A stretch of DNA of 64,000 nucleotides from Spirochaetae bacterium HGW-Spirochaetae-2 (GTDB lineage Bacteria; Spirochaetota; Spirochaetia; Sphaerochaetales; Sphaerochaetaceae). The DNA is taken from NCBI GenBank assembly GCA_002839355.1, contig PGXW01000011.1, positions 1 to 64,000 on the forward strand. Reading direction: 5' to 3'. The notes beneath the pieces are model-generated. The model made no database searches. It had not been told where the DNA came from and was given only the letters and a program-made list of their open reading frames with translations. The position numbers and the translations under genes were made by a program. Numbering within the stretch: position 1 is the first letter of the stretch; every line of letters begins with the position of its first letter. Of the stretch, positions 1 to 64,000 are shown one piece after another.

Positions 1-849
1 GACCTCTATGAATTTTCCCGCACCTTCTCCATCCAATACGATCAACTTTGCCAATTCGGTGTGGACGAACTTGAAGGCTTCGATGAATTGCTCTTCCGAA
101 ACCGACCCGGGGGCCACTGCGGGAGCCGCGGAAGTCCCATTCGCAAGGACCAATACGGTGTCGTTCGTGCTGGTATCGCCGTCGACACTGATCATGTTGT
201 AGGAATCGATCACTGTCGAACCCAAAAGGTTCTGCAAATAGGAAGCCTCGACCTGCGCGTCCGTGGTTATGAACGAAAGCATGGTAGCCATGTTCGGATG
301 GATCATCCCCGATCCCTTGGCCATACCCCCTATCCGGATAGCTTTGCCGTCGACTTCGAACTCAACCGCGATTTCTTTGCTGAAGGTGTCGGTTGTGCAT
401 ATGGCGGCGGCAGAATCCTTCGCCGCACCGATCGAATCGTCCAGCGCCGCAACGCATTCGGCAATGCCGGAGGCGACCTTCTCCATGGGAAGCGGTACTC
501 CGATGACACCCGTTGAACAGACAAGCACCTCGCGAGCTTCGACGGCAAGACCTTCGGCGACCAGTTGGGCCATCTTTTGCACGTCCCTGTCCCCTTGGGC
601 TCCCGTACAAGCATTCGCGTTCCCACTATTCACCACTACGGCGCGCACGGCATGGTTGCCGGCGACAATGTGCTGGTCCCAGACGACTGGAGCGGCTTTC
701 ACGACATTCGTGGTAAAAGCACCCGCGACAACAGCCGGCACATCGGAGGTCATTACCGTCATATCCAATTTCTTCTTCTTGATTCCAGCGGCGACAGATC
801 CGGCCCGGAACCCGTTCGGGGCAAGTACCCCACCATCGATCCTATTCAT
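1..849 (-). CDS. argJ: Bifunctional ornithine acetyltransferase / N-acetylglutamate synthase (ArgJ), 3' end outside window
   Basis: ArgJ moves the acetyl group from N-acetylornithine to glutamate and can also acetylate glutamate with acetyl-CoA, closing the cyclic arginine pathway in the cytoplasm. I translated the minus strand by hand from ATG at 849: MNRIDGGVLAPNGFRAG opens it, and 283 codons stay open to the window edge. Family signatures are NSGNANACTGAQG (about residues 77-89) and KGSGMIHPNMATML, where the Thr of the ATML motif is the known autocleavage site and nucleophile. The start follows GGAGCTGGAAC, 15 bp after the argC stop, so the two genes form one operon. About 120 C-terminal residues lie left of the window. 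Confidence 0.95.
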   Translation of the reverse strand, partial: MNRIDGGVLAPNGFRAGSVAAGIKKKKLDMTVMTSDVPAVVAGAFTTNVVKAAPVVWDQHIVAGNHAVRAVVVNSGNANACTGAQGDRDVQKMAQLVAEGLAVEAREVLVCSTGVIGVPLPMEKVASGIAECVAALDDSIGAAKDSAAAICTTDTFSKEIAVEFEVDGKAIRIGGMAKGSGMIHPNMATMLSFITTDAQVEASYLQNLLGSTVIDSYNMISVDGDTSTNDTVLVLANGTSAAPAVAPGSVSEEQFIEAFKFVHTELAKLIVLDGEGAGKFIEV

Positions 850-864
850 GTTCCAGCTCCTTCA

Positions 865-1923
865 TCACAGGGGAAATGCGGGCAATGCGTCTATTCCAGC
901 CTGTTCATCAAGCCCGAATACGATGTTCATATTCTGCACCGCCTGACCAGCGGCACCCTTCACGAGGTTGTCCAGTGCACCACAGGCCACGATCCGTCCG
1001 GTGCGTTGGTCTATGGTGAATCCGATATCGCAATAGTTCGATCCCTTGACCCATCGGGTTTCCGGGAAGATACCGTAGGGGAGGACGCGAACGAATTGTT
1101 CCTGTGCATATTTGTTCGCATAGGCTTCCTCGATCTCGCCTTTGGTTACCCCCGGTTTCAGCTTGGCATACACTGTCGAGAGTATGCCGCGGTTCATGGG
1201 TATCAAGTGTGGTGTGAATGAAAGGACCACACCCGAAGTCGACGTACCATGGGAGAGTGCCAATGACAGTTGTTCCTCGATTTCAGGTGTATGCCGGTGA
1301 CTGGCGACCCCATAGGGCTTCACCGATTCATCGCATTCGCAGAACAGCGAACCGAGCTTCTCTCCACGGCCGGCTCCGGAAACACCGGACTTGGCATCGA
1401 TCACCAAGGTATCGGGATCGATCAGGCCTTCCGCAAGCAATGGATATATGGTGAGGATCGAACACGTCGTGTAACATCCCGGATTGGCGATCAACCGCGC
1501 GGCACGTATCTGTTGCCTATGCAATTCGCACAAACCGTAGACTGCCTTTCCCAACAGTTGGGGGTTTCCATGCTTGGTCTTATACCAGGTCTCGTACACG
1601 CTGCAATCGCTCAACCTGAAGTCGGCGCCTAAATCGATCACCACACACTCCGAGAGCAGGGCTTCGGTAACATGCTCCGAAGCGATACCGTGCGGGAGGG
1701 AGACGAACACCACATCGCATTTCTTCGCAAACGCTGCGATATCGGCATCATGGCAAGGAAACTCGAAGACCTTCTTGAAATTGGGGTAGATGTCGGCATA
1801 CGACTCGCCGACGTGGCTATGCGATCCGGCCAATATCTTCTCGACGTTCGGATGACGACAGAGCAGTCGCATGAGTTCCGCTCCGGCATATCCTGTTGCT
1901 CCGATGACACCAACTGTAACCAT
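865..1923 (-). CDS. argC: N-acetyl-gamma-glutamyl-phosphate reductase (ArgC)
   Basis: ArgC reduces N-acetylglutamyl-5-phosphate to the semialdehyde with NADPH in arginine synthesis. The protein begins MVTVGVIGATGYAGAEL (Rossmann GxTGxxG motif) and carries IANPGCYTT, which holds the catalytic cysteine. The open frame runs 11 codons further upstream, but ATG at 1923 is preceded by AAGGAG at 7-8 nt spacing, giving 352 residues, the usual length. It is the first gene of the operon with argJ; ArgR-like boxes lie 40-100 bp upstream. Confidence 0.95.
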   Translation of the reverse strand: MVTVGVIGATGYAGAELMRLLCRHPNVEKILAGSHSHVGESYADIYPNFKKVFEFPCHDADIAAFAKKCDVVFVSLPHGIASEHVTEALLSECVVIDLGADFRLSDCSVYETWYKTKHGNPQLLGKAVYGLCELHRQQIRAARLIANPGCYTTCSILTIYPLLAEGLIDPDTLVIDAKSGVSGAGRGEKLGSLFCECDESVKPYGVASHRHTPEIEEQLSLALSHGTSTSGVVLSFTPHLIPMNRGILSTVYAKLKPGVTKGEIEEAYANKYAQEQFVRVLPYGIFPETRWVKGSNYCDIGFTIDQRTGRIVACGALDNLVKGAAGQAVQNMNIVFGLDEQAGIDALPAFPL

Positions 1924-1965
1924 TCGTCCACTCCTTTTCACTTGGTAGGTATACACACCCAGTTC

Positions 1966-2024
1966 TTTGTATATATATTCTTTTTGTCCGTTTGTATAGG
2001 GGTAGTTTTGTATATTTATACATT
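1966..2024 (-). promoter_or_regulatory. Putative ArgR (ARG box) operator cluster upstream of argC
   Basis: The consensus ARG box is TNTGNATWWWWATNCANA. Bases 2007-2024 match 11 of its 12 fixed positions and contain TGTATA-TT-TATACA. Bases 1966-1983 match 10 of 12. A third TTTGTAT half-site starts at 1991. The two best boxes start 41 bp apart. Position just upstream of argC fits repression by arginine-bound ArgR. No argR gene is in the window, so the regulator is inferred. Confidence 0.5.
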
Positions 2025-2099
2025 ATTTCTTGAATATACTCCCATGCGCACAGATTAGTCGAACATTCCGAACCTGTATGCAATTGTGAACCATTACAA

Positions 2100-2113
2100 G
2101 TTGCATTTGCAAC
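2100..2113. promoter_or_regulatory. Perfect palindrome GTTGCA-TT-TGCAAC, possible operator
   Basis: A 6-bp perfect inverted repeat with a 2-bp centre ends 11 bp before the -35 box of the promoter for the gene at 2159. That is a typical activator or repressor position. The binding protein is unknown; it does not match the FNR or CRP consensus. Confidence 0.35.
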
Positions 2114-2124
2114 AACAACTTTCA

Positions 2125-2152
2125 TTGAATTATGGTACCGTTGGTGTATCAT
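2125..2152 (+). promoter_or_regulatory. Sigma-70 type promoter, predicts a leaderless mRNA
   Basis: TTGAAT (2125-2130), 16-bp spacer, TATCAT (2147-2152). The expected transcription start near 2159 coincides with an ATG, and no Shine-Dalgarno sequence precedes the gene. Confidence 0.5.
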
Positions 2153-2158
2153 ATGGAC

Positions 2159-2638
2159 ATGATGAGAAGAAAAGACCGACAACAGGATACAGAATTCGCC
2201 CGATCAGTTATCAGGACCGCCGAATATGGGGTGCTTTCCATGGTGGATAAGGACAACACACCCTATGCTATCCCTGTGTCTCCAGCACTGGTTGGGGATA
2301 CCATCTATATCCATGGAGCGACAGAGGGAAAGAAACTGACTGTTATCGAGAACAACAGCAAGGTGTGCCTGGTGTGTGTCGGCAAGACCCGACTCCTACC
2401 CGGTGAGTTCTCCACGGAGTACGAGTCGACGATAGCATATGGTACTGCGGCGATTGTAGAAGATGATGGGGAGAAGACCGAAGCCCTGTTGGCGATCGCC
2501 AGGAAGTATTCGCCGCAATTCACCGACGAAGCGGTTGCCTATATCGGAAGGGCGTTGCGCCAGACAGTAGTGGTGCGCATCACCGTAGAGCAAATGACGG
2601 CAAAGGCAAAACTGCCCAAGAACATGCCACAACCATGA
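2159..2638 (+). CDS. Pyridoxamine 5'-phosphate oxidase-like (NimA-type) flavin-binding split-barrel protein
   Basis: The sequence starts MMRRKDRQQ, continues with a GVLSMVDKDNTPYAIPVSPAL strand region, and resembles the split-barrel flavoproteins related to NimA nitroimidazole reductases, whose members usually open with MRRKDRE. About 159 residues fit that family. The frame is open from 2132, but there is no ribosome site before any of the candidate ATGs (2153, 2159, 2162); the predicted transcript starts at about 2159. It lies 16 bp before a cupin gene and upstream of hcp, which suggests a shared role in redox or nitrosative stress. The true substrate is unknown. Confidence 0.8.
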   Translation: MMRRKDRQQDTEFARSVIRTAEYGVLSMVDKDNTPYAIPVSPALVGDTIYIHGATEGKKLTVIENNSKVCLVCVGKTRLLPGEFSTEYESTIAYGTAAIVEDDGEKTEALLAIARKYSPQFTDEAVAYIGRALRQTVVVRITVEQMTAKAKLPKNMPQP

Positions 2639-2654
2639 CACAAGGAGTCGATAG

Positions 2655-2957
2655 ATGATAGAGAAAGTGTATTCGTACAGTGTAGCGGATGCTACGGCTG
2701 TGGAACGGATTGTCGGAGGACCCGATGTCCGGATCAACCATTTGAGTCTGGCCGCAGGGGAATCGCTGGATCCGCACCCTACCCCGGAAGCCGCCCATAT
2801 GATCGTCACCCGCGGCGTGTTGGGTATTACGCTGAATGACCAGAAGCAACATAGCTATGGCGAGGGTTCGATCGTCGCGATCCCGGCGAACACCATGCTT
2901 GGAATAGCCAATAGTGGAGATGTCACCATGCATCTCTTCGTAATCAAGACACTATGA
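2655..2957 (+). CDS. Small cupin-domain protein
   Basis: This 100-residue protein has a single cupin barrel: HPTPEAAHMIVTRG resembles cupin motif 1 and GSIVAIPANTMLGIANSG motif 2. It retains a histidine pair that could bind a metal, but the second motif lacks the usual histidine. AAGGAG stands 7 nt before the ATG. The gene is sandwiched between the NimA-like gene and hcp with short gaps, so all three are probably cotranscribed. The function is unknown; a sensor or chaperone role in redox stress is only a guess. Confidence 0.75.
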   Translation: MIEKVYSYSVADATAVERIVGGPDVRINHLSLAAGESLDPHPTPEAAHMIVTRGVLGITLNDQKQHSYGEGSIVAIPANTMLGIANSGDVTMHLFVIKTL

Positions 2958-2974
2958 TTTTCTAGGAGAAGACA

Positions 2975-4534
2975 ATGTCAGACATGTTCTGTTTTCAATG
3001 CGAACAAACGGTGGGCGGCAAGGCTTGTACCGGCAAGAAAGGTACGTGCGGCAAGATGGCCGACACATCCAACCTGCAAGATGAAATGACCGGTGCGCTG
3101 GTCGCCCTGGCCAGGGCTGCGGAAGGAAAGACCCTTTCCAAGGAAGTCGTCCATATCATGATGGAAGGGATGTTCACCGCTATCACGAACGTCAACTTCA
3201 ACGATCCGGTACTGCAGGAACTGATCAAACGGATCGATACGCTCACCGCATCGCTCGGTGGCGATACCGCCGCGTATCCCATGGGAGACATTTGGGGAGG
3301 GGACGAGGATATCCGTTCGCTCAAATCCCTGATCCTGCTCGGATTGCGCGGCATGGGCGCGTATGCCTACCATGCATGGGTGCTCGGATACTCCGATGCT
3401 GTGGTGAATGAATTCTTTTTCACAGGCATGCGTGCCATCGGCAGCAGTATGGATGCCTCGGAGTTGCTACCCTTGGTCCTGAAAACCGGTGAAGTGAACC
3501 TGAAGTGCATGGAACTTCTGGATACCGCCAATACCTCATCGTATGGGGATCCGGTCCCCGTGGAAGTCCCCCTCGCCATCGAAAAGGGTCCGTTCATTGT
3601 GGTCAGCGGACACGATCTGTTCGACCTGCATGCATTGCTCAAGCAGACCGAAGGCAAGGGCATCAACATCTATACACACGGCGAGATGCTCCCCGCCCAC
3701 GGATATCCGAAGCTCAAGGCTTTCAAACAATTGAAGGGAAACTTCGGGACCGCTTGGCAAAACCAGCAGAAGGAATTCCTGGATATGCCGGGAGCCGTTC
3801 TGTTCACCACCAACTGCCTCATGCCCCCTAAGGACAACTACAAGGACAGGATTTTCACCACCGAGGTAGTCTCGTTTCCCGGTCTCGTACATATCGGGGA
3901 GGACAAGGATTTCACTCCTGTCATTGAAAAGGCACTCGAGTTGGGCGGGTACACCGAAGAGAAGAAGATGGTCGGTATCAATGGCGGTACCAGCATGACC
4001 ACCGGTTATGGCCGTGCTACAGTCCTTTCCGTCGCTGGAAAAGTAATCGATGCCGTGAAATCGGGCGATATAAAGCACTTCTTCCTCGTCGGTGGGTGCG
4101 ATGGCGCTAGGGTCGGGAGGAACTATTACACCGAGTTCGTGGAGAAATCTCCCGACGACACGGTGATACTCACCCTCGCCTGCGGAAAGTTCCGGTTCAA
4201 CGACATGAAGATCGGCGAGATCGGCGGAATTCCGAGAATGCTCGATATGGGACAGTGCAACGACTCGTACGGTGCGATCCAAGTCGCACTGGCGTTGGCG
4301 AATGCATTCGAGTGTTCGGTGAACGAACTTCCTTTGAGCTTCGTGCTTTCATGGTATGAACAGAAGGCGGTATGCGTATTGCTGACCCTCCTCCACCTCG
4401 GGGTGAAGAACATCCATCTTGGACCTACACTTCCTGCGTTCGTTTCTCCCAATGTCTTGAAGATTCTGGTGGACAACTTTGGGATTACCCCGATTTCGAC
4501 TGCACAAGAGGATCTGGACAAGCTTCTTGCCTAA
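2975..4534 (+). CDS. hcp: Hybrid cluster protein / hydroxylamine reductase (Hcp)
   Basis: Hcp contains a conventional FeS cluster and a hybrid Fe-S-O cluster and reduces hydroxylamine or NO in anaerobes. The N-terminus MFCFQCEQTVGGKACTGKK, followed by GTCGK, supplies the four-cysteine cluster motif; later cysteines and His/Glu ligands occur in GHDLFDLHALLKQTEG, LFTTNCLMPP, ACGKFRF and DMGQCNDSYGA. At 519 residues it is a little shorter than the 550-residue E. coli or Desulfovibrio type. AGGAG precedes the ATG. It closes the three-gene operon and is followed by a strong terminator. Confidence 0.95.
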   Translation: MSDMFCFQCEQTVGGKACTGKKGTCGKMADTSNLQDEMTGALVALARAAEGKTLSKEVVHIMMEGMFTAITNVNFNDPVLQELIKRIDTLTASLGGDTAAYPMGDIWGGDEDIRSLKSLILLGLRGMGAYAYHAWVLGYSDAVVNEFFFTGMRAIGSSMDASELLPLVLKTGEVNLKCMELLDTANTSSYGDPVPVEVPLAIEKGPFIVVSGHDLFDLHALLKQTEGKGINIYTHGEMLPAHGYPKLKAFKQLKGNFGTAWQNQQKEFLDMPGAVLFTTNCLMPPKDNYKDRIFTTEVVSFPGLVHIGEDKDFTPVIEKALELGGYTEEKKMVGINGGTSMTTGYGRATVLSVAGKVIDAVKSGDIKHFFLVGGCDGARVGRNYYTEFVEKSPDDTVILTLACGKFRFNDMKIGEIGGIPRMLDMGQCNDSYGAIQVALALANAFECSVNELPLSFVLSWYEQKAVCVLLTLLHLGVKNIHLGPTLPAFVSPNVLKILVDNFGITPISTAQEDLDKLLA

Positions 4535-4562
4535 ACCAAGAAATAGGTAAAATTTTCCATGG

Positions 4563-4598
4563 CAGCTGGTTTCCTTGTGGGAACCAGCTGTTTTTTTT
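4563..4598 (+). terminator. Intrinsic terminator after hcp
   Basis: CAGCTGGTTTCC, loop TTGT, GGGAACCAGCTG, then eight Ts. The stem is 9 bp perfect plus a near-perfect top. Confidence 0.95.
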
Positions 4599-4630
4599 AA
4601 CTGGAGGCGGTACAACCGGATTGTGCCGCC

Positions 4631-4683
4631 TTGTTGCATTTTACGAATTTTCACTGTATTGCGCTCCTGCTTTGTTGCATTTT
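4631..4683 (+). promoter_or_regulatory. Direct repeats TTGTTGCATTTT, 41 bp apart, upstream of the pur promoter
   Basis: TTGTTGCATTTT occurs at 4631-4642 and again at 4672-4683, directly before the -35 box. A related ATGTTGCAT lies at 4733-4741 and the inverse CGCAACAAA at 4715-4723. Spacing of about four helical turns suggests a bound regulator, which is not identified. Confidence 0.35.
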
Positions 4684-4712
4684 TTGACAAAAAATGTATA
4701 TATGTCTGGTAT
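4684..4712 (+). promoter_or_regulatory. Probable promoter of the purine operon
   Basis: TTGACA (4684-4689), 17-bp spacer, TGGTAT (4707-4712). The -35 is perfect and the -10 is weak. This would give a leader of about 220 nt before purL. Confidence 0.45.
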
Positions 4713-4753
4713 GTCGCAACAAAGGGGATTTCATGTTGCATAACAGCTATCGG

Positions 4754-4808
4754 GGCCATTGTGTACAAATTTCCATGGGGGAATCTTGTATGGCCGCGAT
4801 GTATCGCG
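4754..4808 (+). promoter_or_regulatory. Structured purL leader RNA, possible riboswitch or attenuator
   Basis: GGCCAT (4754-4759) pairs with ATGGCC (4790-4795). Inside this are ACAA/TTGT and ATTTCC/GGGAAT around an ATGG loop, with bulges. The last base of that stem begins a second hairpin, CGCGA-TGTA-TCGCG (4795-4808). A terminator follows at 4827. The arrangement between promoter and terminator is typical of a ligand- or protein-controlled leader, but I recognise no purine, PRPP, ZTP or glycine aptamer consensus. Confidence 0.5.
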
Positions 4809-4826
4809 TCGTCTGCGTGTACTTGC

Positions 4827-4865
4827 CGAGCATTCCGGTGTCTTCCGGAGTGCTCGTTTTTTTTT
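4827..4865 (+). terminator. Intrinsic terminator inside the pur leader (attenuator)
   Basis: CGAGCATTCCGG, loop TGTCTT, CCGGAGTGCTCG and nine Ts; one G-U pair in a 12-bp stem. It lies 76 bp upstream of the purL start on the same strand, so it must be bypassed for the operon to be expressed. Confidence 0.85.
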
Positions 4866-4941
4866 CCTGGTAAACAGCCCGATCGGCACGGGGAAAGCAA
4901 AGATTGGAATAGTATAGACCACCATAAAAAGGAACCGATAC

Positions 4942-7254
4942 ATGGAAGGAACCGAGCAATTCGATATCAATGGAATGGACAATGCGGAAGTTGAACGGCT
5001 GATGCACCAGCTGCGTACGGGACTGACCGTCTCGGAAGCCAGGGACTTGCAGGAGCGCATCCTTGGCAGGCAACCGACACTCGCCGAGTTGATCCTCTTC
5101 GGTATAGAGGGTTCCGAACACTGCTCCTACAAAAGTAGTCGTCCGTATCTCAAACTCTTTCCCACCGATGGACCGGAGGTCATCATAGGTGCGAAGGAAG
5201 ATGCCGGAATCATACGGGTGGCACGGGACAACGAGGGAAACGGCTATGCCATAGTACTCAGCCACGAATCACACAACCACCCTTCCCAGATTGTACCGTA
5301 TGAAGGGGCCGCAACCGGAATCGGGGGCAATATCCGCGATGTCTGCTGCATGGGAGCACGGGTTGTCGCACTTGCGGACGACCTTCGGTTCGGCGACATC
5401 CGCGATACCCGCAACAAGTGGTTGCTGGAACAGGTGGTGGCGGGAATAGCCGGATACGGAAACCCGGTGGGGGTTCCGAATATCGGAGGAGGACTCCAGT
5501 TCGACCCCGGATACAACGGAAACTGCCTGGTTACGGTAGTTACATTGGGAGCCATGCGGGAAGCCGACATACTGCATTCCCATGCACCGCAGGGCGCCGA
5601 TGGCTACGATTTGATCCTCGTGGGAAAACCTACCGACAACAGCGGGTTCGGGGGAGCCAGTTTCGCAAGCTTCAACTTGTCCGAAGGGGAAGTCGAAGCC
5701 AACAAGGGTGCTGTACAGGAACCGAATGCATTCTTGGGCAGACATCTGATCCATGCCACCGACGAACTGGTGGGTATCCTCCGTGAGAAACAGCTGATCG
5801 ACAAGGTCGCGTGCAAAGACTTGGGGGCGGGAGGAATTGCCTGTGCCAGCGTCGAGCTTGCCGATGGCGGCGGATACGGTGCGATCGTCGATATCGATGC
5901 TGTGCATACAGCCGATCCCACCCTTCCCCCCCATGTGATCCTCTGCGCGGAAACGCAGGAACGGTACCTGTGGGTCTCACCACGCGAGATCACACCTTTG
6001 ATCCTCAACCACTTCAACGACACATTCGCACTTCCCGAAGTCTCCCACAATGCCCGGGCGACCGTAATCGGTTCCATCACAGCCCTTCCCGATTTCGTCG
6101 TGACCGCGAAAGGCGAGACGTTGGTGCATGCGAAGGCTTCCGATGTCACCAAGGGGTTTCTGTACCACCGGCCTGTGGGCGAACTCCCTCCCCCGCCTCA
6201 AGAGCCTTCGTTTCCCGGCCCCCTGGACTTGCAGTCGCTTTGGCTGTCGATGTTGGCACATGAGAATATCGCAAGCAGGGCCATGGTATTCAACTCCTAC
6301 GACAAACAGGTGCAGTCCCTCGTCGAGATCGAAGCGGGAGCATCCGATGCGGGAATCATACGGCCGTTCGATGACATCGGCTATCCCGAGGAGCTCAAGG
6401 ACCTGGGAATATCGTTGACCTGCGACCAGAACCCCCGCTTCAATACCATCGACCCCTATCGGGGAGCGGTCCTTGCCGTTCTCGAATCGTATGCCAATAC
6501 GGTTGCCTCGGGAGCACAACCGATCGCAATCTCCGATTGCCTGTGTTACGGCAACCCCGAATATCCCGACAGCATGCGGCAATTCGCAGAGGGCTGCCGG
6601 GGTGTGGCCCACGCGGCGACGGTCCTAGGGCTCCCGGTAATCGCCGGGAATGTCTCGTTGTACAACGAATCGGAGCAAGGCTCGATCCCGCCCAGTCCCA
6701 TGATTTCCATGCTCGGTCGGTTGGAGCATGCCGGTAAAGCCCTTTCCATGCGATTCAAGCAGAAAAACTCCAGCATTCTTCTCGTCGGACAGCGGAAAGC
6801 CGAATGCGGTGGCAGCATCTACTATTCCATGCTCGGCTCACTCGGCAACAGCTTGCCTTCACCCGACCTGGACGAGTTCAAGGCGATTGGAACTCTGATA
6901 CGGGAACTGGCACAAGAAGCATGTATCCTTGCCTGCCACGATATCTCCGAAGGTGGCTTGGCTGTAGCGGTCTCGGAAATGGCCATGTCAGCCCAAATCG
7001 GGTGTCGCCTCACCATCGAATCGGAGCTCAGAAGCGATTTCCTGTTGTTCTCCGAAACTCCCGGTTTCGTGCTGGAGATCCCCGATTCGGAAACCGCACA
7101 GGTACTGGCACGTTTCGAGGCACTTGGGATATGGTGCCGGACAATCGGCGAAACCTGCACACAGCCTGTGATCGCCTTCAACAATATCGTTTCCATCCCC
7201 CTGGAATCGGCTACCCAAGCATGGATGTCGGGACTACGGGAAAAAACAACCTGA
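4942..7254 (+). CDS. purL: Phosphoribosylformylglycinamidine synthase II (PurL, small type)
   Basis: PurL is the ATP-dependent synthetase subunit that converts FGAR to FGAM with ammonia from PurQ, helped by PurS. The 770-residue protein has the two tandem AIRS-like halves: GIEGSEHCSYKSSRP and SHESHNHPSQIVPYEGAATG near the N-terminus, GFGGASFASF, and DQNPRFNTIDPYRGAVLAV with SDCLCYGNPEYPD in the second half. AAGGA lies 8 nt before the ATG. It heads the purine operon behind a structured leader; the next gene begins 1 nt after its stop. Confidence 0.95.
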   Translation: MEGTEQFDINGMDNAEVERLMHQLRTGLTVSEARDLQERILGRQPTLAELILFGIEGSEHCSYKSSRPYLKLFPTDGPEVIIGAKEDAGIIRVARDNEGNGYAIVLSHESHNHPSQIVPYEGAATGIGGNIRDVCCMGARVVALADDLRFGDIRDTRNKWLLEQVVAGIAGYGNPVGVPNIGGGLQFDPGYNGNCLVTVVTLGAMREADILHSHAPQGADGYDLILVGKPTDNSGFGGASFASFNLSEGEVEANKGAVQEPNAFLGRHLIHATDELVGILREKQLIDKVACKDLGAGGIACASVELADGGGYGAIVDIDAVHTADPTLPPHVILCAETQERYLWVSPREITPLILNHFNDTFALPEVSHNARATVIGSITALPDFVVTAKGETLVHAKASDVTKGFLYHRPVGELPPPPQEPSFPGPLDLQSLWLSMLAHENIASRAMVFNSYDKQVQSLVEIEAGASDAGIIRPFDDIGYPEELKDLGISLTCDQNPRFNTIDPYRGAVLAVLESYANTVASGAQPIAISDCLCYGNPEYPDSMRQFAEGCRGVAHAATVLGLPVIAGNVSLYNESEQGSIPPSPMISMLGRLEHAGKALSMRFKQKNSSILLVGQRKAECGGSIYYSMLGSLGNSLPSPDLDEFKAIGTLIRELAQEACILACHDISEGGLAVAVSEMAMSAQIGCRLTIESELRSDFLLFSETPGFVLEIPDSETAQVLARFEALGIWCRTIGETCTQPVIAFNNIVSIPLESATQAWMSGLREKTT

Positions 7255-7255
7255 A

Positions 7256-8347
7256 ATGGAGAAAAGACCACCTATGAAACAAACGGGAAGCACCAATCTC
7301 GACTACCAGTCGGCCGGAGTGGATATCACTGCCGGGAATCGCGCGGTGGAGCTGATCAAGGATGAAGCGGCCAGCACCTTCGACAAGCATGTGTTGGCGA
7401 AAATCGGTAGTTTTGCCTCCATGTACGACCTCTCATGGATTTCCGGAACATACCGTAACCCTGTCCTCGTCCAAAGTGTCGATGGCGTAGGCACAAAGAT
7501 ATCGATTGCCAGGATGGCGAACGATTACTCGACAATCGGCCAGGACCTGTTCAATGCGTGCACAAACGATATCGCCGTACACGGGGCGAAACCTTTGACC
7601 TTTCTCGATTACATCGCGAACGACGTACTCGAACCCGAGATAGTCGCCGCAATCGTCAAGGGACTGGCCGTTGCTTGCCGGGAATCATCGGTAAGTCTGG
7701 TCGGCGGGGAAACAGCCGAGATGCCGGGCGTGTACCTACCAGGCGAGCATGACCTGGTCGGACTGGTGACGGGGATTGTCGAACGGGATGCGATTGTCAC
7801 CGGCAAGACGGTGCAGGAGGGCGATGTGATCCTCGCGGTCGGGTCCTCGGGATTGCACACCAACGGCTACTCGCTGGCCAGGAAGGTATTGTTCGCCCAT
7901 GCGGGACTGCGGGTGACCGACCCGTTGCCCGGAGCCGAAGGCACAAGTGTCGGCAAGGCATTGCTCGCTCCCCATGTGAATTATTCCAATGGTATCGAAG
8001 CGTTGCTCGCAACCGGAGCACCTGTTCGGAGCATGGCCCATATCACCGGGGGCGGGTTGATCGAGAACGTTCCCCGGGTCATACCGAAGGGATTGCGTCC
8101 CCGGTTCCATCCGCAGGCATGGACCCGAATGCCGATATTCGAAGCGATCCAGCGATTGGGCAACGTCTCGGACCATGAGATGTACAGGACCTTCAATATG
8201 GGAATCGGTTTGACGGTGGTCGTACCGGCAAGCGAAGCCCAAACCGTATTGGCGCATATGCGCGCAATCTTTTCCCAACCGATCTGGGAGGTAGGTTCGA
8301 TCGGAAAAGGACTCGAGGGAACATGGATAGAGGGGGTACGCCCATGA
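7256..8347 (+). CDS. purM: Phosphoribosylaminoimidazole synthetase (AIR synthetase, PurM)
   Basis: PurM closes the imidazole ring of FGAM to AIR using ATP. Signature stretches are LDYQSAGVDITAGNRAVE, SVDGVGTKI, GQDLFNACTNDIAVHGAKP, LVGGETAEMPGVY and HITGGGLIENVPR. The first ATG (7256) almost abuts the purL stop; a second ATG at 7274 has GGAG 12 nt upstream, so the start is uncertain by six residues. The stop overlaps the purQS start by 4 nt (ATGA), which implies translational coupling. Confidence 0.95.
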   Translation: MEKRPPMKQTGSTNLDYQSAGVDITAGNRAVELIKDEAASTFDKHVLAKIGSFASMYDLSWISGTYRNPVLVQSVDGVGTKISIARMANDYSTIGQDLFNACTNDIAVHGAKPLTFLDYIANDVLEPEIVAAIVKGLAVACRESSVSLVGGETAEMPGVYLPGEHDLVGLVTGIVERDAIVTGKTVQEGDVILAVGSSGLHTNGYSLARKVLFAHAGLRVTDPLPGAEGTSVGKALLAPHVNYSNGIEALLATGAPVRSMAHITGGGLIENVPRVIPKGLRPRFHPQAWTRMPIFEAIQRLGNVSDHEMYRTFNMGIGLTVVVPASEAQTVLAHMRAIFSQPIWEVGSIGKGLEGTWIEGVRP

Positions 8348-9630
8348 ACTATCGCATAGCGATCATTGAATTTCCCGGAACCAATTGCGAGCGGGAAACA
8401 GCCAGGGCAGTCCACCGTGCCGACATGGAACCTATACGCTTCAAATGGAACGACGACCCCGCCCTGCTGGCTTCCTGCGATGGATACGTCATAGGAGGAG
8501 GATTCTCCTACGAGGACAGGAGCCGCTCGGGCATAATCGCCGCACTCGATCCGATCATGAGAAGATTGCGCACCGAGGACAAGAAGGGAAAACCGATACT
8601 CGGCATATGCAACGGAGCCCAGATCCTGCTCGAATCGGGCATAATTCCCGGCTTGTCCGACCACCGGCCCGGCGGAGCACTGGCCCAGAACAAACAGTTT
8701 GTCGATGGAAAAATCGTTGGAACCGGGTTCTATAATGCATGGGTCCACGTACGGCTTTCCGAAGGCAGCGGTTCCCATGCATTTGTCCAGGGGCTTTCCA
8801 CCGATACCGTCATGAGAATTCCTGCGGCACATGCCGAGGGAAGGTTCGTGATTCCCCGCGATTTGCTGGAGCGCCTGTATGCCTCGGGGGCAACCATTTT
8901 CAGATACTGTGACGAAGCGGGCAACGAGAACCCCCAGTTCCCCTGCAATCCGAACGGCTCGGTGGACAATATCGCGGCTTTGGGAAATCTCCGGGGAAAT
9001 GCCCTGGGCATCATGCCGCACCCCGAACGGACCGGTGAAGGGGATTGCATGTTCGCTTCCATGCGCACCTACCTCTCCCAAGGATTGCACCACGAGAGCA
9101 TCGAATTGGACCTTCCACATGAAAAGGAAGTTTCGGGTGCCTATACTCCAGGGAGGACGTGTCGGGAATTGGTCATCTCCTCGATCATCACCGACAATAC
9201 GGCCGTCTCCGTTGAACAGGCACTGCGACAGCTCGGCTTCCCGGTTTCCATACGACGTGCCGTGCACTGGGAATTGGAAGTCGCACCCGATGCGACGGAA
9301 CGCCAGTTCGAACAGGATTTTGCTATCGCCTGCAAGAGCGGAGAATTGTACAACTCGAACAAGGAATACCCCTTGGAGGAACTTCCTTCGGCCGACCGCA
9401 CGATTTTGGTCCGCACCGAAGCTGAGGATGACTGCATCGGATTGCATGCCAAGCATGTATTGATGAATTGGTTCGGCTTGCCGTCCATCCAGGAGATACG
9501 CCATGGAATCCTCTGGATGATCACCGTGGATCCGGGTCACGGGACACAGGCCGAAGATGTGATCGAAGGGTGTTTGGGTACCAACATCTTCAACAACCCG
9601 TTCAGCCATAGGAGATACACATATGCATGA
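8344..9630 (+). CDS. purQ: PurQ glutaminase fused to two PurS-like domains
   Basis: Residues 1 to about 265 are PurQ, a class I glutamine amidotransferase: FPGTNCERE, the nucleophile in GICNGAQ (Cys89) and the GIMPHPER His/Glu pair (226, 228). The C-terminal 160 residues contain two PurS-like units. The second (about 351-428) reads VRTEAEDDCIGLHAKHVL, IRHGILWMITVD, NIFNNPFSHRRY; the first (about 275-343) has the same order and ends ACKSGELYNSNKEYP. PurS normally is a separate 80-residue protein that bridges PurQ and PurL. No separate purS exists here. GAGGGGG precedes the ATG, the 7 codons upstream are ignored, and the purC start overlaps its end by 8 nt. Confidence 0.88.
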   Translation: MNYRIAIIEFPGTNCERETARAVHRADMEPIRFKWNDDPALLASCDGYVIGGGFSYEDRSRSGIIAALDPIMRRLRTEDKKGKPILGICNGAQILLESGIIPGLSDHRPGGALAQNKQFVDGKIVGTGFYNAWVHVRLSEGSGSHAFVQGLSTDTVMRIPAAHAEGRFVIPRDLLERLYASGATIFRYCDEAGNENPQFPCNPNGSVDNIAALGNLRGNALGIMPHPERTGEGDCMFASMRTYLSQGLHHESIELDLPHEKEVSGAYTPGRTCRELVISSIITDNTAVSVEQALRQLGFPVSIRRAVHWELEVAPDATERQFEQDFAIACKSGELYNSNKEYPLEELPSADRTILVRTEAEDDCIGLHAKHVLMNWFGLPSIQEIRHGILWMITVDPGHGTQAEDVIEGCLGTNIFNNPFSHRRYTYA

Positions 9631-10636
9631 CATCTACAAGGAATACCGGGAACGCATTGCACTGCAACTCGCCCATACCATGCAGGAAACCGACCTCCCC
9701 TTGGAGGACAAGAAGGTCGGCAAGGTCCGCGATTCCTACCGTTGGGACGACGGACACCTGCTTTTGGTCACCACAGACAGGCAAAGCGCCTTCGATCGCG
9801 TACTGGCCGCTATCCCCTTCAAGGGGGCGGTGTTGAACTTGACCAGTGCATGGTGGTTCGGACAAACCGGACATATCGTGAAGAACCATCTGGTGTCGGT
9901 CCCCCACCCCAATGCATCGTTGGTGTTGTCCTGCAACGTATTCCCCATCGAAATGGTCGTACGGGGATATATCACCGGTACTACGGACACTTCGTTGTGG
10001 ACCCACTACGAGAACGGAGCGCGTACCTATTGTGGGAACGACTTGCCCGAAGGTCTGCGCAAGAACCAGAAACTCGAGCGACCGTTGCTGACGCCCACAA
10101 CGAAGGAGGCTGTACATGATCGGCCGATCAGTCCCGCAGAGATCGTTTCCGAGGGTTGGATGACCGAAGCCGATTGGAAAATCGTCTCCCAAAAAGCCTT
10201 GGAGCTGTTCGAGTTCGGACAGGAGCAGGCTGCGAAGAATGGACTCATACTGGTGGACACCAAATATGAATTCGGTAGGGACAGCGATGGGAATATCCGT
10301 ATCATCGATGAATTGCATACTCCCGATTCCAGCCGCTACTGGATCGCGGACACCTATGCCGACCGTTTCTCACGGGGCGAGGAGCCGGAAAATATCGACA
10401 AGGAGTTCCTGAGACTCTGGTTCAGGAAGGTGTGCGACCCGTACCACGACGAGGTCCTGCCGAAGGCACCACAGGAATTGGTGGTGGAACTATCGCTCCG
10501 CTATATCCGACTGTATGAGATGATCACTGGTCAACAGTTTCCGTTCGAAACAATCACGGATAGGGAAAAATCGTCCGCCGAGGAATTGGTGCGTACCGTG
10601 AACAGGTTGCGCACCCAAGGAAGCAGGGAGGAATAG
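9623..10636 (+). CDS. purC: SAICAR synthetase (PurC)
   Basis: PurC joins aspartate to CAIR with ATP. Motifs are GKVRDSYRWDDGHLLLVTTDRQSAFDR near the N-terminus, IEMVVRGYITGT, LVDTKYEFG and RIIDELHTPDSSRYW. At 337 residues it is longer than the 237-residue E. coli form and resembles the long type of fungi and some bacteria. It overlaps purQS by 8 nt and is followed 2 nt later by purE. Confidence 0.95.
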   Translation: MHDIYKEYRERIALQLAHTMQETDLPLEDKKVGKVRDSYRWDDGHLLLVTTDRQSAFDRVLAAIPFKGAVLNLTSAWWFGQTGHIVKNHLVSVPHPNASLVLSCNVFPIEMVVRGYITGTTDTSLWTHYENGARTYCGNDLPEGLRKNQKLERPLLTPTTKEAVHDRPISPAEIVSEGWMTEADWKIVSQKALELFEFGQEQAAKNGLILVDTKYEFGRDSDGNIRIIDELHTPDSSRYWIADTYADRFSRGEEPENIDKEFLRLWFRKVCDPYHDEVLPKAPQELVVELSLRYIRLYEMITGQQFPFETITDREKSSAEELVRTVNRLRTQGSREE

Positions 10637-10638
10637 GA

Positions 10639-11058
10639 ATGCATGCAATAATCATCATGGGCTCGGAATCCGACAGGAACCACGCCAATGCCATCGCTTC
10701 GGCAATGGAAGGCAGTGGAATCGCAGTACAGGTGCATGTCGCCTCCGCACACAAGCAACCGCTCGAAGTGTTGGATATCCTGAATCGGTACAGCAAGGAG
10801 CGCCAGGTAGTGTATATCACCATCGCAGGCAGGTCGAATGCCCTTTCCGGATTTGTAGCCGCCAACTGCAATTTTCCAGTCATAGCCTGTCCTCCCTTCG
10901 CGGATAAGATCGACATGCTGGTGAATATCCATTCCACATTGCAGATGCCCTCGCAAGTCCCTGTGCTCACCATTCTCGACCCCGCCAACGCAGCGTTGGC
11001 GGTACAGAGGATATTCGGCATGTGCAAAGCCCAGGAACACCAACCATGTGCGGAATAG
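10639..11058 (+). CDS. purE: AIR carboxylase, class II PurE
   Basis: PurE makes CAIR. This 139-residue protein has SAHKQPLEVL and AGRSNALSGFVA where class I mutases have SAHRTPD and AGGAAHLPG. Those residues mark the class II enzymes of animals and of Treponema denticola, which carboxylate AIR directly with CO2. No purK is present in the operon, in agreement. It lies between purC (2-nt gap) and purF (13-nt overlap). Confidence 0.92.
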   Translation: MHAIIIMGSESDRNHANAIASAMEGSGIAVQVHVASAHKQPLEVLDILNRYSKERQVVYITIAGRSNALSGFVAANCNFPVIACPPFADKIDMLVNIHSTLQMPSQVPVLTILDPANAALAVQRIFGMCKAQEHQPCAE

Positions 11059-12485
11059 TGGGGGTCATCGGCAGGACACCGGTCGCAATGCAACTGTATG
11101 ACAGCTTGATCCAACTGCAACATCGCGGTCAGGATGCGGCGGGAATCATAACATGCGACAGCAGGTTGCATTTCAAGACCGGAACGGGCTTTGTCCGCGA
11201 CATCTTCGAAGAACGGCATATCCGGCGCTTGCAGGGAACCATGGGTATCGGACACACTAGGTATCCGACCAGCGGCGACAAGGCCGGAAACGACGAAGTG
11301 CAACCGTTCTGGACCAGTGTGCCCAACGGAATCGCATTCGCACACAATGGAAATATCGTAAACCACAAGGAGCTCACGCACGAGGTGATCCAACACAGGA
11401 GACGGTATCTCAACACGACAAGCGATTCCGAGATGCTCATGCAACTGTTCTCTTCGGTTCTTGAGAAACGGTTGGACGGCTGTGAATCGCTCGCCCTGTC
11501 CGACGAGGAGTTCTTCTCGCACATCGAGAAATCGGTCAGCGAGGTGTTCACCCTCACCCGCGGGTCGATCTCGGCTGTCAGCATCATCAAAGACCGCGGA
11601 CTGGTGGCATTCAGGGACCCGCATGGCATCCGCCCGCTTGTGCTGGGTGAACGGATGGGAACCGACGGAGCCAAGGAGTATATCGTCGCAAGCGAGAACA
11701 CCATGTTCTATATGTTGGGGTACACGCTGGTCAGGGATATCCTTCCTGGAGAAGCTGTCTACATCACGCCACAGGGCAAGTTCTTTTCCAATCGGATCGT
11801 GACGGAAGCCTTCAATCCATGTATCTTCGAGTATGTGTATTTTTCCCGCCCCGATGCCATGATGAATTCCGTGAGTGTCTATAGGGCGAGATTGCGTATG
11901 GGACAAAACCTGGGAAAACGGTGGAAACAACTGTACGGGGATCTCAGACCGGATGTGATCATTCCCGCACCCTCGACCGCAAACACCATGGCCCTCGCGA
12001 TGGCGAAGGAATTGCAGACCAACTATTCGGACGGACTGTACAAGAATCCGTTCATCGGGCGGACCTTTATCATGCCCAACCAGGAGGAGCGGCGCCAATC
12101 GGTACGCTACAAGCTGGTGCCGCAACAGCTGGAAATCCGCAACAAGGTGGTCATGGTGGTGGACGACAGTATCGTTCGGGGAACCACCAGCAAGGAAATT
12201 GTCTCGATGATCCGGAATTTTGGCGCCAAGGAGATATACTTCATCAGTGCCTGCCCCCCTGTCATCCAACCCTGCTTCTACGGAATCGATATACCCACCA
12301 AGGAAGAATTGATCGCGGCGAACAACCCGATCGAAGATATCCGGACATTCCTGGGTGTCGATATCCTGCTGTTCCAGGAACTGGAGGATTTGATCGAGGC
12401 TGTGACTAGAAAGGGTGAACACCATATCGACGAACCGTGCCACGCATGCCTGGGTGGTCCCTATATCCAAGGAGTCCCCTCATGA
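11046..12485 (+). CDS. purF: Amidophosphoribosyltransferase (PurF)
   Basis: PurF is the first committed enzyme of purine synthesis, making phosphoribosylamine from PRPP and glutamine. The Ntn-hydrolase cysteine must follow the start Met, so ATG at 11046 (MCGIVGVIGR) is chosen over the earlier ATG at 11022; AGGA precedes it. The C-terminal half contains the PRPP loop VVMVVDDSIVRGTTSKEI. Length is 479 residues, as expected. The stop overlaps purDN by ATGA. Confidence 0.95.
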   Translation: MCGIVGVIGRTPVAMQLYDSLIQLQHRGQDAAGIITCDSRLHFKTGTGFVRDIFEERHIRRLQGTMGIGHTRYPTSGDKAGNDEVQPFWTSVPNGIAFAHNGNIVNHKELTHEVIQHRRRYLNTTSDSEMLMQLFSSVLEKRLDGCESLALSDEEFFSHIEKSVSEVFTLTRGSISAVSIIKDRGLVAFRDPHGIRPLVLGERMGTDGAKEYIVASENTMFYMLGYTLVRDILPGEAVYITPQGKFFSNRIVTEAFNPCIFEYVYFSRPDAMMNSVSVYRARLRMGQNLGKRWKQLYGDLRPDVIIPAPSTANTMALAMAKELQTNYSDGLYKNPFIGRTFIMPNQEERRQSVRYKLVPQQLEIRNKVVMVVDDSIVRGTTSKEIVSMIRNFGAKEIYFISACPPVIQPCFYGIDIPTKEELIAANNPIEDIRTFLGVDILLFQELEDLIEAVTRKGEHHIDEPCHACLGGPYIQGVPS

Positions 12486-14443
12486 AGCATCTTCTGTTGA
12501 TCGGTTCCGGTGCCCGGGAACATGCCATTGCCCAACAACTTGTCCGATCGCATGCGCCTCGAAGCATCCATTGTGCCGGCACGACCGACAATCCGGGTAT
12601 CGCCGGAATCTGCAGGGACAGCGGGGGAACCTATAGGAAAGGGTCTATCACGGATCCCAAGACGATGGTGGACCTTGCACAATCGATCGAGGCTTCCCTA
12701 GCGATCATCGGACCCGAAGCTCCGCTGGAAACCGGTGTCGCCGATGCGTTGAGAGCTGCTGGAATCCCCGTTGTCGGGCCGGACAAGGCACTTGCCCGTA
12801 TCGAGACGAGCAAGTCGTTTGCCCGGGAATTCCTCCAGGGCATCCTCCCCCGGGCTTGCCCCCGGTTCCATGTCGTCCACGATATCGATGAGGCGACAGT
12901 CCGGGTGCGGGACCTGCACGGTGCCTATGTGATAAAGGCGGACGGGCTGACAGGAGGCAAGGGAGTTCTGGTTGCGGGAGAACACCTGCATTCCGATGAG
13001 GAAGCGATCGCCTATTGCAGGAATCTGCTGAAGCCTGCAGCCGATGCTGTACAGCAACCGCGCTGTGTGATCGAGGAAAAGCTTGAAGGCGAGGAATTCT
13101 CCCTCATGACAGTCACCGATGGAAAGACCTTCCTGCATCTTCCTCCTGTCCAAGACCACAAGCGTGCGTTCGATGGCGATACGGGTCCGAATACCGGAGG
13201 CATGGGCAGTTACAGCGATCGGATGTCTTCATTGCCATTCCTCACCCCACAGGACCTCGAAACCGCCAAAAGCTACAACGAAACCGTCATCCGTGAATTG
13301 GAAGCGACTACCGGCTCTCCCTACCGTGGAATCCTGTATGGTGGATTCATGGCTACAGCCAGTGGAATCCAAATCATCGAGTACAATGCGCGATTCGGTG
13401 ATCCGGAATGCTTGAACCTCATGATGTTGATACGAAGCGATGTGTTGGAGATGTTCGAACGCACCGCAAACGGTACTTTGGACGGCTACACGTTGATCCT
13501 CTCCGAGGCTGCTTCAGTGTGCGTCTACCTGGTCCCGCAGTCCTACCCGATGGAGCAAACGAAAGGGGAACCGGTGCATATCGGTGCGCTTCCACAAGGG
13601 ATATCCGTATGCCTCGGCTCTGTCGACAAGAAGGGAAGCTCACTGGTCACCGCCGGTTCCAGGACGTTGGCCCTGGTCGCCTTGGGAGAGACAATCGGAG
13701 AAGCACGGGATCACGTAATGGGTGCAATCTCCTCAATCGGGGGAAAATTGCGGCATCGGACGGATATCGGCAGCAAACAGCTGGTGGAGAAGCGAATCAA
13801 GCATATGCGGCAGTTGCGCAAGGCACTTCGCATCGCGATTGTCGGGTCCACGAACGGTACCGACATGGAAGCCATAGTTGAACAGATCGAACGGGGAACA
13901 TTGCCCGCTTCCATAGAGTTGGTGCTTTCCGACCGCCAGGATGCCGGGATACTGCACAAGGCGCAACGCCATGGGATTCCGAACGCTTGGGTTGCCGGCA
14001 AGGGAGCGGCCCGGGATCGTGAGATAACGAGGCTATGTGAAGATGCAAAGGTCGAAACGATTGTACTTATAGGATATATGCGGATTCTCGGTGCAGAATT
14101 TTGCGGACGCTGGAACAATAGGGTTATGAATGTCCACCCGTCGTTGTTGCCTGAATTTGCCGGAACCAAGGATACCGACACGCACGCGTTGGCAATCGAG
14201 CGGATGCACAAGACGGGAAATGCCAAAACCGGATGTACAGTCCATTTGGTCACTTCGACGGTCGATACCGGCCCGATCCTCCTACAAAAAACCTGCCGGA
14301 TATCACCCGACGATACCCCCGAAACACTCAAGAAGCGTATTCAACAGCTGGAGGGGGTGGCGCTGTGCGAGTGTATTTCCAGGGCATATGAATGCCGGGG
14401 ATATCTTGATGGCTGTCAAGCCAGTTCGGAGGCGCCGATATAG
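12482..14443 (+). CDS. purD: Fused GAR synthetase-GAR transformylase (PurD-PurN)
   Basis: Residues 1 to about 440 are PurD (GARS, ATP-grasp): LLIGSGAREHAI, IIGPEAPLETGVADALRAAG, DGLTGGKGVLVA, EEFSLMTVTDGK, GPNTGGMGSYS, IEYNARFGDPE. From about residue 448 comes PurN, the formyl-THF-dependent transformylase: IAIVGSTNGTDMEAIVEQI, NVHPSLLPEF with the catalytic Asn and His, and STVDTGPILLQ with the catalytic Asp. Eukaryotes use GARS-AIRS-GART; a bacterial D-N fusion is unusual. The start ATG overlaps purF; upstream in-frame codons lie in purF. Its 3' end overlaps the convergent EAL gene by 28 bp. Confidence 0.92.
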   Translation: MKHLLLIGSGAREHAIAQQLVRSHAPRSIHCAGTTDNPGIAGICRDSGGTYRKGSITDPKTMVDLAQSIEASLAIIGPEAPLETGVADALRAAGIPVVGPDKALARIETSKSFAREFLQGILPRACPRFHVVHDIDEATVRVRDLHGAYVIKADGLTGGKGVLVAGEHLHSDEEAIAYCRNLLKPAADAVQQPRCVIEEKLEGEEFSLMTVTDGKTFLHLPPVQDHKRAFDGDTGPNTGGMGSYSDRMSSLPFLTPQDLETAKSYNETVIRELEATTGSPYRGILYGGFMATASGIQIIEYNARFGDPECLNLMMLIRSDVLEMFERTANGTLDGYTLILSEAASVCVYLVPQSYPMEQTKGEPVHIGALPQGISVCLGSVDKKGSSLVTAGSRTLALVALGETIGEARDHVMGAISSIGGKLRHRTDIGSKQLVEKRIKHMRQLRKALRIAIVGSTNGTDMEAIVEQIERGTLPASIELVLSDRQDAGILHKAQRHGIPNAWVAGKGAARDREITRLCEDAKVETIVLIGYMRILGAEFCGRWNNRVMNVHPSLLPEFAGTKDTDTHALAIERMHKTGNAKTGCTVHLVTSTVDTGPILLQKTCRISPDDTPETLKKRIQQLEGVALCECISRAYECRGYLDGCQASSEAPI

Positions 14444-15903
14444 GCATCCAGATACAACCCTTCACGATACTTTTGCATGAAGTTCCTGAAATCGGACAAG
14501 GGAATGGGAGGGGTGAAATAGTTGCCCTGCAAGTATGCGGCACCGAGTTCCTTCGCCGCATCGAGCTGCATCCGCGATTCGATCCCCTTCGCCAATGTCT
14601 CGATTTGAAGATGCTGGGCCATGTCCATGAGCGAGTCGAATATCCGTGGTCCCTGATGGTCGGAACTCCAATTCTTGACTCCATACAGGGAAAAGTTCAA
14701 CTTGATGATATCGAAATTGTTCTGGAAAAAGGCCTTGAGGTCGAAAGCCTCCTCGTCGAATGCATCGAGTGCGATGCGGAAACCTTTCGTACGCAAGGCA
14801 CTGATTGAATCGCTCACCTCGGGATCGCTGAGAATCGTATCCTTGATATCGAACTCGATATGCTCCGGATGCAATTCATACTGTGCAACCCAATCGCACA
14901 ACCGCTCGACCGAACCTTTGGTCAAACTCACCGCACTCACGTTTATTACTACCCTGAATCCATAGGGGACGAGACCTTCGTCCTTCAGTTCCTTCACGGC
15001 CGCAAATGTCTTCCTGATGATCGTCGTATCGATCGTGCTGATACGGTGCATCTCATAAGCCAGATCCTTGAAGACCTGCGCACTGAGTATCCTGAAACCA
15101 CCCAATTGCCAGCGGGCAAGGCTCTCCAATCCGACGACCCGAAATGAATTGGGATCGACTATCGGCTGGAAAAAGGGGTTGAATTCCTGTTCCCAATGCT
15201 TTTTCAAAAATCCGACCTTGCACTCCTCGATGTCGAATTTTCTCGCACGGATGGATTCGTCGGCAACGAGGAACTGTTCTTTTTCCTCTTGTGCCGATTT
15301 CATGGTGAAATAGGCCAACTCCAACAACTCTTCGATCCTTCCCACCCGATAACGGATTCCCGAAGCTGCACACCCGATCGATATTTCGACCAGTTGCATT
15401 GCCCGCTCATCGTACGAAGAGATGATATTCTGTATCTGCTCGGAAATATGATGGGCCACCTTCCGTTGGTACTGGGTCTTTTGCGTGTCTTCAATGCTTT
15501 GGGCAGAAGGGAATTCCTTCAGCACGACAAATTGATCACGTGAAATCCGACGTACGTGTGCACAACCGAAATAGTTCTGCATCTCAGAGAGTATATTCTG
15601 GTACAAGTCGTCCAGGTTCTCATGGTCCAAGACAGAATGGAACAATCCTTTCGGAGATGACTCCACAAAAATGCAGAACAACGACTCCATCTCATCTTCG
15701 TTGGCGACCAACCATTTCCGAATTGATTTGGAGAGGGCAAACGGTGTTTCCCCATCCTCCTGGAAATAGGCCATCACCATACAAAAAAACAGGAGGGTCG
15801 CGGTGGTAACGACAATGATGGATGCAGATTGCCAGAGTCCGAACACTAGCAGCATGAGACAAGCAATTCCAAACTTCAGCCAAACTCTCCTGCAATTTTT
15901 CAT
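14416..15903 (-). CDS. Membrane protein with degenerate GGDEF and EAL domains
   Basis: Two hydrophobic segments (about residues 6-46) precede a diverged GGDEF region in which the active loop reads ISRDQF instead of GGDEF, and a C-terminal EAL domain. In the EAL domain the signature is ESLARW, the Asp-Asp pair has become DAFD, the KID motif is KLN and the AEGVE loop is AKGIE. Several metal ligands are therefore missing, so neither cyclase nor phosphodiesterase activity is expected; c-di-GMP binding or a structural role is possible. GAGGAG lies 7 nt before ATG 15903, giving 495 residues. It lies downstream of the three mreB genes on the same strand. Confidence 0.85.
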   Translation of the reverse strand: MKNCRRVWLKFGIACLMLLVFGLWQSASIIVVTTATLLFFCMVMAYFQEDGETPFALSKSIRKWLVANEDEMESLFCIFVESSPKGLFHSVLDHENLDDLYQNILSEMQNYFGCAHVRRISRDQFVVLKEFPSAQSIEDTQKTQYQRKVAHHISEQIQNIISSYDERAMQLVEISIGCAASGIRYRVGRIEELLELAYFTMKSAQEEKEQFLVADESIRARKFDIEECKVGFLKKHWEQEFNPFFQPIVDPNSFRVVGLESLARWQLGGFRILSAQVFKDLAYEMHRISTIDTTIIRKTFAAVKELKDEGLVPYGFRVVINVSAVSLTKGSVERLCDWVAQYELHPEHIEFDIKDTILSDPEVSDSISALRTKGFRIALDAFDEEAFDLKAFFQNNFDIIKLNFSLYGVKNWSSDHQGPRIFDSLMDMAQHLQIETLAKGIESRMQLDAAKELGAAYLQGNYFTPPIPLSDFRNFMQKYREGLYLDAYIGASELA

Positions 15904-16026
15904 TCCACCACTCCTCGAAACCATCCAACAAGACACAGGTGATTCAAAGCCGAACCCTCCATTCCCACCATAACCTGTATAGGGGAATGAAGGATCCGAA
16001 CAATATCGTCAAGAGACAGCAGAAGA

Positions 16027-17073
16027 TCAATCTGTAGGTTTCACAAAATAGCTGCCTCTATTCTTCAACAAAAGTTTCGTGCCGTCGACCACCGCGGTCA
16101 AAGGACGTCGCGAAATATAGAAATCCATTCCGATCCGCTTGTGCAGGAACTCGTCCACACCATCGATCAACGCACCACCGCCACTGATATAGATTCCGTT
16201 AACTATGATATCCGCGGACAACTCGGCCGGTGTATTCTGCAATACTTTCAGAACCATGGTCGCGATCGATTCGAATGGAGTTGCCAGGACATTCCTGATC
16301 TCGTTCTCGTTCACCATGATCTTCCTTGGCAATCCGGAGACCACGTCGCGGCCATTGGCATAGGTCTGGCGTGGATTTTCGATCTTCTCACGCAAGGAGC
16401 CTATTTCCATCTTGATCCGCTCGGCCGTCTTCTTTCCGATCAGCAATCCATGGACATACTGCATGTGGTTCATGATCTCGTTGTCGAAATAATTTCCAGC
16501 GATGCGGTTCGACTCGGAAACCACGATATCACCAAGTGACAGGACTCCGATATCCGTCGAGCCGCCACCGATATCGATCATCATGGACCCATTGCTGCTG
16601 AAGATGTCCAGACCCGATCCGATCGCACCAGCCTTCACTTCCTGCTCGATGAATATATCCTTGACCCCCAGCTTGGTTCCCAGTGCCATGAAGGCATCCC
16701 GTTCCAATTGTGTGACCTCCGAGGGACAACAGAGCAACAGGGTGGACAGCGAGATGTCGATATTGATGTTCTCCACCTTCTGCAAGGATATCTCTATCAA
16801 TTTCTTGGTCGCATCGATATCCGAGATGACTCCTTGGTTCAAAGGACTCACAATCTTGATTCCATGGTGCCCCTTGCCAATCATGTTCGCGGCCATCTGG
16901 CCGGTTGCGATCACTTCGTTCGTCTCGTAATCGAATGCGATTACCGAAGGCTCGTTGGTGATGATTCCCTCGCCTTCCACATAAACCAGGATATTTGCGG
17001 TTCCAAGATCGATACCGATATTCTTCCCCGCAGCAGTCTTAGCCTTCTCTTGTTTGCCAATTGTCAACGCCAT
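16027..17073 (-). CDS. MreB-like bacterial actin, third gene of the tandem set
   Basis: Actin-fold motifs are IGIDLGTANILVYV (phosphate 1), MMIDIGGGSTDIGVLS (phosphate 2) and IYISGGGALIDGVDEF (adenosine). In canonical MreB the catalytic-loop motif is IEEPMAAAIG; here it is IEQEVKAGAIG, so the proline is replaced by glutamate. At 348 residues it is full length. TAGGAGG lies 8 nt before the ATG, 12 bp after the preceding mreB. No mreC, mreD, rodA or PBP gene adjoins it, unlike the usual mre cluster. Expected to form membrane-associated filaments. Confidence 0.9.
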   Translation of the reverse strand: MALTIGKQEKAKTAAGKNIGIDLGTANILVYVEGEGIITNEPSVIAFDYETNEVIATGQMAANMIGKGHHGIKIVSPLNQGVISDIDATKKLIEISLQKVENINIDISLSTLLLCCPSEVTQLERDAFMALGTKLGVKDIFIEQEVKAGAIGSGLDIFSSNGSMMIDIGGGSTDIGVLSLGDIVVSESNRIAGNYFDNEIMNHMQYVHGLLIGKKTAERIKMEIGSLREKIENPRQTYANGRDVVSGLPRKIMVNENEIRNVLATPFESIATMVLKVLQNTPAELSADIIVNGIYISGGGALIDGVDEFLHKRIGMDFYISRRPLTAVVDGTKLLLKNRGSYFVKPTD

Positions 17074-17085
17074 GATGCAAGCCTC

Positions 17086-18114
17086 CTACAGCTGAAGCGG
17101 ATTGACCAGATAGTCACCGCGGTTCTTTAGCAGATATTTCGTACCTTCAGCGACACAAGTGAGCGGATTGTGGACAACATGCACCGGCACCTGTATACGA
17201 TCTCCAATGTACTCTTCGATTCCCCTCATGAGGGAACATCCACCGGTAAGCAGAATCCCATGTTGGAAGATATCGGCGGAAAGTTCCGGCGGAGTATCCT
17301 TGAGGACAGCGGCGATCAATTTCACTATCTCGTCAAAGACGGGAACCAGGACGCCCTGAATCTCTTCGGTTGTCAGATTCACCCATTTGGGAATACCCTT
17401 GACCATGTCGCGTCCGGCGTATTTGTTGACCACCGATTTTGCCGACGAGTGGAGATCCCCGAGTTCCATCTTCACCCGTTCCGATGTCAATTCGCCGATC
17501 TCGACACTTTGGGTCTTCTTCACATACTTGGCTATCTCATCGTCCATGAAGCTTCCAGCTTTTCGGATTGTGCGCGAAAGGACGATATCACCGAAGGAAA
17601 TCACTCCGACATCGGTGGTTCCACCGCCGATATCCACAACCATGACTCCCTTCGACTTGAAGATATCAACTCCGGAACCCAAGGCACCGGACTTGATCTC
17701 CTCTTCGATGAAGACATCCGTGATACTCATCTTTGCGGCAAGATCGATCATGACATCCCGCTCGATCTTGGTCACCTCGGAAGGACAGCAAATGACGCAG
17801 GTAGTCTTGGTAAGGTTCTTTTCCGTCAAGTTCTCAACTTTTCCCAGTACATAGGTCAGCAAAGCCTTTGCTGCCCGCATATCCGAGATGACACCACTGC
17901 GCAGTGGCTTGACCACTGATATCTTGCTGTGGACTTTTCCCAACATCTTATGGGCATCCTCGCCGGCAGCAACGATCCTTCCCGATTCACGGTCAAAGGC
18001 GATTACGGAAGGTTCATTGAAAATGATTCCCTTCCTCTCCAAATACACCAACAGGTTCGCAGTGCCAAGGTCTATACCCAGGCCCAATTTTTCATTCATT
18101 GCAGCTGCACTCAT
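17086..18114 (-). CDS. MreB-like bacterial actin, second gene of the tandem set
   Basis: Motifs are GIDLGTANLLVYL, VVDIGGGTTDVGVIS and ILLTGGCSLMRGIEEY; the catalytic loop is IEEEIKSGALG. ATG at 18114 has AAGG 8 nt upstream; an in-frame GTG at 18123 is a less likely alternative. The protein (342 residues) differs clearly from its two neighbours, so the set is not a recent duplication. Its start lies 14 bp after the stop of the first mreB. Confidence 0.9.
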   Translation of the reverse strand: MSAAAMNEKLGLGIDLGTANLLVYLERKGIIFNEPSVIAFDRESGRIVAAGEDAHKMLGKVHSKISVVKPLRSGVISDMRAAKALLTYVLGKVENLTEKNLTKTTCVICCPSEVTKIERDVMIDLAAKMSITDVFIEEEIKSGALGSGVDIFKSKGVMVVDIGGGTTDVGVISFGDIVLSRTIRKAGSFMDDEIAKYVKKTQSVEIGELTSERVKMELGDLHSSAKSVVNKYAGRDMVKGIPKWVNLTTEEIQGVLVPVFDEIVKLIAAVLKDTPPELSADIFQHGILLTGGCSLMRGIEEYIGDRIQVPVHVVHNPLTCVAEGTKYLLKNRGDYLVNPLQL

Positions 18115-18128
18115 CGTCTCCACCTTCC

Positions 18129-19154
18129 CTATACTTCACTGTAGAAGTGTCTGTTTGTCATCTTGAGCATCTTCTTGCATCCGTCGATAACCGCGGTCAA
18201 CGGAACCTCGGACAAATACACGGGCACTTGCGCGATTTCGGCGATATATTCCTTGATACCTGGAATCTGCGAGCATCCACCGGTGAGAAGGATTCCGGAA
18301 TCGACGAGATCTCCGGCCAGTTCCGGCGGTGTTTCCTCAAGAGTCGTGAGCAGTATCGATTTGATTGCCTCGAATGCATTCAACAGGACTTCCCGGATTT
18401 CTTCCGTACCCAGCACTACCCTTCTGGGCAAACCGGAGACGAGGTCGCGGCCCATGGCCTCGAATACCACCGGTTGACCATCCTCATCCAAGGGGTACGG
18501 CCCGGTCAGCGAGGCGAGCGAGATCTTGATCCGTTCCGCGGTCTGGTTGCCGATTTCCAATTTATGGACGATCTTCACATGGTCGATTATCTGCTTGTCA
18601 AAAAAGTCTCCGGCAATCTTGATGGATTTGGAGAGTACGACATCGCCAAGGGAGAGGATTCCGAAATCGGTTGTCCCGCCACCGCTGTCGATCACCATGT
18701 GGCCCTTCGGAGCGAAGATATCGACACCGGAACCCAGGGCGGCAGCCTTGATCTCTTCCTCGATCTCAGTGTTCCTGATACCCAGGCTATGTCCGAGTTC
18801 GACAATCGCCTCCTTCTCGGTATTGGTTATTTCCGAGGGAATACAGATGAGCATTTTGTTGATTGAGTCCAGGTTGGAAAGGAAAATCTTATCCAACGTG
18901 AACAACAGGATTTCCCTGATCAGCTGGATGTCCGAGATGACTCCACCTTGGAGGGGTCGCACGACCTGGACCTTGTCGTGGGTCTTGCCGACCAGCTTCG
19001 CCGCTTCATACCCGACGGAAACCACTTTCTGTGTTGCTTTGTCGATCGCGATGATTGAGGGCTCATTGAAAAGTGTTCCTTGGCCTTCAACATAGATGAG
19101 TAGATTGGAGGTGCCAAGATCCACACCTACGGACAAGTTCGTTTTATCCTTCAT
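18129..19154 (-). CDS. MreB-like bacterial actin, first gene of the tandem set
   Basis: The 341-residue protein has GVDLGTSNLLIYV, MVIDSGGGTTDFGILS and ILLTGGCSQIPGIKEY. The phosphate-2 motif has Ser in place of Ile before GGG, and the catalytic loop is IEEEIKAAALG. GGAGAG precedes the ATG. It heads the three-gene run, about 150-200 bp downstream of a pair of near-identical 16-bp repeats that may control transcription. Confidence 0.9.
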   Translation of the reverse strand: MKDKTNLSVGVDLGTSNLLIYVEGQGTLFNEPSIIAIDKATQKVVSVGYEAAKLVGKTHDKVQVVRPLQGGVISDIQLIREILLFTLDKIFLSNLDSINKMLICIPSEITNTEKEAIVELGHSLGIRNTEIEEEIKAAALGSGVDIFAPKGHMVIDSGGGTTDFGILSLGDVVLSKSIKIAGDFFDKQIIDHVKIVHKLEIGNQTAERIKISLASLTGPYPLDEDGQPVVFEAMGRDLVSGLPRRVVLGTEEIREVLLNAFEAIKSILLTTLEETPPELAGDLVDSGILLTGGCSQIPGIKEYIAEIAQVPVYLSEVPLTAVIDGCKKMLKMTNRHFYSEV

Positions 19155-19599
19155 GTTTCTCTCCTTCAGTTACAGAGCCTTCTACATAGTCTGGGAAAAT
19201 CCCATCGCATGTGCTTTGAATTCTGTTATTCCAAGCACCATTCAACCATGGGGCAGAAACGGTGTCAAGCAAAATCTGTAATTATTTGTACTTATACATA
19301 TCTTATGACATAGTATAAAACATTTATTTACCTGTTGTGACATAGCACAATATTTTGTACCAAATCACTTCCATACATATCCACGAAGTTTTCACCAGCT
19401 GCCCGTGTTGGAAGCCAGCACTACTCCAACACCCTGAAAGAGTTACCCATTCGTAATACAATTACATTTTTTTACTGTTTTCATTAAATGTATGTCAAAT
19501 GTTATCTCGAGGCGCAAAAACTGATTGACTTATGACAACCAAATTCAGGCAATTTTCGACAGATCCGAGGTATATTGTGTTAGGAAAGAAAGATAGTTT
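19155..19599. other. AT-rich intergenic region upstream of the mreB run
   Basis: No gene is visible. It holds the paired 16-bp repeats at 19303-19350 and probably the mreB promoter on the minus strand, plus the start of the tRNA-Leu terminator zone. No other structure is apparent. Confidence 0.6.
19303..19350 (-). promoter_or_regulatory. Two 16-bp direct repeats, putative operator or tandem promoters for the mreB genes
   Basis: TTATGACATAGTATAA (19303-19318) and TTGTGACATAGCACAA (19335-19350) share 13 of 16 bases, are each near-palindromic, and start 32 bp apart (three helical turns). Differences keep the inverted symmetry (TTAT/ATAA versus TTGT/ACAA). On the minus strand each contains a -10-like TACTAT or TGCTAT. 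Confidence 0.4.
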
Positions 19600-19639
19600 G
19601 AAAAAAAGTAAGCCGACCCGTTGAAAAACGAATCGGCTT
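19600..19639 (-). terminator. Intrinsic terminator of tRNA-Leu
   Basis: On the minus strand AGCCGA...TCGGCT form a stem with inner pairing, followed by ACTTTTTTT. Confidence 0.85.
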
Positions 19640-19648
19640 GTTGTTGTT

Positions 19649-19732
19649 TACCGGCGATCGGACTCGAACCGATACAGAGTTGCCCCCAATAGATTTTGAG
19701 TCTATCGTGTCTACCAATTTCACCACGCCGGC
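19649..19732 (-). tRNA. tRNA-Leu (anticodon CAA)
   Basis: Minus strand: acceptor GCCGGCG pairs with CGCCGGT, anticodon stem ATAGA/TCTAT encloses CTCAAAA (anticodon CAA, codon UUG), a long variable arm follows, and the T loop reads GGTTCGAGTCC. CCA is not encoded. Confidence 0.95.
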
Positions 19733-19858
19733 GTGATCCAGACCCTGTACGAACGATGTCCACCTTACACTATCGGAAAAAAAAACTCAATATCACACCG
19801 CCAATTATTTTCTGCCACCAGACACCCGGTATTCGGTTGTGTTCTGTTATAACCAAGA

Positions 19859-21295
19859 CTATCGGAGATACTTGTCTATATTTTCCTTATGCCCATCATA
19901 GGTCTGGGCAAAATGGATATTCCCTTGGGCATCGTGGATATAATAGTACCATTTGTGGGACGAGGGATTCATCGCCGCATCCAAGGCGGCAGGGCTTGGG
20001 GCCCCAATCCCTGAAGGCGGCAATCCTTCCCGATTCCTCGTATTGTACGGGTGGTTCGCCGTGTATTCGGCCTGGGTCAGATCCCGATTCCAAGCATCCA
20101 AACCATACCTGAGTGTGGCATCTATCCCGAGAGGCATGGTAGCCTTCAGGCGGTTGTGGATGACGCCCGAGATCATGGGCATCTGGATAACATCCTTTGT
20201 CTCACGTTGGATCATGGATGCGATTACGACTGCTTGGGAAACGGAGATATCGAGGTCTTCCAAAACAATGAGATACGGACGGATAGCCTCATTCAACGCA
20301 TCCTGCATCGCAATGGCAAGTCCAATCGGGACATCTCCGTTTGGAGGCACCATATAGGTACCGCTGAGAAACCACCCTTCCGCAAATGGCAGTCCCCGCT
20401 CGAATGCCAGGGTTCTCGCAGCCAAAAGAAAATCCCCTTCGTCGGCCAATCCCCTTGCGACGAGCTGGGCATCGATCTCCTCCAGGGTGAAACCGTCGTA
20501 CACCAACACCGACTGGCCGATAGCGGCCCTGGGAGGATTCACCAGCCTCTCGGCAATCAAAGCATGCGATAGTCCTGGCTCGAACAGGTATGTGCCCGGT
20601 TGCAGACTAGTGGTACTACCCTCCACCTCCAGGTATCGCTCGAACACCTTGGCATCGGCAACCACACCGGCTTCCTCCAGCATGCGGGAGATCCGTCGTG
20701 CCGACATTCCCACCTCGATGGTCAACGTGGCAGCAGTCGGGCTGTTCGCCTCCCGCACCAATAGCGGCGAATTCTTGAACCCGAACAGTTGCAAGGCAAT
20801 AAAGGAGCCAGCCAATAGCGCGAACACAATAACCAGGACTATGAAAACCGGAAGGGAAATCTGGATCTTGAACGACTCCTTCCTTGTAGCCTTCTTCTTG
20901 CTTCCCTTTTTTACGGGTTTCTTCCTTGCGGTATCTTTGTCGGAGGGTTTCCGCGGAATCTTGGGCGTAGCTTTTCTGGCCTGCGGGGAGGTTTTCGTCG
21001 ACCTGGCATGATGGACAGTCGTGCTCTTGCTGCCCGAGTCCGGGTTGGCCTTCGCCTGACTTTTCGTCGATGCGGTCGCGACCACCTGTGTCTTCGCCTT
21101 CGATTCGGACGCCTTTTGCTTATGCCGTTCCTCCACAAGATGTTGGGCATCGGTTCTCGAAGGTGGCGGGGCATCGAATCCCAAGGCCATCTGCTTCGGG
21201 TCCCGAGATGTCCGCTCCTGCAATTTTTCATACCGGCGTTCCCTCGCCCGCGCCTCCGCAAGTGACCGGTCCGTATGCTCCCTTCGTCCAGACAT
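19859..21295 (-). CDS. mltG: Endolytic murein transglycosylase MltG (YceG-like) with a long basic N-terminus
   Basis: MltG cleaves nascent glycan strands at the inner membrane and sets their length. Residues 1 to about 145 are a Lys/Arg/Ser-rich cytoplasmic extension, then one membrane helix (about 147-171) and the periplasmic LysM-like and catalytic parts. Typical motifs are PGTYLFEPG, GWFLSGTYMVP, NRLKATMPLGIDATLRYG and YNTRNREGLPPSGIGAPSPAAL. In ASMIQRET the Glu before Thr matches the catalytic Glu218 of E. coli MltG, while the first Glu of the usual EKE triplet is Gln. GGAGGAG precedes the ATG. Its presence implies some peptidoglycan synthesis. Confidence 0.9.
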   Translation of the reverse strand: MSGRREHTDRSLAEARARERRYEKLQERTSRDPKQMALGFDAPPPSRTDAQHLVEERHKQKASESKAKTQVVATASTKSQAKANPDSGSKSTTVHHARSTKTSPQARKATPKIPRKPSDKDTARKKPVKKGSKKKATRKESFKIQISLPVFIVLVIVFALLAGSFIALQLFGFKNSPLLVREANSPTAATLTIEVGMSARRISRMLEEAGVVADAKVFERYLEVEGSTTSLQPGTYLFEPGLSHALIAERLVNPPRAAIGQSVLVYDGFTLEEIDAQLVARGLADEGDFLLAARTLAFERGLPFAEGWFLSGTYMVPPNGDVPIGLAIAMQDALNEAIRPYLIVLEDLDISVSQAVVIASMIQRETKDVIQMPMISGVIHNRLKATMPLGIDATLRYGLDAWNRDLTQAEYTANHPYNTRNREGLPPSGIGAPSPAALDAAMNPSSHKWYYYIHDAQGNIHFAQTYDGHKENIDKYLR

Positions 21296-21300
21296 GGGCC

Positions 21301-22440
21301 CTACTCCTCCCGTTCCAGACTGGAAGCCAAGCTTCTTTTCATTTCGCCGATCTTCTCACGATTTAGGATAATGGAACGCTGGATTTCCTCGATCTGCCGA
21401 TTGTGCTGGTCGATCATTTGCCGAATATGCATGATCCGTTCCTCGTCCTGTTCGATCAGAAGCACCAACTCTCCGATAGTGCTTTCGATACGCAATTCAT
21501 CGATCCGTTTCTCCAATTGCCCCCGGATGCGTTCGTGCCGACGAATCTGGTCGTAGCATCGGAGTGTCTCCGCATTCACCTCCACCATCTTCCAAGGATT
21601 TTCCTGAAGACAAATCGTCCTTGCATATGCAACTGCAAGTTTCGATACCAAAGAAGCCTGTTCCTTGCGACTATTCTGCAACTCGATGACCTTCCGCTCG
21701 ACCGAACCGGCAACCCCGACTTCCTCCAACCGGCTCTTGTCCTCCGAAATCTGCTGTTGCAATAGTGACAACTCCTCTTTCCATGCTGCGATCTGTTGGG
21801 AAAGCCCATGATATTCGGTATCCAGGGAGACCGCGGAAGAACTTGCGAGATGCCTGATAGCCAGAGCTTCGGCGATGGCCTTCCCCGTATCGACAAAAAA
21901 CTCCTCATGTCCCCGCGCGTATTTGTCCAACCGTCTTGAAACAATGTACTCGTGCATCTTGAGAGGGATCCTGAACAAGGAAAGCGATTCACGGGAACGT
22001 CGGTTCGCACTGTCCTTCTCGGCCCTGAGGGCGGCGACCTTATCCTGCATCTCGTTGACTTTCGGAAGGATTCCCCGTATGGCATCGGAAAGGACGCCGG
22101 ACGAGGCCTCTTCCCAGGCGATCACACCGATACGGCTATAAGCGACGCGCAACGATTGTTCATGCAGTGTCAACTTGCTTCGGATCGTCCCGATACTGGT
22201 GTTGGCATCCTGCAGGCTCTGTCCAATCTGTTGCAAGTGCAGGATACGGGCATCCAAATCATCCAGCACGGACTTTTCCTTGACCAGAGGTTGGTAAGCC
22301 GATGCCGAATCTCCGGTGACCACCGGTTGCCGCAAGGAGAGGACATGCATACCCAGTTCCGCAAGGAGAACTTCCATATCATGGTCGACGACCGATATTT
22401 GCCTCTCCACTACTTCAATTTGGCTCCGTTGCCGCCCCAT
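21301..22440 (-). CDS. Coiled-coil protein of unknown function
   Basis: I do not recognise a family. The 379 residues are rich in Glu, Gln, Arg and Leu with heptad-like stretches from the N-terminus (VVERQISVVDHDMEVLLAEL) to the C-terminus (QMIDQHNRQIEEIQRS). There is no signal peptide, membrane segment or catalytic motif. AAGGAGC precedes the ATG. It ends 5 bp before the mltG start, so the two are cotranscribed and a cell-envelope role is plausible but not shown. Confidence 0.75.
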   Translation of the reverse strand: MGRQRSQIEVVERQISVVDHDMEVLLAELGMHVLSLRQPVVTGDSASAYQPLVKEKSVLDDLDARILHLQQIGQSLQDANTSIGTIRSKLTLHEQSLRVAYSRIGVIAWEEASSGVLSDAIRGILPKVNEMQDKVAALRAEKDSANRRSRESLSLFRIPLKMHEYIVSRRLDKYARGHEEFFVDTGKAIAEALAIRHLASSSAVSLDTEYHGLSQQIAAWKEELSLLQQQISEDKSRLEEVGVAGSVERKVIELQNSRKEQASLVSKLAVAYARTICLQENPWKMVEVNAETLRCYDQIRRHERIRGQLEKRIDELRIESTIGELVLLIEQDEERIMHIRQMIDQHNRQIEEIQRSIILNREKIGEMKRSLASSLEREE

Positions 22441-22471
22441 GAATGCTCCTTACCTACCAATGTAGTCGTAT

Positions 22472-22520
22472 AGTACCATATCGGTACTTCCTTGACAAAG
22501 CAAGCATCACTCTATATCCT
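22472..22520 (+). promoter_or_regulatory. Promoter and palindrome between divergent genes
   Basis: TTGACA (22492-22497), 17-bp spacer, TATCCT (22515-22520) drive the plus-strand gene at 22576. An inverted repeat AGTACC-N5-GGTACT (22472-22488) lies just upstream, between the divergent starts, and could be an operator. Confidence 0.5.
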
Positions 22521-22575
22521 AAAATCCAGATGATGGAAAAGAGCATCGTATGAATGAATTCTCCGTGGAGGTGGA

Positions 22576-24171
22576 ATGACTGATCTGGCGATCCCCTCCC
22601 TGCTTCTAAGCAAACTGCAAGAACTGGAATCCACCGGTACACACCCACCACTTTTTATTGAAGTGGGTGATACTGTCGTGCCTATCGCGTTGAACCGTTC
22701 GGCACAGTTGTCGAAGCAGCAAAAGACCCCGGGACAATCACCGAATACTCCGCTGGCAAGCGAACCCAACATCTTGTTGCTCCTTTCGCAAGAACAGCTC
22801 GAATATTGGTTGGAACGTCCTGAAAGTTCATTCTGCAATACGTTTACGTGCCTATCCGAAACTCAATCCCCACGGGCCGACCTATCGGCTCTCAGCGACA
22901 AGTCCAGGGTATTGGCCACGACCCCCCAACGGGCGATAGACCATATCCGTAGAGACAACATCTTTCTCTCGTCGACAACAACAGTTGTTCTCGCCTACAG
23001 TTTCATCCAAGAAGCTGAGGAGACCGAGGAACAGATGAAAGTAAGGGAGTTCGCGTTTTTGGATGATTGTCGGTTTGTATTCACCAAACTGAATCCCACA
23101 GTCCAGATCGAATTGTTTACCGACACCCTTTCCCATCTCGCCAGAACCCCTGAGGAGCTGGTGGAACATCCCGTTACGGTGCTGCAGTCTGAATGGGAGC
23201 TGCCTGCGCATCTATTGGAATGTTACACCATCCCCAGACTTGCGACCGCCCGCATCCTGGATACATTGTATGCCCTCCAAGGGCAGCAATACCTGGTGAT
23301 CCATAGGACCGAGGTCCTGTGGAAAACCCTGGACAAGCGGTTGCGTGCATCCATACCCCCTATTCCAGCAATTGGAATTGGTTTCGATCGATTGTCCTCA
23401 TTGAAGGAATCCGACGCGATTCAAGTCGGTACCCTCGTCGCGATCGGTCTGAACAGCGGGGAATTGCTCTCGGTGATACGACATGTCGGGGAATGGAAGA
23501 ATGTCCTTCCACGCTTCGTTTGTATCGCCACTGCCGAAGAGGCAAAAGAAATCACCACATCCAAGGAGACCCCGCTCATGAACAATGAAACGAAACCTAT
23601 CCCAGAGAACAACGAAGTACTCGCCGGTAAGATACAGATGCTTGTCGCCAAGCTCAATATCGATTCCAATCCCGAGGAACTCGAGACGTTGAAAAAGATC
23701 ATCAAGAAGAATGTACCGTTCTTCCGTCGCGGCTATTTCACCGCATACATCCTTCGGGAATTGCTTGGAGGTCCTGAAAAGCGGACCGCAGGCAAGCCAA
23801 GGGCCGTAGCTGCCCAAGCAACGGAAAAACCGGCACCAGCGGCAAAAAAGTCTGCCGCAAAAGCTCCTCGGGAGGCTCGAGAACCCCGGGAACCCCGCGA
23901 AAAGGAACAGAACGACGCTCCTATCCCAGAAGGTGCGAGAACGTTGTATCTCAATATCGGCAAGATGCGGCGGCTATATGCGAAGGAACTCTCCCAGATC
24001 CTCCAGGACCAACTCGCCATTTCTCGCGAGGACATATTCTCCATTCGTGTCCACGACAAGTATTCCTTCATAACCTTGTCCCAGGAACATGCGGATAAAG
24101 CTATTGAAAAGATGAATGGCATGGATATACGCGGCAGGATCGCCGCTATCAGTTACTCCAACAAGGAGTAG
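22576..24171 (+). CDS. Degenerate DEAD-box-helicase-like protein with DbpA-type RNA-binding domain
   Basis: The C-terminal 75 residues (RTLYLNIGKMRRLYAKELSQ to GRIAAISYSNKE) match the DbpA RNA-binding domain found at the end of DEAD-box helicases, after a flexible Ala/Lys/Pro linker (about 400-450). The N-terminal 320 residues keep faint helicase landmarks: TPQRAIDHIRRDNIFLSS resembles motif Ib, but the DEAD position reads LAYS, there is no Walker A GKT, and no SAT motif. It is probably an ATPase-dead RNA-binding protein. GGAGG precedes the ATG. A hydrolase gene follows 2 bp later. Confidence 0.75.
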   Translation: MTDLAIPSLLLSKLQELESTGTHPPLFIEVGDTVVPIALNRSAQLSKQQKTPGQSPNTPLASEPNILLLLSQEQLEYWLERPESSFCNTFTCLSETQSPRADLSALSDKSRVLATTPQRAIDHIRRDNIFLSSTTTVVLAYSFIQEAEETEEQMKVREFAFLDDCRFVFTKLNPTVQIELFTDTLSHLARTPEELVEHPVTVLQSEWELPAHLLECYTIPRLATARILDTLYALQGQQYLVIHRTEVLWKTLDKRLRASIPPIPAIGIGFDRLSSLKESDAIQVGTLVAIGLNSGELLSVIRHVGEWKNVLPRFVCIATAEEAKEITTSKETPLMNNETKPIPENNEVLAGKIQMLVAKLNIDSNPEELETLKKIIKKNVPFFRRGYFTAYILRELLGGPEKRTAGKPRAVAAQATEKPAPAAKKSAAKAPREAREPREPREKEQNDAPIPEGARTLYLNIGKMRRLYAKELSQILQDQLAISREDIFSIRVHDKYSFITLSQEHADKAIEKMNGMDIRGRIAAISYSNKE

Positions 24172-24173
24172 CG

Positions 24174-24824
24174 ATGGAAGTCGAGACGCTCCAACTCGGT
24201 CCGTACCAGACCAATTGTTATCTTCTGCATAACGATAGCTCTGTTTGGATCATCGATCCCGGCTTCGATGGAGCGTTGATATTCCGCCATATCAATTCCA
24301 AGGGATGGAAGGCGGAAGCTGTGATCCTTACCCACTCCCATTGGGATCACATACTTGGAATTCCCGGGTTGCTGGCACAGGACAAGAACCTACCTGTGTA
24401 CGTGCATGCCCTGGATGCGCCGTACCTGGGCAAAGAGGGAGGTCGCCGGTTGAGACAACTGGCGATTTCTCTCGATCCCTCGCAAAATGAGATTCCCGAA
24501 TCACTGTGGGAATCGCTGCCCGAGCCTACCCACTTGTTCGTCGACGGGGAAACCATTGCCGGATGTGGACTGCACGTACTGCTTATAGGTGGACACACTC
24601 CCGGTTCGGTGGCCCTGTACCGTCATGAGGACAATCTGCTGTTCTCCGGTGATACCCTATTCGCAGGGTCGATCGGCCGCACAGACTTGCCGGACAGCGA
24701 CCCGCACGCTATCGTTCCTGCAATCAAGACAAAACTGATGACGCTTCCCGGCAATACAACCGTATACCCGGGACACGGAAGGCCGACCACGATCCTTCGG
24801 GAAAAGGGAAACCCCTGGCTGTAG
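24174..24824 (+). CDS. Metallo-beta-lactamase-fold hydrolase (glyoxalase II-like)
   Basis: A 216-residue single-domain enzyme with the binuclear-zinc motif THSHWDH, then GGHTPGS, SGDTLFAGSIGRTDLP and PGHGRPTT, the standard order for small hydroxyacylglutathione-hydrolase-like proteins. The natural substrate cannot be told from sequence. AAGGAG, which overlaps the stop region of the preceding gene, positions the ATG. Cotranscription with the helicase-like gene is likely. Confidence 0.9.
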   Translation: MEVETLQLGPYQTNCYLLHNDSSVWIIDPGFDGALIFRHINSKGWKAEAVILTHSHWDHILGIPGLLAQDKNLPVYVHALDAPYLGKEGGRRLRQLAISLDPSQNEIPESLWESLPEPTHLFVDGETIAGCGLHVLLIGGHTPGSVALYRHEDNLLFSGDTLFAGSIGRTDLPDSDPHAIVPAIKTKLMTLPGNTTVYPGHGRPTTILREKGNPWL

Positions 24825-24831
24825 CCAGGGG
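24812..24831 (-). terminator. Hairpin between convergent genes
   Basis: CCCCTGGCT, 2-nt loop, AGCCAGGGG overlaps the stop of the hydrolase gene. On the minus strand it is followed by TTTCCCTTTT, so it best serves the dksA-like gene. Confidence 0.6.
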
Positions 24832-24858
24832 CATGCATCGATCAATTGCGATAGCGAA

Positions 24859-25224
24859 TCACCAGGACCGACGTTTCGGTCCCTCCTCCCCACTCTTGCA
24901 AGCCACACACAACACCGCATACGGAATTGCACGCAACCGCTCCTCTGGGATCTTTGCTCCGCACTGCAGGCAAACTCCATACCTTCCGTTCTTCAGTCTT
25001 GTCAGTGCTGCTTCAACGCTCTTCAAGCGATTGGCGGCATGTTGATTCAGGGCCTCCATCTTCTTGCTTGCAATATCATCTGCAGCAATATCGCCCAGAT
25101 CCTTGATTCCCATGGCATGGATCATTCCACGGAAATCCTCATCTTCAGCAGCAATGCTTTCGAGAATCTCCTTGCGCAATTCCAATAGGAGTTGCTCCAT
25201 CTCTGCGTTAAATTGTTCACTCAT
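24859..25224 (-). CDS. DksA/TraR-family zinc-finger transcription factor
   Basis: These proteins bind RNA polymerase through the secondary channel. The N-terminal coiled coil has DLGDIA (residues 42-47), matching the DxxDxA tip motif of DksA, and the C-terminus has a four-cysteine finger, CLQCG...CVACK. At 121 residues it is shorter than E. coli DksA (151). GAGGTG lies 6 nt before ATG 25224; a second ATG 9 nt upstream lacks such a site. Confidence 0.9.
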   Translation of the reverse strand: MSEQFNAEMEQLLLELRKEILESIAAEDEDFRGMIHAMGIKDLGDIAADDIASKKMEALNQHAANRLKSVEAALTRLKNGRYGVCLQCGAKIPEERLRAIPYAVLCVACKSGEEGPKRRSW

Positions 25225-25307
25225 ACCAGGCACCTCAGCAATTGTACTTCAAACAGTATCAATAAAGATGGATGCGTTTTGCCAATCCGTCAAGAGAAAT
25301 CTTAATT

Positions 25308-25919
25308 TCAGTGCTGATTTTCCAGAAATTTGTCAATGATCGAACCAAAATCAGCATAAGTCACGGCATGTGGCAACTGCGGCTCTTCTTTTCGTATTTT
25401 ATCGGGTGCACGGAACAAGGCTCCACTGTCGGCGGTCTTTATCATGGTCAGGTCATTATACGAATCGCCTGCGGCGAATACGGTGAAACCAATACCCTGC
25501 AAAGCCTGGACAGCCTTCCGCTTCCCATCCTGTTGCCTCAGCGTATAGCCGACAATCATGTCGGCATCGTCAACCACAAGACTATTGCAAAAGATCGAGG
25601 GCCAACCCAATTTTTCCATCAATGGTTTCGCGAATTCCGTGAAAGTATCGCTCAGAATCACCACCTGCGTCTTCTGCCGCAGCGTGTTGAGGAATTCCAA
25701 TGCACCTTCCAGCGGCGACAATGTTCCGATAACACCCTGGATATCGGACAAGGTCAGTCCACGATCCTTGAGGATCGCGAGCCGACCTTTCATGAGCACA
25801 TCGTAATCGGGGACCTCCCGGGTAGTCAGCCGCAGTTCCTCGATCCCAGTCTTTTCAGCGAAGTTGATCCATATCTCGGGGACCAGGACCCCCTCGAGGT
25901 CCAAACATACCATATGCAT
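25308..25919 (-). CDS. thrH: Phosphoserine phosphatase / homoserine phosphotransferase (ThrH)
   Basis: ThrH is a HAD enzyme that dephosphorylates phosphoserine and can transfer the phosphate to homoserine. VCLDLEGVLVPEIWINFAEKTG, PDYDVLMKGRL, VVILSDTF and AAGDSYNDLTMI match Pseudomonas ThrH closely from end to end. Start at MHMVCLDLEG (ATG 25919; ATG 25913 is possible), only 1 nt after the stop of the oxidoreductase gene, so it is translationally coupled. The frame is open upstream but that part lies inside the preceding gene. Confidence 0.92.
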   Translation of the reverse strand: MHMVCLDLEGVLVPEIWINFAEKTGIEELRLTTREVPDYDVLMKGRLAILKDRGLTLSDIQGVIGTLSPLEGALEFLNTLRQKTQVVILSDTFTEFAKPLMEKLGWPSIFCNSLVVDDADMIVGYTLRQQDGKRKAVQALQGIGFTVFAAGDSYNDLTMIKTADSGALFRAPDKIRKEEPQLPHAVTYADFGSIIDKFLENQH

Positions 25920-25920
25920 A

Positions 25921-26919
25921 TCACACACTCTCGAATTTGTGGCTGTCGGCAGCCTTGAATAGGGCGAGCAGCACCTTGGTATTGGCCAAGGTCTGTTCAA
26001 GCGACCCCGCGAACGGTTTCCCTTCCAGGGCAGCTTCGGCGAAATTCTCACATTCCAACATGTATTGGTCCACCGGTTCGAAACTATAGGTCTTTACGGC
26101 AGGAGGTTGGGCTCCTGTGAATACTTCATAAATCATTTGGCCCTTCGTATCGCTGTGGAAGGTTTTTCCGACCTCCATCCTGTGGGTATCGGTGTAGAAG
26201 GTCATGGCTGTGTGGAAGGGGTGCCTCATGCCGCAGGCGAAACTCATCTGTCCTCCTGAACGGAACCTCAGGATTCCGGTCGTATGGTGGTCGACTTGGA
26301 ATTGGGGATCCAAGTCCATCGTGCACGCCACCTCGACAGGTTCCTCGCCGAACATCCACCGGGCAACGGTGATCGGGTAGACTCCAATGTCCCAAAGCGC
26401 CCCACCACCCTCCTGGTAGGCATTGCGGATATTGTTCGGATCGGTATTCGTCACGTAAAAGCTACCGTGGGCGCTTTCCAGCTTCCCATACCTTCGACTC
26501 TCGAATTGTGTTTTCAACGATTGCAGCCGCGGTTGGTGGAACATCGCATAGGCCTCGCCGATAAGCTTGCCCGACGACTCGCGCAATCGGATAAGATCCT
26601 CGACATCCTGGACCGACAGCGCAAGGGGCTTCTCACACAACACATGCTTGCCCGCCTCAACCGCCTTACGGGTCCACTGCACATGCAAATGGTTCGGCAA
26701 CGGGTTGTAGATCATATCTATGGTTGGATCGGCCAGCAGTTCCTCGTATGATCCATAGGAAACGGGAATGCCGTTCTCCTTCGCATATGTGGCGGCTTTT
26801 GCCGCATCACGGGATGCCACGGCAACCAATTCGCATTGCTCGCTGGCATGCAGGGAAGGTATCAACTGCTTGCGCGCGATACCTGCGGCTCCCAGTATTC
26901 CCCATCTACTTTTCCTCAT
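25921..26919 (-). CDS. Gfo/Idh/MocA-family oxidoreductase
   Basis: An NAD(P)-dependent sugar-type dehydrogenase of 332 residues: WGILGAAGIARKQLIPSL forms the nucleotide fold, CEKPLALS holds the family's EKP motif, and the C-terminal domain has YQEGGGALWDIGVYPI. AGGAGG lies 6 nt before ATG 26919. The substrate cannot be deduced. It is linked to thrH by a 1-nt gap. Confidence 0.9.
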   Translation of the reverse strand: MRKSRWGILGAAGIARKQLIPSLHASEQCELVAVASRDAAKAATYAKENGIPVSYGSYEELLADPTIDMIYNPLPNHLHVQWTRKAVEAGKHVLCEKPLALSVQDVEDLIRLRESSGKLIGEAYAMFHQPRLQSLKTQFESRRYGKLESAHGSFYVTNTDPNNIRNAYQEGGGALWDIGVYPITVARWMFGEEPVEVACTMDLDPQFQVDHHTTGILRFRSGGQMSFACGMRHPFHTAMTFYTDTHRMEVGKTFHSDTKGQMIYEVFTGAQPPAVKTYSFEPVDQYMLECENFAEAALEGKPFAGSLEQTLANTKVLLALFKAADSHKFESV

Positions 26920-26977
26920 GAATTTCCTCCTGGTCCAACGATTTTCCAATTCTCCCCATATTGCCCATAAATCGACA

Positions 26978-27727
26978 CTATGGCAAGGGCACCAGAACAG
27001 CCGCGACGAACATAAGGGTCTCGGACAACTCTACAGTCGCCCCCAACAGGTCCCCGGTCACACCACCGATTCTCCTTCGCCCCACCACTGCGATGTACAT
27101 GGTGACGGCGAGTCCGGTTCCCAGTACAATTGCCACGACATTCCAAGGCATGAACCCGAAAACGGCCAGAAGCGCCCCGGTCCAGAGCAGGGATGCCAAC
27201 AAGTGCCTCCACGATGCTTCCGCAACCAATCGGCCGGCTGTCCCCCCCTCTGGCCTGGCATAGGGATTCGCCACAGCCTGTAGTACAACGAGGAGACGGG
27301 AGAACAACGGGACAAGAACGAGAAACCCGATATCGCCCGATCCGCAGAGATATGCCACAGCTGTGACCTTCACCGCCAGAGTGAGGCAGAGCGTTATCAC
27401 ACCGAATGCCCCCACATGGGAGTCCTTCATGATCTCCAGGACCCGTTCCCTTGTCCATCCACCCCCGAATCCGTCCGCCATATCGGCCAGGCCATCCAGA
27501 TGGAACGCCCGGGTGAGGATTACCAGAACCGTAACGACCAACGCACCGGTCAAGAACGGAGCACCTACCGGAGCGAGCAGCCATGCGATACCAAATACGC
27601 AAGAACCGAGGACCAGAGCGACCGGAACGAACCAATACAGTGCTGTGGCCGGACTGTCGCTTTCGTTTCCGGGAAATGGAAATATGGTCATTGTCCTGAA
27701 TGCGCTCGCAAGACCTATGCCTTTCAT
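26978..27727 (-). CDS. cobS: Adenosylcobinamide-GDP ribazoletransferase (cobalamin synthase, CobS)
   Basis: An integral membrane enzyme that joins adenosylcobinamide-GDP to alpha-ribazole in the last steps of B12 assembly. Motifs FHLDGLADMADGFGGG and MKDSHVGAFGV are diagnostic, and several hydrophobic helices follow. ATG 27727 overlaps the cobU stop by ATGA; the longer frame upstream lies in cobU. 249 residues, a normal length. Confidence 0.93.
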   Translation of the reverse strand: MKGIGLASAFRTMTIFPFPGNESDSPATALYWFVPVALVLGSCVFGIAWLLAPVGAPFLTGALVVTVLVILTRAFHLDGLADMADGFGGGWTRERVLEIMKDSHVGAFGVITLCLTLAVKVTAVAYLCGSGDIGFLVLVPLFSRLLVVLQAVANPYARPEGGTAGRLVAEASWRHLLASLLWTGALLAVFGFMPWNVVAIVLGTGLAVTMYIAVVGRRRIGGVTGDLLGATVELSETLMFVAAVLVPLP

Positions 27728-28272
27728 GAGCGGACCTCGCCCTTGATAACCACAGGTATCCCGGCCACCATCCACACCACGGTATCGGCGATCTTAGCCA
27801 ACGATTGATTCAGCCAACCGGCGTGGTCCCTGAAATGACGACTCATGGGATCGCCGGGAACAATCCCCTGTCCGACCTCATTGGTCACAATGACAATACG
27901 TGTCGGGGGATCCCCCAAGGCTGCCAAAAATGTGTCTATGTGCGCATACGAATCCTGCAAACCGAAATGGTGTAGGAGATTTCCCACCCATACGGTCATG
28001 CAATCGATAAGGACCACATCAGATTCGGCACCGACCTCTGCCAAGGCAGAAGTCAAATCAAGCGGTTCTTCCACGGTTCGGAAGAACAAGCCTTCCCGTG
28101 CCTTCTGGTGCCGAACGATCCGCAGGCGCATCTCGTCGTCGAACGGTTCGGCGGTCGCCATATACACCCGGTTTCCACCAGTAGCCGTTGCCAAAGTCTC
28201 GGCATAGCTGCTCTTTCCGCTTCTCGCCCCACCAATTACGAGCGTTATGGACGGACAGTGTTCGTTATCCAT
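27724..28272 (-). CDS. cobU: Adenosylcobinamide kinase / guanylyltransferase (CobU)
   Basis: CobU phosphorylates adenosylcobinamide and adds GMP. It has the P-loop GGARSGKSSYAE, VYMATAEPFDDEM and VTNEVGQGIVP, all typical, in 182 residues. It overlaps cobT by 8 nt and cobS by 4 nt, so the three lower-ligand genes are coupled. No corrin-ring genes are in the window, which suggests cobinamide salvage, but they could be elsewhere. Confidence 0.94.
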   Translation of the reverse strand: MDNEHCPSITLVIGGARSGKSSYAETLATATGGNRVYMATAEPFDDEMRLRIVRHQKAREGLFFRTVEEPLDLTSALAEVGAESDVVLIDCMTVWVGNLLHHFGLQDSYAHIDTFLAALGDPPTRIVIVTNEVGQGIVPGDPMSRHFRDHAGWLNQSLAKIADTVVWMVAGIPVVIKGEVRS

Positions 28273-29365
28273 GGAAATCCACTCCTTGCTTCTTCAACAG
28301 TGTGACAGAGTCGGTTACATGCGCACAGGAGAAGCTGGTCATATGCAGGTACAACTGCACAGCCTGGTGGACAATCGACCATCCGACCACAGCTCCAGTG
28401 CCTTCTCCCAATCGCATCCGCAGGGAGAGCAATGGTTCGACCTCCAGGTATCCGAGCAATGCCGGATGCCCTCCCTCGCCCGACTCGTGGCAAAAGACCA
28501 TATAATCGCGTGCATTCGCTTCGACCGATATCGCAACCAGTGCGGCTGTCGAAGCGATGAATCCATCCACAAGCATGACCATGTGCAGCCGGGCAGCCTC
28601 GAGCATACCGCCTGCGATCGCCGCGATCTCGAACCCACCGAATGTTCGCAATACCTCCATCGGACCGGTGGGGTGCCCATGGAATGCAATCGCCTTTGCG
28701 AGGACATCTTTCTTATGTTCCAGAGCGGATGCTGCCAGACCTGCGCCCTTGCCCGTGCATCGGTCGATATCGTACCCGGTGAGGCAGGACATGATAGCCG
28801 AGGAGCTGGAGGTGTTCCCGATTCCCATTTCCCCAAAGGCGATTACCGACCGACCTTCGGCATGAGCCATCTTGACCATCTGGACTCCGCTTTGCATGGC
28901 GGCATGCCTCTGTGAGTGGGTCATGGCCGCGGTTTTTGCGAAATTCTGTGTCCCGAAAGCGATTTTCCTATCCACAATGGGCAAATCGGCGCGAAAATCA
29001 TGGGCCACACCGACGTCGACAACTTTCAGGTCGACACCGTTCAACATGCAGAGCAATCCGATCGCACCGCCGCCTTGGGCAAAGTTTTCACATTGTTGCC
29101 AAGTGATTTCCTGGGGACTCGAGGAGACCCCCTCGGCGACAATCCCGTGGTCGGCTGCAAACAACAACAGCAGGGGCCTTCCCAGATCGGGCAACAATTG
29201 CCTGCGCATGCAGACGATATCGACGACAATCTGCTCCAGGCGTCCAAGGGACAGCTGGGGTTTCGCCTTGGCATCCCATAGTTTCCACGCTTCGGCTGCG
29301 ACCGATGTATCTTTTGGTGTAACGTCCATGACGACAGTGTACCGATGCGCCAATGTGCTGTCCAT
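28265..29365 (-). CDS. cobT: Nicotinate-nucleotide-dimethylbenzimidazole phosphoribosyltransferase (CobT)
   Basis: CobT activates the lower ligand base to alpha-ribazole phosphate. Motifs are LLLFAADHGIVAEGVSSSPQEIT, FGEMGIGNTSSSSA, TGKGAGL, EIAAIAGGMLEAA and the C-terminal LGEGTGAVVGWSIV with the catalytic Glu. 366 residues. GGAGG lies 4 nt before ATG 29365. Only 20 bp separate the start from an upstream terminator-like hairpin, which implies control by readthrough. Confidence 0.94.
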   Translation of the reverse strand: MDSTLAHRYTVVMDVTPKDTSVAAEAWKLWDAKAKPQLSLGRLEQIVVDIVCMRRQLLPDLGRPLLLLFAADHGIVAEGVSSSPQEITWQQCENFAQGGGAIGLLCMLNGVDLKVVDVGVAHDFRADLPIVDRKIAFGTQNFAKTAAMTHSQRHAAMQSGVQMVKMAHAEGRSVIAFGEMGIGNTSSSSAIMSCLTGYDIDRCTGKGAGLAASALEHKKDVLAKAIAFHGHPTGPMEVLRTFGGFEIAAIAGGMLEAARLHMVMLVDGFIASTAALVAISVEANARDYMVFCHESGEGGHPALLGYLEVEPLLSLRMRLGEGTGAVVGWSIVHQAVQLYLHMTSFSCAHVTDSVTLLKKQGVDFHG

Positions 29366-29384
29366 AAGGCCTCCAAGCCTCTAC

Positions 29385-29432
29385 AAAGAAAAGGGACTGT
29401 TGCACCAGCCTTTCGACATACGCAACAGTCCC
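29385..29432 (-). terminator. Terminator or attenuator just upstream of cobT
   Basis: GGGACTGTTGC and GCAACAGTCCC form a perfect 11-bp stem (29393-29403 with 29422-29432); on the minus strand TTTTCTTT follows. It lies after the 5'-nucleotidase gene but only 20 bp before cobT, so cobT transcription must pass it or start inside it. Confidence 0.75.
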
Positions 29433-29438
29433 TGAAAA

Positions 29439-29592
29439 ATGAATGGTATCGCAACCCCAGGGCAAGCCCTGGACCCGGGAGGCTTCGCCTCCGCTGCCGC
29501 CCCATGGGGCGGGGTATCTCACCCTACGTTCCCTGCACTTACTCGGTAATGGACCAATAGTAATTGTTCCGCTACCCTCGTTTCGTTGGGGA
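29439..29592 (+). repeat. Dispersed palindromic repeat, copy A (decayed)
   Basis: The left half is intact: ATGAATGGTATC, then hairpins CCAGGGCAAGCCCTGG, GGAGGCTTCGCCTCC and GCCCCATGGGGC. The right half (CCTGCACTTACTCGGTAATGG... to CGTTTCGTTGGGG) is a diverged version of copies B-D. ATGAATGGT(A/C)TC stands at both ends (29439 and 29593). Confidence 0.85.
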
Positions 29593-29606
29593 ATGAATGG
29601 TCTCGA

Positions 29607-31565
29607 TTACGGTGTAGCGTACAACTTCGGATACGAATTCTTCATGCCCCGTTGTACCCACAGGTTTGGAATAACCAGCCAGTTGTTGTCGACCGTCGGA
29701 ACGATCTCGCCTTTGGTTTCAAATGCTTCCATGAGATAGAATCGCAAATCCTTGTCCGTCGAATACAATATCCGATCCAAGGCCATCTCGCTGGTGATAC
29801 CGGCAGCAGCCAAATGCCCGCCGCCACCTTGTGCACGGTAGGAATTTATGGCGACCACATAGGTGCGGTCCATCAGGAAAGCGCCACCATTGGTCATGGT
29901 CTTAATGGAAACCCGCTGTCCGGCAGGTTTTGTAATATCGACAACATAGTTGATACCGGCAAAACTATCGTAGTTGTAATACCTGGTCGCTGTATCATAG
30001 GTATTGTACCTGGTATTGAACACCAACTTCCCCTCGGCATCCCGCTTGAAGTTGATCAGATCATCGTCCAGGGACTTCATCTGGTTGAACCACTTCTCAT
30101 AGGAGTATTCGAGGAAAGCCTTGATCTCGCGCCCGGTCATTTCCATGGTGAACAACAGGTTCTCGTACGGATAGAGGCTGAACATGTCCCGCACATATAC
30201 CGGACCCTGCTTTATGGTCGCATCCAGGGACAATGGAGCCGATATCGACAGTTCGGCACCAGTCTTCTCAAGTTGTATCTGGTGGATAAGGTCAACGAAC
30301 TTTGAATCGCCGAACATGGAATCGCGCGAAGATATGGTCTCGCTGATCGTTCCGACCTTGCGGGAAACCCAATCGGTCACTTCCTTGACCACCGGTTGGT
30401 ATTTCGCCATGAGTTCGGCATGTGGCGCATACGTATCCATTGCCACCGTCTCGCCATCGACCGAATCCACAACGTAGGAACCGGATGCCGCATCAAACGA
30501 GAATCCGACAGTCGCAACCGCAACCGACCGGCCCCCATTCATGGCTCCGACAATAACCACTTCCTTACCGGAAGGACTCTGTACCACCATGTCGGTATCC
30601 TGGTGGTCATGGCCCGTGAAGATCACGTCGAAACCTTCGACCCTCTGGGCTACCAGCTTGCTGGCATTCTCATTACTCTTCTGGTCGGCGCTTCCGCTAT
30701 AGGTCTCATCGACTCCCGCATGGAACAGGCCGACGATCAAATCGGGCTTTTCCTTCTCCTCGATAATCGGAATCCACTTCGCGGCGGTATCCACCATATC
30801 GTCGAACCGCACACCTTCGTACAGGTTCTGTGGAAGCCATTTTGGGATATAGGGGGTGATCATGCCAAGTACGGCGATGCGCAATCCGTCCCGCTCGACA
30901 ATGGTATAGGGAGGAACCGCAGGCTCTCCCGAATCGATGAAGACGGCATTGGCAGCCAGATAGGGGTAGTTCGCCTGTGCCGCGACACGCAGGTACACCT
31001 GTGGACCAGCTTCGACATCATGGTTCCCCACCGATGCCGCATCGTAGCGCATATCGTTCATCACAGCCGGTACGATATGGGGAGCTTTCGTCTCAACAAA
31101 ATTGTAGTAGTAGACGATAGGTTGCCCCTGCAGCACATCTCCATTGTCCAGCAGGACGACGCTCTGGTCCTTGGCCCGCTGCTCTTCCACGAAGGAAGCA
31201 ACATGCATCTGGCTGGTTGCGGCAGTGGTGTTGCGGATGAAATCATAGGGGAACAGGCTTCCATGCATATCGCTTGTCGCGATGAGTTTTACAATCTTCC
31301 CAGCCGTTGTGGGTACGACTGCCGGTTTGACTGGTGTTGTCGGTGCTGGCGGTGTCACAGTCGCGGCAACCGGTTCGACAACCTTGGGAGCTGGAGCCAC
31401 TGCTGGAGCTGGAACCGGAGCGGGTGCCGGAGCTACAACAGCCGGAGCCGCCGGTTCCTGCACAGGAGCTATCGGCTCCACCGCTTGCGCAGTAGCACAA
31501 CCGGTGAACATGACCGCAACTATCGCGATCACCGCTATTGTCAGGATGAACATACGTTTCTTCAT
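29607..31565 (-). CDS. Lipoprotein 5'-nucleotidase / 2',3'-cyclic phosphodiesterase family
   Basis: The first 23 residues are a lipoprotein signal ending in FTGC, followed by an Ala/Pro/Val-rich linker (about 25-90) that would hold the enzyme away from the membrane. The calcineurin-like metallophosphatase domain has ATSDMHG, LLDNGDVLQGQP, SVGNHDVE and FTGHDHQD; the C-terminal 5'-nucleotidase domain has YPYENLLFTMEMTG and YRAQGGGG. AAGGAGG precedes ATG 31565; 32 in-frame codons upstream lack a ribosome site. Probably scavenges nucleotides in the periplasm. Confidence 0.92.
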   Translation of the reverse strand: MKKRMFILTIAVIAIVAVMFTGCATAQAVEPIAPVQEPAAPAVVAPAPAPVPAPAVAPAPKVVEPVAATVTPPAPTTPVKPAVVPTTAGKIVKLIATSDMHGSLFPYDFIRNTTAATSQMHVASFVEEQRAKDQSVVLLDNGDVLQGQPIVYYYNFVETKAPHIVPAVMNDMRYDAASVGNHDVEAGPQVYLRVAAQANYPYLAANAVFIDSGEPAVPPYTIVERDGLRIAVLGMITPYIPKWLPQNLYEGVRFDDMVDTAAKWIPIIEEKEKPDLIVGLFHAGVDETYSGSADQKSNENASKLVAQRVEGFDVIFTGHDHQDTDMVVQSPSGKEVVIVGAMNGGRSVAVATVGFSFDAASGSYVVDSVDGETVAMDTYAPHAELMAKYQPVVKEVTDWVSRKVGTISETISSRDSMFGDSKFVDLIHQIQLEKTGAELSISAPLSLDATIKQGPVYVRDMFSLYPYENLLFTMEMTGREIKAFLEYSYEKWFNQMKSLDDDLINFKRDAEGKLVFNTRYNTYDTATRYYNYDSFAGINYVVDITKPAGQRVSIKTMTNGGAFLMDRTYVVAINSYRAQGGGGHLAAAGITSEMALDRILYSTDKDLRFYLMEAFETKGEIVPTVDNNWLVIPNLWVQRGMKNSYPKLYATP

Positions 31566-31662
31566 GGGTTCCTCCTTGGTCCACATGTGGTAATTGTACC
31601 GCATCGTTGGTGTAAAAAAAATTGGCACGATAAGTGTACAGCTACCGGCGAATATTCTCAAG

Positions 31663-31690
31663 TTACTTTCGCAATCACCGGCGTTATGAT
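31663..31690 (+). promoter_or_regulatory. Promoter of the DMT-type transporter, very short leader
   Basis: TTACTT (31663-31668), 16-bp spacer, TATGAT (31685-31690). The expected start of transcription near 31697 lies 5 nt before the ATG, and there is no clear Shine-Dalgarno site. Confidence 0.5.
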
Positions 31691-31701
31691 AAGCTCGGGG
31701 T

Positions 31702-32619
31702 ATGCATAGGGCAACAGATTATCTCCTCGCCAGTGCCATTGGCAGCATGATCTCGTTCATGGTGGTGTTCAACACCAGATTCGGTGAAGTGTCGGACATG
31801 TCTGTCTCGTTCATCTTCAACCATGCCATCGGAGTGGTTGCCATAACCATCATCCTGGCATTCCTGCGGATAAGACGGGGGAAACCGGCACAACGGCAGA
31901 AGGCTCCCTGGTACTTGTGGTTCGGAGGCGCCTTCGGTTTCCTTATCCTGAATTCCAATTATATCACCATTGTCCATATCGGAGCATCGCTGGCCATGGC
32001 GACCGCCGTCTTCGGACAGTCACTGGGATCACTGTTGTTCGACTTGACCGGATTCATGGGTAGGAAGACCTACGCCATCAGCCGCAAGAAGGCTTTCACC
32101 CTCACGGTGAGTTTCATAGGAATTGCGATCATGGCATCCCAGGGAGGAACCTTCGCCATCCCCTATGTGGTGATCGGTGTGTTGACCGGCATCATCACCA
32201 TGATCCAGATGGTCTACAACTCCAGGTTCGCCGCATACAAGGGTGTGTTCTTCAGTGCAAGGAACAATGTCCTCAGCGGGTTGGTCATTGCTGTCGTGGT
32301 CTATGCGATCACGTCGGCAGACGCGACACTCGAAGCGTTTGCCACTGTCGGGGAAGTACCGGTCCCCCTCATGCTTGGAGGTGGATTGCTTGCCGTATTG
32401 GTCGTTTCGGGAACCAACCATGTCATCCCCCGGATCCCTGCGATCTATTCCGCATTACTTCTCAGCTCGTCCCAGATCATCACATCGATTGTCCTGGACT
32501 ACTACATGTACGACCTGTTCAGTACCCGACTTCTTGTCGGGGCAATCGTCATATTGATCGGTATGATGGGCAATGTATTCATCGACTGGAAGGAAAAGCA
32601 ACCTATTGTACGCCCGTAG
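31702..32619 (+). CDS. DMT-superfamily transporter with two YdcZ (DUF606)-like halves
   Basis: A 305-residue, very hydrophobic protein with about ten predicted membrane helices. Two similar halves are seen: LASAIGSMISFMVVFNTRFGEVS...SFIFNHAIG and ITMIQMVYNSRFAAYKGVFFSARNNVLSG, which is the pattern of the DUF606/YdcZ family in duplicate. Substrate unknown. It is divergent from the 5'-nucleotidase gene and converges on the MutY-like gene 3 bp later. Confidence 0.82.
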   Translation: MHRATDYLLASAIGSMISFMVVFNTRFGEVSDMSVSFIFNHAIGVVAITIILAFLRIRRGKPAQRQKAPWYLWFGGAFGFLILNSNYITIVHIGASLAMATAVFGQSLGSLLFDLTGFMGRKTYAISRKKAFTLTVSFIGIAIMASQGGTFAIPYVVIGVLTGIITMIQMVYNSRFAAYKGVFFSARNNVLSGLVIAVVVYAITSADATLEAFATVGEVPVPLMLGGGLLAVLVVSGTNHVIPRIPAIYSALLLSSSQIITSIVLDYYMYDLFSTRLLVGAIVILIGMMGNVFIDWKEKQPIVRP

Positions 32620-32622
32620 GAG

Positions 32623-33537
32623 TTAGTGGGGAATCCCATACCGTTGGGACGGTTCTTCGGACACTGCCGGCAACAACGAGATGAACCCTTCCGCTTCGAG
32701 CGCCGAGAGACAAGAGCCGATCCGTTCCCGTTCGAAGGGCAATTGCCTGCACAAGCTTTCGAAGTCCTGCGGACCCTGCTCAGTGAACACGAGGAGCAAC
32801 ATGCCACGGATCTGTCTGTTGGAATCTTCGAATTTCGATTGTCGGGAGTAATGCGCACTCCGACGGTTCGGATTCACCACCTGTTTCTTCAACAGCACAC
32901 CATAATCCATCAAGGCATAGTACCAATGCTTGTAGTCTGTCTGCAGGTCCAACAATTGTGCGAGTTCACTTCTCAACTGGGCATCGGCCACCTGCTGCTC
33001 GTTTGGATGGAACTGGTGGATCAGCACCCGCCTGATATTCGTCTCCAGATATATGGACTTCTCATGGTGGGAGAAGGCCATGACAGCAGCTGCCGTAGCG
33101 GGACCTATCATGGGAAATTCCTGCAGGGTTTGGTAATCGTTGGGGAGTGTCCATCCATAGGCAACACTTTTCTGGGCGATGGTGCGCAAGGCCAATGCCC
33201 GCCGATTGTATCCAAGGCCTTTCCAGGCGGACAGCACTTCAAGCAGGGAAGAGGAAGCCATGGCCTCGAAATCGGGCCACAGCGAAAGAAACTGCTCGTA
33301 TTTCGGAAGTACCCGTTCGGTCTGGGTCTGTTGCAACATGAGTTCGGACAAGAGTATCCGATATGGATCATCGGTCTCACGCCAAGGAAAACTCCGGCCT
33401 TCCCTCTGGTACAGGGACCAGACGAAATCCGACAACCGGGCCAGAGCCTGTCCATACGATTCGGGGTCGAGATCTTTCAGGCTGACACTTTCAAGCACCC
33501 GGGCATCCGAGCCCCCGTCATTCATGCGGTTGTTCAT
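32623..33537 (-). CDS. MutY-like HhH-GPD DNA glycosylase without FeS cluster
   Basis: The N-terminal half matches A/G-specific adenine glycosylases: SFPWRETDDPYRILLSELMLQQTQTERVLPKYEQF, with the catalytic Glu of SELMLQQTQ, and FPMIGPATAAAVMAF as the helix-hairpin-helix. The usual catalytic Asp (LDGNVKRV or VDTNVRRV) is Glu here: LETNIRRV. The four cysteines of the [4Fe-4S] loop are absent; NPNRRSAHYSRQSKF stands there. There is no NUDT1-like C-terminal domain. It may act on another lesion. The start is uncertain (33537, 33525 or further upstream); it overlaps the transporter gene. Confidence 0.82.
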   Translation of the reverse strand: MNNRMNDGGSDARVLESVSLKDLDPESYGQALARLSDFVWSLYQREGRSFPWRETDDPYRILLSELMLQQTQTERVLPKYEQFLSLWPDFEAMASSSLLEVLSAWKGLGYNRRALALRTIAQKSVAYGWTLPNDYQTLQEFPMIGPATAAAVMAFSHHEKSIYLETNIRRVLIHQFHPNEQQVADAQLRSELAQLLDLQTDYKHWYYALMDYGVLLKKQVVNPNRRSAHYSRQSKFEDSNRQIRGMLLLVFTEQGPQDFESLCRQLPFERERIGSCLSALEAEGFISLLPAVSEEPSQRYGIPH

Positions 33538-34708
33538 GTATCTCGGCGGGAAGTTTTTGGGTAGTACCATTGTGGTTCGACCGGTCGGATCGCCGCTTTT
33601 CACGCTCGGCCCTGCGTTTTGCCCGTTCGCGGGCCCTACGCCGTTCCTCCTCGACCACTTTCCGATACGACCGTCCGCTTCCGATCATTACCGCGACCGG
33701 CTTGAGCGACTGGACATTGGCACACACTATCTGCAGGACGCTGGTGATGGGAACGGCCAGGAACATACCGGCGACACCCCAGATAAAGCCCCACAACGAC
33801 AACGAAACGAGAATGACGAAGGGGCTGAGATTCAGCTGGACACCTTGGATACGCGGGTCGAGGATATTTCCGAGCACCGTCTGTATGGAAATCATGAGCA
33901 CAGCCACATAGATGATGTTCGCCCAGTTGGGAAAGAACTGCAGCAGTGCCATGGTGATGGTCATGAGGGTGATGATGATCGAGCCGATGCTTGGGATAAA
34001 GTTGAGGATAAACGCCAACACACCCCACATGATGGCAAAATCCAAGCCGGTGGCGAGACAGGCCAGGTAGAACAGGACACCGGTCGCCAAGCTTATCAAA
34101 GCCTTGAGCAGCAGGTATTTGGAAATCTGGCGATTGACCCGTTCGAAGAGGACAGCCACCCGCATCCCTTTTCCACCGGGTGCCGCGATCTTCAACTTGG
34201 GGATGAGCGATTGGCGTTCCAGCAAGAGGAAAAGCACGAAGATATAGATAAGCGAAGCCATGGAGATGACATTGATCGCTTTGCCACTTACCGAAGACAG
34301 GGAGCTCAGTATGATTCCCTGCCAATCGAAATTCAGGTAGGTCAGGAAACTTGTGCCTGCATCCAAATCGAGCTTCTCGGCGACCCATGCATCGATTACG
34401 GTGAAACGGCGGATATACATGGGCAAACGCTGCACAAGCCGGTCGATGGTAAAGAAGAAGAACCACCCGGCGGACAGCAGGATAATCAACAACAGCAGCA
34501 TGGCAATGACGACACCGAGCCAGCGGGGGACCTTCATTTTCTCCAACCGGTTGAGGAACGGATTGAAAAGCAGGAATAGGAACACCGAGATTATGAGTGG
34601 CAATGTCACCGTGCCGGCAATTTTCAAAGCCGCGGCAACCAAAATGACGGCAATGACCAGCAGTGCTGTCTTGGCTGCATCCCTAGGCGTTCTTGTAGTC
34701 TCCAACAT
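33518..34708 (-). CDS. AI-2E family transporter (YhhT/PerM-like)
   Basis: A 396-residue protein with eight or so membrane helices in the family order: an N-terminal helix pair, a soluble loop, then FILNFIPSIGSIIIT and LGNILDPRIQGVQLNLSPFVILVSLSLWGFIWGVAGMFLAVPI, which are signature segments. The C-terminus is a highly basic tail (ERRRARERAKRRAEREKRRS). Substrate is unknown; members have been linked to autoinducer-2 export or ion transport. Its end overlaps the MutY-like start. Confidence 0.9.
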   Translation of the reverse strand: MLETTRTPRDAAKTALLVIAVILVAAALKIAGTVTLPLIISVFLFLLFNPFLNRLEKMKVPRWLGVVIAMLLLLIILLSAGWFFFFTIDRLVQRLPMYIRRFTVIDAWVAEKLDLDAGTSFLTYLNFDWQGIILSSLSSVSGKAINVISMASLIYIFVLFLLLERQSLIPKLKIAAPGGKGMRVAVLFERVNRQISKYLLLKALISLATGVLFYLACLATGLDFAIMWGVLAFILNFIPSIGSIIITLMTITMALLQFFPNWANIIYVAVLMISIQTVLGNILDPRIQGVQLNLSPFVILVSLSLWGFIWGVAGMFLAVPITSVLQIVCANVQSLKPVAVMIGSGRSYRKVVEEERRRARERAKRRAEREKRRSDRSNHNGTTQKLPAEIHEQPHE

Positions 34709-34727
34709 GCTCCCACTATATGCCAGC

Positions 34728-34756
34728 TTGGATAATACTGCAATATCTGATATGAA
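34728..34756 (+). promoter_or_regulatory. Promoter of the TrmJ-like gene, predicts a leaderless mRNA
   Basis: TTGGAT (34728-34733), 17-bp spacer, TATGAA (34751-34756). The predicted start at about 34763 is 2 nt before the ATG at 34765. No ribosome site is present. Confidence 0.5.
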
Positions 34757-34764
34757 ATGCGTAT

Positions 34765-35538
34765 ATGGAAAAGCATCCCAACCTATCGAGAATACGTATC
34801 GTTTTGGTCGAACCGCAGGATGGTGCGAATATCGGCTCCGTCTGCCGGGCCATGAAGACCATGGGTATCACCGAGCTCGCGATCACAGGCACCAAGGAAT
34901 ATGACGAGAACAGGGTGAGGACACTTGCCCTCCATGCCTACGACCTGTACGAGAGCCATCTCCGGTTCGAAAACCTGCAACAAGCACTCGCCGACACCGT
35001 ATTGTCGGTCGGAGCTTCACGGCGCCGGGGAAAGAACAGGAAGTATTTCGCGTTGCTTCCGGAACAATTGGCCCAGCGGATCGCACAAACGGGTGCGGGA
35101 ACCGTGGCGATCGTGTTCGGAAGGGAGGCGGATGGCCTGACCGACGCCGAACTGGCATTGTGCCACATGGGAGTGCGGATTCCCACCAGCGACGCATTCC
35201 CCAGCCTCAACCTCTCCCAAGCCGTCCAAATAATCACCTATACCCTCTACAGGGAATTGGCACCTTCGCTCGGTTTCACACCGATTGTGGAGACACGGTT
35301 GCAGGAAGTCGCCCAAACCATCGGCGAATCCTTTGACAAGATCCATTTCTACAAGCAGGACGAACAATCCGAAGTCGAACGGTTTTTCAGGGATATCCTC
35401 GCACGTGCCACATTGAGTGAGAAGGAAGCCAAGCGGATCGAGAAGATGTTCATCAAGATGGCGAGGTTGAAGGTGCATAAGGATATCGCCGAGGCCGGTG
35501 CTCCCTCCGGCGACGAAATAGAGAATCCAATGGAGTGA
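34765..35538 (+). CDS. SpoU/TrmJ-family RNA 2'-O-methyltransferase
   Basis: A SPOUT-fold methyltransferase of 257 residues. Motif 1 is RIVLVEPQDGANIGSVCRAMKTMG, motif 2 is VAIVFGREADGLTDAEL and motif 3 is IPTSDAFPSLNLSQAVQIITYTLYREL. The conserved N-terminal Asn (GANIGS) and the knot-forming C-terminus agree with TrmJ, which methylates tRNA position 32. GDPD follows 4 bp later. Confidence 0.88.
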   Translation: MEKHPNLSRIRIVLVEPQDGANIGSVCRAMKTMGITELAITGTKEYDENRVRTLALHAYDLYESHLRFENLQQALADTVLSVGASRRRGKNRKYFALLPEQLAQRIAQTGAGTVAIVFGREADGLTDAELALCHMGVRIPTSDAFPSLNLSQAVQIITYTLYRELAPSLGFTPIVETRLQEVAQTIGESFDKIHFYKQDEQSEVERFFRDILARATLSEKEAKRIEKMFIKMARLKVHKDIAEAGAPSGDEIENPME

Positions 35539-35542
35539 TGCC

Positions 35543-36352
35543 ATGTACGAGCCGTTCCTAGTACCGATGCCGAAGGTGGTCGCCCATCGCGGAGACAGCC
35601 ACAACTTTCCGGAGAATACGCTGGAAGCATTCAGGAGTGCGGTGGTCATGGGGGTGGATGTAATCGAGACCGACGTACATTTGACCAAGGACGGGCATGT
35701 CGTCATCTGGCACGATCCGACGCTTGAACGCAACACGAACGGATCGGGCCGGGTGGAAGACTACACCTTGGCCGAGCTGCGACAACTGGACGCCGGCTTC
35801 ACCCATACGCAGGATGGGGGTGCGACCTACCCTTTCAGGGACAAGGGTATCAGTATGGCAACCTTGGATGAGGCGCTGGAAGAATGTCCCATACAACGGT
35901 TCAATGTGGATATGAAGAGCGAGGATCCTGCCATTGTCGATGCTTTCGAACGGGTCGTCGTCGCCCATGGAGCCCAGGATCGGGTGCTTGGGGCAAGCTT
36001 CCATGTGCGGAACCTACGCATGTTGCGGGAGAAGAACAAGCGGATACTGACCAGCGTGACCACCTTGGAAGTAATCCCCCTGCTCATTCGTCAGAAAATG
36101 GGGTTGTTGCCTAAGATGCTCGACTTGGGGCGGACTCTGGTATTCCAGGTCCCGGTGCGCCAGTGGGGAATCACGGTGATTACCGAGGATTTTATCCGGG
36201 CATTCCATGCATTGGATGCGGTGATCCAAGTCTGGACCATCAACGACGAGGCACAGATGCGCCGGTTGTACGCCATGGGCGTGGATACAATCATGACGGA
36301 CGATCCCGCCACAGTTATCAGGGTCGCCGACGAGATGGGACTCCGAACGTAA
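35543..36352 (+). CDS. Glycerophosphodiester phosphodiesterase
   Basis: Cytoplasmic GDPD of 269 residues without signal peptide. Catalytic motifs are VVAHRGDSHNFPENTLEAF and DVIETDVHLTKDGHVVIWHDPTL (metal-binding Glu, Asp and the general-acid His), with VQVWTINDE replaced here by IQVWTINDEAQMRRLYAMGVDTIMTDDP near the end. GGAG lies 7 nt before the ATG. It releases glycerol-3-phosphate from lipid head groups. Confidence 0.92.
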   Translation: MYEPFLVPMPKVVAHRGDSHNFPENTLEAFRSAVVMGVDVIETDVHLTKDGHVVIWHDPTLERNTNGSGRVEDYTLAELRQLDAGFTHTQDGGATYPFRDKGISMATLDEALEECPIQRFNVDMKSEDPAIVDAFERVVVAHGAQDRVLGASFHVRNLRMLREKNKRILTSVTTLEVIPLLIRQKMGLLPKMLDLGRTLVFQVPVRQWGITVITEDFIRAFHALDAVIQVWTINDEAQMRRLYAMGVDTIMTDDPATVIRVADEMGLRT

Positions 36353-36355
36353 CGC

Positions 36356-37174
36356 CTATTCCATTACCAGCAGGCAGTCGGGGTCGAGGTGTTCGGCTTC
36401 GATATCCTTGAAGTACTTCCAGGTACCGACCTTCAGCTCGGCAGCCGACGGTTCGTCACACACGATGATTGCCCTCGCATGCATCTGAAGGGCACTGCAT
36501 GTCCACGCGTGGCTCACCGGTCCCTCGACCGCCGCTTGCAACGCACGGGCCTTCGCATGCCCATTGACCAGCAACAGGACCTCACGGGCATCCATGACTG
36601 TCTTTACTCCGACCGTTATGGCCGTGGAGGGAACCTTCGAGATATCGTTGCCGAAGAACCGTGAGTTCATGACCTTTGTGTCGTGGGTAAGGGATTTCAC
36701 CCGGGTAACCGAGTCGAGCGACGAGTACGGTTCATTGAAGGCGAGGTGGCCGTCGGCCCCTATCCCACCGAGAAAAAGTCGGATCCCTCCGGCCGCTGCG
36801 ATCCTCTGTTCGTAGGATGCACACTCCTGGAGGATGTCCGCGGCGTTTCCGTTGGGGATATTGACCTGCTCCTTGGGAATATCGACATGGCTGAACAGAT
36901 GGTCCCACATGAATGCATGGTAGCTTTGCGGATGGTCTTCGGGTAATCCGATGTACTCGTCCATATTGAAGGTCACCACATGCTTGAACGAGAGTTCGCC
37001 CCTCCGGTGCATCGCCACCAGCTGGCGGTAGGTTGCTATCGGAGACGATCCTGTGGGCAATCCGAGTACGAACGGCTTGTCCGCTGTCGGCGAAAATTCC
37101 TTGATCGCTTTCGCAATATATCGTGCCGCCCAACAGGACAGCTTCTCATAATCGGGTTGGATAATCAGTCGCAT
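36356..37174 (-). CDS. nagB: Glucosamine-6-phosphate deaminase (NagB)
   Basis: NagB isomerises and deaminates glucosamine-6-phosphate to fructose-6-phosphate. From ATG 37174 the protein starts [20 protein letters not shown] as in known NagBs, and has [32 protein letters not shown] and [14 protein letters not shown] with the catalytic Asp, His and Glu. GGGAG lies 7 nt upstream; the extra 30 in-frame codons are not used. 272 residues. Confidence 0.94.
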
Positions 37175-37267
37175 GGCAATCTCCCTGGCAAGAAGGTATG
37201 GAACCTTACGTTCCTTTTGGCAATTAAACCATGTTTCCGTTCTCTGGACAAGCGACATGTCCACCGG

Positions 37268-38329
37268 TTATCGAATTACACCTCCACCAAGGACGAGATC
37301 GTCCTGATAGAAGACCACCGACTGTCCCGGGGTGACAGCTTTCTGCGGTTCGGCGAACCGGACGGAGACCATATCCTCCCCTAGAATCTCTAGAATGGCA
37401 GGTTTCGCAGTCCCCGTCGAACGGATCTTCGCCTGTATCTCATAGACTCCGGATGGGTGCTCCAGACCGATCCAATTCATCTGCTGTGCCATGAGAGCGC
37501 TACCGAAGGTCTCCTCCTCATGCCCGACCACCACTTGGTTCTGCCGGGCATCCAAGGAAATCACATACAGGGGACGCTCCGAAGCGATCCCCAGACCACG
37601 CCGTTGTCCGATCGTATAGTTCCAATGTCCCGTATGGTGTCCCAAGACGTTGCCTTTGGTGTCGACGATATCCCCATCGATCGGCTCGGCCTGCAACAGG
37701 TCGCTATAATCGCCGCTGTAGAAATCCTGACTCTCATCCTTCTCCCCGGTGAAGAAACCATGTTCGACACATAGTCGCCTGGCCTCCTCCTTGTTGAGCT
37801 TGCCCAACGGGAACATGACTTCGGACAACTGTGTCTGTGTAAGACGGTACAGGAAATAGGTCTGGTCCTTGCGGCTGTCTACCGCGCACTTGAGCAACCA
37901 CCGGCCATCGGTGTTCTCGACCTGGGCATAATGCCCGGTGGCGAACTTGTCGAATCCGATTCCCGACTCGCGTGCGATCTTCGGCAATGCACCGAACTTG
38001 ATGAGACTGTTGCACCAGACGCAGGGATTCGGAGTCCGTCCCGCCATATATTCGCTACGGAAGTCCTCAAGGACAATCCGTTCATATTGCGCCGCACAAT
38101 CGAGGACATGGTACTCGATTCCCAGCAATTCGCTGATTCTCCGGGCCTCGGCGATATCTTCCTCTTCGTTGGGTCCGAAGCAGGCGTTCTTCCGCAGTTC
38201 ACCGGTGAAAGGGTTCCCCTTCCTCCAGATGGACATGGTGACACCGACAACTTCATGGCCAGCTTCCTGTAGCAACAAGGCTGCCACAGAGGAATCGATT
38301 CCTCCGCTCATACCTACCAAAATCTTCAT
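37268..38329 (-). CDS. mnmA: tRNA-specific 2-thiouridylase (MnmA-like) with altered cysteine pattern
   Basis: MnmA adds sulfur to U34 of Lys, Glu and Gln tRNAs using ATP. The PP-loop is VGMSGGIDSSVAAL (Ile where Val is usual). The nucleophile region, normally NPDxxCN, reads NPCVWCN, so a CxxC pair replaces D-x-x-C. The second catalytic cysteine (about Cys199 in E. coli, in a GICF context) appears to be Tyr in DESQDFYSGDY. A cluster-based or otherwise different sulfur route is possible. GGAGG lies 4 nt before ATG 38329. 353 residues. Confidence 0.85.
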   Translation of the reverse strand: MKILVGMSGGIDSSVAALLLQEAGHEVVGVTMSIWRKGNPFTGELRKNACFGPNEEEDIAEARRISELLGIEYHVLDCAAQYERIVLEDFRSEYMAGRTPNPCVWCNSLIKFGALPKIARESGIGFDKFATGHYAQVENTDGRWLLKCAVDSRKDQTYFLYRLTQTQLSEVMFPLGKLNKEEARRLCVEHGFFTGEKDESQDFYSGDYSDLLQAEPIDGDIVDTKGNVLGHHTGHWNYTIGQRRGLGIASERPLYVISLDARQNQVVVGHEEETFGSALMAQQMNWIGLEHPSGVYEIQAKIRSTGTAKPAILEILGEDMVSVRFAEPQKAVTPGQSVVFYQDDLVLGGGVIR

Positions 38330-38370
38330 ATATCCTCCATATGCCGCGGACATGCCACTCCCGGCACGCT

Positions 38371-38411
38371 AAAAAACCAAAAGACCGCCCGGGATTACCC
38401 AGAGCGGTCTT
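38371..38411 (-). terminator. Intrinsic terminator of tRNA-Asp
   Basis: On the minus strand AAGACCGC ... GCGGTCTT forms an 8-bp stem followed by TTGGTTTTTT. Confidence 0.85.
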
Positions 38412-38414
38412 GGA

Positions 38415-38488
38415 CGAGAGTGACGGGACTCGAACCCGCGATCTACGGCGTGACAGGCCGTCGCGATAACCAACTTCGCTACACCCTC
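38415..38488 (-). tRNA. tRNA-Asp (anticodon GTC)
   Basis: Minus strand: acceptor GAGGGTG pairs with CACTCTC, discriminator G, anticodon loop CTGTCAC gives GTC, T loop GGGTTCGAGTCCC. CCA is not encoded. 74 nt. Confidence 0.95.
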
Positions 38489-38621
38489 ATAAGTAGCATG
38501 GAGAAACTACAATGTAGACGGATTTTTGTCAACACCTATTTTGGACTTTTACGCAACTTTTATCCGGTTGCGCCCGACCGGCGGCTTCTATATACTGCAA
38601 CGGTGAAAGGAGGTATCGCGT

Positions 38622-39530
38622 ATGCAATTGACCATCATGGAATTCTTCCAACGAATGTCTTCCCCGTTTCTCGATGTGCTTGTCGAACTCATGACCATGC
38701 TTGGGGAAGAGACGATATTCATCCTTGCCGTAGCCTTTTTCCTCTGGTGCGCATCCAAGAAAAAAGGGTTCGCGATATTCTCGACCCTATTCGCTTCACT
38801 GATCGGCATGAGCGTGCTCAAGGCCCTCGTCAAGGCACCCCGCCCGTTCCAGGTGATCGCACAAATCGAAGGCAAACGGATCGAGACCGCAACCGGATAC
38901 TCCTTCCCCAGCGGGCATACCACCGGTGCGGCCTCCTTCTACAGCTCCCTGGCGGTAACTTACCGCAAACGGTGGCTTTCAATTGTCTGTGCGGTTCTGA
39001 TACTCCTGGTTGCCCTCTCGCGCATGTATCTCGGGGTACACTGGCCTCTCGATGTCTTCGCAGGCCTGGCACTGGGAATCACCGTCACCTTCGTCGCGTA
39101 CACCTGGTTCTCGACCCTCTATGACAAACCCGAGGCCCTCTACACCTTCTCATTGGTTGTGGGCGCGATATCGGCAGCCGTTGCGGTACTGCTGGCGCTC
39201 TTGATTGAACTGGAGGCGATCGACCCGGTCGGTTTCACCGATCCCATGAAGCTCTTCAGCCTGGCCGGAGGAGGATACCTGGGGTTCGCCTGGGAGCAAC
39301 GCCATATCAAGTACACCACCGACGGAAAGACAGGGACCAAGATCCTCCGTTTTGTCCTTGGGGTAATCGTATTGCTCGTGATACAAGCGTTGAAGACAAT
39401 CCTGGGAGACCACATGGCAGTCGGGGTGTTCCGCTACGGCATAACCGGCTTGTGGGCAACCGCATTGTACCCATACCTGGGCTCTAGGATCCGCATCGGC
39501 AAAACCTCACACCTGTTCGAACGTTCGTGA
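38622..39530 (+). CDS. PAP2-family membrane phosphatase
   Basis: Type 2 phosphatidic acid phosphatase of 302 residues with three signature blocks: KALVKAPRPF, SFPSGHTTGAASF and SRMYLGVHWPLDVFAG, the last holding the catalytic His. About eight membrane helices. The likely substrate is undecaprenyl pyrophosphate or a lipid phosphate. AAAGGAGG lies 8 nt before the ATG. Confidence 0.92.
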   Translation: MQLTIMEFFQRMSSPFLDVLVELMTMLGEETIFILAVAFFLWCASKKKGFAIFSTLFASLIGMSVLKALVKAPRPFQVIAQIEGKRIETATGYSFPSGHTTGAASFYSSLAVTYRKRWLSIVCAVLILLVALSRMYLGVHWPLDVFAGLALGITVTFVAYTWFSTLYDKPEALYTFSLVVGAISAAVAVLLALLIELEAIDPVGFTDPMKLFSLAGGGYLGFAWEQRHIKYTTDGKTGTKILRFVLGVIVLLVIQALKTILGDHMAVGVFRYGITGLWATALYPYLGSRIRIGKTSHLFERS

Positions 39531-39550
39531 TCTTTAGGGGTCGACGTAAG

Positions 39551-39584
39551 AAAAAAGTCCGGGGAACACCTCCTCGGACTTTTT
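39551..39584. terminator. Bidirectional terminator between PAP2 and topA
   Basis: AAAAAAGTCCG, 13-nt loop region, CGGACTTTTT. The stem has A and T runs on both sides, so it serves both convergent genes. Confidence 0.88.
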
Positions 39585-39599
39585 CTCTACTGCTTCGGC

Positions 39600-42209
39600 T
39601 CACTTCTTCTTGAACCGGGATTTCCCAGCGGGCCGCTCGGCCTTGGGGGCTTGGGACAATTCGATCATCATCTCACGCGTGAGGGTTTGCAAGGCGGCCG
39701 CATCCTTCTTCATGTCCTTGGGAAGGGCGAAATTCTCCGTTCCCAGTTTTCCATAGTACCCGTACTTGCCGTTGTACACGCCCAAAGGTTTCCCTTCGTA
39801 CTCGTCGAACGAGAGGAAGGGTTCTGCGGCGGCACCCTTTTTCCCGGCACCCGAACCGCCCCTTCCCGGTTTTGGCGCAGCGAGCATGGCCAAGGCATCC
39901 TCCAGTGAAATGGAGAACAGGGCCTCCTCGTTGGGCAACGACCGGAATTCCCCATCGCACCCGACATAGGGCCCGAACCGTCCGACACTTGCGACCACCG
40001 GTTTGTTCAGCTCGGGATGCATGCCAACTTTCCTAGGCAGGGACAAGTATTTCAAGATCTCGGACGATTCCATGGATTGCGGATCACGCCCCTTGGGAAC
40101 ACTCGCCCGTTTGGGTTTCGGATTGTCGTCAGTCTTCTTTCCGAGCTGGAAATAGGGACCGAACTTGCCGGTCAGCAGGAATACGGGCAATCCGCTGGCC
40201 GGATCGGTGCATATGGGCTCGACTTCATCGGAGCCGTTCACCTTCATATCCAGCAATTGCCTGATATCCTCCTCTTGGATGGTACCGGGAAAGAAACGCT
40301 CCGGAATGGATACCGACTGTTCGGTATCGCCATCACCATTTTTCCTGGTGACATACGGACCGAATTTGCCGATCAGAATAGGGTTCTTGTCGGAAATGTG
40401 GGGAAGGTCGATACGTTTCGCATCGGCTGGCTTCACCGTCTCCAGCTTATCATCGACCTGTTGCTTCAGCCCCTGTTGTCCCTCGTAGAAGGTTTTCAGG
40501 AAGTCGAGCTGGTTGACCGTTCCTTCGGCCACACCATCCAATTCGGTCTCCATCCTGGAGGTGAAGGCATAGTCGACAAGGTTGGTGAAATTCTTCTCCA
40601 ACAACTGCACGACCGCAAAACCGACAAATGTCGGAACCAAGGCCGTGCCGTCCTTCACCACATACGACTTCTCGAACAGCTTGTCTATGATCGTCGCATA
40701 AGTCGACGGACGACCGATCCCCTGCTTTTCCAGCTCCTGGACCAACGTGGCTTCGGTGAATCGGGCGGGAGGCTTGGTCTCGTGTCCGACAGGTTCGATC
40801 GCTTTCGAATCGAGTCCCATACCTTCGGATAGTTCCGGAAGCAGTCGCTCCGAATCTTCCAAGGCAGCTTCGGGATCATCCTTCCCCTCGACATAGACAC
40901 GGATGAATCCGGGGAACACGATCCTGTTTCCCGTTGCAGAGAATACCGTATCGTCGGCTTCGATCTTGACAGTGGTGGAGGCTTTTATCGCCTCGGCCAT
41001 CTGACTTGCCAGTGTCCGTTTCCAAATTATCTCATACAGGGCGTATTCGGCACCGTGCAATCCACTTTTCTCGGGATGCACAAACACCTCGCCTGCCGGG
41101 CGTATGGCTTCGTGCGCTTCTTGGGCGGAAGAACTCTTGGAGGCATATTGGCGGGAGGTCGCCGAAAGGTACTCGAGACCGAACAGCGAGCCGGCCGCAT
41201 CCCGGGCACCTTGAATACCTTCTTGGCTCAGACTTGGGGAATCGGTCCTCATGTAGGTGATCAATCCGCTTTCGTAGAGCTTCTGGGCGATACGCATGGT
41301 ATCCTTCGCACTCAACCGAAGCTTGCGGCTTCCCTCCTGCTGCAATGTCGAAGTAATGAACGGAGGAGCCGGCCGCTGCTTCTTTTCCTTCTCTTCGACC
41401 GAAAGGACTTTCCACTCGGCATGTTGCAACCGCTCGGACAGCTCCCTCGCAGCCACTTCGTCAACCACCAGCACATGCTTGTGGGGATTCAGTTTTCCCG
41501 TCTCGGGATTGAAGTCCTTTCCGGTTGCGATACGCACACCGTCGACAGATTCCAACTTCGCCTCGAAATCCTGCGATACGGTATCGCCGTTCCTATACAG
41601 GTTGGCCTTGACGTCCCAATACGAGGCTGTCACGAACCGCATCCGTTGCCGCTCCCGTTCCACCACCATCCGTAAACCGGGCGACTGCACCCGTCCTGCC
41701 GAAAGCTTGGGCTGGGAAAGCTTTTTCCACAAGAAGGGCGATATCGTATATCCATACAAGCGGTCGAGTATCCGTCTGGCCTCCTGGGCATTCACCAGTG
41801 CCATGTCGAGTTCCCGACCATGTTCCAATGCATGCAGGATCGCCCGCTTGGTGATTTCATGGAAAACCATGCGCTGGTACGGTACTTTCGGCTTCAACAG
41901 TTCGAGCAGGTGCCAGCTGATACTCTCGCCCTCGCGGTCTTCATCGGTTGCGAGCATCAATTCAGTGCTCGTCGCGAGTTCGCTCTTGATTTCCTTGATT
42001 ATCTTGTCCTTGCCCTTGGAGACCACATACTTGGGAGTGTAGTCGTGCTCGACATCGATCGAGAGGTCCTTGGAGGGGAGGTCCCGCACATGTCCATTGC
42101 AAGCGATGACGGAACAATGCTCAGGGAGAAATTTCCTGATGGTCCGGGCTTTCGTGGGGGACTCCACGATAATGAGCGTCTTGCCATTCGTGTTCTGTTT
42201 CTTTGCCAT
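39600..42209 (-). CDS. topA: DNA topoisomerase I (TopA)
   Basis: Type IA topoisomerase of 869 residues that relaxes negative supercoils. The TOPRIM domain begins TLIIVESPTKARTI with LATDEDREGESISWHL as its metal motif; the active-site Tyr is in GLITYMRTDSPSLS. The C-terminus lacks the zinc fingers of E. coli and instead has about four repeats around GKFGPYV, GKFGPYF, GRFGPYV and GKYGYYG, ending in a basic tail. AAGGA precedes the ATG. Confidence 0.95.
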   Translation of the reverse strand: MAKKQNTNGKTLIIVESPTKARTIRKFLPEHCSVIACNGHVRDLPSKDLSIDVEHDYTPKYVVSKGKDKIIKEIKSELATSTELMLATDEDREGESISWHLLELLKPKVPYQRMVFHEITKRAILHALEHGRELDMALVNAQEARRILDRLYGYTISPFLWKKLSQPKLSAGRVQSPGLRMVVERERQRMRFVTASYWDVKANLYRNGDTVSQDFEAKLESVDGVRIATGKDFNPETGKLNPHKHVLVVDEVAARELSERLQHAEWKVLSVEEKEKKQRPAPPFITSTLQQEGSRKLRLSAKDTMRIAQKLYESGLITYMRTDSPSLSQEGIQGARDAAGSLFGLEYLSATSRQYASKSSSAQEAHEAIRPAGEVFVHPEKSGLHGAEYALYEIIWKRTLASQMAEAIKASTTVKIEADDTVFSATGNRIVFPGFIRVYVEGKDDPEAALEDSERLLPELSEGMGLDSKAIEPVGHETKPPARFTEATLVQELEKQGIGRPSTYATIIDKLFEKSYVVKDGTALVPTFVGFAVVQLLEKNFTNLVDYAFTSRMETELDGVAEGTVNQLDFLKTFYEGQQGLKQQVDDKLETVKPADAKRIDLPHISDKNPILIGKFGPYVTRKNGDGDTEQSVSIPERFFPGTIQEEDIRQLLDMKVNGSDEVEPICTDPASGLPVFLLTGKFGPYFQLGKKTDDNPKPKRASVPKGRDPQSMESSEILKYLSLPRKVGMHPELNKPVVASVGRFGPYVGCDGEFRSLPNEEALFSISLEDALAMLAAPKPGRGGSGAGKKGAAAEPFLSFDEYEGKPLGVYNGKYGYYGKLGTENFALPKDMKKDAAALQTLTREMMIELSQAPKAERPAGKSRFKKK

Positions 42210-42300
42210 GAATATCGTCCTTATCGAGCGCCGCCGGCAATACAGTGTGCGACCACGCAGGAACTACAGTTATAGGAGGTGCAAGGGGTTTTGTCAACGA

Positions 42301-42330
42301 TTGACAGCAGAGGTGGATTTTGGCCACAAT
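42301..42330 (+). promoter_or_regulatory. Promoter of the LiaF-like gene, predicts a leaderless mRNA
   Basis: TTGACA (42301-42306), 18-bp spacer, CACAAT (42325-42330). The expected start at 42337 is the A of the ATG. No ribosome site precedes it. Confidence 0.45.
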
Positions 42331-42336
42331 GGCTCC

Positions 42337-43107
42337 ATGAAACAAAACACAGCCAAAGTGCTCATTGGTCTGATCATCGTATTTGTCGGAATCAACCTGA
42401 TCCTAAAGGCAGCAGGTATCGAATTTTCCTTCTTCTTCACCGGTTGGTGGACCTTGCCGATCATTGTCGTCGCAATCGTCTCCATGACCAGCGGCGGAGT
42501 CGGTCCCTGGAATTTCGGCTTGCTCCTGCTCGGGTTCTGGTTGTTGGCGAACCAGCTGGACTGGATTCCGCAATGGTTCAACAGCACCTATGTCGTCGGT
42601 GCGGCGATAATCGGATTCGGCCTCCTGTTCATATTCAATCCACGACACCAAGAGGATTCCCAGGAACGGGAACCTGTGGACCAGGACCGAAGTTCCTATC
42701 GGAGCGAACCGGGTCGGGAATCCCACGAAAGTCGTGGACAAAGCCGCTATTCCACCAACTCCACCTCCAAAAGGGACGATACGGTCTATCCGAGTTACAC
42801 CGCAGTCTTCTCAGGTCAGGAGATCAGGAATTCCGCCGACAATCTGGATGGATCGACATTGTTCGCCCTGTTCGGTGGCCTGACGGTCGATTTCCGCGAT
42901 GCCAGAATAGACCACGATATCATAGTGGATGCTTCGGCGGTGTTTGGTGGCATCGATATCCGTTTCCCCAGCAATGTCCGGGTAGTGACACGGGCAACCC
43001 CACTGTTCGGTGGTGTGGAGAACAAGGCCACAGATCCGTTGGACCGTTCGGTTCCCACGGTCACAGTCCGTTGTCTCGCGGCGTTCGGTGGCGTCGACAT
43101 CAAATAG
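42337..43107 (+). CDS. LiaF/DUF5668-type membrane protein, envelope stress
   Basis: From ATG 42337 the protein has three to four N-terminal helices (KVLIGLIIVFVGINLILKA, FFTGWWTLPIIVVAIVSM, FGLLLLGFWLLANQL, VVGAAIIGFGLLFIF), a charged linker rich in Ser/Arg/Asp, and a C-terminal beta-helix-like part with repeats LFALFGGLTVDFRDA, VFGGIDIRFP, LFGGVENK and AFGGVDIK, the hallmark of LiaF C-terminal domains. In Firmicutes LiaF modulates an envelope-stress two-component system; none is adjacent here. The 89 in-frame codons upstream overlap topA and are not believed. Confidence 0.82.
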   Translation: MKQNTAKVLIGLIIVFVGINLILKAAGIEFSFFFTGWWTLPIIVVAIVSMTSGGVGPWNFGLLLLGFWLLANQLDWIPQWFNSTYVVGAAIIGFGLLFIFNPRHQEDSQEREPVDQDRSSYRSEPGRESHESRGQSRYSTNSTSKRDDTVYPSYTAVFSGQEIRNSADNLDGSTLFALFGGLTVDFRDARIDHDIIVDASAVFGGIDIRFPSNVRVVTRATPLFGGVENKATDPLDRSVPTVTVRCLAAFGGVDIK

Positions 43108-43108
43108 C

Positions 43109-44758
43109 GTGGCCGGCAAATTCTCCATCAACCTGGTAGCCTGCGCGATCGAACAATCTTTCATGGCCTATCCATTGGGGGCATTGTGCATCCTTACCGC
43201 GCTGAACAACGACGTGCGGACCAAAGATGCCACGGATGTGTCGTTGTCACACTACCTTGCGGACACCCATGATCCTGTCGCGGCGGCACAGGCTGTCGCA
43301 AAGACGGGCAGCAATCTGGTGGGCCTGTCGATGTACCTGTACAACAGGGACTGGTTCAACCGGTTCATACCGGCATTCAAGCAACTGTGTCCCGACACGA
43401 TACTGTACGCGGGCGGACCCGAGGCCGGTGCCAAGGCCCGGGAACTGCTCGATATGGGATTGTCCTTCATCGTGTTGGGCGAGGGCGAGGAAACTGTCGC
43501 TCTGGCGGTTTCACAACTGCTTGAGGGACTGGAACCCCATGGTCCCGGAATCCAAACCCGCTCGACACCCCTAGCCCACGCGGTGTATCCACTGGACTTG
43601 TCCACCCTGGCCTCTCCACTGCTTACCGGCACGGCAATCCCTTCCGATTATGAGGGTGTCTTGTGGGAAATGACACGAGGATGTCCCTACCACTGCGCAT
43701 TCTGCTTCGAATCGCGTGGTAGCCGTTCGGTACGGACCTATCCCGACGAGCGGATCGAAGCCGAGTTGGAGCTGCTGGTTGCCCACGAAGTAAAACACGT
43801 GTTCGTCCTGGATCCGACATTCAACATGGACCGCAAGCGTACCGTGCACATGCTTACCCTGTTGCGCGACCGATCTCCCTCGGACATGCACTTCACCTTC
43901 GAAGTCCGTGCGGAGTTGCTGGACAAGCAGACGGCCCAGCTGTTCAGCCAATTCCACTGTTCGCTCCAAATAGGATTGCAGAGTTGCAAGGCCACGGTTC
44001 TGAACGGCATCGGCCGCAAGTTCGATCCCGAGCTGTTTGCTTCCAAGGTTGCGTTGCTCAACACCCATGGCGTGGTCTTCGGGTTGGATCTCATCATCGG
44101 ACTGCCCGGCGACACCTTGGAATCCTTCAGGGACAGCATTGATTATGCGATCGGATGCAAACCGAGCAACCTGGATATTTTCCTCTTGGCGCTGTTGCCC
44201 GGAACACAACTAGCGGAGGATGCGAAGGCGTTGCACCTGCTCCACCAGGAGAAGAGTCCGTACCTGCTTCTCGGCAGCCCGACCATGAAAAGTGCCGATA
44301 TCGCGGTCGCGCTGCGCTTGAAGGATGCGTGCGACCAATTCTATACCCAGGGGCAAGCCGTCATGTGGTTCCACGCGGCATGTTCCGGACTCGACTTCCG
44401 ACCGGTCGAGTTGCTCGAGGCGTTCTCGGTCTATCTCGAGGAGTGTCCGATCGAGGAAGACGAGGATATCTTCGCCGTCCAGGACCGGTTTATCCAAACG
44501 CTGTACCACGAGAATGACAAGCAGGATCTCTTGCCGGCACTGCTCAGCTATATGGAGTTGCATCAGGGAATCGCACACCTGCAGGAGAGCGGCGAGAGTC
44601 CGGTCGTCTACCTGCAGTACGACAGCGACCTGTTGGCCCAACTGGATTCCATGCCATTGGCAGATTTTTCCAGGACCTATCCACCATCCGAAGAGCCGCA
44701 ACCCAATTGGATCTTTGTCGACGACGGGATCCTCTATGTCGAGAAGATGGAGGGGTAA
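43109..44758 (+). CDS. B12-binding radical SAM protein
   Basis: The N-terminal 150 residues form a cobalamin-binding Rossmann domain (YPLGALCILTALNND, VGLSMYLYNRDW, LYAGGPEAGAKA), then a radical SAM core with the cluster motif TRGCPYHCAFCFES and GLDLIIGLPGDTLESF. The C-terminus resembles a DUF4080-like region. The start is probably GTG at 43109, one base after the LiaF-like stop (TAGCGTG), which suggests reinitiation; ATG 43163 would cut into the B12 domain. 549 residues. The modified substrate is unknown. Confidence 0.82.
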   Translation: MAGKFSINLVACAIEQSFMAYPLGALCILTALNNDVRTKDATDVSLSHYLADTHDPVAAAQAVAKTGSNLVGLSMYLYNRDWFNRFIPAFKQLCPDTILYAGGPEAGAKARELLDMGLSFIVLGEGEETVALAVSQLLEGLEPHGPGIQTRSTPLAHAVYPLDLSTLASPLLTGTAIPSDYEGVLWEMTRGCPYHCAFCFESRGSRSVRTYPDERIEAELELLVAHEVKHVFVLDPTFNMDRKRTVHMLTLLRDRSPSDMHFTFEVRAELLDKQTAQLFSQFHCSLQIGLQSCKATVLNGIGRKFDPELFASKVALLNTHGVVFGLDLIIGLPGDTLESFRDSIDYAIGCKPSNLDIFLLALLPGTQLAEDAKALHLLHQEKSPYLLLGSPTMKSADIAVALRLKDACDQFYTQGQAVMWFHAACSGLDFRPVELLEAFSVYLEECPIEEDEDIFAVQDRFIQTLYHENDKQDLLPALLSYMELHQGIAHLQESGESPVVYLQYDSDLLAQLDSMPLADFSRTYPPSEEPQPNWIFVDDGILYVEKMEG

Positions 44759-44819
44759 GAAGAGCTTGTGCTTGCAATATCCATTACCGGTAGGCTACAG
44801 TAGCACAAAGGGGCATGTG

Positions 44820-45554
44820 ATGATGAGTACGAAGTGGTATCGGAAACTAGTGCTGGGTATGATCGTGCTGACCATGGCCATGTTCAGCAGCTGTGTCATG
44901 CAACAGGGTCTCAGCCTCACCCAGGATCGTTCGGGTTGGGCCACCACCGATTTGTACGTATACGATTTCTTCCTGACGGTATTGGAGGATTTCGAGCCGT
45001 TCGCTCCCGAAGAACGGGAGAAATCGATCATGGATGCCTCGATCGACGACTTCGTCAACCAATTGCACGCCACCGCCAGCGCGTCGAACATAGCATCGAC
45101 CAAGATCGGTTCCAACGGCTATTTCATCGATTTCACCTTCTCCAGCTTGGAAAACCTGCTGAACGACCTCAACAGGCGCCAACCCCAGAGCATCGTGCGG
45201 ATCACACGCTCGGCAACAGCCACCACACTGGTGATCCACCTGGATCTGGAGAACTATCCGCAACTGACCCGTATGATTCCCTTCCTCGCAGACCCCAACT
45301 TCGAGACGTTCGGCCCCCTGTACAACGAGGGCATGAGCGAGGAGGAGTACTTGGATATGATCAGCTATATCTTGGGCGAGGATGGTCCGTCCTCGATAAC
45401 CGACAGTGTCATCTCCTTGCGTCTGACCACACCCTCGGTGATCAGGAGCCAAAAGGGAGGGGTACGCGAAGGCCCGAATTCCATCCGGTTCGACATACCC
45501 CTCATCGAGTTCCTGCTGTTGGCACAGCCGATCGAATTCAGCGCAACCTGGTAA
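44820..45554 (+). CDS. Lipoprotein of unknown function
   Basis: The 244-residue product has a lipoprotein signal: MMSTKWYRKLVLGMIVL then MAMFSSC, with the acylated cysteine at about residue 25. The mature part is mostly polar and acidic without a motif I recognise. AAGGGG lies 6 nt before ATG 44820. It follows the radical SAM gene by 61 bp and abuts the convergent ychF gene with no gap. Confidence 0.78.
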   Translation: MMSTKWYRKLVLGMIVLTMAMFSSCVMQQGLSLTQDRSGWATTDLYVYDFFLTVLEDFEPFAPEEREKSIMDASIDDFVNQLHATASASNIASTKIGSNGYFIDFTFSSLENLLNDLNRRQPQSIVRITRSATATTLVIHLDLENYPQLTRMIPFLADPNFETFGPLYNEGMSEEEYLDMISYILGEDGPSSITDSVISLRLTTPSVIRSQKGGVREGPNSIRFDIPLIEFLLLAQPIEFSATW

Positions 45555-46661
45555 TTAGTTGTTGAACCTGAAGTGCATGATGTCTCCGTCGCGCACTTCA
45601 TACTCCTTCCCTTCTATCCTGAACTTGCCGGCTTCCCGCACCTTCTGCTCGCTGCCGAAGTTGAACAGGTCGTCGCAATGGTACACCTCGGCTTTGATGA
45701 ATCCCTTCTCGAAGTCCGTGTGGATGACCCCTGCGGCCTGTGGGGCCTTGTCCCCCGCGTGGAATGTCCATGCGCGGTTCTCATCGCTTCCGGCGGTGAA
45801 GAACGTCCGTAGGCCCAAAGTCCGGTACCCCGTGTGTATGAGTTGGTTGAGTCCCGACTCCTCCAGCCCCACGGCTTCCAGGAATTCCGCGCGGTCTTCC
45901 GGCGTATCGAGCGCTGCTATCTCGGCTTCGATCTTGCCGCAGATCACCACGGTCGGGGCACCTTCGGCATCGGCGATGGACCGCACGGTCCGCACAAAAT
46001 CGTTCTCTTCGCCGATTCCATCCTCGTCCACGTTGCAGACGTAGATCACCGGCTTGAGGGTGATCAGGTGCAAGTCGTAGACCAGTTTCAATTCTTCCTC
46101 GCTAAATCCGAGGCTCCGTGCGGCAATACCGTCACCCAGTGCCTCACGGAGCTTTTCCAGTACAGGCAGCACGGTGGCGACCTGCTTCGCCGTTTCCTTG
46201 TCCAGGCGCGACATTTTGGAAGTCTTCTGGTAGCGCTTGTCCACGGTCTCGAGATCGGCCAAGGCCAGTTCTATGTTTATGGTCTCTATATCGCTGGCCG
46301 GGTCGATCCTATTGTCGACGTGGATAATATCCGGATTCTCGAAACAGCGGACCACATGGACCAGGACTCCAACTTCGCGTATAGAGGCCAAGAAGCGGTT
46401 TCCCAACCCCTCGCCCTTCGAGGCACCCGCGACCAGACCGGCGATATCAACGAATTCGACTGTAGCCGGGACAACCCGTTCGGTGGGAATCAGTTCGACG
46501 ATCCTGTCGAGCCGCTTGTCAGGTATGCTGACCATGCCGATATTCGGATTGATGGTACAGAAAGGATAATTTGCCGCTTCGGCCGGTGCCGAGGAAAGCG
46601 CTGAGAAAATTGTTGACTTGCCGACGTTCGGCAATCCGACGATACCGCAGTTTAAACCCAT
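45555..46661 (-). CDS. ychF: Ribosome-binding GTPase/ATPase YchF
   Basis: YchF (OLA1) binds ribosomes and hydrolyses ATP. From ATG 46661 the protein starts MGLNCGIVGLPNVGKSTIFSAL, with FVDIAGLVAGASKGEGLGN as the switch region and a TGS domain ending FRIEGKEYEVRDGDIMHFRFN. 368 residues, standard. AAAGGGG precedes the ATG; 56 upstream in-frame codons cover the intergenic promoter region and are rejected. Confidence 0.95.
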   Translation of the reverse strand: MGLNCGIVGLPNVGKSTIFSALSSAPAEAANYPFCTINPNIGMVSIPDKRLDRIVELIPTERVVPATVEFVDIAGLVAGASKGEGLGNRFLASIREVGVLVHVVRCFENPDIIHVDNRIDPASDIETINIELALADLETVDKRYQKTSKMSRLDKETAKQVATVLPVLEKLREALGDGIAARSLGFSEEELKLVYDLHLITLKPVIYVCNVDEDGIGEENDFVRTVRSIADAEGAPTVVICGKIEAEIAALDTPEDRAEFLEAVGLEESGLNQLIHTGYRTLGLRTFFTAGSDENRAWTFHAGDKAPQAAGVIHTDFEKGFIKAEVYHCDDLFNFGSEQKVREAGKFRIEGKEYEVRDGDIMHFRFNN

Positions 46662-46679
46662 GGGGACCCCTTTGATTGC

Positions 46680-46709
46680 TTGTAATGCGCGTGGAGTATA
46701 GCATATAAT
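46680..46709 (+). promoter_or_regulatory. Promoter of hflX
   Basis: TTGTAA (46680-46685), 18-bp spacer, TATAAT (46704-46709), a perfect -10. Transcription would start near 46716, leaving about 40 nt before the gene. Confidence 0.65.
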
Positions 46710-46757
46710 GATATCTAAGGTAACTATCTGCGATAATTGCCGAAAGGAGCTTTTTCC

Positions 46758-48047
46758 ATTACAGATACAACACTTATTCAAATCGACCAGCTGCAGACCA
46801 AAGCCTTTGTCGTGGTGATACGACCCCAAGGCGAGGAAATCCGACGCTCACAAGCGCGCCTGGAGGAACTTCTGAGTCTGGTACAGACCATGGGGGCCGA
46901 AATCGTCAGTTCCCTTGTCATTCCTCTCCGCGAAACCAATGCCGCCACCCTGATCGGATCGGGAAAAGTGGCCGAGCTCGATGCGTTGGCCAAGGAAGCC
47001 GGGGCCGATTGTATCATATTCGACCGCGACCTGCCTCCCCGCGTCCAGCGGAACCTCGAGCAGACCATGGATATCGCGGTGATCGACCGGCAGGAGGTGA
47101 TCCTGCAGATTTTCAGCGATCGCGCGGCGACCAAGGAAGCCGTCCTGCAAGTGGCGCTGGCCCGCCAGGAATACTCGCTTCCCCGCCTGACCAGAAAATG
47201 GACACACCTCTCCCGGCAACGGGGTGGAACAAAAGGCACGAGGGGTGAAGGCGAGACCCAGCTCGAGATAGACCGGCGGATCGTATTGAACAAGATCACC
47301 GTGCTCAAGGATGAGTTGAAGAAGGTCGAGGCGCAACGGGCGATCCAACGCAAGAGCCGGTCGAACGGAACGCTTCCCACAGCTGCGATCGTCGGGTATA
47401 CCAATGCGGGAAAATCCTCGTTGCTCAACCTGCTTTCGAAAAGCGATGTGCTCGTCGAGAACAAGTTGTTCGCGACCCTTGATCCCACCACACGAAAAGT
47501 GGCCCTGCCCCGGGGCGGCGACATGCTGATCTCGGATACTGTAGGATTCGTGAGCGACCTGCCGCACCAATTGGTGGATGCCTTCAAATCGACATTGGAA
47601 GAGGCCAGGTACGACGATTTCATCATCCACGTGGTCGATGCGGCCCACCCCGACATGCTCCAGTGCTTCGAGACCACCATGAAGGTCCTTTCGTCACTCG
47701 GATGCGAGGGAAAACCCATGGTGGTGTTCATCAACAAGATGGACAGCCCCCACAACGAATTTTCGGTCGCGAAGATACTGGCGGACCATCCGGGTTCGAT
47801 CGCCGGATCGGTGCGTGAACAGCGGGGAATCGCCGAATTGCTCAATGCCATGGAGATCATGGCGCACCACTCGCATCCCGAGTCCACCTACTTGTTCCCC
47901 CATTCGAGGGGCGATCTGGTCGCGCTTGTCAGAAACAACGGCACTATCATAGATATCAAGTATATCGATGAAGGCGTGGCGGTGACGGCCCGCCTTCCTG
48001 CCCGGTTGCTCTCCAAGCTGGAACCCTTCGCTCGATCTGAAGGCTGA
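46758..48047 (+). CDS. hflX: Ribosome-dissociating GTPase HflX, probable ATT start
   Basis: HflX splits stalled or heat-damaged ribosomes. Its N-terminal domain has LIGSGKVAELDALAKE and its G domain GYTNAGKSSLLNLLS, with DTVGFVSDLPHQLVDAF and NKMD. No ATG or GTG lies in frame near the N-terminus. A strong AAAGGAGC (46743-46750) stands 8 nt before ATT at 46758, whereas the only in-frame TTG (46737) lies upstream of that site and has only a weak site 15 nt away. ATT is therefore the best start, giving 429 residues. Confidence 0.9.
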   Translation: MTDTTLIQIDQLQTKAFVVVIRPQGEEIRRSQARLEELLSLVQTMGAEIVSSLVIPLRETNAATLIGSGKVAELDALAKEAGADCIIFDRDLPPRVQRNLEQTMDIAVIDRQEVILQIFSDRAATKEAVLQVALARQEYSLPRLTRKWTHLSRQRGGTKGTRGEGETQLEIDRRIVLNKITVLKDELKKVEAQRAIQRKSRSNGTLPTAAIVGYTNAGKSSLLNLLSKSDVLVENKLFATLDPTTRKVALPRGGDMLISDTVGFVSDLPHQLVDAFKSTLEEARYDDFIIHVVDAAHPDMLQCFETTMKVLSSLGCEGKPMVVFINKMDSPHNEFSVAKILADHPGSIAGSVREQRGIAELLNAMEIMAHHSHPESTYLFPHSRGDLVALVRNNGTIIDIKYIDEGVAVTARLPARLLSKLEPFARSEG

Positions 48048-48055
48048 ACAAGAGA

Positions 48056-48087
48056 AAGGCCACGGTGGATTGACCCATCGTGACCTT
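48056..48087. terminator. Hairpin between convergent hflX and a small outer-membrane-like gene
   Basis: AAGG-C-CACGGTGG, loop, CCCATCGTG-A-CCTT. On the minus strand it is followed by TCTCTTGTT, on the plus strand by no T run, so termination is likely but weak. Confidence 0.5.
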
Positions 48088-48113
48088 CGCATTGTTGTCT
48101 TCGTGCGGTGTTT

Positions 48114-48572
48114 CTATTCGAAATACCAGAGACCGCCGAGTGCTACGTTGATGTCGAAGCCGAGATCGGGAAGGACCCTGAGTCCAGGACCGACCTTCAA
48201 GAATACCTCGACCGGGAAATCCTCGAAGAAATAGGACACGCCGAAGGGCACATTGACTGAGAGGGTGAAGTCAGGTCCACCAACGCTGATCGCGCCGGTC
48301 ACGCCGACGTTCACATAGAAGGGAACGCCATCGATATCGAACTCGCTCAAATCGTATTGGGCTCCGGCTTCAAGGGCGAAACCGCCATTGTAGTTGTACC
48401 CGAGGGTTCCGACGAGTCTGAAATCATCCATGCCGTATTTCACTGCAACACCAGAGACAGGCCAACCACCGCTGAGACCGACACCGATACCGTTTGTCTT
48501 CATGTAGCCTGCGGCTGAAAGGGGCAGGGCGATGATGAGAACAAGAGCAACCACCAGAAATACTTTCTTCAT
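48114..48572 (-). CDS. Small outer-membrane beta-barrel-like protein, paralogue 1
   Basis: MKKVFLVVALVLIIALPLSAAG is a signal peptide; the remaining 130 residues alternate polar and aromatic or glycine residues and end WYFE with a terminal aromatic, as in outer-membrane barrels. It has the same length (152 residues) and pattern as the gene at 52406: PFGVSYFFEDFPVEVFLKVGP here, PVTWSYYLDDLPMKIFVKAGP there. AAAGGAG lies 9 nt before ATG 48572. No function known. Confidence 0.75.
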   Translation of the reverse strand: MKKVFLVVALVLIIALPLSAAGYMKTNGIGVGLSGGWPVSGVAVKYGMDDFRLVGTLGYNYNGGFALEAGAQYDLSEFDIDGVPFYVNVGVTGAISVGGPDFTLSVNVPFGVSYFFEDFPVEVFLKVGPGLRVLPDLGFDINVALGGLWYFE

Positions 48573-48674
48573 ACGTTTCATCTCCTTTGGGAGTGTATCC
48601 CGCGTTTGTTACTATGAATAATAATACTGCAATCAGTCGGTATTATCCACACAATATCTAGAACTTATACATAA

Positions 48675-48712
48675 AACCTTTGGAAAGGTTACAAATTTTG
48701 CCTTTTAAAGGC
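48675..48712 (+). promoter_or_regulatory. Two palindromes upstream of the OPT transporter
   Basis: AACCTTT-GG-AAAGGTT (48675-48690) and GCCTTT-T-AAAGGC (48700-48712) share the CCTTT/AAAGG core, with centres about 24 bp apart. They could be a double operator; the second is followed by GGTTTTCT and might also act as a weak terminator. Confidence 0.4.
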
Positions 48713-48783
48713 GGTTTTCTGAACACTTAACGAATATCCGTCAATCTGCTATGCTTGCGCCAACTACAGGAGGAGGAGCTTTT

Positions 48784-50409
48784 ATGGAAACAAAACCTAT
48801 ACGTCAATTGACTCTACGTGGATTCATCATCGGCCTGCTCGGCCTTATCGTAATAACCAGCAGTTCCATGTATGTCGCACTGCGCATGGGAGCCCTACCT
48901 TGGCCTACCGTCTTCGTTACGGTTGTCAGCATGGCAGTCCTCCGACGGTTCAAGGGTTCCTCGTTGCAGGAGATCAATGTCACCCACACCATGATGAGCT
49001 CCGGTGCTATGGTTGCCGGAGGTCTCGCATTCACCCTTCCCGGTATATGGATGCTCAACGCACAGGCCGAAGTGTCACCTATTTCGATACTGGTGATAAC
49101 CCTCTCCGGTGCACTGTTGGGAACGTTGTTCACCATTGTCGCCCGCCAACGCTATATCGTCGAGGAACAACTGCCTTATCCCATGGGCCAAGCCGCATAC
49201 AACACGCTCATTGCCAGTACGACAAAAGGCAAGGGAGCCGTCCTGTTGTTCGCTTGCATGGCCGCAAGCGCGTTGTTCACCATCTTCCGTGACGGCATTC
49301 CCATAATCCCCGCGGTATTGGTGATCTTCGCAGGAACAGCCGTGGTTCCTGGAGTCGCCATGTGGGTCTCGCCCATGGCTGCGGGAATCGGTGCGATGAT
49401 AGGTCCGGTGCTCTCCCTTGTCTGGCTCGGTGGTGCGGTCCTGGGATATCTTCTGCTCACGCCGATCGGCATCGTTACCGGTCTGTTCGCCGATATGGCC
49501 AGCGCGGACCTGTTCAGACAAAACCTGGGAATCGGGTTGATGGTCGGAACGGGTGTCGGAATCCTCATCAAGACTGCGATCCAGAAGATATCGCAATTCA
49601 AGCAGCAGGGCACGAAGAAGGCCGCGTCTTCCAACGTGTTCGCCATTCCCGCCGGGAAAACCAGATGGATCGCCTTGTCGGTAATCGTCGGGGTGCTGGT
49701 GCTGCTCACCGCGGGCTCGGAAATCAGCTTTTTGCAAGCGGTGGTCACTATCGTCGGTATCTATCTCACGACGCAGCTGGCGGCAATGTTGACCGGGCAG
49801 ACCGGCATCAACCCCATGGAGATATTCGGCATCCTGGTGCTGCTCGCTATCCAGATCATGTGGAACCCTTCGACCATCGCGGCGTTCTCCATTGCTGGAG
49901 TCACTGCAGTCGCGTGCGGGTTGACCGGTGATATGATGAACGATTTGAAATCTGGCCACCTGGTCGGTACCAAACCCTCTTCCCAGATAGTTGCCGAAGG
50001 AATCGGCGGCCTAGTCGGCTCGGTTGTGGCAGTAATTGCCCTATTTGTGCTGAAGGATGCGTTCGGAGGGTTCGGTTCGGAGATGCTTCCCGCTCCACAG
50101 GCACGGGCGGTCACCGCAATGGTCGGAGGACTCGGCCATATCCCGGCATTCACCATAGGCGCGATTGTTGGGATCGTCCTGTATGTCATGAACGTTCCGG
50201 CCGCGACGCTGGGCCTGGGCATCTATCTTCCGATCTACATTTCGACCATCATGGGATTCGGCGCCCTGGTGCTGCTTGCCATCAAGAGGATCTTGGGAAA
50301 GAAACGGTCGGAGCAGTTGGTGGACAAGACCAGTCTGGTTGCCAGCGGTTTCCTTGGCGGTGAAGGTATCACCGGCGTCCTACTGGCCATTATCGCAATG
50401 TTCGCGTAG
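48784..50409 (+). CDS. OPT-family oligopeptide transporter
   Basis: A 541-residue protein with about 14 membrane helices, starting TLRGFIIGLLGLIVITSSSMYVALRMGALPWPTVFVTV, the typical OPT opening, with EEQLPYPMGQAAYNTLIAS and GVTAVACGLTGDMMNDLKSGHLVGTKP, the second being a strong family signature. Substrates are oligopeptides or metal-chelates. GGAGGAGGAG precedes ATG 48784. Confidence 0.9.
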   Translation: METKPIRQLTLRGFIIGLLGLIVITSSSMYVALRMGALPWPTVFVTVVSMAVLRRFKGSSLQEINVTHTMMSSGAMVAGGLAFTLPGIWMLNAQAEVSPISILVITLSGALLGTLFTIVARQRYIVEEQLPYPMGQAAYNTLIASTTKGKGAVLLFACMAASALFTIFRDGIPIIPAVLVIFAGTAVVPGVAMWVSPMAAGIGAMIGPVLSLVWLGGAVLGYLLLTPIGIVTGLFADMASADLFRQNLGIGLMVGTGVGILIKTAIQKISQFKQQGTKKAASSNVFAIPAGKTRWIALSVIVGVLVLLTAGSEISFLQAVVTIVGIYLTTQLAAMLTGQTGINPMEIFGILVLLAIQIMWNPSTIAAFSIAGVTAVACGLTGDMMNDLKSGHLVGTKPSSQIVAEGIGGLVGSVVAVIALFVLKDAFGGFGSEMLPAPQARAVTAMVGGLGHIPAFTIGAIVGIVLYVMNVPAATLGLGIYLPIYISTIMGFGALVLLAIKRILGKKRSEQLVDKTSLVASGFLGGEGITGVLLAIIAMFA

Positions 50410-50437
50410 ACTGTACCCATACGAGGAGCAATGAAGT

Positions 50438-51490
50438 ATGGATGAGCACAAGAAGATGCCAAAGACCCTGTATGGCATGAAGCCCAATGAGATCCTAGGG
50501 GCATTGGGTTTGGAAAAGACATTTCAGGGGAAACAGGTCTACAAATGGCTCGTCCGTGGTGTCTCGAGTTTCGAGGAGATGACCGATTTGCCGAAACCGC
50601 TCCGTTTCCGATTGGGTGAGGCAATGCCCCGCCTTGCTTCCAGCGAGGTGGTCGACGAGCAGACCGATTCTTCCGGAGCAACCAAGCTGGCTATCCAGCT
50701 TATCGATGGAGCTGTGGTCGAATGTGTGCTGCTGACAGACAAGGAGGACCGCAAGACCGCATGTCTTTCGAGCCAGGTCGGGTGCGCCATGGGTTGCACT
50801 TTCTGCCGAACCGGTACCATGGGTCTGGTGCGGAACCTGCAGGCGTTCGAGATAATCGAACAGTTTGTCCACCTGAGGCGAATTGCCCCGGACACCACGC
50901 ATATCGTATTCATGGGAATGGGTGAACCTATGGCGAACTTCGCCGAGGTGATCCAGGCTATCAACTACCTGCATGATCCCGCCGGGTTCGATATCGGCCT
51001 CAGGCGCATCACCATAAGCACGTGCGGACTTATCCCGGGAATCCTTCAGTTGGCGGAGATCAACCTTCCGGTGAAGCTGGCTGTATCGCTGGTGACTGCC
51101 GACAACGCCCAACGCACAGAATTGATGCCGGTGAACAAGGCCTATCCGCTCGAGGAGTTGAAATCGGCCCTTCTGCACTATCAGCATGTCGTGGGAAAGC
51201 GGTTCACCCTCGAATACGTCATGCTGCACAACTACAACACGGGCCTCCAATCGGCAAGGAAACTGGCGGCTTTTATCCGGGGGCTGGATGTCATTGTGAA
51301 CCTCATCCCCTGGAATCCGGCGGCCGAACTCGATTGGGAGACTCCCGACGGCAAGGAGATTGCGGCATTTACCCGTGAGCTCGACCTGCTCGGTGTCCCC
51401 TATACCCGCAGATTCTCGCGGGGTCGGGGAGTCAATGGCGCCTGTGGCCAGTTGGCGGTTCCGAAAAATGTGTGCGATTCGAATTTGTGA
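50438..51490 (+). CDS. rlmN: Dual-specificity RNA methyltransferase RlmN
   Basis: Radical SAM enzyme that methylates A2503 of 23S rRNA and A37 of tRNAs. The cluster motif is CAMGCTFC, followed by GTMGLVRNL, IVFMGMGEPMANF and RRITISTCGL. The second catalytic cysteine near the C-terminus is in GVNGACGQLA. 350 residues. GAGGAG precedes the ATG. Confidence 0.95.
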   Translation: MDEHKKMPKTLYGMKPNEILGALGLEKTFQGKQVYKWLVRGVSSFEEMTDLPKPLRFRLGEAMPRLASSEVVDEQTDSSGATKLAIQLIDGAVVECVLLTDKEDRKTACLSSQVGCAMGCTFCRTGTMGLVRNLQAFEIIEQFVHLRRIAPDTTHIVFMGMGEPMANFAEVIQAINYLHDPAGFDIGLRRITISTCGLIPGILQLAEINLPVKLAVSLVTADNAQRTELMPVNKAYPLEELKSALLHYQHVVGKRFTLEYVMLHNYNTGLQSARKLAAFIRGLDVIVNLIPWNPAAELDWETPDGKEIAAFTRELDLLGVPYTRRFSRGRGVNGACGQLAVPKNVCDSNL

Positions 51491-51499
51491 GGTAGTCCC

Positions 51500-52090
51500 A
51501 TCAAGATTTTCACCATATACGATACCCGACCTATCGAAGATGCATCGGTGTTGAACCCATGGTTCCGTCGAACCTGCAGGGCTGTGGTTGTCCACGAGGG
51601 GCGTATGGCCTTCTCCTATATGGCAAACCGCAGCCAATATGTCTTGCCCGGTGGAGGGATCGATCCCGGAGAGACGCCCCAGGAGTGTGCACAAAGGGAA
51701 TGCATGGAAGAATTGGGTTTGGGTATAACAGCATCCGAACCGGTGGGTATGGTACGGGAGTACTACGATGGTATCCTACGGTACGAGAACCTGTACCTGG
51801 AGGCAAAGCCGACTGGTCTTCGCGGCACACCCCAACGTACCGAGGAAGAGATCGGCCTCGGCATACAGGAACGCTGGTTGGATCTGCAATCAACCCGACC
51901 TACACTTCTACAGGCGCCGGCACATTTGATGCCGCACGAGTCTCAGACGGATCATGTGCAACGGGCGATCGCCAATTGCCATATGCGCGAATTGCTGGGA
52001 ATCTCGACAGTGCTCGGTTGGCCATGGGAAACCATTGCCGAAAGTCGGACCAGGATTGCCGGTATAGCAGTGGAATTTAAAATAATCTGA
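51500..52090 (+). CDS. Nudix hydrolase, probable ATC start
   Basis: The Nudix box fits perfectly: GGIDPGETPQECAQ followed by RECMEELG (Gx5Ex7REx2EExG). It hydrolyses nucleoside diphosphates linked to another group; substrate unknown. Reading in frame directly after the rlmN stop gives GSP then IKIFTIYDTRPIEDASVL, a plausible N-terminus, but there is no ATG, GTG or TTG before GTG 51548. GAGGT (51489-51493) sits 6 nt before ATC at 51500, so ATC is proposed. The stop codon is formed where the palindromic repeat B begins (T plus GA of the repeat), so the C-terminus may have been changed. Confidence 0.75.
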   Translation: MKIFTIYDTRPIEDASVLNPWFRRTCRAVVVHEGRMAFSYMANRSQYVLPGGGIDPGETPQECAQRECMEELGLGITASEPVGMVREYYDGILRYENLYLEAKPTGLRGTPQRTEEEIGLGIQERWLDLQSTRPTLLQAPAHLMPHESQTDHVQRAIANCHMRELLGISTVLGWPWETIAESRTRIAGIAVEFKII

Positions 52091-52334
52091 TTGCCAAACG
52101 AAGTGAGTGGAAAGGGGCCATGCAATGGCCACTCTCCCGAGCGAGTGCAGGCAACGTGAGGTGACCGAAGGAACCTTTCATGCCAAACGAAGTGAGTGGA
52201 AAGGGGCCATGCAATGGCCACTCTCCCGAGCGAGTGCAGGCAACGTGAGGATCCATACCTCGCCCCTTGGGGCGGGAAAGGAGGCGAAGCCTCCCGGGGC
52301 CAGGGCTTGCCCTGGGGGTATTGATACCTCTCAT
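52089..52334 (-). repeat. Dispersed palindromic repeat, copy B, one full and one internally deleted unit
   Basis: On the minus strand a full unit runs from ATGAGAGGTATC (52334) through the hairpins to TTTGGCA, and a shortened unit follows directly. The shared 70 bp (52092-52161 and 52181-52250) are identical, 89 bp apart. The last hairpin reads GGCCAT-TGC-ATGGCC, where copies C and D have GACCA/TGGTC. Confidence 0.9.
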
Positions 52335-52405
52335 GCCAAGACACATGCGGCCGTCTCGCTAGGAGACGGCTGGGCATAGGCAGCAGGAAATTCCTTGGGA
52401 TTGTG

Positions 52406-52864
52406 CTAAAATTGGTAGAGGGCTCCGATAGTACCGAGGAAATCGAGTCCGCCCCCAAAACCGAAATAAATTTCCGGTCCGGCTTTGACAAATATCTTCA
52501 TGGGCAGGTCATCCAAATAGTAGGACCAGGTCACCGGAATCCCCAAGGCCACGGTATTCCAGCCACTACCGATGAGCAGATCCAAATGTCCACCAACACT
52601 GAGATACAAGGCCATTCCCCAGGCATCGTTCACGAATGGTTCGGGGAAATTGTAATCGCCGCCTACCCTGAGCAGGAATGCACTGGCATAGCCAAGGGAA
52701 ACCGAAGCAGTGGCTTGTCCAAAATTATACTCGCCCGATACACCGATATGGAATGGCAAACCGGTGATCAGACCGGCGCGGATTCCCTCTCTCGGCTCTG
52801 CGGCATATACCGCGGTAGCGGAAACCAACAGAATCAACACAACCAACAAAAGCACTTTTTTCAT
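52406..52864 (-). CDS. Small outer-membrane beta-barrel-like protein, paralogue 2
   Basis: From ATG 52864: signal MKKVLLLVVLILLVSATAVYA, then about 130 residues of alternating pattern ending in GALYQF, an outer-membrane-type terminal Phe. Length (152) and layout match the gene at 48114; both have a conserved ...YY.DD.P...F.K.GP segment near the end. GGGGAAG lies before the ATG; 23 upstream in-frame codons lack a ribosome site. Function unknown. Confidence 0.75.
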   Translation of the reverse strand: MKKVLLLVVLILLVSATAVYAAEPREGIRAGLITGLPFHIGVSGEYNFGQATASVSLGYASAFLLRVGGDYNFPEPFVNDAWGMALYLSVGGHLDLLIGSGWNTVALGIPVTWSYYLDDLPMKIFVKAGPEIYFGFGGGLDFLGTIGALYQF

Positions 52865-53018
52865 ACACTTCCCCTTCCCGCTGCATAACCGTACAGCGAC
52901 GACGTCAAGTTTGTTGATATTCTCCTCCGCCACTGTTTGGTTGTCAAGTTTTTATTTCTACATTTGTCATTGCTCCGTGTCGATAGAGGAATATTTAAAG
53001 AACGGCTTGTCACTTCTT

Positions 53019-53058
53019 GAAAAAAAACATCCCCACAGCTTCACCTGCTCGGGGATGT
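53019..53058 (-). terminator. Intrinsic terminator of alaS
   Basis: On the minus strand ACATCCCC, 16-nt loop, GGGGATGT, followed by a run of seven or more Ts. Confidence 0.9.
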
Positions 53059-53080
53059 CTCATTACTGGTGTACAAACGA

Positions 53081-54865
53081 TTACTTTTCCAGAACCGCCT
53101 TGATCCTTCGGACCCCTGCCGAGGACGATTGCTCCTTCTGGATCTTGAAATGTCCCATGGCCCCCGTGCTGGTGACATGCGGACCGCCGCAGACTTCCTT
53201 GGAGAAGTCCCCGACACTGTATACCTTAACCTGCTCGCCATACTTGCTCTCGAAGAATGCAATGGCACCCTGTGCCTTGGCTTCCTCAATGGTCATGGTT
53301 TCGAACGAAACGGGAAGGTCGCGGGCAATGACGCTGTTCACGATATCCTCGACTTGTTGCACCTGCTCCGCTGTCATGGGAGCCTCGTGGGTAAAGTCGA
53401 ACCGGAGCCGTTCGGGGGTGATATTCGAACCCTTCTGCCCGACATGCGTGCCAAGCACCGTGCGCAAGGCCTGATGCAACAGATGGGTCGCGGTGTGCAA
53501 CGCGGTGGTAAGTTCGCTGTGGTCGGCCAACCCACCCTTGAACTGCTGTTCCGCCCCAGCCCGGGATACTTCCTGATGCTTCTGGAACGCAGCGTCGAAG
53601 CCTTCGGTATCGACTGTGAAGCCGTGCTCGGCCGCCAACTCCTCGGTCAGTTCGATGGGAAATCCATAGGTGTCGTACAACTTGAAGGCAATCCGACCGT
53701 TGATTACCCGGCCGTTCCCCTTCAACAGGTTGGGAAGCATCTTCTCGAACTCGTGCTCGCCTTTCTGCAAGGTGGTGGAGAACTTCTCCTCCTCCAAGGC
53801 CAATTCCGTCAAGACGAAGTCCCGGTTGTCCAGCAATTCGGGATAGGCGTCCCCATACATGTCCACGACAACCGTGGCAAGTGCGGAGAGGAATTTCCCG
53901 TCGATGCCGAGCTTCCTGCCATGCCGCACAGCCCGCCTGATCAAACGGCGCAATATGTAGCCTTGGCCGACATTGGAAGGCTTGACCCCCCGCTGGTCGC
54001 CCAAGATGAAGACACTGGTACGGACATGGTCGGCAATGATACGCACCGACACATCCTGTCCTTCATGCTCCCCATAGGTAACACCGGACAACTTCGAGAT
54101 ACCCGCGATGATCGGAGCGAACACTTCGGTCTCGTACACCGACTTCTTGCCTTGCAATACTGCGATAGTCCGTTCGATGCCCATGCCGGTATCGACACAC
54201 TTGCGTGCCAATGGCACATAATCGCCCTCGAGCGTCTTGCGGTAGCCCATGAACACGTCGTTCCAAATCTCGAAATACTTGCCGCATTTGCAACCGGGAC
54301 GACAATCGGGACCGCAGGAATCGCGACCGGTGTCTATGAACATTTCGGAGTCTGGACCACAGGGACCGGCTTCACCGGCTGGACCCCACCAGTTGTCTTC
54401 CCGGGGCAGGAAGTATATCCTCTCGTCCGGGATTCCCAAGGCACGCCACACAGCGGCGGATTCGTCGTCGCGGGGTACTCCATCATCACCGGCGAATACG
54501 GTCACCGACAACTTGTCCGGGTTGACCGACAACCATTTGGTCAAAAACTCATAGCTGTAGCGGATCGCCTCTTCCTTGAAATAGTCTCCGAGGGACCAGT
54601 TTCCCAGCATCTCGAAAAACGTCAGGTGATGCGGATCTCCGACTGCGTCGATGTCACCGGTGCGGATGCATTTCTGGTAATCCACCAACCGGTTTCCCGA
54701 GGGGTGCTCCTGTCCCAAGATATAGGGGACCAGGGGATGCATTCCCGCTGTGGTGAACAACACCGTCGGGTCGTTTTCCGGAATCAGGGAAGCTCCGGAA
54801 ATCTGCGTATGGTCCTTGGATACAAAGAATTCTATGTATTTATTGCGAAGTTCATGTGCTTTCAT
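53081..54865 (-). CDS. alaS: Alanine-tRNA ligase, short spirochaete type (AlaS)
   Basis: AlaRS charges tRNA-Ala and clears mischarged Ser. The class II core has TTAGMHPLVPY, FFEMLGNWSLGDYFK and NVGQGYILRRLIRRAVRHG; the editing domain has HTATHLLHQAL and EVCGGPHVTSTG. It ends at 594 residues, without the C-Ala domain that brings most bacterial AlaRS to about 875 residues. The same short form is known from Borrelia and Treponema. An ATG start with a GGGTTGAA leader and a terminator after the gene define it as a single unit. Confidence 0.95.
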   Translation of the reverse strand: MKAHELRNKYIEFFVSKDHTQISGASLIPENDPTVLFTTAGMHPLVPYILGQEHPSGNRLVDYQKCIRTGDIDAVGDPHHLTFFEMLGNWSLGDYFKEEAIRYSYEFLTKWLSVNPDKLSVTVFAGDDGVPRDDESAAVWRALGIPDERIYFLPREDNWWGPAGEAGPCGPDSEMFIDTGRDSCGPDCRPGCKCGKYFEIWNDVFMGYRKTLEGDYVPLARKCVDTGMGIERTIAVLQGKKSVYETEVFAPIIAGISKLSGVTYGEHEGQDVSVRIIADHVRTSVFILGDQRGVKPSNVGQGYILRRLIRRAVRHGRKLGIDGKFLSALATVVVDMYGDAYPELLDNRDFVLTELALEEEKFSTTLQKGEHEFEKMLPNLLKGNGRVINGRIAFKLYDTYGFPIELTEELAAEHGFTVDTEGFDAAFQKHQEVSRAGAEQQFKGGLADHSELTTALHTATHLLHQALRTVLGTHVGQKGSNITPERLRFDFTHEAPMTAEQVQQVEDIVNSVIARDLPVSFETMTIEEAKAQGAIAFFESKYGEQVKVYSVGDFSKEVCGGPHVTSTGAMGHFKIQKEQSSSAGVRRIKAVLEK

Positions 54866-54898
54866 AGGGTTGAATACTATGCAAGGAGCAATGCATTG

Positions 54899-55864
54899 TC
54901 AAGACAAGTCGAACAACGAAAGTTGTGCTGGTCGAGCCTCCACAAGTTCCTGCGGTTGCACCTGGGTTGCCGGTGCAAACAACCGTGCGTGGATAGTACC
55001 CGGATGTTTCACGACCAGAACTCCGCTCTTGAGGGAGAGCCGGCGGGGCCACAACAGCGAACGGTTGTCCAGCACATGTTGGAACAGCACTACCTTGCGC
55101 TGTTGGTCCAAGGCATACTGCGCTTGCTTGACCGCACCACCACCATCGCGGTCCTCCACCACTATCGAACCGACAGACAAGGAACTCATGAGTTGGTTCC
55201 GAAGTAAAAAATGCCATTTCTGGGTTTGTGTCGCCGGGGAGAAACGGGTCACCAGCAACCCCTTCTCACCTATAATCTTCTGTAATTTCCGGTGTTCCGC
55301 CGGATAGGCTTCGGTCAACGGCGTCCCCAACACAGCGATAGTGGAAGTACCGGTGGCAAGGGACGTGATATGCGCGATTCCATCGATACCCAAAGCCAGA
55401 CCCGATACGATTGTGACCATGTGTCCGGCGAGCTCTTGTACCGTCTCCTTCGCATAGGTCTTCCCTTCATTACTGGGATTGCGGGTGCCGATCACACAGA
55501 CACATTTCGTATCGAGCAGCCTGAGGTCACCCCGCAGGTAGAGAAACCTGGGCGAACCTGGGATCCGTGCGACAGTCTGGGGGTACAGGTTGTCCCCACG
55601 TTTCAGTACGATATCGGCATCGTCCAACCGGAGGAACCGTGCCTTCACATGGGAATGTGTCTCCAAAAGTTCCTGTGCGGGGACTCCGATCGATTCGGCG
55701 TAGGTGTTCGGGTGCAATGTCATGGGATCGGTCAAGGAAACGATTTCCCCGATCCGTTCGAAGATCGGTTCGATATGGGACTCGGATTTCCTCGAGCAAA
55801 GCAGCACCGTCTCGTAATTGATCGCTTCCTGGATATGTTTCGCCGAGAGTGCCGCTATGTCCAT
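54899..55864 (-). CDS. dprA: DNA-processing protein DprA (Smf)
   Basis: DprA loads RecA on single-stranded DNA during transformation. The Rossmann-like core has VCVIGTRNPSNEGKTYAK, IVSGLALGIDGIAH, AVLGTPLTEAYPAEHRKL and GSIVVEDRDGGGAVKQA. The usual final part of the core, including some glycine motifs, is less conserved, and there is no C-terminal winged helix. 321 residues. It is 34 bp upstream of alaS on the same strand. Confidence 0.85.
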   Translation of the reverse strand: MDIAALSAKHIQEAINYETVLLCSRKSESHIEPIFERIGEIVSLTDPMTLHPNTYAESIGVPAQELLETHSHVKARFLRLDDADIVLKRGDNLYPQTVARIPGSPRFLYLRGDLRLLDTKCVCVIGTRNPSNEGKTYAKETVQELAGHMVTIVSGLALGIDGIAHITSLATGTSTIAVLGTPLTEAYPAEHRKLQKIIGEKGLLVTRFSPATQTQKWHFLLRNQLMSSLSVGSIVVEDRDGGGAVKQAQYALDQQRKVVLFQHVLDNRSLLWPRRLSLKSGVLVVKHPGTIHARLFAPATQVQPQELVEARPAQLSLFDLS

Positions 55865-55977
55865 GCACCGAGTGTACCCCGGAGCTGGTTACGGGGCAAG
55901 TGGGCAGCCGAAACACGTTGAGAACGTTCGGCTTTTACAGTAGAATGTGCCGACATACGGACGAAGGGAGGAACAGC

Positions 55978-56871
55978 ATGGAACGTATCGGCTTCATAGG
56001 TGCGGGAATGATGGGTTCGGGAATTGCCAGGACACTGCAAGCGGCAGGGTATCCGGTGCTGGTCTACAAACGGGCAATCTCCGAAGACGATGCGATCATA
56101 CGGGAACTCAGGAACCAGAATATCCAACTGACCACGAATTTGGCACAGGTTTTCGAGACAACCGATGTGTTGCTATTGTGTCTCCCCGATTCTCCTACAG
56201 TCGAGACAATCCTCCTTGGCCGCAGCGGGTTGGCAGCGCATGAAAAACGGACCGTCCATACGGTAATCGATCTCACCACAGCACACCCCGATTCGACAAA
56301 GCGGGTCGGTATCGAACTCGAAAAACTGAAGATCAGGTTCATGGACGCTCCTATGACCGGTGGCCCGAAACAGGCCGAACAGGGAGAATTGGGACTTGCC
56401 GTCGGTGGTCCGAAGGAACTGTTCGAAACCTATACCCCCCTATTCGCCACCATAGCGAAGCATTTCTATTATGCCGGGCCCCTGGGCTGTGCGAATGTGT
56501 TGAAGTTGATCAACAACTACCTCAGCATCATGAACACCTGTGCGGCATCGGCTGCCTATGCCCTGATCGAGCAGTCCGATATCGAAAAGGACTCCTTCTA
56601 CGAATTCATTTCCAAAAGCGGGGGTGACAGCAAGGGGTTCCAGAATATTATGACCCGGATCCGCAAACAAGAGTTCCCCATGGGATTCGCACTCAAGCTT
56701 GCCCACAAGGATATCGGCTACATGAAGGATCTCTTCGACCGAAGCGGCGGCTTCCCGATATTCACGGGTACGTGTGCTGTCATGGACCAGGCTATGGACG
56801 ACGGCTACGGAGAGCGGGACATGCGGGAAGTCTATTTCGATATCAAAGAGCATGTAAAGTCGATTTCCTGA
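55978..56871 (+). CDS. 3-hydroxyisobutyrate dehydrogenase-family oxidoreductase
   Basis: From ATG 55978 the protein begins MERIGFIGAGMMGSGIARTLQAAGY, the NAD(P) motif of beta-hydroxyacid dehydrogenases, then FMDAPMTGGPKQAEQGELGLAVGG with the substrate-binding motif and NVLKLINNYLSIMN with the catalytic Lys. 297 residues. GGGAGG lies 6 nt before the ATG. The precise acid is unknown (tartronate semialdehyde or hydroxyisobutyrate types are close). Confidence 0.88.
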   Translation: MERIGFIGAGMMGSGIARTLQAAGYPVLVYKRAISEDDAIIRELRNQNIQLTTNLAQVFETTDVLLLCLPDSPTVETILLGRSGLAAHEKRTVHTVIDLTTAHPDSTKRVGIELEKLKIRFMDAPMTGGPKQAEQGELGLAVGGPKELFETYTPLFATIAKHFYYAGPLGCANVLKLINNYLSIMNTCAASAAYALIEQSDIEKDSFYEFISKSGGDSKGFQNIMTRIRKQEFPMGFALKLAHKDIGYMKDLFDRSGGFPIFTGTCAVMDQAMDDGYGERDMREVYFDIKEHVKSIS

Positions 56872-57169
56872 TTAGATTAGACATCGTTATTAGTCCGAAA
56901 TTAGGATGCCCGGAAATCTTCATACCAATCAACCCCCTTGTATTATTTATTAGAAACTACTTCGATGCAAGTTTCTGTCGGGCCTTGCCATGCGTCAATT
57001 GCCATATAGATCAAATCATAGCAAAAAGCAAATCACAATCGTGATGCCAATCAAGCAGTATGTTTTTAGAATAGTCGAGAGCCGACAGAAAGGTTGCATT
57101 TTATTAAAATCGTGAATATACTTGAAGCGTATTAGTTCGTAAAATACGAAATAATAAATGGAGGTGTAT
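56872..57169. other. AT-rich intergenic region before the ATPase gene
   Basis: No gene, tRNA or clear promoter is visible. Base composition changes sharply to AT-rich here and stays so to about 58.95 kb, which marks the left boundary of a probably acquired segment. Confidence 0.6.
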
Positions 57170-58279
57170 ATGATTGTGATGAACCTGAAACTTAACAATA
57201 TCTATGCGTTCAATAATTTTGAAATCAGCATGTCTTATCCAAAAAAGATTGTGAATTCAAATATTGAAGAAGAATTCTTGTACGAAAGACCAAACTTCAG
57301 ATATAAAAAACTCATTGTTCTCATGGGTGCCAATGCATCAGGAAAGACTACATTGGGAAAAGCCCTTAAAGGAATCTTCAACTTCATTTCAAAAAAAACT
57401 CCCGATCCATTGGTAAGTTGTATCAACGACAACACAAAAACTGCTTCATTCATGATCGACTTCATTACCGACACAAATTCCAATCGGTTGTATCGCGTGG
57501 CAGGTACTATTCGACCACCCAAAACCGATTCCTACAAAGAAGAAGATATAGACGTCGCAGTGAAACATGTTGCTATCAACAAGAATGATAGCTATGAAAC
57601 ATGTATATCCAAGTTGGATGTCCTCACCGATAAAAAAGAATCCTATATCAAAGCACTGGATGAGGTTGAAAATTTCGGCTGGAACTTTTCATTTCCAAGT
57701 CAGGAGAACACCATCAGATCACTCAAGGATCTACATAAGGTTGGGTTCAAGGATATGCTCGAGATTATACTTTCATCCCTCGATCCCTCAGTCCAGGAAG
57801 TTGTTGAAGCCCGGGATATTGAAGATTCGTACATCATAAAATTGAGCGGCCACGACTTGATTCTGAAAGACGGTAAAATTCTGAATGGGGAGATCCTCTC
57901 AAGCGGCACGAGATCTGGAATCGATATCGCGATCCTACTTACCTCAATCACTTCAAGACAAAATGGATTCTATTATTGTGATGAGAAATTTTCGTACATA
58001 CATAGTGATATGGAAAAAGAGATACTGGTAAAAATGGTTGGGAAATTGGGGCATAACGAACAATTATTTTTTACAACCCATAATTCCGACATACTGGATA
58101 TGGAATTCCCGAAACATACATTTGTGTTCTTGAAGAAAAGAATCATCAATGGAAGAAGTGAGGTGCAGTGCGTCTATGCGGACGACTATCTGAAAAGGAA
58201 TACAGATTCATTGAGAAGAGCAGTTGAGAATGACTTGTTCTCGATAGCTCCTAGCGTAAGCCGCATCGATCGTCTGTAA
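57170..58279 (+). CDS. ABC/AAA-type ATPase of an OLD/RloA-like defence pair
   Basis: Motifs are Walker A LMGANASGKTTLGKAL, the signature ILSSGTRSGIDIAILL, a Walker-B-like FYYCDEKFSYIHSDMEKEIL and the H-loop LFFTTHNSDILDME. This is the order found in RloA, AriA and OLD-type ATPases that partner with nucleases in phage defence. GGAGGTG places the start at ATG 57170 (369 residues). The gene is AT-rich and codon use differs from its neighbours. The next gene, 14 bp downstream, is a small TOPRIM-like protein. Confidence 0.82.
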   Translation: MIVMNLKLNNIYAFNNFEISMSYPKKIVNSNIEEEFLYERPNFRYKKLIVLMGANASGKTTLGKALKGIFNFISKKTPDPLVSCINDNTKTASFMIDFITDTNSNRLYRVAGTIRPPKTDSYKEEDIDVAVKHVAINKNDSYETCISKLDVLTDKKESYIKALDEVENFGWNFSFPSQENTIRSLKDLHKVGFKDMLEIILSSLDPSVQEVVEARDIEDSYIIKLSGHDLILKDGKILNGEILSSGTRSGIDIAILLTSITSRQNGFYYCDEKFSYIHSDMEKEILVKMVGKLGHNEQLFFTTHNSDILDMEFPKHTFVFLKKRIINGRSEVQCVYADDYLKRNTDSLRRAVENDLFSIAPSVSRIDRL

Positions 58280-58293
58280 AGAGTGGGGTAAGA

Positions 58294-58948
58294 ATGAATC
58301 AGTATTACCAATATTATGTTGAAGGTGAAACAGAAGAGAAGATACTAGAGGTCCTAAAAACAGATTTCCGATGCATCATGCCGGGAAAAGTTAAGGTTTT
58401 CAATGTTATTGAAGAAAAGTTCTCACGCTCGAAATTGATTTCATTAAAACGTAAGACCAATGTAGTTTTGGTTTTTGATACTGACTCATCGGATTCATCG
58501 ACCCTACGAGCAAACATTAGTTTTCTTGAGGAACAATCGGTTGTAAGACAGGTGATCTGCATCCCACAAGTGAAAAACCTGGAAGAAGAATTGATCCGTT
58601 GCTGTAATATCAGGAAAATGAAAGGTATCATCACCCCCAGGGCAAGCCCTGGACCCAGGAGGCGTCGCCTCCTTTGCCTCTCCAAAGGACAAGGTACGGA
58701 TACTTACGTTGCCTGCACTCGCTCGGGAGAGTGACCACCTCATGGTCCCTTTCCACTCGCTTCGTTTGGCAATCAAAGAATTACTTTCAAGTAAATTTGA
58801 TTCAAACTTCAAGAATGATTTATGCAATTGCAACGGACTGATGGGTGCAATGCAAATACATGAATTCAATATGGAACTTTTCTGGTCGTCAGCACCATCG
58901 GGAGAATTTTCAAGTATCCCGAATAATTCGAATTCGATAAGACTTTAG
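58294..58948 (+). pseudogene. TOPRIM-like partner of the ATPase, interrupted by palindromic repeat C
   Basis: The N-terminus QYYVEGETEEKILEVL has the TOPRIM Glu and NVVLVFDTDSSDS the Asp-x-Asp pair, typical of the nuclease partners in ATPase-TOPRIM systems (PARIS, RloAB, OLD). After 108 codons the reading frame enters a copy of the repeat and stops at 58734. Downstream of the repeat the frame shifted by one continues (KELLSSKFDSNFKND to NSIRL) to 58948. Removing 157 bp joins both halves into a protein of about 165 residues. Whether the truncated product still works is unknown. Confidence 0.72.
58618..58774 (+). repeat. Dispersed palindromic repeat, copy C, 157 bp, inside the TOPRIM-like gene
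   Basis: Runs from ATGAAAGGTATC to TTTGGCAATC. Hairpins: CCAGGGCAAGCCCTGG, GGAGGCGTCGCCTCC, CACTC/GAGTG around GCTCGGGA, and GACCA/TGGTC. Closely similar to copies B and D. Confidence 0.9.
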
Positions 58949-59028
58949 ATTCCTCATCGAAAAGTATGAAACCTATACAATGAAAACTGCCTTGCATTCG
59001 CCGATGCTGGGCTGAACAATTCCAACTC

Positions 59029-59070
59029 TTGACAGATTGGCATACTTGGTATATATCTAACGTACGTTAG
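59029..59070 (+). promoter_or_regulatory. Promoter and TetR operator of the regulator gene
   Basis: TTGACA (59029-59034), 17-bp spacer, TATATC (59052-59057). A perfect 14-bp palindrome CTAACGTACGTTAG (59057-59070) covers the transcription start, which implies autorepression. Confidence 0.8.
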
Positions 59071-59088
59071 GTTGCAAAGGGGTGGCGC

Positions 59089-59646
59089 ATGGACCATGGA
59101 CAAGACTTGAAGTCGACGATAAAAAGGATTGCGGTCGAGCAGTTCAATCGGAACGGATACCATGGCACGACTATCCGCACTATCGCAAAAGAAGCCGAGT
59201 GTTCCCTGCCCATGGTCTACTATTACTTCTCAAGCAAGAAGGATCTGTTCCACGAGATCATACGGAAGGACTATTTCGACCTGCTCGACCGAGAGGCTCG
59301 GAAACTGAAGACAGTGGATATCTTGGATTTCTACACAGACTTCATAGTCAACGTCATGAACCTCGACGAGCATGACCGGATGGTGTATCGGCTGGGGGTG
59401 AAAGTGTACCTCTCGTTCGATGGCGACGAGGAACTGCTTGCTGTCATGGAGGCTTGGGAAGCATCCATTGTTCCCCGGCATTACCAGCTTGTCCTCCCCC
59501 ATCTGAAAAGTGTCTCGAATCCAGAGGCCCGGGTACGTACCCTCATGCACTTGCTGGAGAATTTGATCGAGCGGGTCGTGGTGAAGAACCAGACTCTGGT
59601 CGAGCAGGAAATCCGCGAGGAGCTGGCTATCGTGCTGGGTCTATAG
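59089..59646 (+). CDS. TetR-family transcriptional regulator
   Basis: A 185-residue repressor. The helix-turn-helix reads AVEQFNRNGYHGTTIRTIAKEAECSLPMVYYYFSSKKDLFHEI, the standard TetR form; the rest is an unrecognised ligand-binding domain. AAGGGG precedes the ATG. Matching palindromes lie before this gene and before the next, so it very likely represses both. Confidence 0.92.
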   Translation: MDHGQDLKSTIKRIAVEQFNRNGYHGTTIRTIAKEAECSLPMVYYYFSSKKDLFHEIIRKDYFDLLDREARKLKTVDILDFYTDFIVNVMNLDEHDRMVYRLGVKVYLSFDGDEELLAVMEAWEASIVPRHYQLVLPHLKSVSNPEARVRTLMHLLENLIERVVVKNQTLVEQEIREELAIVLGL

Positions 59647-59668
59647 GGAGATTTTTTTACGTTCTGTT

Positions 59669-59682
59669 TTAACGAACGTTAA
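59669..59682 (+). promoter_or_regulatory. Second TetR operator, before the cysteine-rich gene
   Basis: TTAACG-AA-CGTTAA is nearly the same palindrome as the one at 59057 (core TAACG...CGTTA). It lies 23 bp before the next start codon. Confidence 0.7.
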
Positions 59683-59705
59683 GTAAACATAGAGGAGAAA
59701 CCAGT

Positions 59706-60152
59706 ATGGAATCGGAAAAGAAATTGGGAACTTTACAGAACATCTATGCGGCATCGATAGCGGAAACGGTGAATACCTACCAAGCTCTGGGACAACTGTC
59801 GTCAATTGTCGCACGCAAGGAGGCAAGGCAGGAGCAGACGGCTCCCTTCATGCTCCAGCAATTGGGAATCGAAACCGAAGAGGAGGTCTTTTCCAGGCTT
59901 TCCGAAGTATTCGGTTGCGCCAACTGGCATGTGGATAAGCATGAGACGGGGTTCGTGGCGACAGCCACAGCCTGCAAACTCTGCGCGCTTTCAAAGAAGA
60001 TGGGAGGAGCCTCGCCCTGCCATGGGTGGTGCATAGATCCCATGACAGCCATGATCAAGGAGATCGCCCGCCGCAAAGGAACCGTCGCACAAGTCAGACT
60101 TGAGGGTACGCTCATGGAACAGGATAGGTGCACACTCGCGATCACCGTGTGA
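59706..60152 (+). CDS. Cysteine-rich protein, resembles L-2-amino-thiazoline-4-carboxylate hydrolase-like family
   Basis: The 148-residue product has cysteines in the arrangement ACKLCALSKKMGG then CHGWC and a final CTLAI, which recalls the ATC-hydrolase-like domain; the match is from memory and weak. The N-terminal half is helical. GAGGAG lies before the ATG. It is the apparent target of the adjacent TetR regulator, so it may answer a small molecule. Confidence 0.65.
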   Translation: MESEKKLGTLQNIYAASIAETVNTYQALGQLSSIVARKEARQEQTAPFMLQQLGIETEEEVFSRLSEVFGCANWHVDKHETGFVATATACKLCALSKKMGGASPCHGWCIDPMTAMIKEIARRKGTVAQVRLEGTLMEQDRCTLAITV

Positions 60153-60189
60153 TGCCAACATGCGGCAACCAGGACCTACAGTTTCAGGC

Positions 60190-60218
60190 AAAAAAATGGG
60201 CGCACCAGGTAGTGCGCC
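60190..60218 (-). terminator. Intrinsic terminator of tRNA-Phe
   Basis: On the minus strand GGCGCAC, loop TACCTG, GTGCGCC, then CATTTTTTT. Confidence 0.88.
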
Positions 60219-60253
60219 GTAGGCAATATATTGATATCGGGAAAGGTCCCGTT

Positions 60254-60326
<73 letters not shown>

Positions 60327-60406
60327 GCAACAGTCACGTTTATACCCCGTGGGATTGCCGAATGTCAACCCCTGCCACCGATTTTACGCAAACGTTTTGC
60401 CACCGG

Positions 60407-61576
60407 TCACCAGGAACTGCCCAAAATCGGACGCAGCGAGATCTCTCCTGAACGCAAGTGCTGTACCGAACCGTCGGCAAGGCGCACCACAAGCGCACCA
60501 TCGTCGGCAATACCGGTGGCTTCCGCCTCGTACGAGACAGCGCCCTGTACCACCCGTACCCGATGACCGACCACCACCGAACGACGACGGTACTCCTCCA
60601 TGAAATGAAAGGTATCCCTACCCCAGGGCAAGGGGTGGACCCGGGAGGCTTCGCCTCCTTTCCCGCCCCAAGGGGCGAGGTATGAATCCTTACGTTGCCT
60701 GCACTCGCTCGGGAGAGTGACCATTCCATGGTCCGTGACCATTCCATGGTCCCTTTCCTCTCGCTCCGTTTGGCAATCGACCTGACCCATGTGGTCCACC
60801 ACAGCCAACAATTCCTCGACGATGCTCGCGGCCAATCGGTTCCTGGAAGCTTCGGGTGGCGCGGTGTCGACAAACAAGGCCCCCGCGATCCCCTGCAGCT
60901 CCTGGGGAAACCCTTCGGGCGATACCGTATGGTTCACCCCTATGCCGACCACCAGGCTCTCGATCCTCCCGGTCTCGAAACCGCTGATTCCTTCGGTCAG
61001 GATACCACAGACCTTGAGGGAATCGATCAGGATATCGTTGACCCACTTGATTCCCGCCCGACGGTCGCACATCCGTTCGATAGCCCGGCACACCGCGACA
61101 GCTGCACCAGAGGTGACCCGCAAAGCCATGGCCGTGTCCAATTCGGGGCGCAGGAGGACACTCACGTACAGGCCGCTATCGCTGGGCGAGAAGAAAGATT
61201 TTCCGTTGCGCCCTCGCCCCTCGGTCTGACGCCCGGCAACCACGACCGTGCCGTGGGGAGCACCATCCAAGGCCAATCGCTTCGCCTCGCCATTGGTGGA
61301 GCCGATGCTTTCATGGAAATGCAGGGGAAGATCGAGATAGCGCTTGTCGGTGAACGCCGAACGGATACCTTGCTCCGAGAGCACATCGCTACTCTCCGAC
61401 AGACGGTACCCGATCTTGGTCGAAGCCTCGATCGCATGTCCTGAAAGGCGCAAATCGTGGATCGCCCGCCACACGGCTGCCCGGGTGATCTGTAGTTGCC
61501 GTGCAATCTCCTCGCCCGAGATATGGGAACCCTTGCACTGTTCCAATAGAGCCAGGACCTGCTGTTTCGAAGACAT
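60407..61576 (-). CDS. birA: Bifunctional biotin ligase/repressor BirA with an in-frame repeat insertion
   Basis: Residues 1-65 form a winged helix (SGEEIARQLQITRAAVWRAIHDLR), then the ligase core: ESIGSTNGEAKRLA, VVVAGRQTEGRGRNGKSFFSP with the biotinyl-AMP loop, GIKWVNDILID and VVGIGVNHT. Residues 267-324 (58 residues) are encoded by palindromic repeat D, with no stop codon, just before the C-terminal SH3-like domain (FMEEYRRRSVVVGHRVRVV). Without them the protein would be 331 residues, the normal length. GGAGGAAGG precedes the ATG. It likely represses bioY through the operator at 61637. Whether the enlarged protein is active is not known. Confidence 0.88.
   Translation of the reverse strand: MSSKQQVLALLEQCKGSHISGEEIARQLQITRAAVWRAIHDLRLSGHAIEASTKIGYRLSESSDVLSEQGIRSAFTDKRYLDLPLHFHESIGSTNGEAKRLALDGAPHGTVVVAGRQTEGRGRNGKSFFSPSDSGLYVSVLLRPELDTAMALRVTSGAAVAVCRAIERMCDRRAGIKWVNDILIDSLKVCGILTEGISGFETGRIESLVVGIGVNHTVSPEGFPQELQGIAGALFVDTAPPEASRNRLAASIVEELLAVVDHMGQVDCQTEREERDHGMVTDHGMVTLPSECRQRKDSYLAPWGGKGGEASRVHPLPWGRDTFHFMEEYRRRSVVVGHRVRVVQGAVSYEAEATGIADDGALVVRLADGSVQHLRSGEISLRPILGSSW
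60605..60778 (+). repeat. Dispersed palindromic repeat, copy D, 174 bp, in frame inside birA
   Basis: Runs from ATGAAAGGTATC to TTTGGCAATC. It carries an 18-bp tandem duplication (GTGACCATTCCATGGTCC, twice) and one base less near the left end compared with copy C, giving 174 bp, which is 58 codons. The first hairpin is damaged (CAGGGCAAGGGGTGG). Confidence 0.9.
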
Positions 61577-61636
61577 TGCCTTCCTCCCCCACTGCGTCCG
61601 TTGCGATTCTGGCCTATCCTAGCCGAAAGGTCGGCC

Positions 61637-61670
61637 ATTGTAAACATGCAATACAATTATTGTTTACAAT
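61637..61670. promoter_or_regulatory. BirA operator (biotin box)
   Basis: ATTGTAAAC-N16-GTTTACAAT is a perfect 9-bp inverted repeat identical in form to known BirA boxes. It lies between the divergent birA and bioY genes, 41 bp before the bioY start. Confidence 0.92.
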
Positions 61671-61710
61671 AGTGCCGATTCATGGTATAGATAGCCCCCA
61701 GGAGGCATGC

Positions 61711-62313
61711 ATGAACTTACGTAGAATCATCATCATAGCAGTATTTGCAGCCTTGATCGTCGCCGGCTCCTATATCGCAATCCCTGTGGGCCCGGTACCT
61801 GTCACCCTGCAAACTGCTTTTGTCCTGCTCGCAGGTATTCTGGGAGGACGAGCGATCGGACTCGCCGCCGTGGCCGTGTACCTCGTCCTGGGTGCCATTG
61901 GATTGCCCGTATTCTCAGGTGGTATCGGTGGGTTCGCCCATTTTGCCGGACCGACCGGAGGATTCCTCATCAGCTGGCTACTGGTAGCTCCGTTCGCCGG
62001 CTTCTGTGCAGATATCGGATTCTCCAGTGGGAAAGACCAGGAAAAGACAACCGCCAAACAACTGGTGTGGATTATCCTCGGTACCGTCGGGGCCACAGTG
62101 ATTCAGTATCTTGTCGGCCTTCCGTACCTCAAACTGATCCTTGGAATCGAATGGTCGCGCGCCATGGTGGTCGGACTGATCCCCTTCATTCCCGGTGACC
62201 TGGTCAAGATGGTCGCGGTGGTCATACTCGGCAACCTGTTCGCACCACAAGTGCGGCAATTCCTCCGAACACCCGTGCAAGAGGAGTCAGATGCAGAAGA
62301 AACCGGTTCTTGA
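61711..62313 (+). CDS. bioY: Biotin transporter S component (BioY)
   Basis: A 200-residue membrane protein with six helices: VGPVPVTLQTAFVLLAGILGGRAIGLAAVAVYLVLGAIGLPVFSGG is the BioY signature, and PTGGFLISWLL and FIPGDLVKMVAVVILG follow. AGGAGG lies before ATG 61711; the longer frame upstream lies in the regulatory region. It overlaps ecfA by 23 nt and forms a biotin uptake operon controlled by the BirA box. Confidence 0.94.
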   Translation: MNLRRIIIIAVFAALIVAGSYIAIPVGPVPVTLQTAFVLLAGILGGRAIGLAAVAVYLVLGAIGLPVFSGGIGGFAHFAGPTGGFLISWLLVAPFAGFCADIGFSSGKDQEKTTAKQLVWIILGTVGATVIQYLVGLPYLKLILGIEWSRAMVVGLIPFIPGDLVKMVAVVILGNLFAPQVRQFLRTPVQEESDAEETGS

Positions 62314-63055
62314 GGTGGAGCACCTCTCCTTTTCCATTGGAAAGGAACACCACCTGCTCCGCGACATATCGTTTTCCATCAACCAAGGTGATTTCATCGT
62401 CCTCTCGGGTAAGAACGGTGCCGGTAAAAGCATCCTCATGCGGTGTCTCAAGGGACTGCTGCAACCGGATGCGGGAAGCATCACCATAGATGGCCAGGAT
62501 CTGACAGGACGCCCCAAGAAGCGCAACCGTTCGATCGGACTGGTATTCCAGGATGCCGACACCCAGCTGGTGGGCCAGACGGTCGAGCGGGACATCCTGT
62601 TCGGATTGGAGAACCTCAATATTCCGCCGAAGGAACGCACGGTGCGCATGCAGCAGGTAATTCGACTGCTGGGACTGGCCCCATTGCTGCACCAACGGCC
62701 GCGGACCCTCTCGGGTGGTGAGCGCCGTCGATTGGCTATTGCGGGAGTCCTTGTGATGCAGCCGCAGGTGATCATGCTAGACGAACCGTTCGCGAATCTC
62801 GATTATCCCGGGATCGTACAGGTGTTGGAATCGTTGGTCGAATTGAAGAAGCAGGGCACTACCATCCTGGTGGCCACCCATGAGATCGAAAAACTGTTGG
62901 CCTATGCCGATTCCATGCTCCTGCTCGATGCGGGACGGGTCGTCACACAGGCTCCTCCCCAGGAAGTGCTCGAGATTGTCGAGGAGTTCGGTGTCCGTCG
63001 GCCCCGGTTCCACGGCAAGCCGATACCGGTCGGAGACCTCACATGGTTGAAATGA
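62291..63055 (+). CDS. ecfA: ECF transporter ATPase (EcfA)
   Basis: ABC ATPase of 254 residues: Walker A LSGKNGAGKSILMRCL, Q-loop VFQDADTQLVGQTVERDI, signature TLSGGERRRLAIAGVL, Walker B QVIMLDEPFANLD, H-loop ATHEIEKLL. The Gln-Asp-Ala-Asp Q-loop is typical of ECF ATPases. GAGGAG precedes ATG 62291. Only one ATPase gene is present, so it probably works as a homodimer. Confidence 0.93.
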   Translation: MQKKPVLEVEHLSFSIGKEHHLLRDISFSINQGDFIVLSGKNGAGKSILMRCLKGLLQPDAGSITIDGQDLTGRPKKRNRSIGLVFQDADTQLVGQTVERDILFGLENLNIPPKERTVRMQQVIRLLGLAPLLHQRPRTLSGGERRRLAIAGVLVMQPQVIMLDEPFANLDYPGIVQVLESLVELKKQGTTILVATHEIEKLLAYADSMLLLDAGRVVTQAPPQEVLEIVEEFGVRRPRFHGKPIPVGDLTWLK

Positions 63056-63756
63056 ACCTGTTCCACTTCCGTGACCGCAAAACCTTCCTCAACCGGACCC
63101 ACCCGTTGGCAAAAACCGTGGCGTTGCTGGTCTTTTCCACCCTCATGGCCCGCTCTGATCTTGGCCGCATAGTCGTCATCCTCGCCGTGTTCTGCCTCGT
63201 GGCCCTCAGTATCAGCATTCCGCTCGGCAGCTATCGGCGGGAACTGCGTTTCTTTATGGTCATGGCAACCATTATCGGGGTGGCGCGGGCAGTTGGAGCC
63301 GAGTCGTGGCAAGACCCGGCAACCGCGGTCCTTCGGTTCGCCGCAATCGTCCTCATGGGGCTGCTCTTTGCCGACACTACCGCTCCCGACGATATCTCCC
63401 GGGCTATCGGGAGTCTCCTCGCACCGCTTCCAGGTATCCATGGATATCGTATAGGGGCGACGTTGGAGCTCACGCTGTCCACCATTCCGCTCTTGTTCGA
63501 TGTAGCCTTCCAAGTCTCGCAAGCACGCCAGGCCCGCTGTGAATCGTCATGGCATCACCCGGTCCGGAGGATCGTGTCGTTCGGCACCTCGGTGTTCACC
63601 TTGCTGTTGGAACGCGCCGAGGATCTCGAAGCCGCACTCAGATCACGCAATTTCAATGCGGATGCCAAGCGGGACACCATGCCGCTCGGGTACAGGGACG
63701 GTATCCTGGTGGCAGCTTCGGCCGGTATCGCGGTGGTGGTATTGCTGATTACTTGA
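63043..63756 (+). CDS. ecfT: ECF transporter membrane coupling protein (EcfT)
   Basis: A 237-residue protein starting NRTHPLAKTVALLVFSTLMA, with about five helices and the two coupling motifs seen as SQARQARCE and ERAEDLEAALRSR (the ARG-type motifs that contact the ATPases). GGAG lies 7 nt before the ATG at 63043, which overlaps the end of ecfA by 13 nt. Confidence 0.9.
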   Translation: MVEMNLFHFRDRKTFLNRTHPLAKTVALLVFSTLMARSDLGRIVVILAVFCLVALSISIPLGSYRRELRFFMVMATIIGVARAVGAESWQDPATAVLRFAAIVLMGLLFADTTAPDDISRAIGSLLAPLPGIHGYRIGATLELTLSTIPLLFDVAFQVSQARQARCESSWHHPVRRIVSFGTSVFTLLLERAEDLEAALRSRNFNADAKRDTMPLGYRDGILVAASAGIAVVVLLIT

Positions 63757-64000
63757 GCGGTAAAACCGGAGCCTTGCGCGGATCGAAGTGGGCCTGCGGG
63801 TCCTTGCCGAGGAGATAGACATGGCTGCGGATCTTGTCAGCCCAGGCCTCGTCGCTTTCAGAATCATCCAACACAGCCGGGTCTATCGGATATCCAACGG
63901 TCATGGTGACCACCTTGCCCCGCTGCTTGAACATCTCGTCGATCAGATAGAGGGATTCGAGACTCGCCTTGATCCCCAAATGCCGTCGCAGGCTGCTCAA
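63749..64000 (-). CDS. C-terminal end of a lysophospholipid acyltransferase-like protein, 5' part outside window
   Basis: The visible 83 residues include LRRHLGIKASLESLYLIDEMFKQRGKVVTMTVGYPIDP, which recalls the last strands of PlsC/hemolysin-type acyltransferases (a Leu-Ile-Asp-Glu-x-Phe-x-x-x-Gly-x-x-(V/I) pattern followed by GxPI). Nothing upstream can be seen, so the catalytic HX4D motif is not in view. It converges on ecfT with an 8-bp overlap. Confidence in the family is moderate. Confidence 0.55.
   Translation of the reverse strand: MSSLRRHLGIKASLESLYLIDEMFKQRGKVVTMTVGYPIDPAVLDDSESDEAWADKIRSHVYLLGKDPQAHFDPRKAPVLPLK

Follow-up and report, generated by a model that had tools for sequence, protein, structure and literature searches.

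Among the AbiL-type and OLD-like ATPase-TOPRIM pairs, OLD is treated in the excerpted parts of PMC7049728, a paper on Ts OLD, which give E400/D455/D457 and E404/T506/E508 as the metal ligands of Bp OLD, describe K562 as crucial in catalysis, and report that each listed active-site mutation of P2 OLD, including K550A, abolished its lethal effect. Rickettsia palindromic elements (RPEs) are, in the excerpt of PMC10969869, dispersed palindromic repeats of ~150 bp that often lie in frame within protein genes, and the excerpt of PMC3733652 gives a CGTC end tag for those of R. conorii. The two subjects come together in the 64,000-bp window studied here, the whole stretch of DNA analysed from contig PGXW01000011.1 of Spirochaetae bacterium HGW-Spirochaetae-2 (genome G000), where the gene abiLii is split by an interspersed repeat and its remainder stands in another frame. 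Like the AbiL-type and OLD-like pairs, this locus combines an ATPase that matches the PADLOC AbiLi model with a partner that has TOPRIM-like motifs and a predicted fold that may be TOPRIM-like; unlike in those pairs, PADLOC models do not recognise the partner clearly, and it is broken.

The ATPase gene (57158..58279, plus strand) is intact and encodes 373 aa, with a match to the PADLOC AbiLi model at E 1.7e-28 that classes it as AbiLi-type and a match to Pfam AAA_21 at E 1.2e-7. ORF reading and the homologue alignment place the 5' part of abiLii at 58294..58617 on the plus strand, as 108 codons that include the motifs YVEGETEE, FDTDS and NLEEE. The 3' part (58772..58948, same strand) follows in a shifted frame and comprises 58 codons, with an invariant Lys and a conserved Trp, closed by TAG at 58946-58948; without the repeat the gene thus totals 166 codons. 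As it now stands, the ORF (58294..58734) encodes 146 aa, 108 of them native and 38 read from the repeat, and ends with the TGA at 58732-58734. These readings agree with the initial annotation, which had the gene open for 108 codons, running into the repeat and stopping at 58734, with a downstream frame offset by one base and a restored length of about 165 codons.

That annotation also took the gene to be an interrupted TOPRIM-type partner of the ATPase. This is borne out by homologues in Spirochaetes, Firmicutes and other groups, all of which are uninterrupted at this point. The two parts of abiLii were entered separately into the search and the alignment, and in all 65 homologue rows they abut with zero residues between them. 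Sixty-three of these rows come from 80 AbiLi loci and the other two are L058 and L059; L058 and L134 are apparently one gene, and the genes of L062 and L063 are also broken, though at other points. None of the 65 has the same stop and downstream sequence in the absence of the repeat. The 80 named loci were brought by an alignment of three ATPases, three of them being labelled Sphaerochaeta (L061-L063), and a profile count finds the partner ORF conserved in one frame at 59 of the 80, the other 21 not being a tally of broken genes, as contig ends, frameshifts and loci with no match are among them. A search with the 5' part found one-frame genes of 170 and 166 aa beside AbiLi-like ATPases in G251 and G148, respectively, and matches in 4 of 296 genomes of the phylum, counting its own genome and one weak match; no plasmid homologue of this part was found. 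Model searches recognise the family poorly: neither piece of abiLii matches a PADLOC model, four of five abiLii homologues are likewise without a PADLOC match while the fifth has weak matches to GajB and Cas6b, and no Pfam model scores above its cut-off for the abiLii protein.

The repeat copy in abiLii is complete (ATGAAAGG...GGCAAT; 58618..58773, plus strand; nhmmer, model positions 1-156), with AT flanks at 58618-58619 and 58772-58773. The unit inserted is 154 bp, corresponding to the element plus one AT (58618-58771 or, equivalently, 58620-58773); we adopt this length because the empty sites of two other copies in the sister genome G001 show that the element and one AT were added. The 157 bp proposed earlier (58618-58774) overshoots by 3 bp, or one codon, when set against the homologues, but the accompanying frame argument stands since 154 and 157 both leave a remainder of one when divided by three. 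The abiLii site itself is not comparable in G001, because the whole defence pair is absent there: the region of the ATPase/TOPRIM pair (56872..59015, plus strand) has no match, and only 24 bp lie between the flanking matches.

One of these two empty sites belongs to a copy at 60605..60777 (plus strand) that lies in frame within birA (minus strand, 60407-61576), where Pfam places the BPL catalytic domain on one side of it and BPL_C on the other. This insertion amounts to 171 bp, or 57 codons, which include an 18-bp tandem duplication, and the sequence of G001 runs straight through the site. The other is in the gene for an AraC/GyrI-type regulator of G000 (L027:1075-2055), where a short-form copy contributes 30 codons in frame between the HTH_18 and GyrI-like domains and which is uninterrupted in G001, again an exact empty site. 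Both are in-frame linker insertions, which the copy in abiLii is not. Among ten ORFs that run through the repeat and were scanned with Pfam, this regulator is the only one with domains on both sides, eight having no domains and one having a domain on a single side. A count of split genes from open frames proved too noisy in this G+C-rich genome and was set aside, and we found no length selection for multiples of three, the complete copies being divided 14, 14 and 16 over the three remainders.

Shared ends, AT flanks, covarying hairpins and exact empty sites establish the repeat as a real mobile family. That the sequence in abiLii is a genuine copy, as first annotated, is confirmed by the nhmmer match over 58618-58773 (E 2.2e-49) and by 44 blastn matches in its own genome, to which 51 in G001 and one partial match in G002 can be added; in all, 8 of 81 genomes drawn from the host's family contain a match. 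Complete copies, meaning those that match the model from its first to its last position, also number 44 (42 from G000 and G001, plus L062 and L063); all of them start and end with AT, and most are 154-158 bp long. There is also a short form (~91 bp) in which both ends are preserved and which is found in tandem with a spacing of ~89 bp. Within the window, further copies are found at 52090..52334 (minus strand), where a complete element and one short-form element stand in tandem, and at 29439..29594 (plus strand), which belongs to the ATGAATGG...GGGGAAT subfamily. In the flanks of the 44 complete copies the first three 3' bases are mostly C (27), A (38) and A (27), and the 5' base is mostly A (33), which gives TTGAT followed by T as the preferred target on the opposite strand. 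The six helices drawn on 41 copies are paired in 93.0% of cells, and in 12 of 33 pairs both partners have changed, where shuffled alignments give a mean of 5.3 (0 of 500 shuffles as high) and slid versions 3-5; these double-change cells fall mostly in the right-hand hairpin. A conserved RNA was considered and rejected, no Rfam family reaching its gathering score. The literature on Sphaerochaeta repeats and insertion sequences, at the level of listings, contains no apparent description of the repeat. The family appears to be new; the kind of element is already known. In genome G349 (L211, L237, L245 and L251), most of the listed copies have similar scores against the query (82-83%), a hint of a recent burst in that genome.

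By description, the repeat resembles the RPEs as given in the excerpts above in its size, palindromes and dispersal, and the copies in birA and the AraC-type regulator parallel their in-frame gene insertions; it differs from them in host phylum, in having the ends ATGAAAGG and GGCAAT in place of a CGTC tag, and in that the abiLii copy is out of frame. It resembles REP/REPIN sequences in being palindromic and non-autonomous, in its many diverged copies and tandem arrays, and in the presence of RAYT-like genes in the genome; it differs from them in its longer unit and in having the same two ends where they have a GTAG tag. Two RAYT-like Y1 genes are present in G000. The stop codon of the RAYT-like Y1 gene in L184 (906-1863) overlaps the left end of a repeat copy lying directly 3' of it, and in L211 a copy is found ~550 bp from an IS200-like gene. 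We reject the idea that RAYT genes and the repeat are generally linked, as no copy besides those in L184 and L211 was found at E <= 1 among the Y1/RAYT loci L181-L234; in the stretches searched, the other RAYT of G000 and the RAYT relatives of other genomes have no repeat nearby at this threshold. A comparison of the left end (ATGAAAGGTATC) with the right end reversed (ATTGCCAAACG), made by eye on the alignment, shows no terminal inverted repeats beyond the AT. For this reason, and because the hairpins covary, we think a single-strand Y1 mechanism more probable than a DDE transposase. The repeat could instead be an ordinary MITE, moved by a DDE enzyme that duplicates two bases, AT, at its target; the AT that flanks each of the 44 complete copies on either side and the empty sites with one AT fit such a duplication, but the ends of the element (ATGAAAGG and TTTGGCAAT) show no inverted repeats and its interior has covarying hairpins instead, so that we consider this reading possible but doubtful. 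Were it true, the mechanism of insertion would change and the effect on abiLii would not.

The consequences for the protein were considered on a structure predicted for the intact homologue in L061 (mean pLDDT 93.2). In VIA-align, a small TOPRIM protein is among its best rows (Z 7.1, rmsd 3.3, 104 aligned) and OLD C-terminal regions also appear near the top (Z 7.0, rmsd 4.1, 144 aligned), all Z values being below 8, a level that VIA itself terms common; in Foldseek, no PDB entry matched at E <= 0.001. The abiLii family shows the TOPRIM/OLD-type motifs, namely a Glu, an Asp-x-Asp and a later Glu, and residues E12, D64, D66, E99 and E101 (L061 numbering) are invariant in 20 of 20 aligned homologues. 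The split falls after residue 110, so that these five residues precede it and the invariant K126, L139 and W150 follow it. The truncated product therefore retains the acidic residues that resemble metal ligands and lacks the last 58 residues, including the invariant lysine. K126 may be the counterpart of the OLD catalytic lysine, judging from its order in the sequence and its invariance and not from a superposition. Because the insertion lies between the last metal-ligand-like residue and this lysine, the nuclease function of the interrupted gene is likely to have been lost. The suggestion in the initial annotation that the pair has lost its effector thus holds as regards truncation before the invariant lysine, and inactivity itself is its likely outcome.

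The explanation that best combines these observations, and which we regard as very probable, is that a small mobile repeat inserted at an AT split abiLii and left an intact ATPase with a dead nuclease subunit. In such a scenario, a non-autonomous, hairpin-rich repeat with a core of ~152 bp and no terminal inverted repeats would have entered an AT in abiLii, probably by a single-strand (Y1/RAYT-like) mechanism. The gene is a low-G+C target rich in the preferred site (on the other strand, TTGAT then T): its 5' part has 37% G+C and the window 54%, and TTGAT/ATCAA occurs at 9.3 per kb in that part and at 2.1 per kb in the window. Because the 154 bp added are not a multiple of three, translation would continue for 38 codons into the repeat and stop, and the product would keep the predicted TOPRIM core and the metal-ligand-like residues while missing the C-terminal part with the invariant lysine. 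The outcome would be an intact ATPase and, most likely, a dead nuclease subunit.

A truncated or two-piece protein could still be active. The repeat supplies not only the stop but also a Shine-Dalgarno-like GGGAGAG (58725-58731), 10 nt upstream of an ATG at 58742 that lies inside the repeat, 8 nt past the TGA, and shares the frame of the ORF 58709-58948; as read from the sequence, a possible restart ORF of 68 aa (58742..58948, plus strand) is in frame with the 3' part. Given that other copies are tolerated within genes (birA and the AraC regulator), abiLii might be proposed to function as two polypeptides, but no sign of selection supports this, the restart can be regarded as a by-product of the repeat palindrome, the split cuts through a compact predicted fold, and L062 and L063 have plain inactivating lesions in the same gene; we hold a functional two-polypeptide abiLii to be very unlikely. 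Less credible still is an artefact, whether from short reads of a 150-bp repeat misjoined in a draft genome of 86 contigs, with some copies near contig ends, or from an insertion present in part of the population, since both flanks align to homologues on either side of one gene, so that the join connects true neighbours, and the six private substitutions of this copy are unexpected for a misplaced read.

Where the initial annotation went too far was in dating the insertion as recent. The abiLii copy is 10.9% divergent from the consensus, and likewise from its nearest sampled relative, whereas for three copies at sites common to G000 and G001, the pairs with good matches on either side, the difference is 3.2, 5.7 and 7.1%. 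Its six private letters occur in none of the 33 other main-family copies, 26 of which are as close to the consensus as it is, or closer. The open flanking frames (~500 bp) give no date either, as few stop codons would be expected at such divergence. An unsampled source copy could account for the divergence of the abiLii copy.

The gene is damaged in other Sphaerochaeta as well. In L062 (Sphaerochaeta sp. MAG3; 4622-5288), abiLii has TAG as its codon 7 and is interrupted near codon 28 by a repeat copy (4703-4858) that lies in the opposite orientation; this insertion is at another site and is independent of that in the window. In L063 (S. halotolerans), abiLii is cut short by a TGA ahead of the conserved tryptophan, and in L061 the gene is open. 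The partner gene is therefore broken at three of the four Sphaerochaeta AbiL loci (the window and L061-L063), twice through the repeat, and the ATPase is open at all four; dS was saturated in the comparison meant for selection on the ATPase. Repeated hits need no special targeting, as abiLii is low in G+C and rich in targets, and with ~50 copies a rough hand estimate gives a few per cent per genome, so that hits in two species are not striking.

A broader reading, which we offer only tentatively and think improbable as a whole, is that a hairpin element like the RPEs, moved by Y1/RAYT and targeting TTGAT, is spread throughout Sphaerochaeta, adding in-frame linkers to core genes and repeatedly inactivating the AbiL effector while the ATPase half stays open. 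If so, a costly effector would be lost time and again owing to its toxicity. The small mobile repeats described here from Sphaerochaeta and its relatives form a new and well-bounded family, whose exact empty sites in a sister genome make target choice and the mobilising enzyme testable. The present data also advise caution, in that where a defence pair is annotated on the strength of an intact ATPase, the pair may be dead. Separately, in Treponema vincentii OMZ 806 (L137:3501-5091), the AbiLi match has stops when read in one frame, and abiLii lies in two overlapping ORFs.

Follow-up and report, generated by a model that had tools for sequence, protein, structure and literature searches.

The gene birA (60407..61576, minus strand) lies in the window, i.e., the whole stretch of 64,000 nucleotides analysed here, and a copy of a dispersed repeat is situated within its open reading frame. 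The locus raises the question of whether a mobile element was inserted into this gene, whether the encoded biotin ligase/repressor tolerates it, and by which route such an element moves.

Insertion of a repeat copy in birA

The encoded protein of 389 aa comprises an HTH_11 domain (residues 5-58), the ligase domain BPL_LplA_LipB (92-215) and a BPL_C domain (337-382), as assigned by Pfam, and the element falls in frame between the latter two. Reading of the ORF and its translation confirmed that the birA frame stays open across the repeat copy, which the preliminary description of the locus had reported as an insert of 174 bp. Comparison with the empty site in a genome of the same genus (G001) gave a net gain of 171 bp, i.e., 57 codons (C268-H324; 60605..60775, minus strand), since the 174 bp include GAT of the target (60776-60778). 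In G001, the counterparts of BirA residues 1-267 and 325-389 (98% and 95% identity) are encoded contiguously. In birA sense, with slashes marking the junctions, the empty site reads GGTCGAT/TTCATGG and the filled site GGTCGAT/TGCCAAACGG...CCTTTCAT/TTCATGG. The empty BirA has 332 aa and not the 331 residues that had been calculated. A near-identical birA without insert is found under HGW-Spirochaetae-4 (PGXU01000039); the nearest named relatives are Sphaerochaetaceae. Homologues with the same residues were also sought, and none of 58 (313-335 aa) carried the insert, which ruled out an older insert common to the relatives.

The copy was modelled as 173 nt (60605..60777, minus strand; ATTGCC...TTTCAT) and matched the covariance model of the repeat family with 166.6 bits (E 2.7e-42). 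With coordinates read from the alignment, it comprises a left hairpin arm TTGCC...GGCAA (60695..60776, minus strand) and a branched right hairpin arm followed by the 3' end CCTTTCAT (60607..60693, minus strand). The left arm holds the 18-bp tandem duplication noted previously (60716..60751, minus strand; 2 x 18, 17/18 identical; GACCATGGAATGGTCACG / GACCATGGAATGGTCACT). The copy had also been said to owe its frame to a missing base. The G run indeed lacks one base, but the sibling copies L002 and L003 share this loss, so it was inherited rather than being a repair made in birA, and the statement is correct only in half. The insert of 171 bp is divisible by three since a sibling form of 153 bp was lengthened by 18 bp. 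The target TCGAT (60776..60780, minus strand), with the insertion immediately 3' of it as compared with the empty site, is close to the consensus TTNAT derived from 179 copies of the family. As had been proposed, the repeat in birA belongs to a dispersed family, with 49 matches by BLAST and 79 by the covariance model in this genome (G000). Since many copies of the repeat exist and their ends are defined, and since a relative has the empty site, insertion is supported far beyond chance. Thus, the in-frame insertion of a dispersed repeat copy into birA was confirmed.

Consequences for BirA and other interrupted genes

A structure of BirA was predicted by AlphaFold2 from an alignment of the 58 homologues (mean pLDDT of 86). 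The core and the C-terminal domain mostly exceeded a pLDDT of 90, while residues 284-322 remained below 50; the 57 added residues are thus probably floppy or disordered for the most part. In this model, the insert comes after the last long core helix and before a short helix (325-332) leading to the C-terminal domain. This is near, though not quite at, the linker between the core and the SH3-like domain to which it had been assigned.

An open frame might also be a matter of luck in a birA that has been inactivated and is becoming a pseudogene. Between the two species, dN after the insert (0.029) is higher than before it (0.008), as would be expected in that case. The corresponding dN/dS values, which also span the time before the insertion, are 0.105 and 0.038, and there is neither a stop codon nor a frameshift. 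Judged from these substitution rates, purifying selection acts on both halves of BirA. Moreover, a PF03099 search of the genome returned this single birA plus two other ligase-family genes and no second or silent copy. The gene adjoins bioY, and the inverted repeat ATTGTAAAC-N16-GTTTACAAT between them (61637..61670) is intact, with the same arms in G001; it is likely the BirA operator, going by its position and arms. Decay of birA is therefore considered very unlikely. BirA would rather accommodate the insert, as a disordered loop at the hinge that precedes the C-terminal domain, and would remain an active ligase/repressor, the insert itself presumably having no needed function.

From separate DNA stretches, 198 copies were mapped; frames that are long only because they reach upstream of a start codon (L196, L019, L301 and L313) were left uncounted. 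Only three copies, including that in birA, are convincing in-frame cases inside identified genes. In a gene for a protein with an AraC HTH and a GyrI-like domain (G000:C43:65907-66863), a short form of the element, read antisense, contributes 30 residues, and the orthologue in G001 (98% identical) is empty. In a gene for an FAD oxidoreductase with a Fer4_20 domain (G007:C16:60636-62744), 52 residues are in frame, and the orthologues in G017, G002 and G022 are empty. All three inserts sit between domains. A 438-aa frame on G001:C28 was rejected as a fourth case, as no frame is open 30 codons past both ends.

Copies are mostly intergenic, and most genic ones break their host gene. Out-of-frame breaks affect a Sua5-like gene and, in recent bursts, Fic, YibE/F, Rce1-like, CitMHS and AIRS-family genes. 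In genome G130 (L247-L259), many copies have an identical model score, which suggests a recent burst, and several lie inside genes (AIRS family, YibE/F, Rce1-like, CitMHS). In the window, an AbiL-like defence pair (57158-58774) consists of AbiLi (PADLOC E 1.7e-28) and a second gene, which is broken out of frame by a full-length copy (58618..58773, minus strand; copy C of the preliminary description). In G186:C26 (L292), a copy apparently breaks a BREX brxB-like gene with a BrxB match at residues 35-90.

A canonical copy lengthens a gene by 154 bp and hence causes a frameshift, and the probability of a random insertion in a gene being tolerated was estimated at about 0.14 for the copies in G000, G001 and G007 and at 0.004 for recent copies in genus g3. 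Thus, the in-frame copies are best read as survivors. Alternatively, the insert may have been selected for a new property that its 57 residues confer on BirA, e.g., altered repression or partner binding. The recurrence of in-frame copies at domain junctions of three proteins would fit, as would the finding that, in G000, G001 and G007, three of about six copies inside genes are in frame (P ~0.04 against 14% expected, counted by eye). This excess is, however, explained by the purging of harmful insertions. The three inserts differ in length, one is read antisense, and they share no single conserved peptide. Furthermore, the insert in BirA is predicted to be disordered, and BirA of G001 manages without it. 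Selection for the insert is thus regarded as extremely improbable.

The element family, its target and its movement

The dispersed repeat is a short two-hairpin mobile element. Its ends were defined from an alignment of 30 copies (ATTGCCAAACGAAGCGAG... at the start and ...GATACCTTTCAT at the finish), and the covariance model was built on 26 copies. Searches with this model showed a canonical element of 156 nt, a short form (~92 nt) and arrays of units joined head to tail, in which neighbours share AT. In the window, such a dimer consists of a short form (52090..52181, plus strand; boundaries by reading) and, as a direct repeat sharing AT, a full-length unit of 155 nt (52180..52334, plus strand). 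A further mapped copy belongs to a second sequence subtype (29439..29594, minus strand).

The covariance model found 101 copies in G001, 41 in G007 and one in G002, and zero in G003 and G017. Within the family, 15 of 139 genomes carry the element; within the class, 31 of 395 do, spread over several families; in a sample of the phylum, the model confined it to genomes of the same class. No Rfam family matches it. BLAST gave no match pointing to carriage by phages or plasmids; among viral contigs, a 14-mer scan yielded chance matches only, and the model found nothing in 80 of them. Since searches of open-licence papers returned no description of it for Sphaerochaeta or spirochaetes, the element family is apparently undescribed. 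In an alignment of 63 copies including those of distant families, 91.3% of cells were paired and 36 of 42 pairs showed two-sided changes. This alignment was fitted to the model and is biased towards the structure; yet structures slid by one to three columns as controls reached only 36-54%, far from the value observed. On these alignments, the hairpins of the element covary strongly.

The target was derived from the 179 non-dimer copies, i.e., those not preceded by another copy. They are flanked by T (115 copies), T (159, designated -2), G/T/C and then AT; on the other side, the element is followed by T in 149. TTNAT precedes 106 of the 179, as compared with a background of 6.4% (p ~4e-78), so that the insertion occurs 3' of TTNAT and the target is often TTNAT/T. 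In the distant families, T was found at -2 in 41 of 43 copies, in flanks that lie outside the model. The three empty sites agree with TTNAT-type insertion, namely those of birA, the AraC/GyrI gene (AGTTCAT/TTCGTT) and the FAD/Fer4_20 gene (at the protein level). The 3' end of the element, TTCAT, is the same motif as the target, which explains the head-to-tail arrays. Neither terminal inverted repeats nor variable target duplications were seen in the aligned ends, the three empty sites and the 179 flanks, and a MITE of a DDE transposon was rejected as a candidate for this reason. The sense strand of the element lies on the locally G-rich strand in 71 of 114 and 29 of 40 cases (p 0.011 and 0.006), as expected for insertion into the lagging-strand template; this bias is modest, and the orientation of genes or relatedness among copies may confound it.

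The target rule, the TTCAT end, the lack of terminal inverted repeats and variable duplications, the likeness to ISDra2 and the strand bias together favour single-strand transposition. The element would be non-autonomous and move as a single strand by the logic of IS200/IS605 elements (Y1/HUH transposase). An enzyme provided in trans would recognise its hairpins, and cleavage on the right would take place at its target-like 3' end TTCAT. In birA, it would have inserted immediately 3' of the TTNAT-like pentanucleotide TCGAT and, as 171 bp without a stop codon, have added 57 translated residues. This whole reading, including the tolerated in-frame insertion, is considered probable.

A search for the mobilising enzyme, in the neighbourhoods of the copies and among Y1/RAYT genes across carriers, returned no transposase tied to the element, and Y1 genes do not lie beside copies as a rule. 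Y1 genes occur in all but one of the 15 element-bearing genomes of the family, yet also in most element-free ones. One Y1/RAYT-like gene, which holds its place after dprA in several Sphaerochaeta genomes, has its stop codon overlapped by an element copy of the second subtype (L066; G000:C4:22276-22391). The element might hence belong to the REP/RAYT world, in which a domesticated tyrosine transposase encoded by a single-copy gene disperses palindromic repeats; the dprA-adjacent gene would play this part here. Full-length relatives of this gene (E < 1e-60) were found in G117, G132, G133, G115 and G026, all of which bear the element, and in no element-free genome of that test. However, the clade is missing from the element-rich genomes G159, G227, G297, G337, G347 and G413, G001 has its 101 copies with only a different RAYT, and in G118 the gene is present and the element absent. 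In addition, no element lies beside the other RAYT genes tested, and the element has neither a GTAG nor a CGTC tag and measures 156 nt rather than 20-40 nt. Mobilisation by this gene thus appears unlikely. Among other genes of these kinds, the IS200-like tnpA of L265 (G117:C4:75427-75880) has a 3' region (GATACC-hairpin-GAAATTCAT) that resembles the right end of the element, and the RAYT-like genes L062, L065 and L067 are flanked by short palindromes of their own (GTACCTGGCACC type).

Alternatively, the covarying structure might be that of an RNA, and a route other than Y1, e.g., through an RNA copy, would be in line with the very strong covariation and with the finding that transposases are neither near copies as a rule nor common to all carriers. 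The target motif equal to the end of the element itself, as in IS200/IS605 elements, and the absent Rfam match speak against such a route, which is judged quite unlikely. That a structured element has spread across the class without a dedicated transposase family common to its hosts, repeatedly donating peptides to domain junctions, is a possible but doubtful generalisation. Given the empty site and the target rule, it has become directly testable whether BirA tolerates the insert and which enzyme mobilises the element.

Comparison with known repeats and transposons

For ISDra2, the insertion point lies 3' of TTGAT, a pentanucleotide that invariably precedes the left end of this transposon (PMC2806898). 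The element shares with ISDra2 and IS200/IS605 elements a fixed pentanucleotide target, hairpins at both ends, the lack of terminal inverted repeats and possibly a strand bias. It differs in having no internal tnpA, no autonomous partner having been found, and in hairpin placement. IS608 carries a spaced guide sequence, whereas the left hairpin of the element begins directly at its end without such spacing.

REP/REPIN-RAYT systems are likewise palindromic and dispersed, and several carriers of the element have single-copy Y1/RAYT genes. REP-type repeats can lie in genes, and CGTC repeats were reported in Spirochaetes (PMC3733652); the ends of the element lack a GTAG/CGTC tag, it is much longer, and it flanks a RAYT gene only once (G000), with none at the other RAYT loci tested. 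ERIC, Correia and YPAL repeats are small, non-autonomous and occasionally fused in frame to genes (PMC2229807), but these mostly show terminal inverted repeats and target duplications and reside in other host phyla.

Rickettsia palindromic elements (RPEs) are palindromic dispersed repeats of ~100-150 nt, some of which are tolerated in frame in conserved proteins (PMC2229807, PMC10969869), and nearly half of the first RPEs lay within ORFs (PMC10969869). The resemblance to RPEs proposed in the preliminary description holds for the outcome, i.e., in-frame insertion into conserved protein genes (birA, AraC/GyrI and FAD/Fer4_20, each with empty orthologues), but not for kinship. As compared by description, RPEs have terminal inverted repeats of ~12 bp, while the element ends ATTGCCAAACG and GATACCTTTCAT are not complementary; the element consists of two separate hairpins with a TTNAT target and no CGTC tag, is mostly intergenic or gene-breaking, and is in frame in only 3 of 198 copies. 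By this comparison, the outcome of its insertion parallels that of RPEs and its choice of target that of ISDra2-type elements, a resemblance short of established membership in either group.

Examples of small palindromic repeats fused in frame already existed from Rickettsia (PMC10969869, PMC2229807) and among REP-type repeats (PMC3733652). The birA locus adds an example for which a near-identical relative has the empty site, and it defines a family of elements, apparently undescribed, that follows a clear target rule. It indicates that selfish DNA of this kind can also invade working proteins, presumably including BirA, in bacteria other than Rickettsia. The range of palindromic elements inserted in proteins, formerly Rickettsia and a few Proteobacteria, thereby widens to include spirochaetes.
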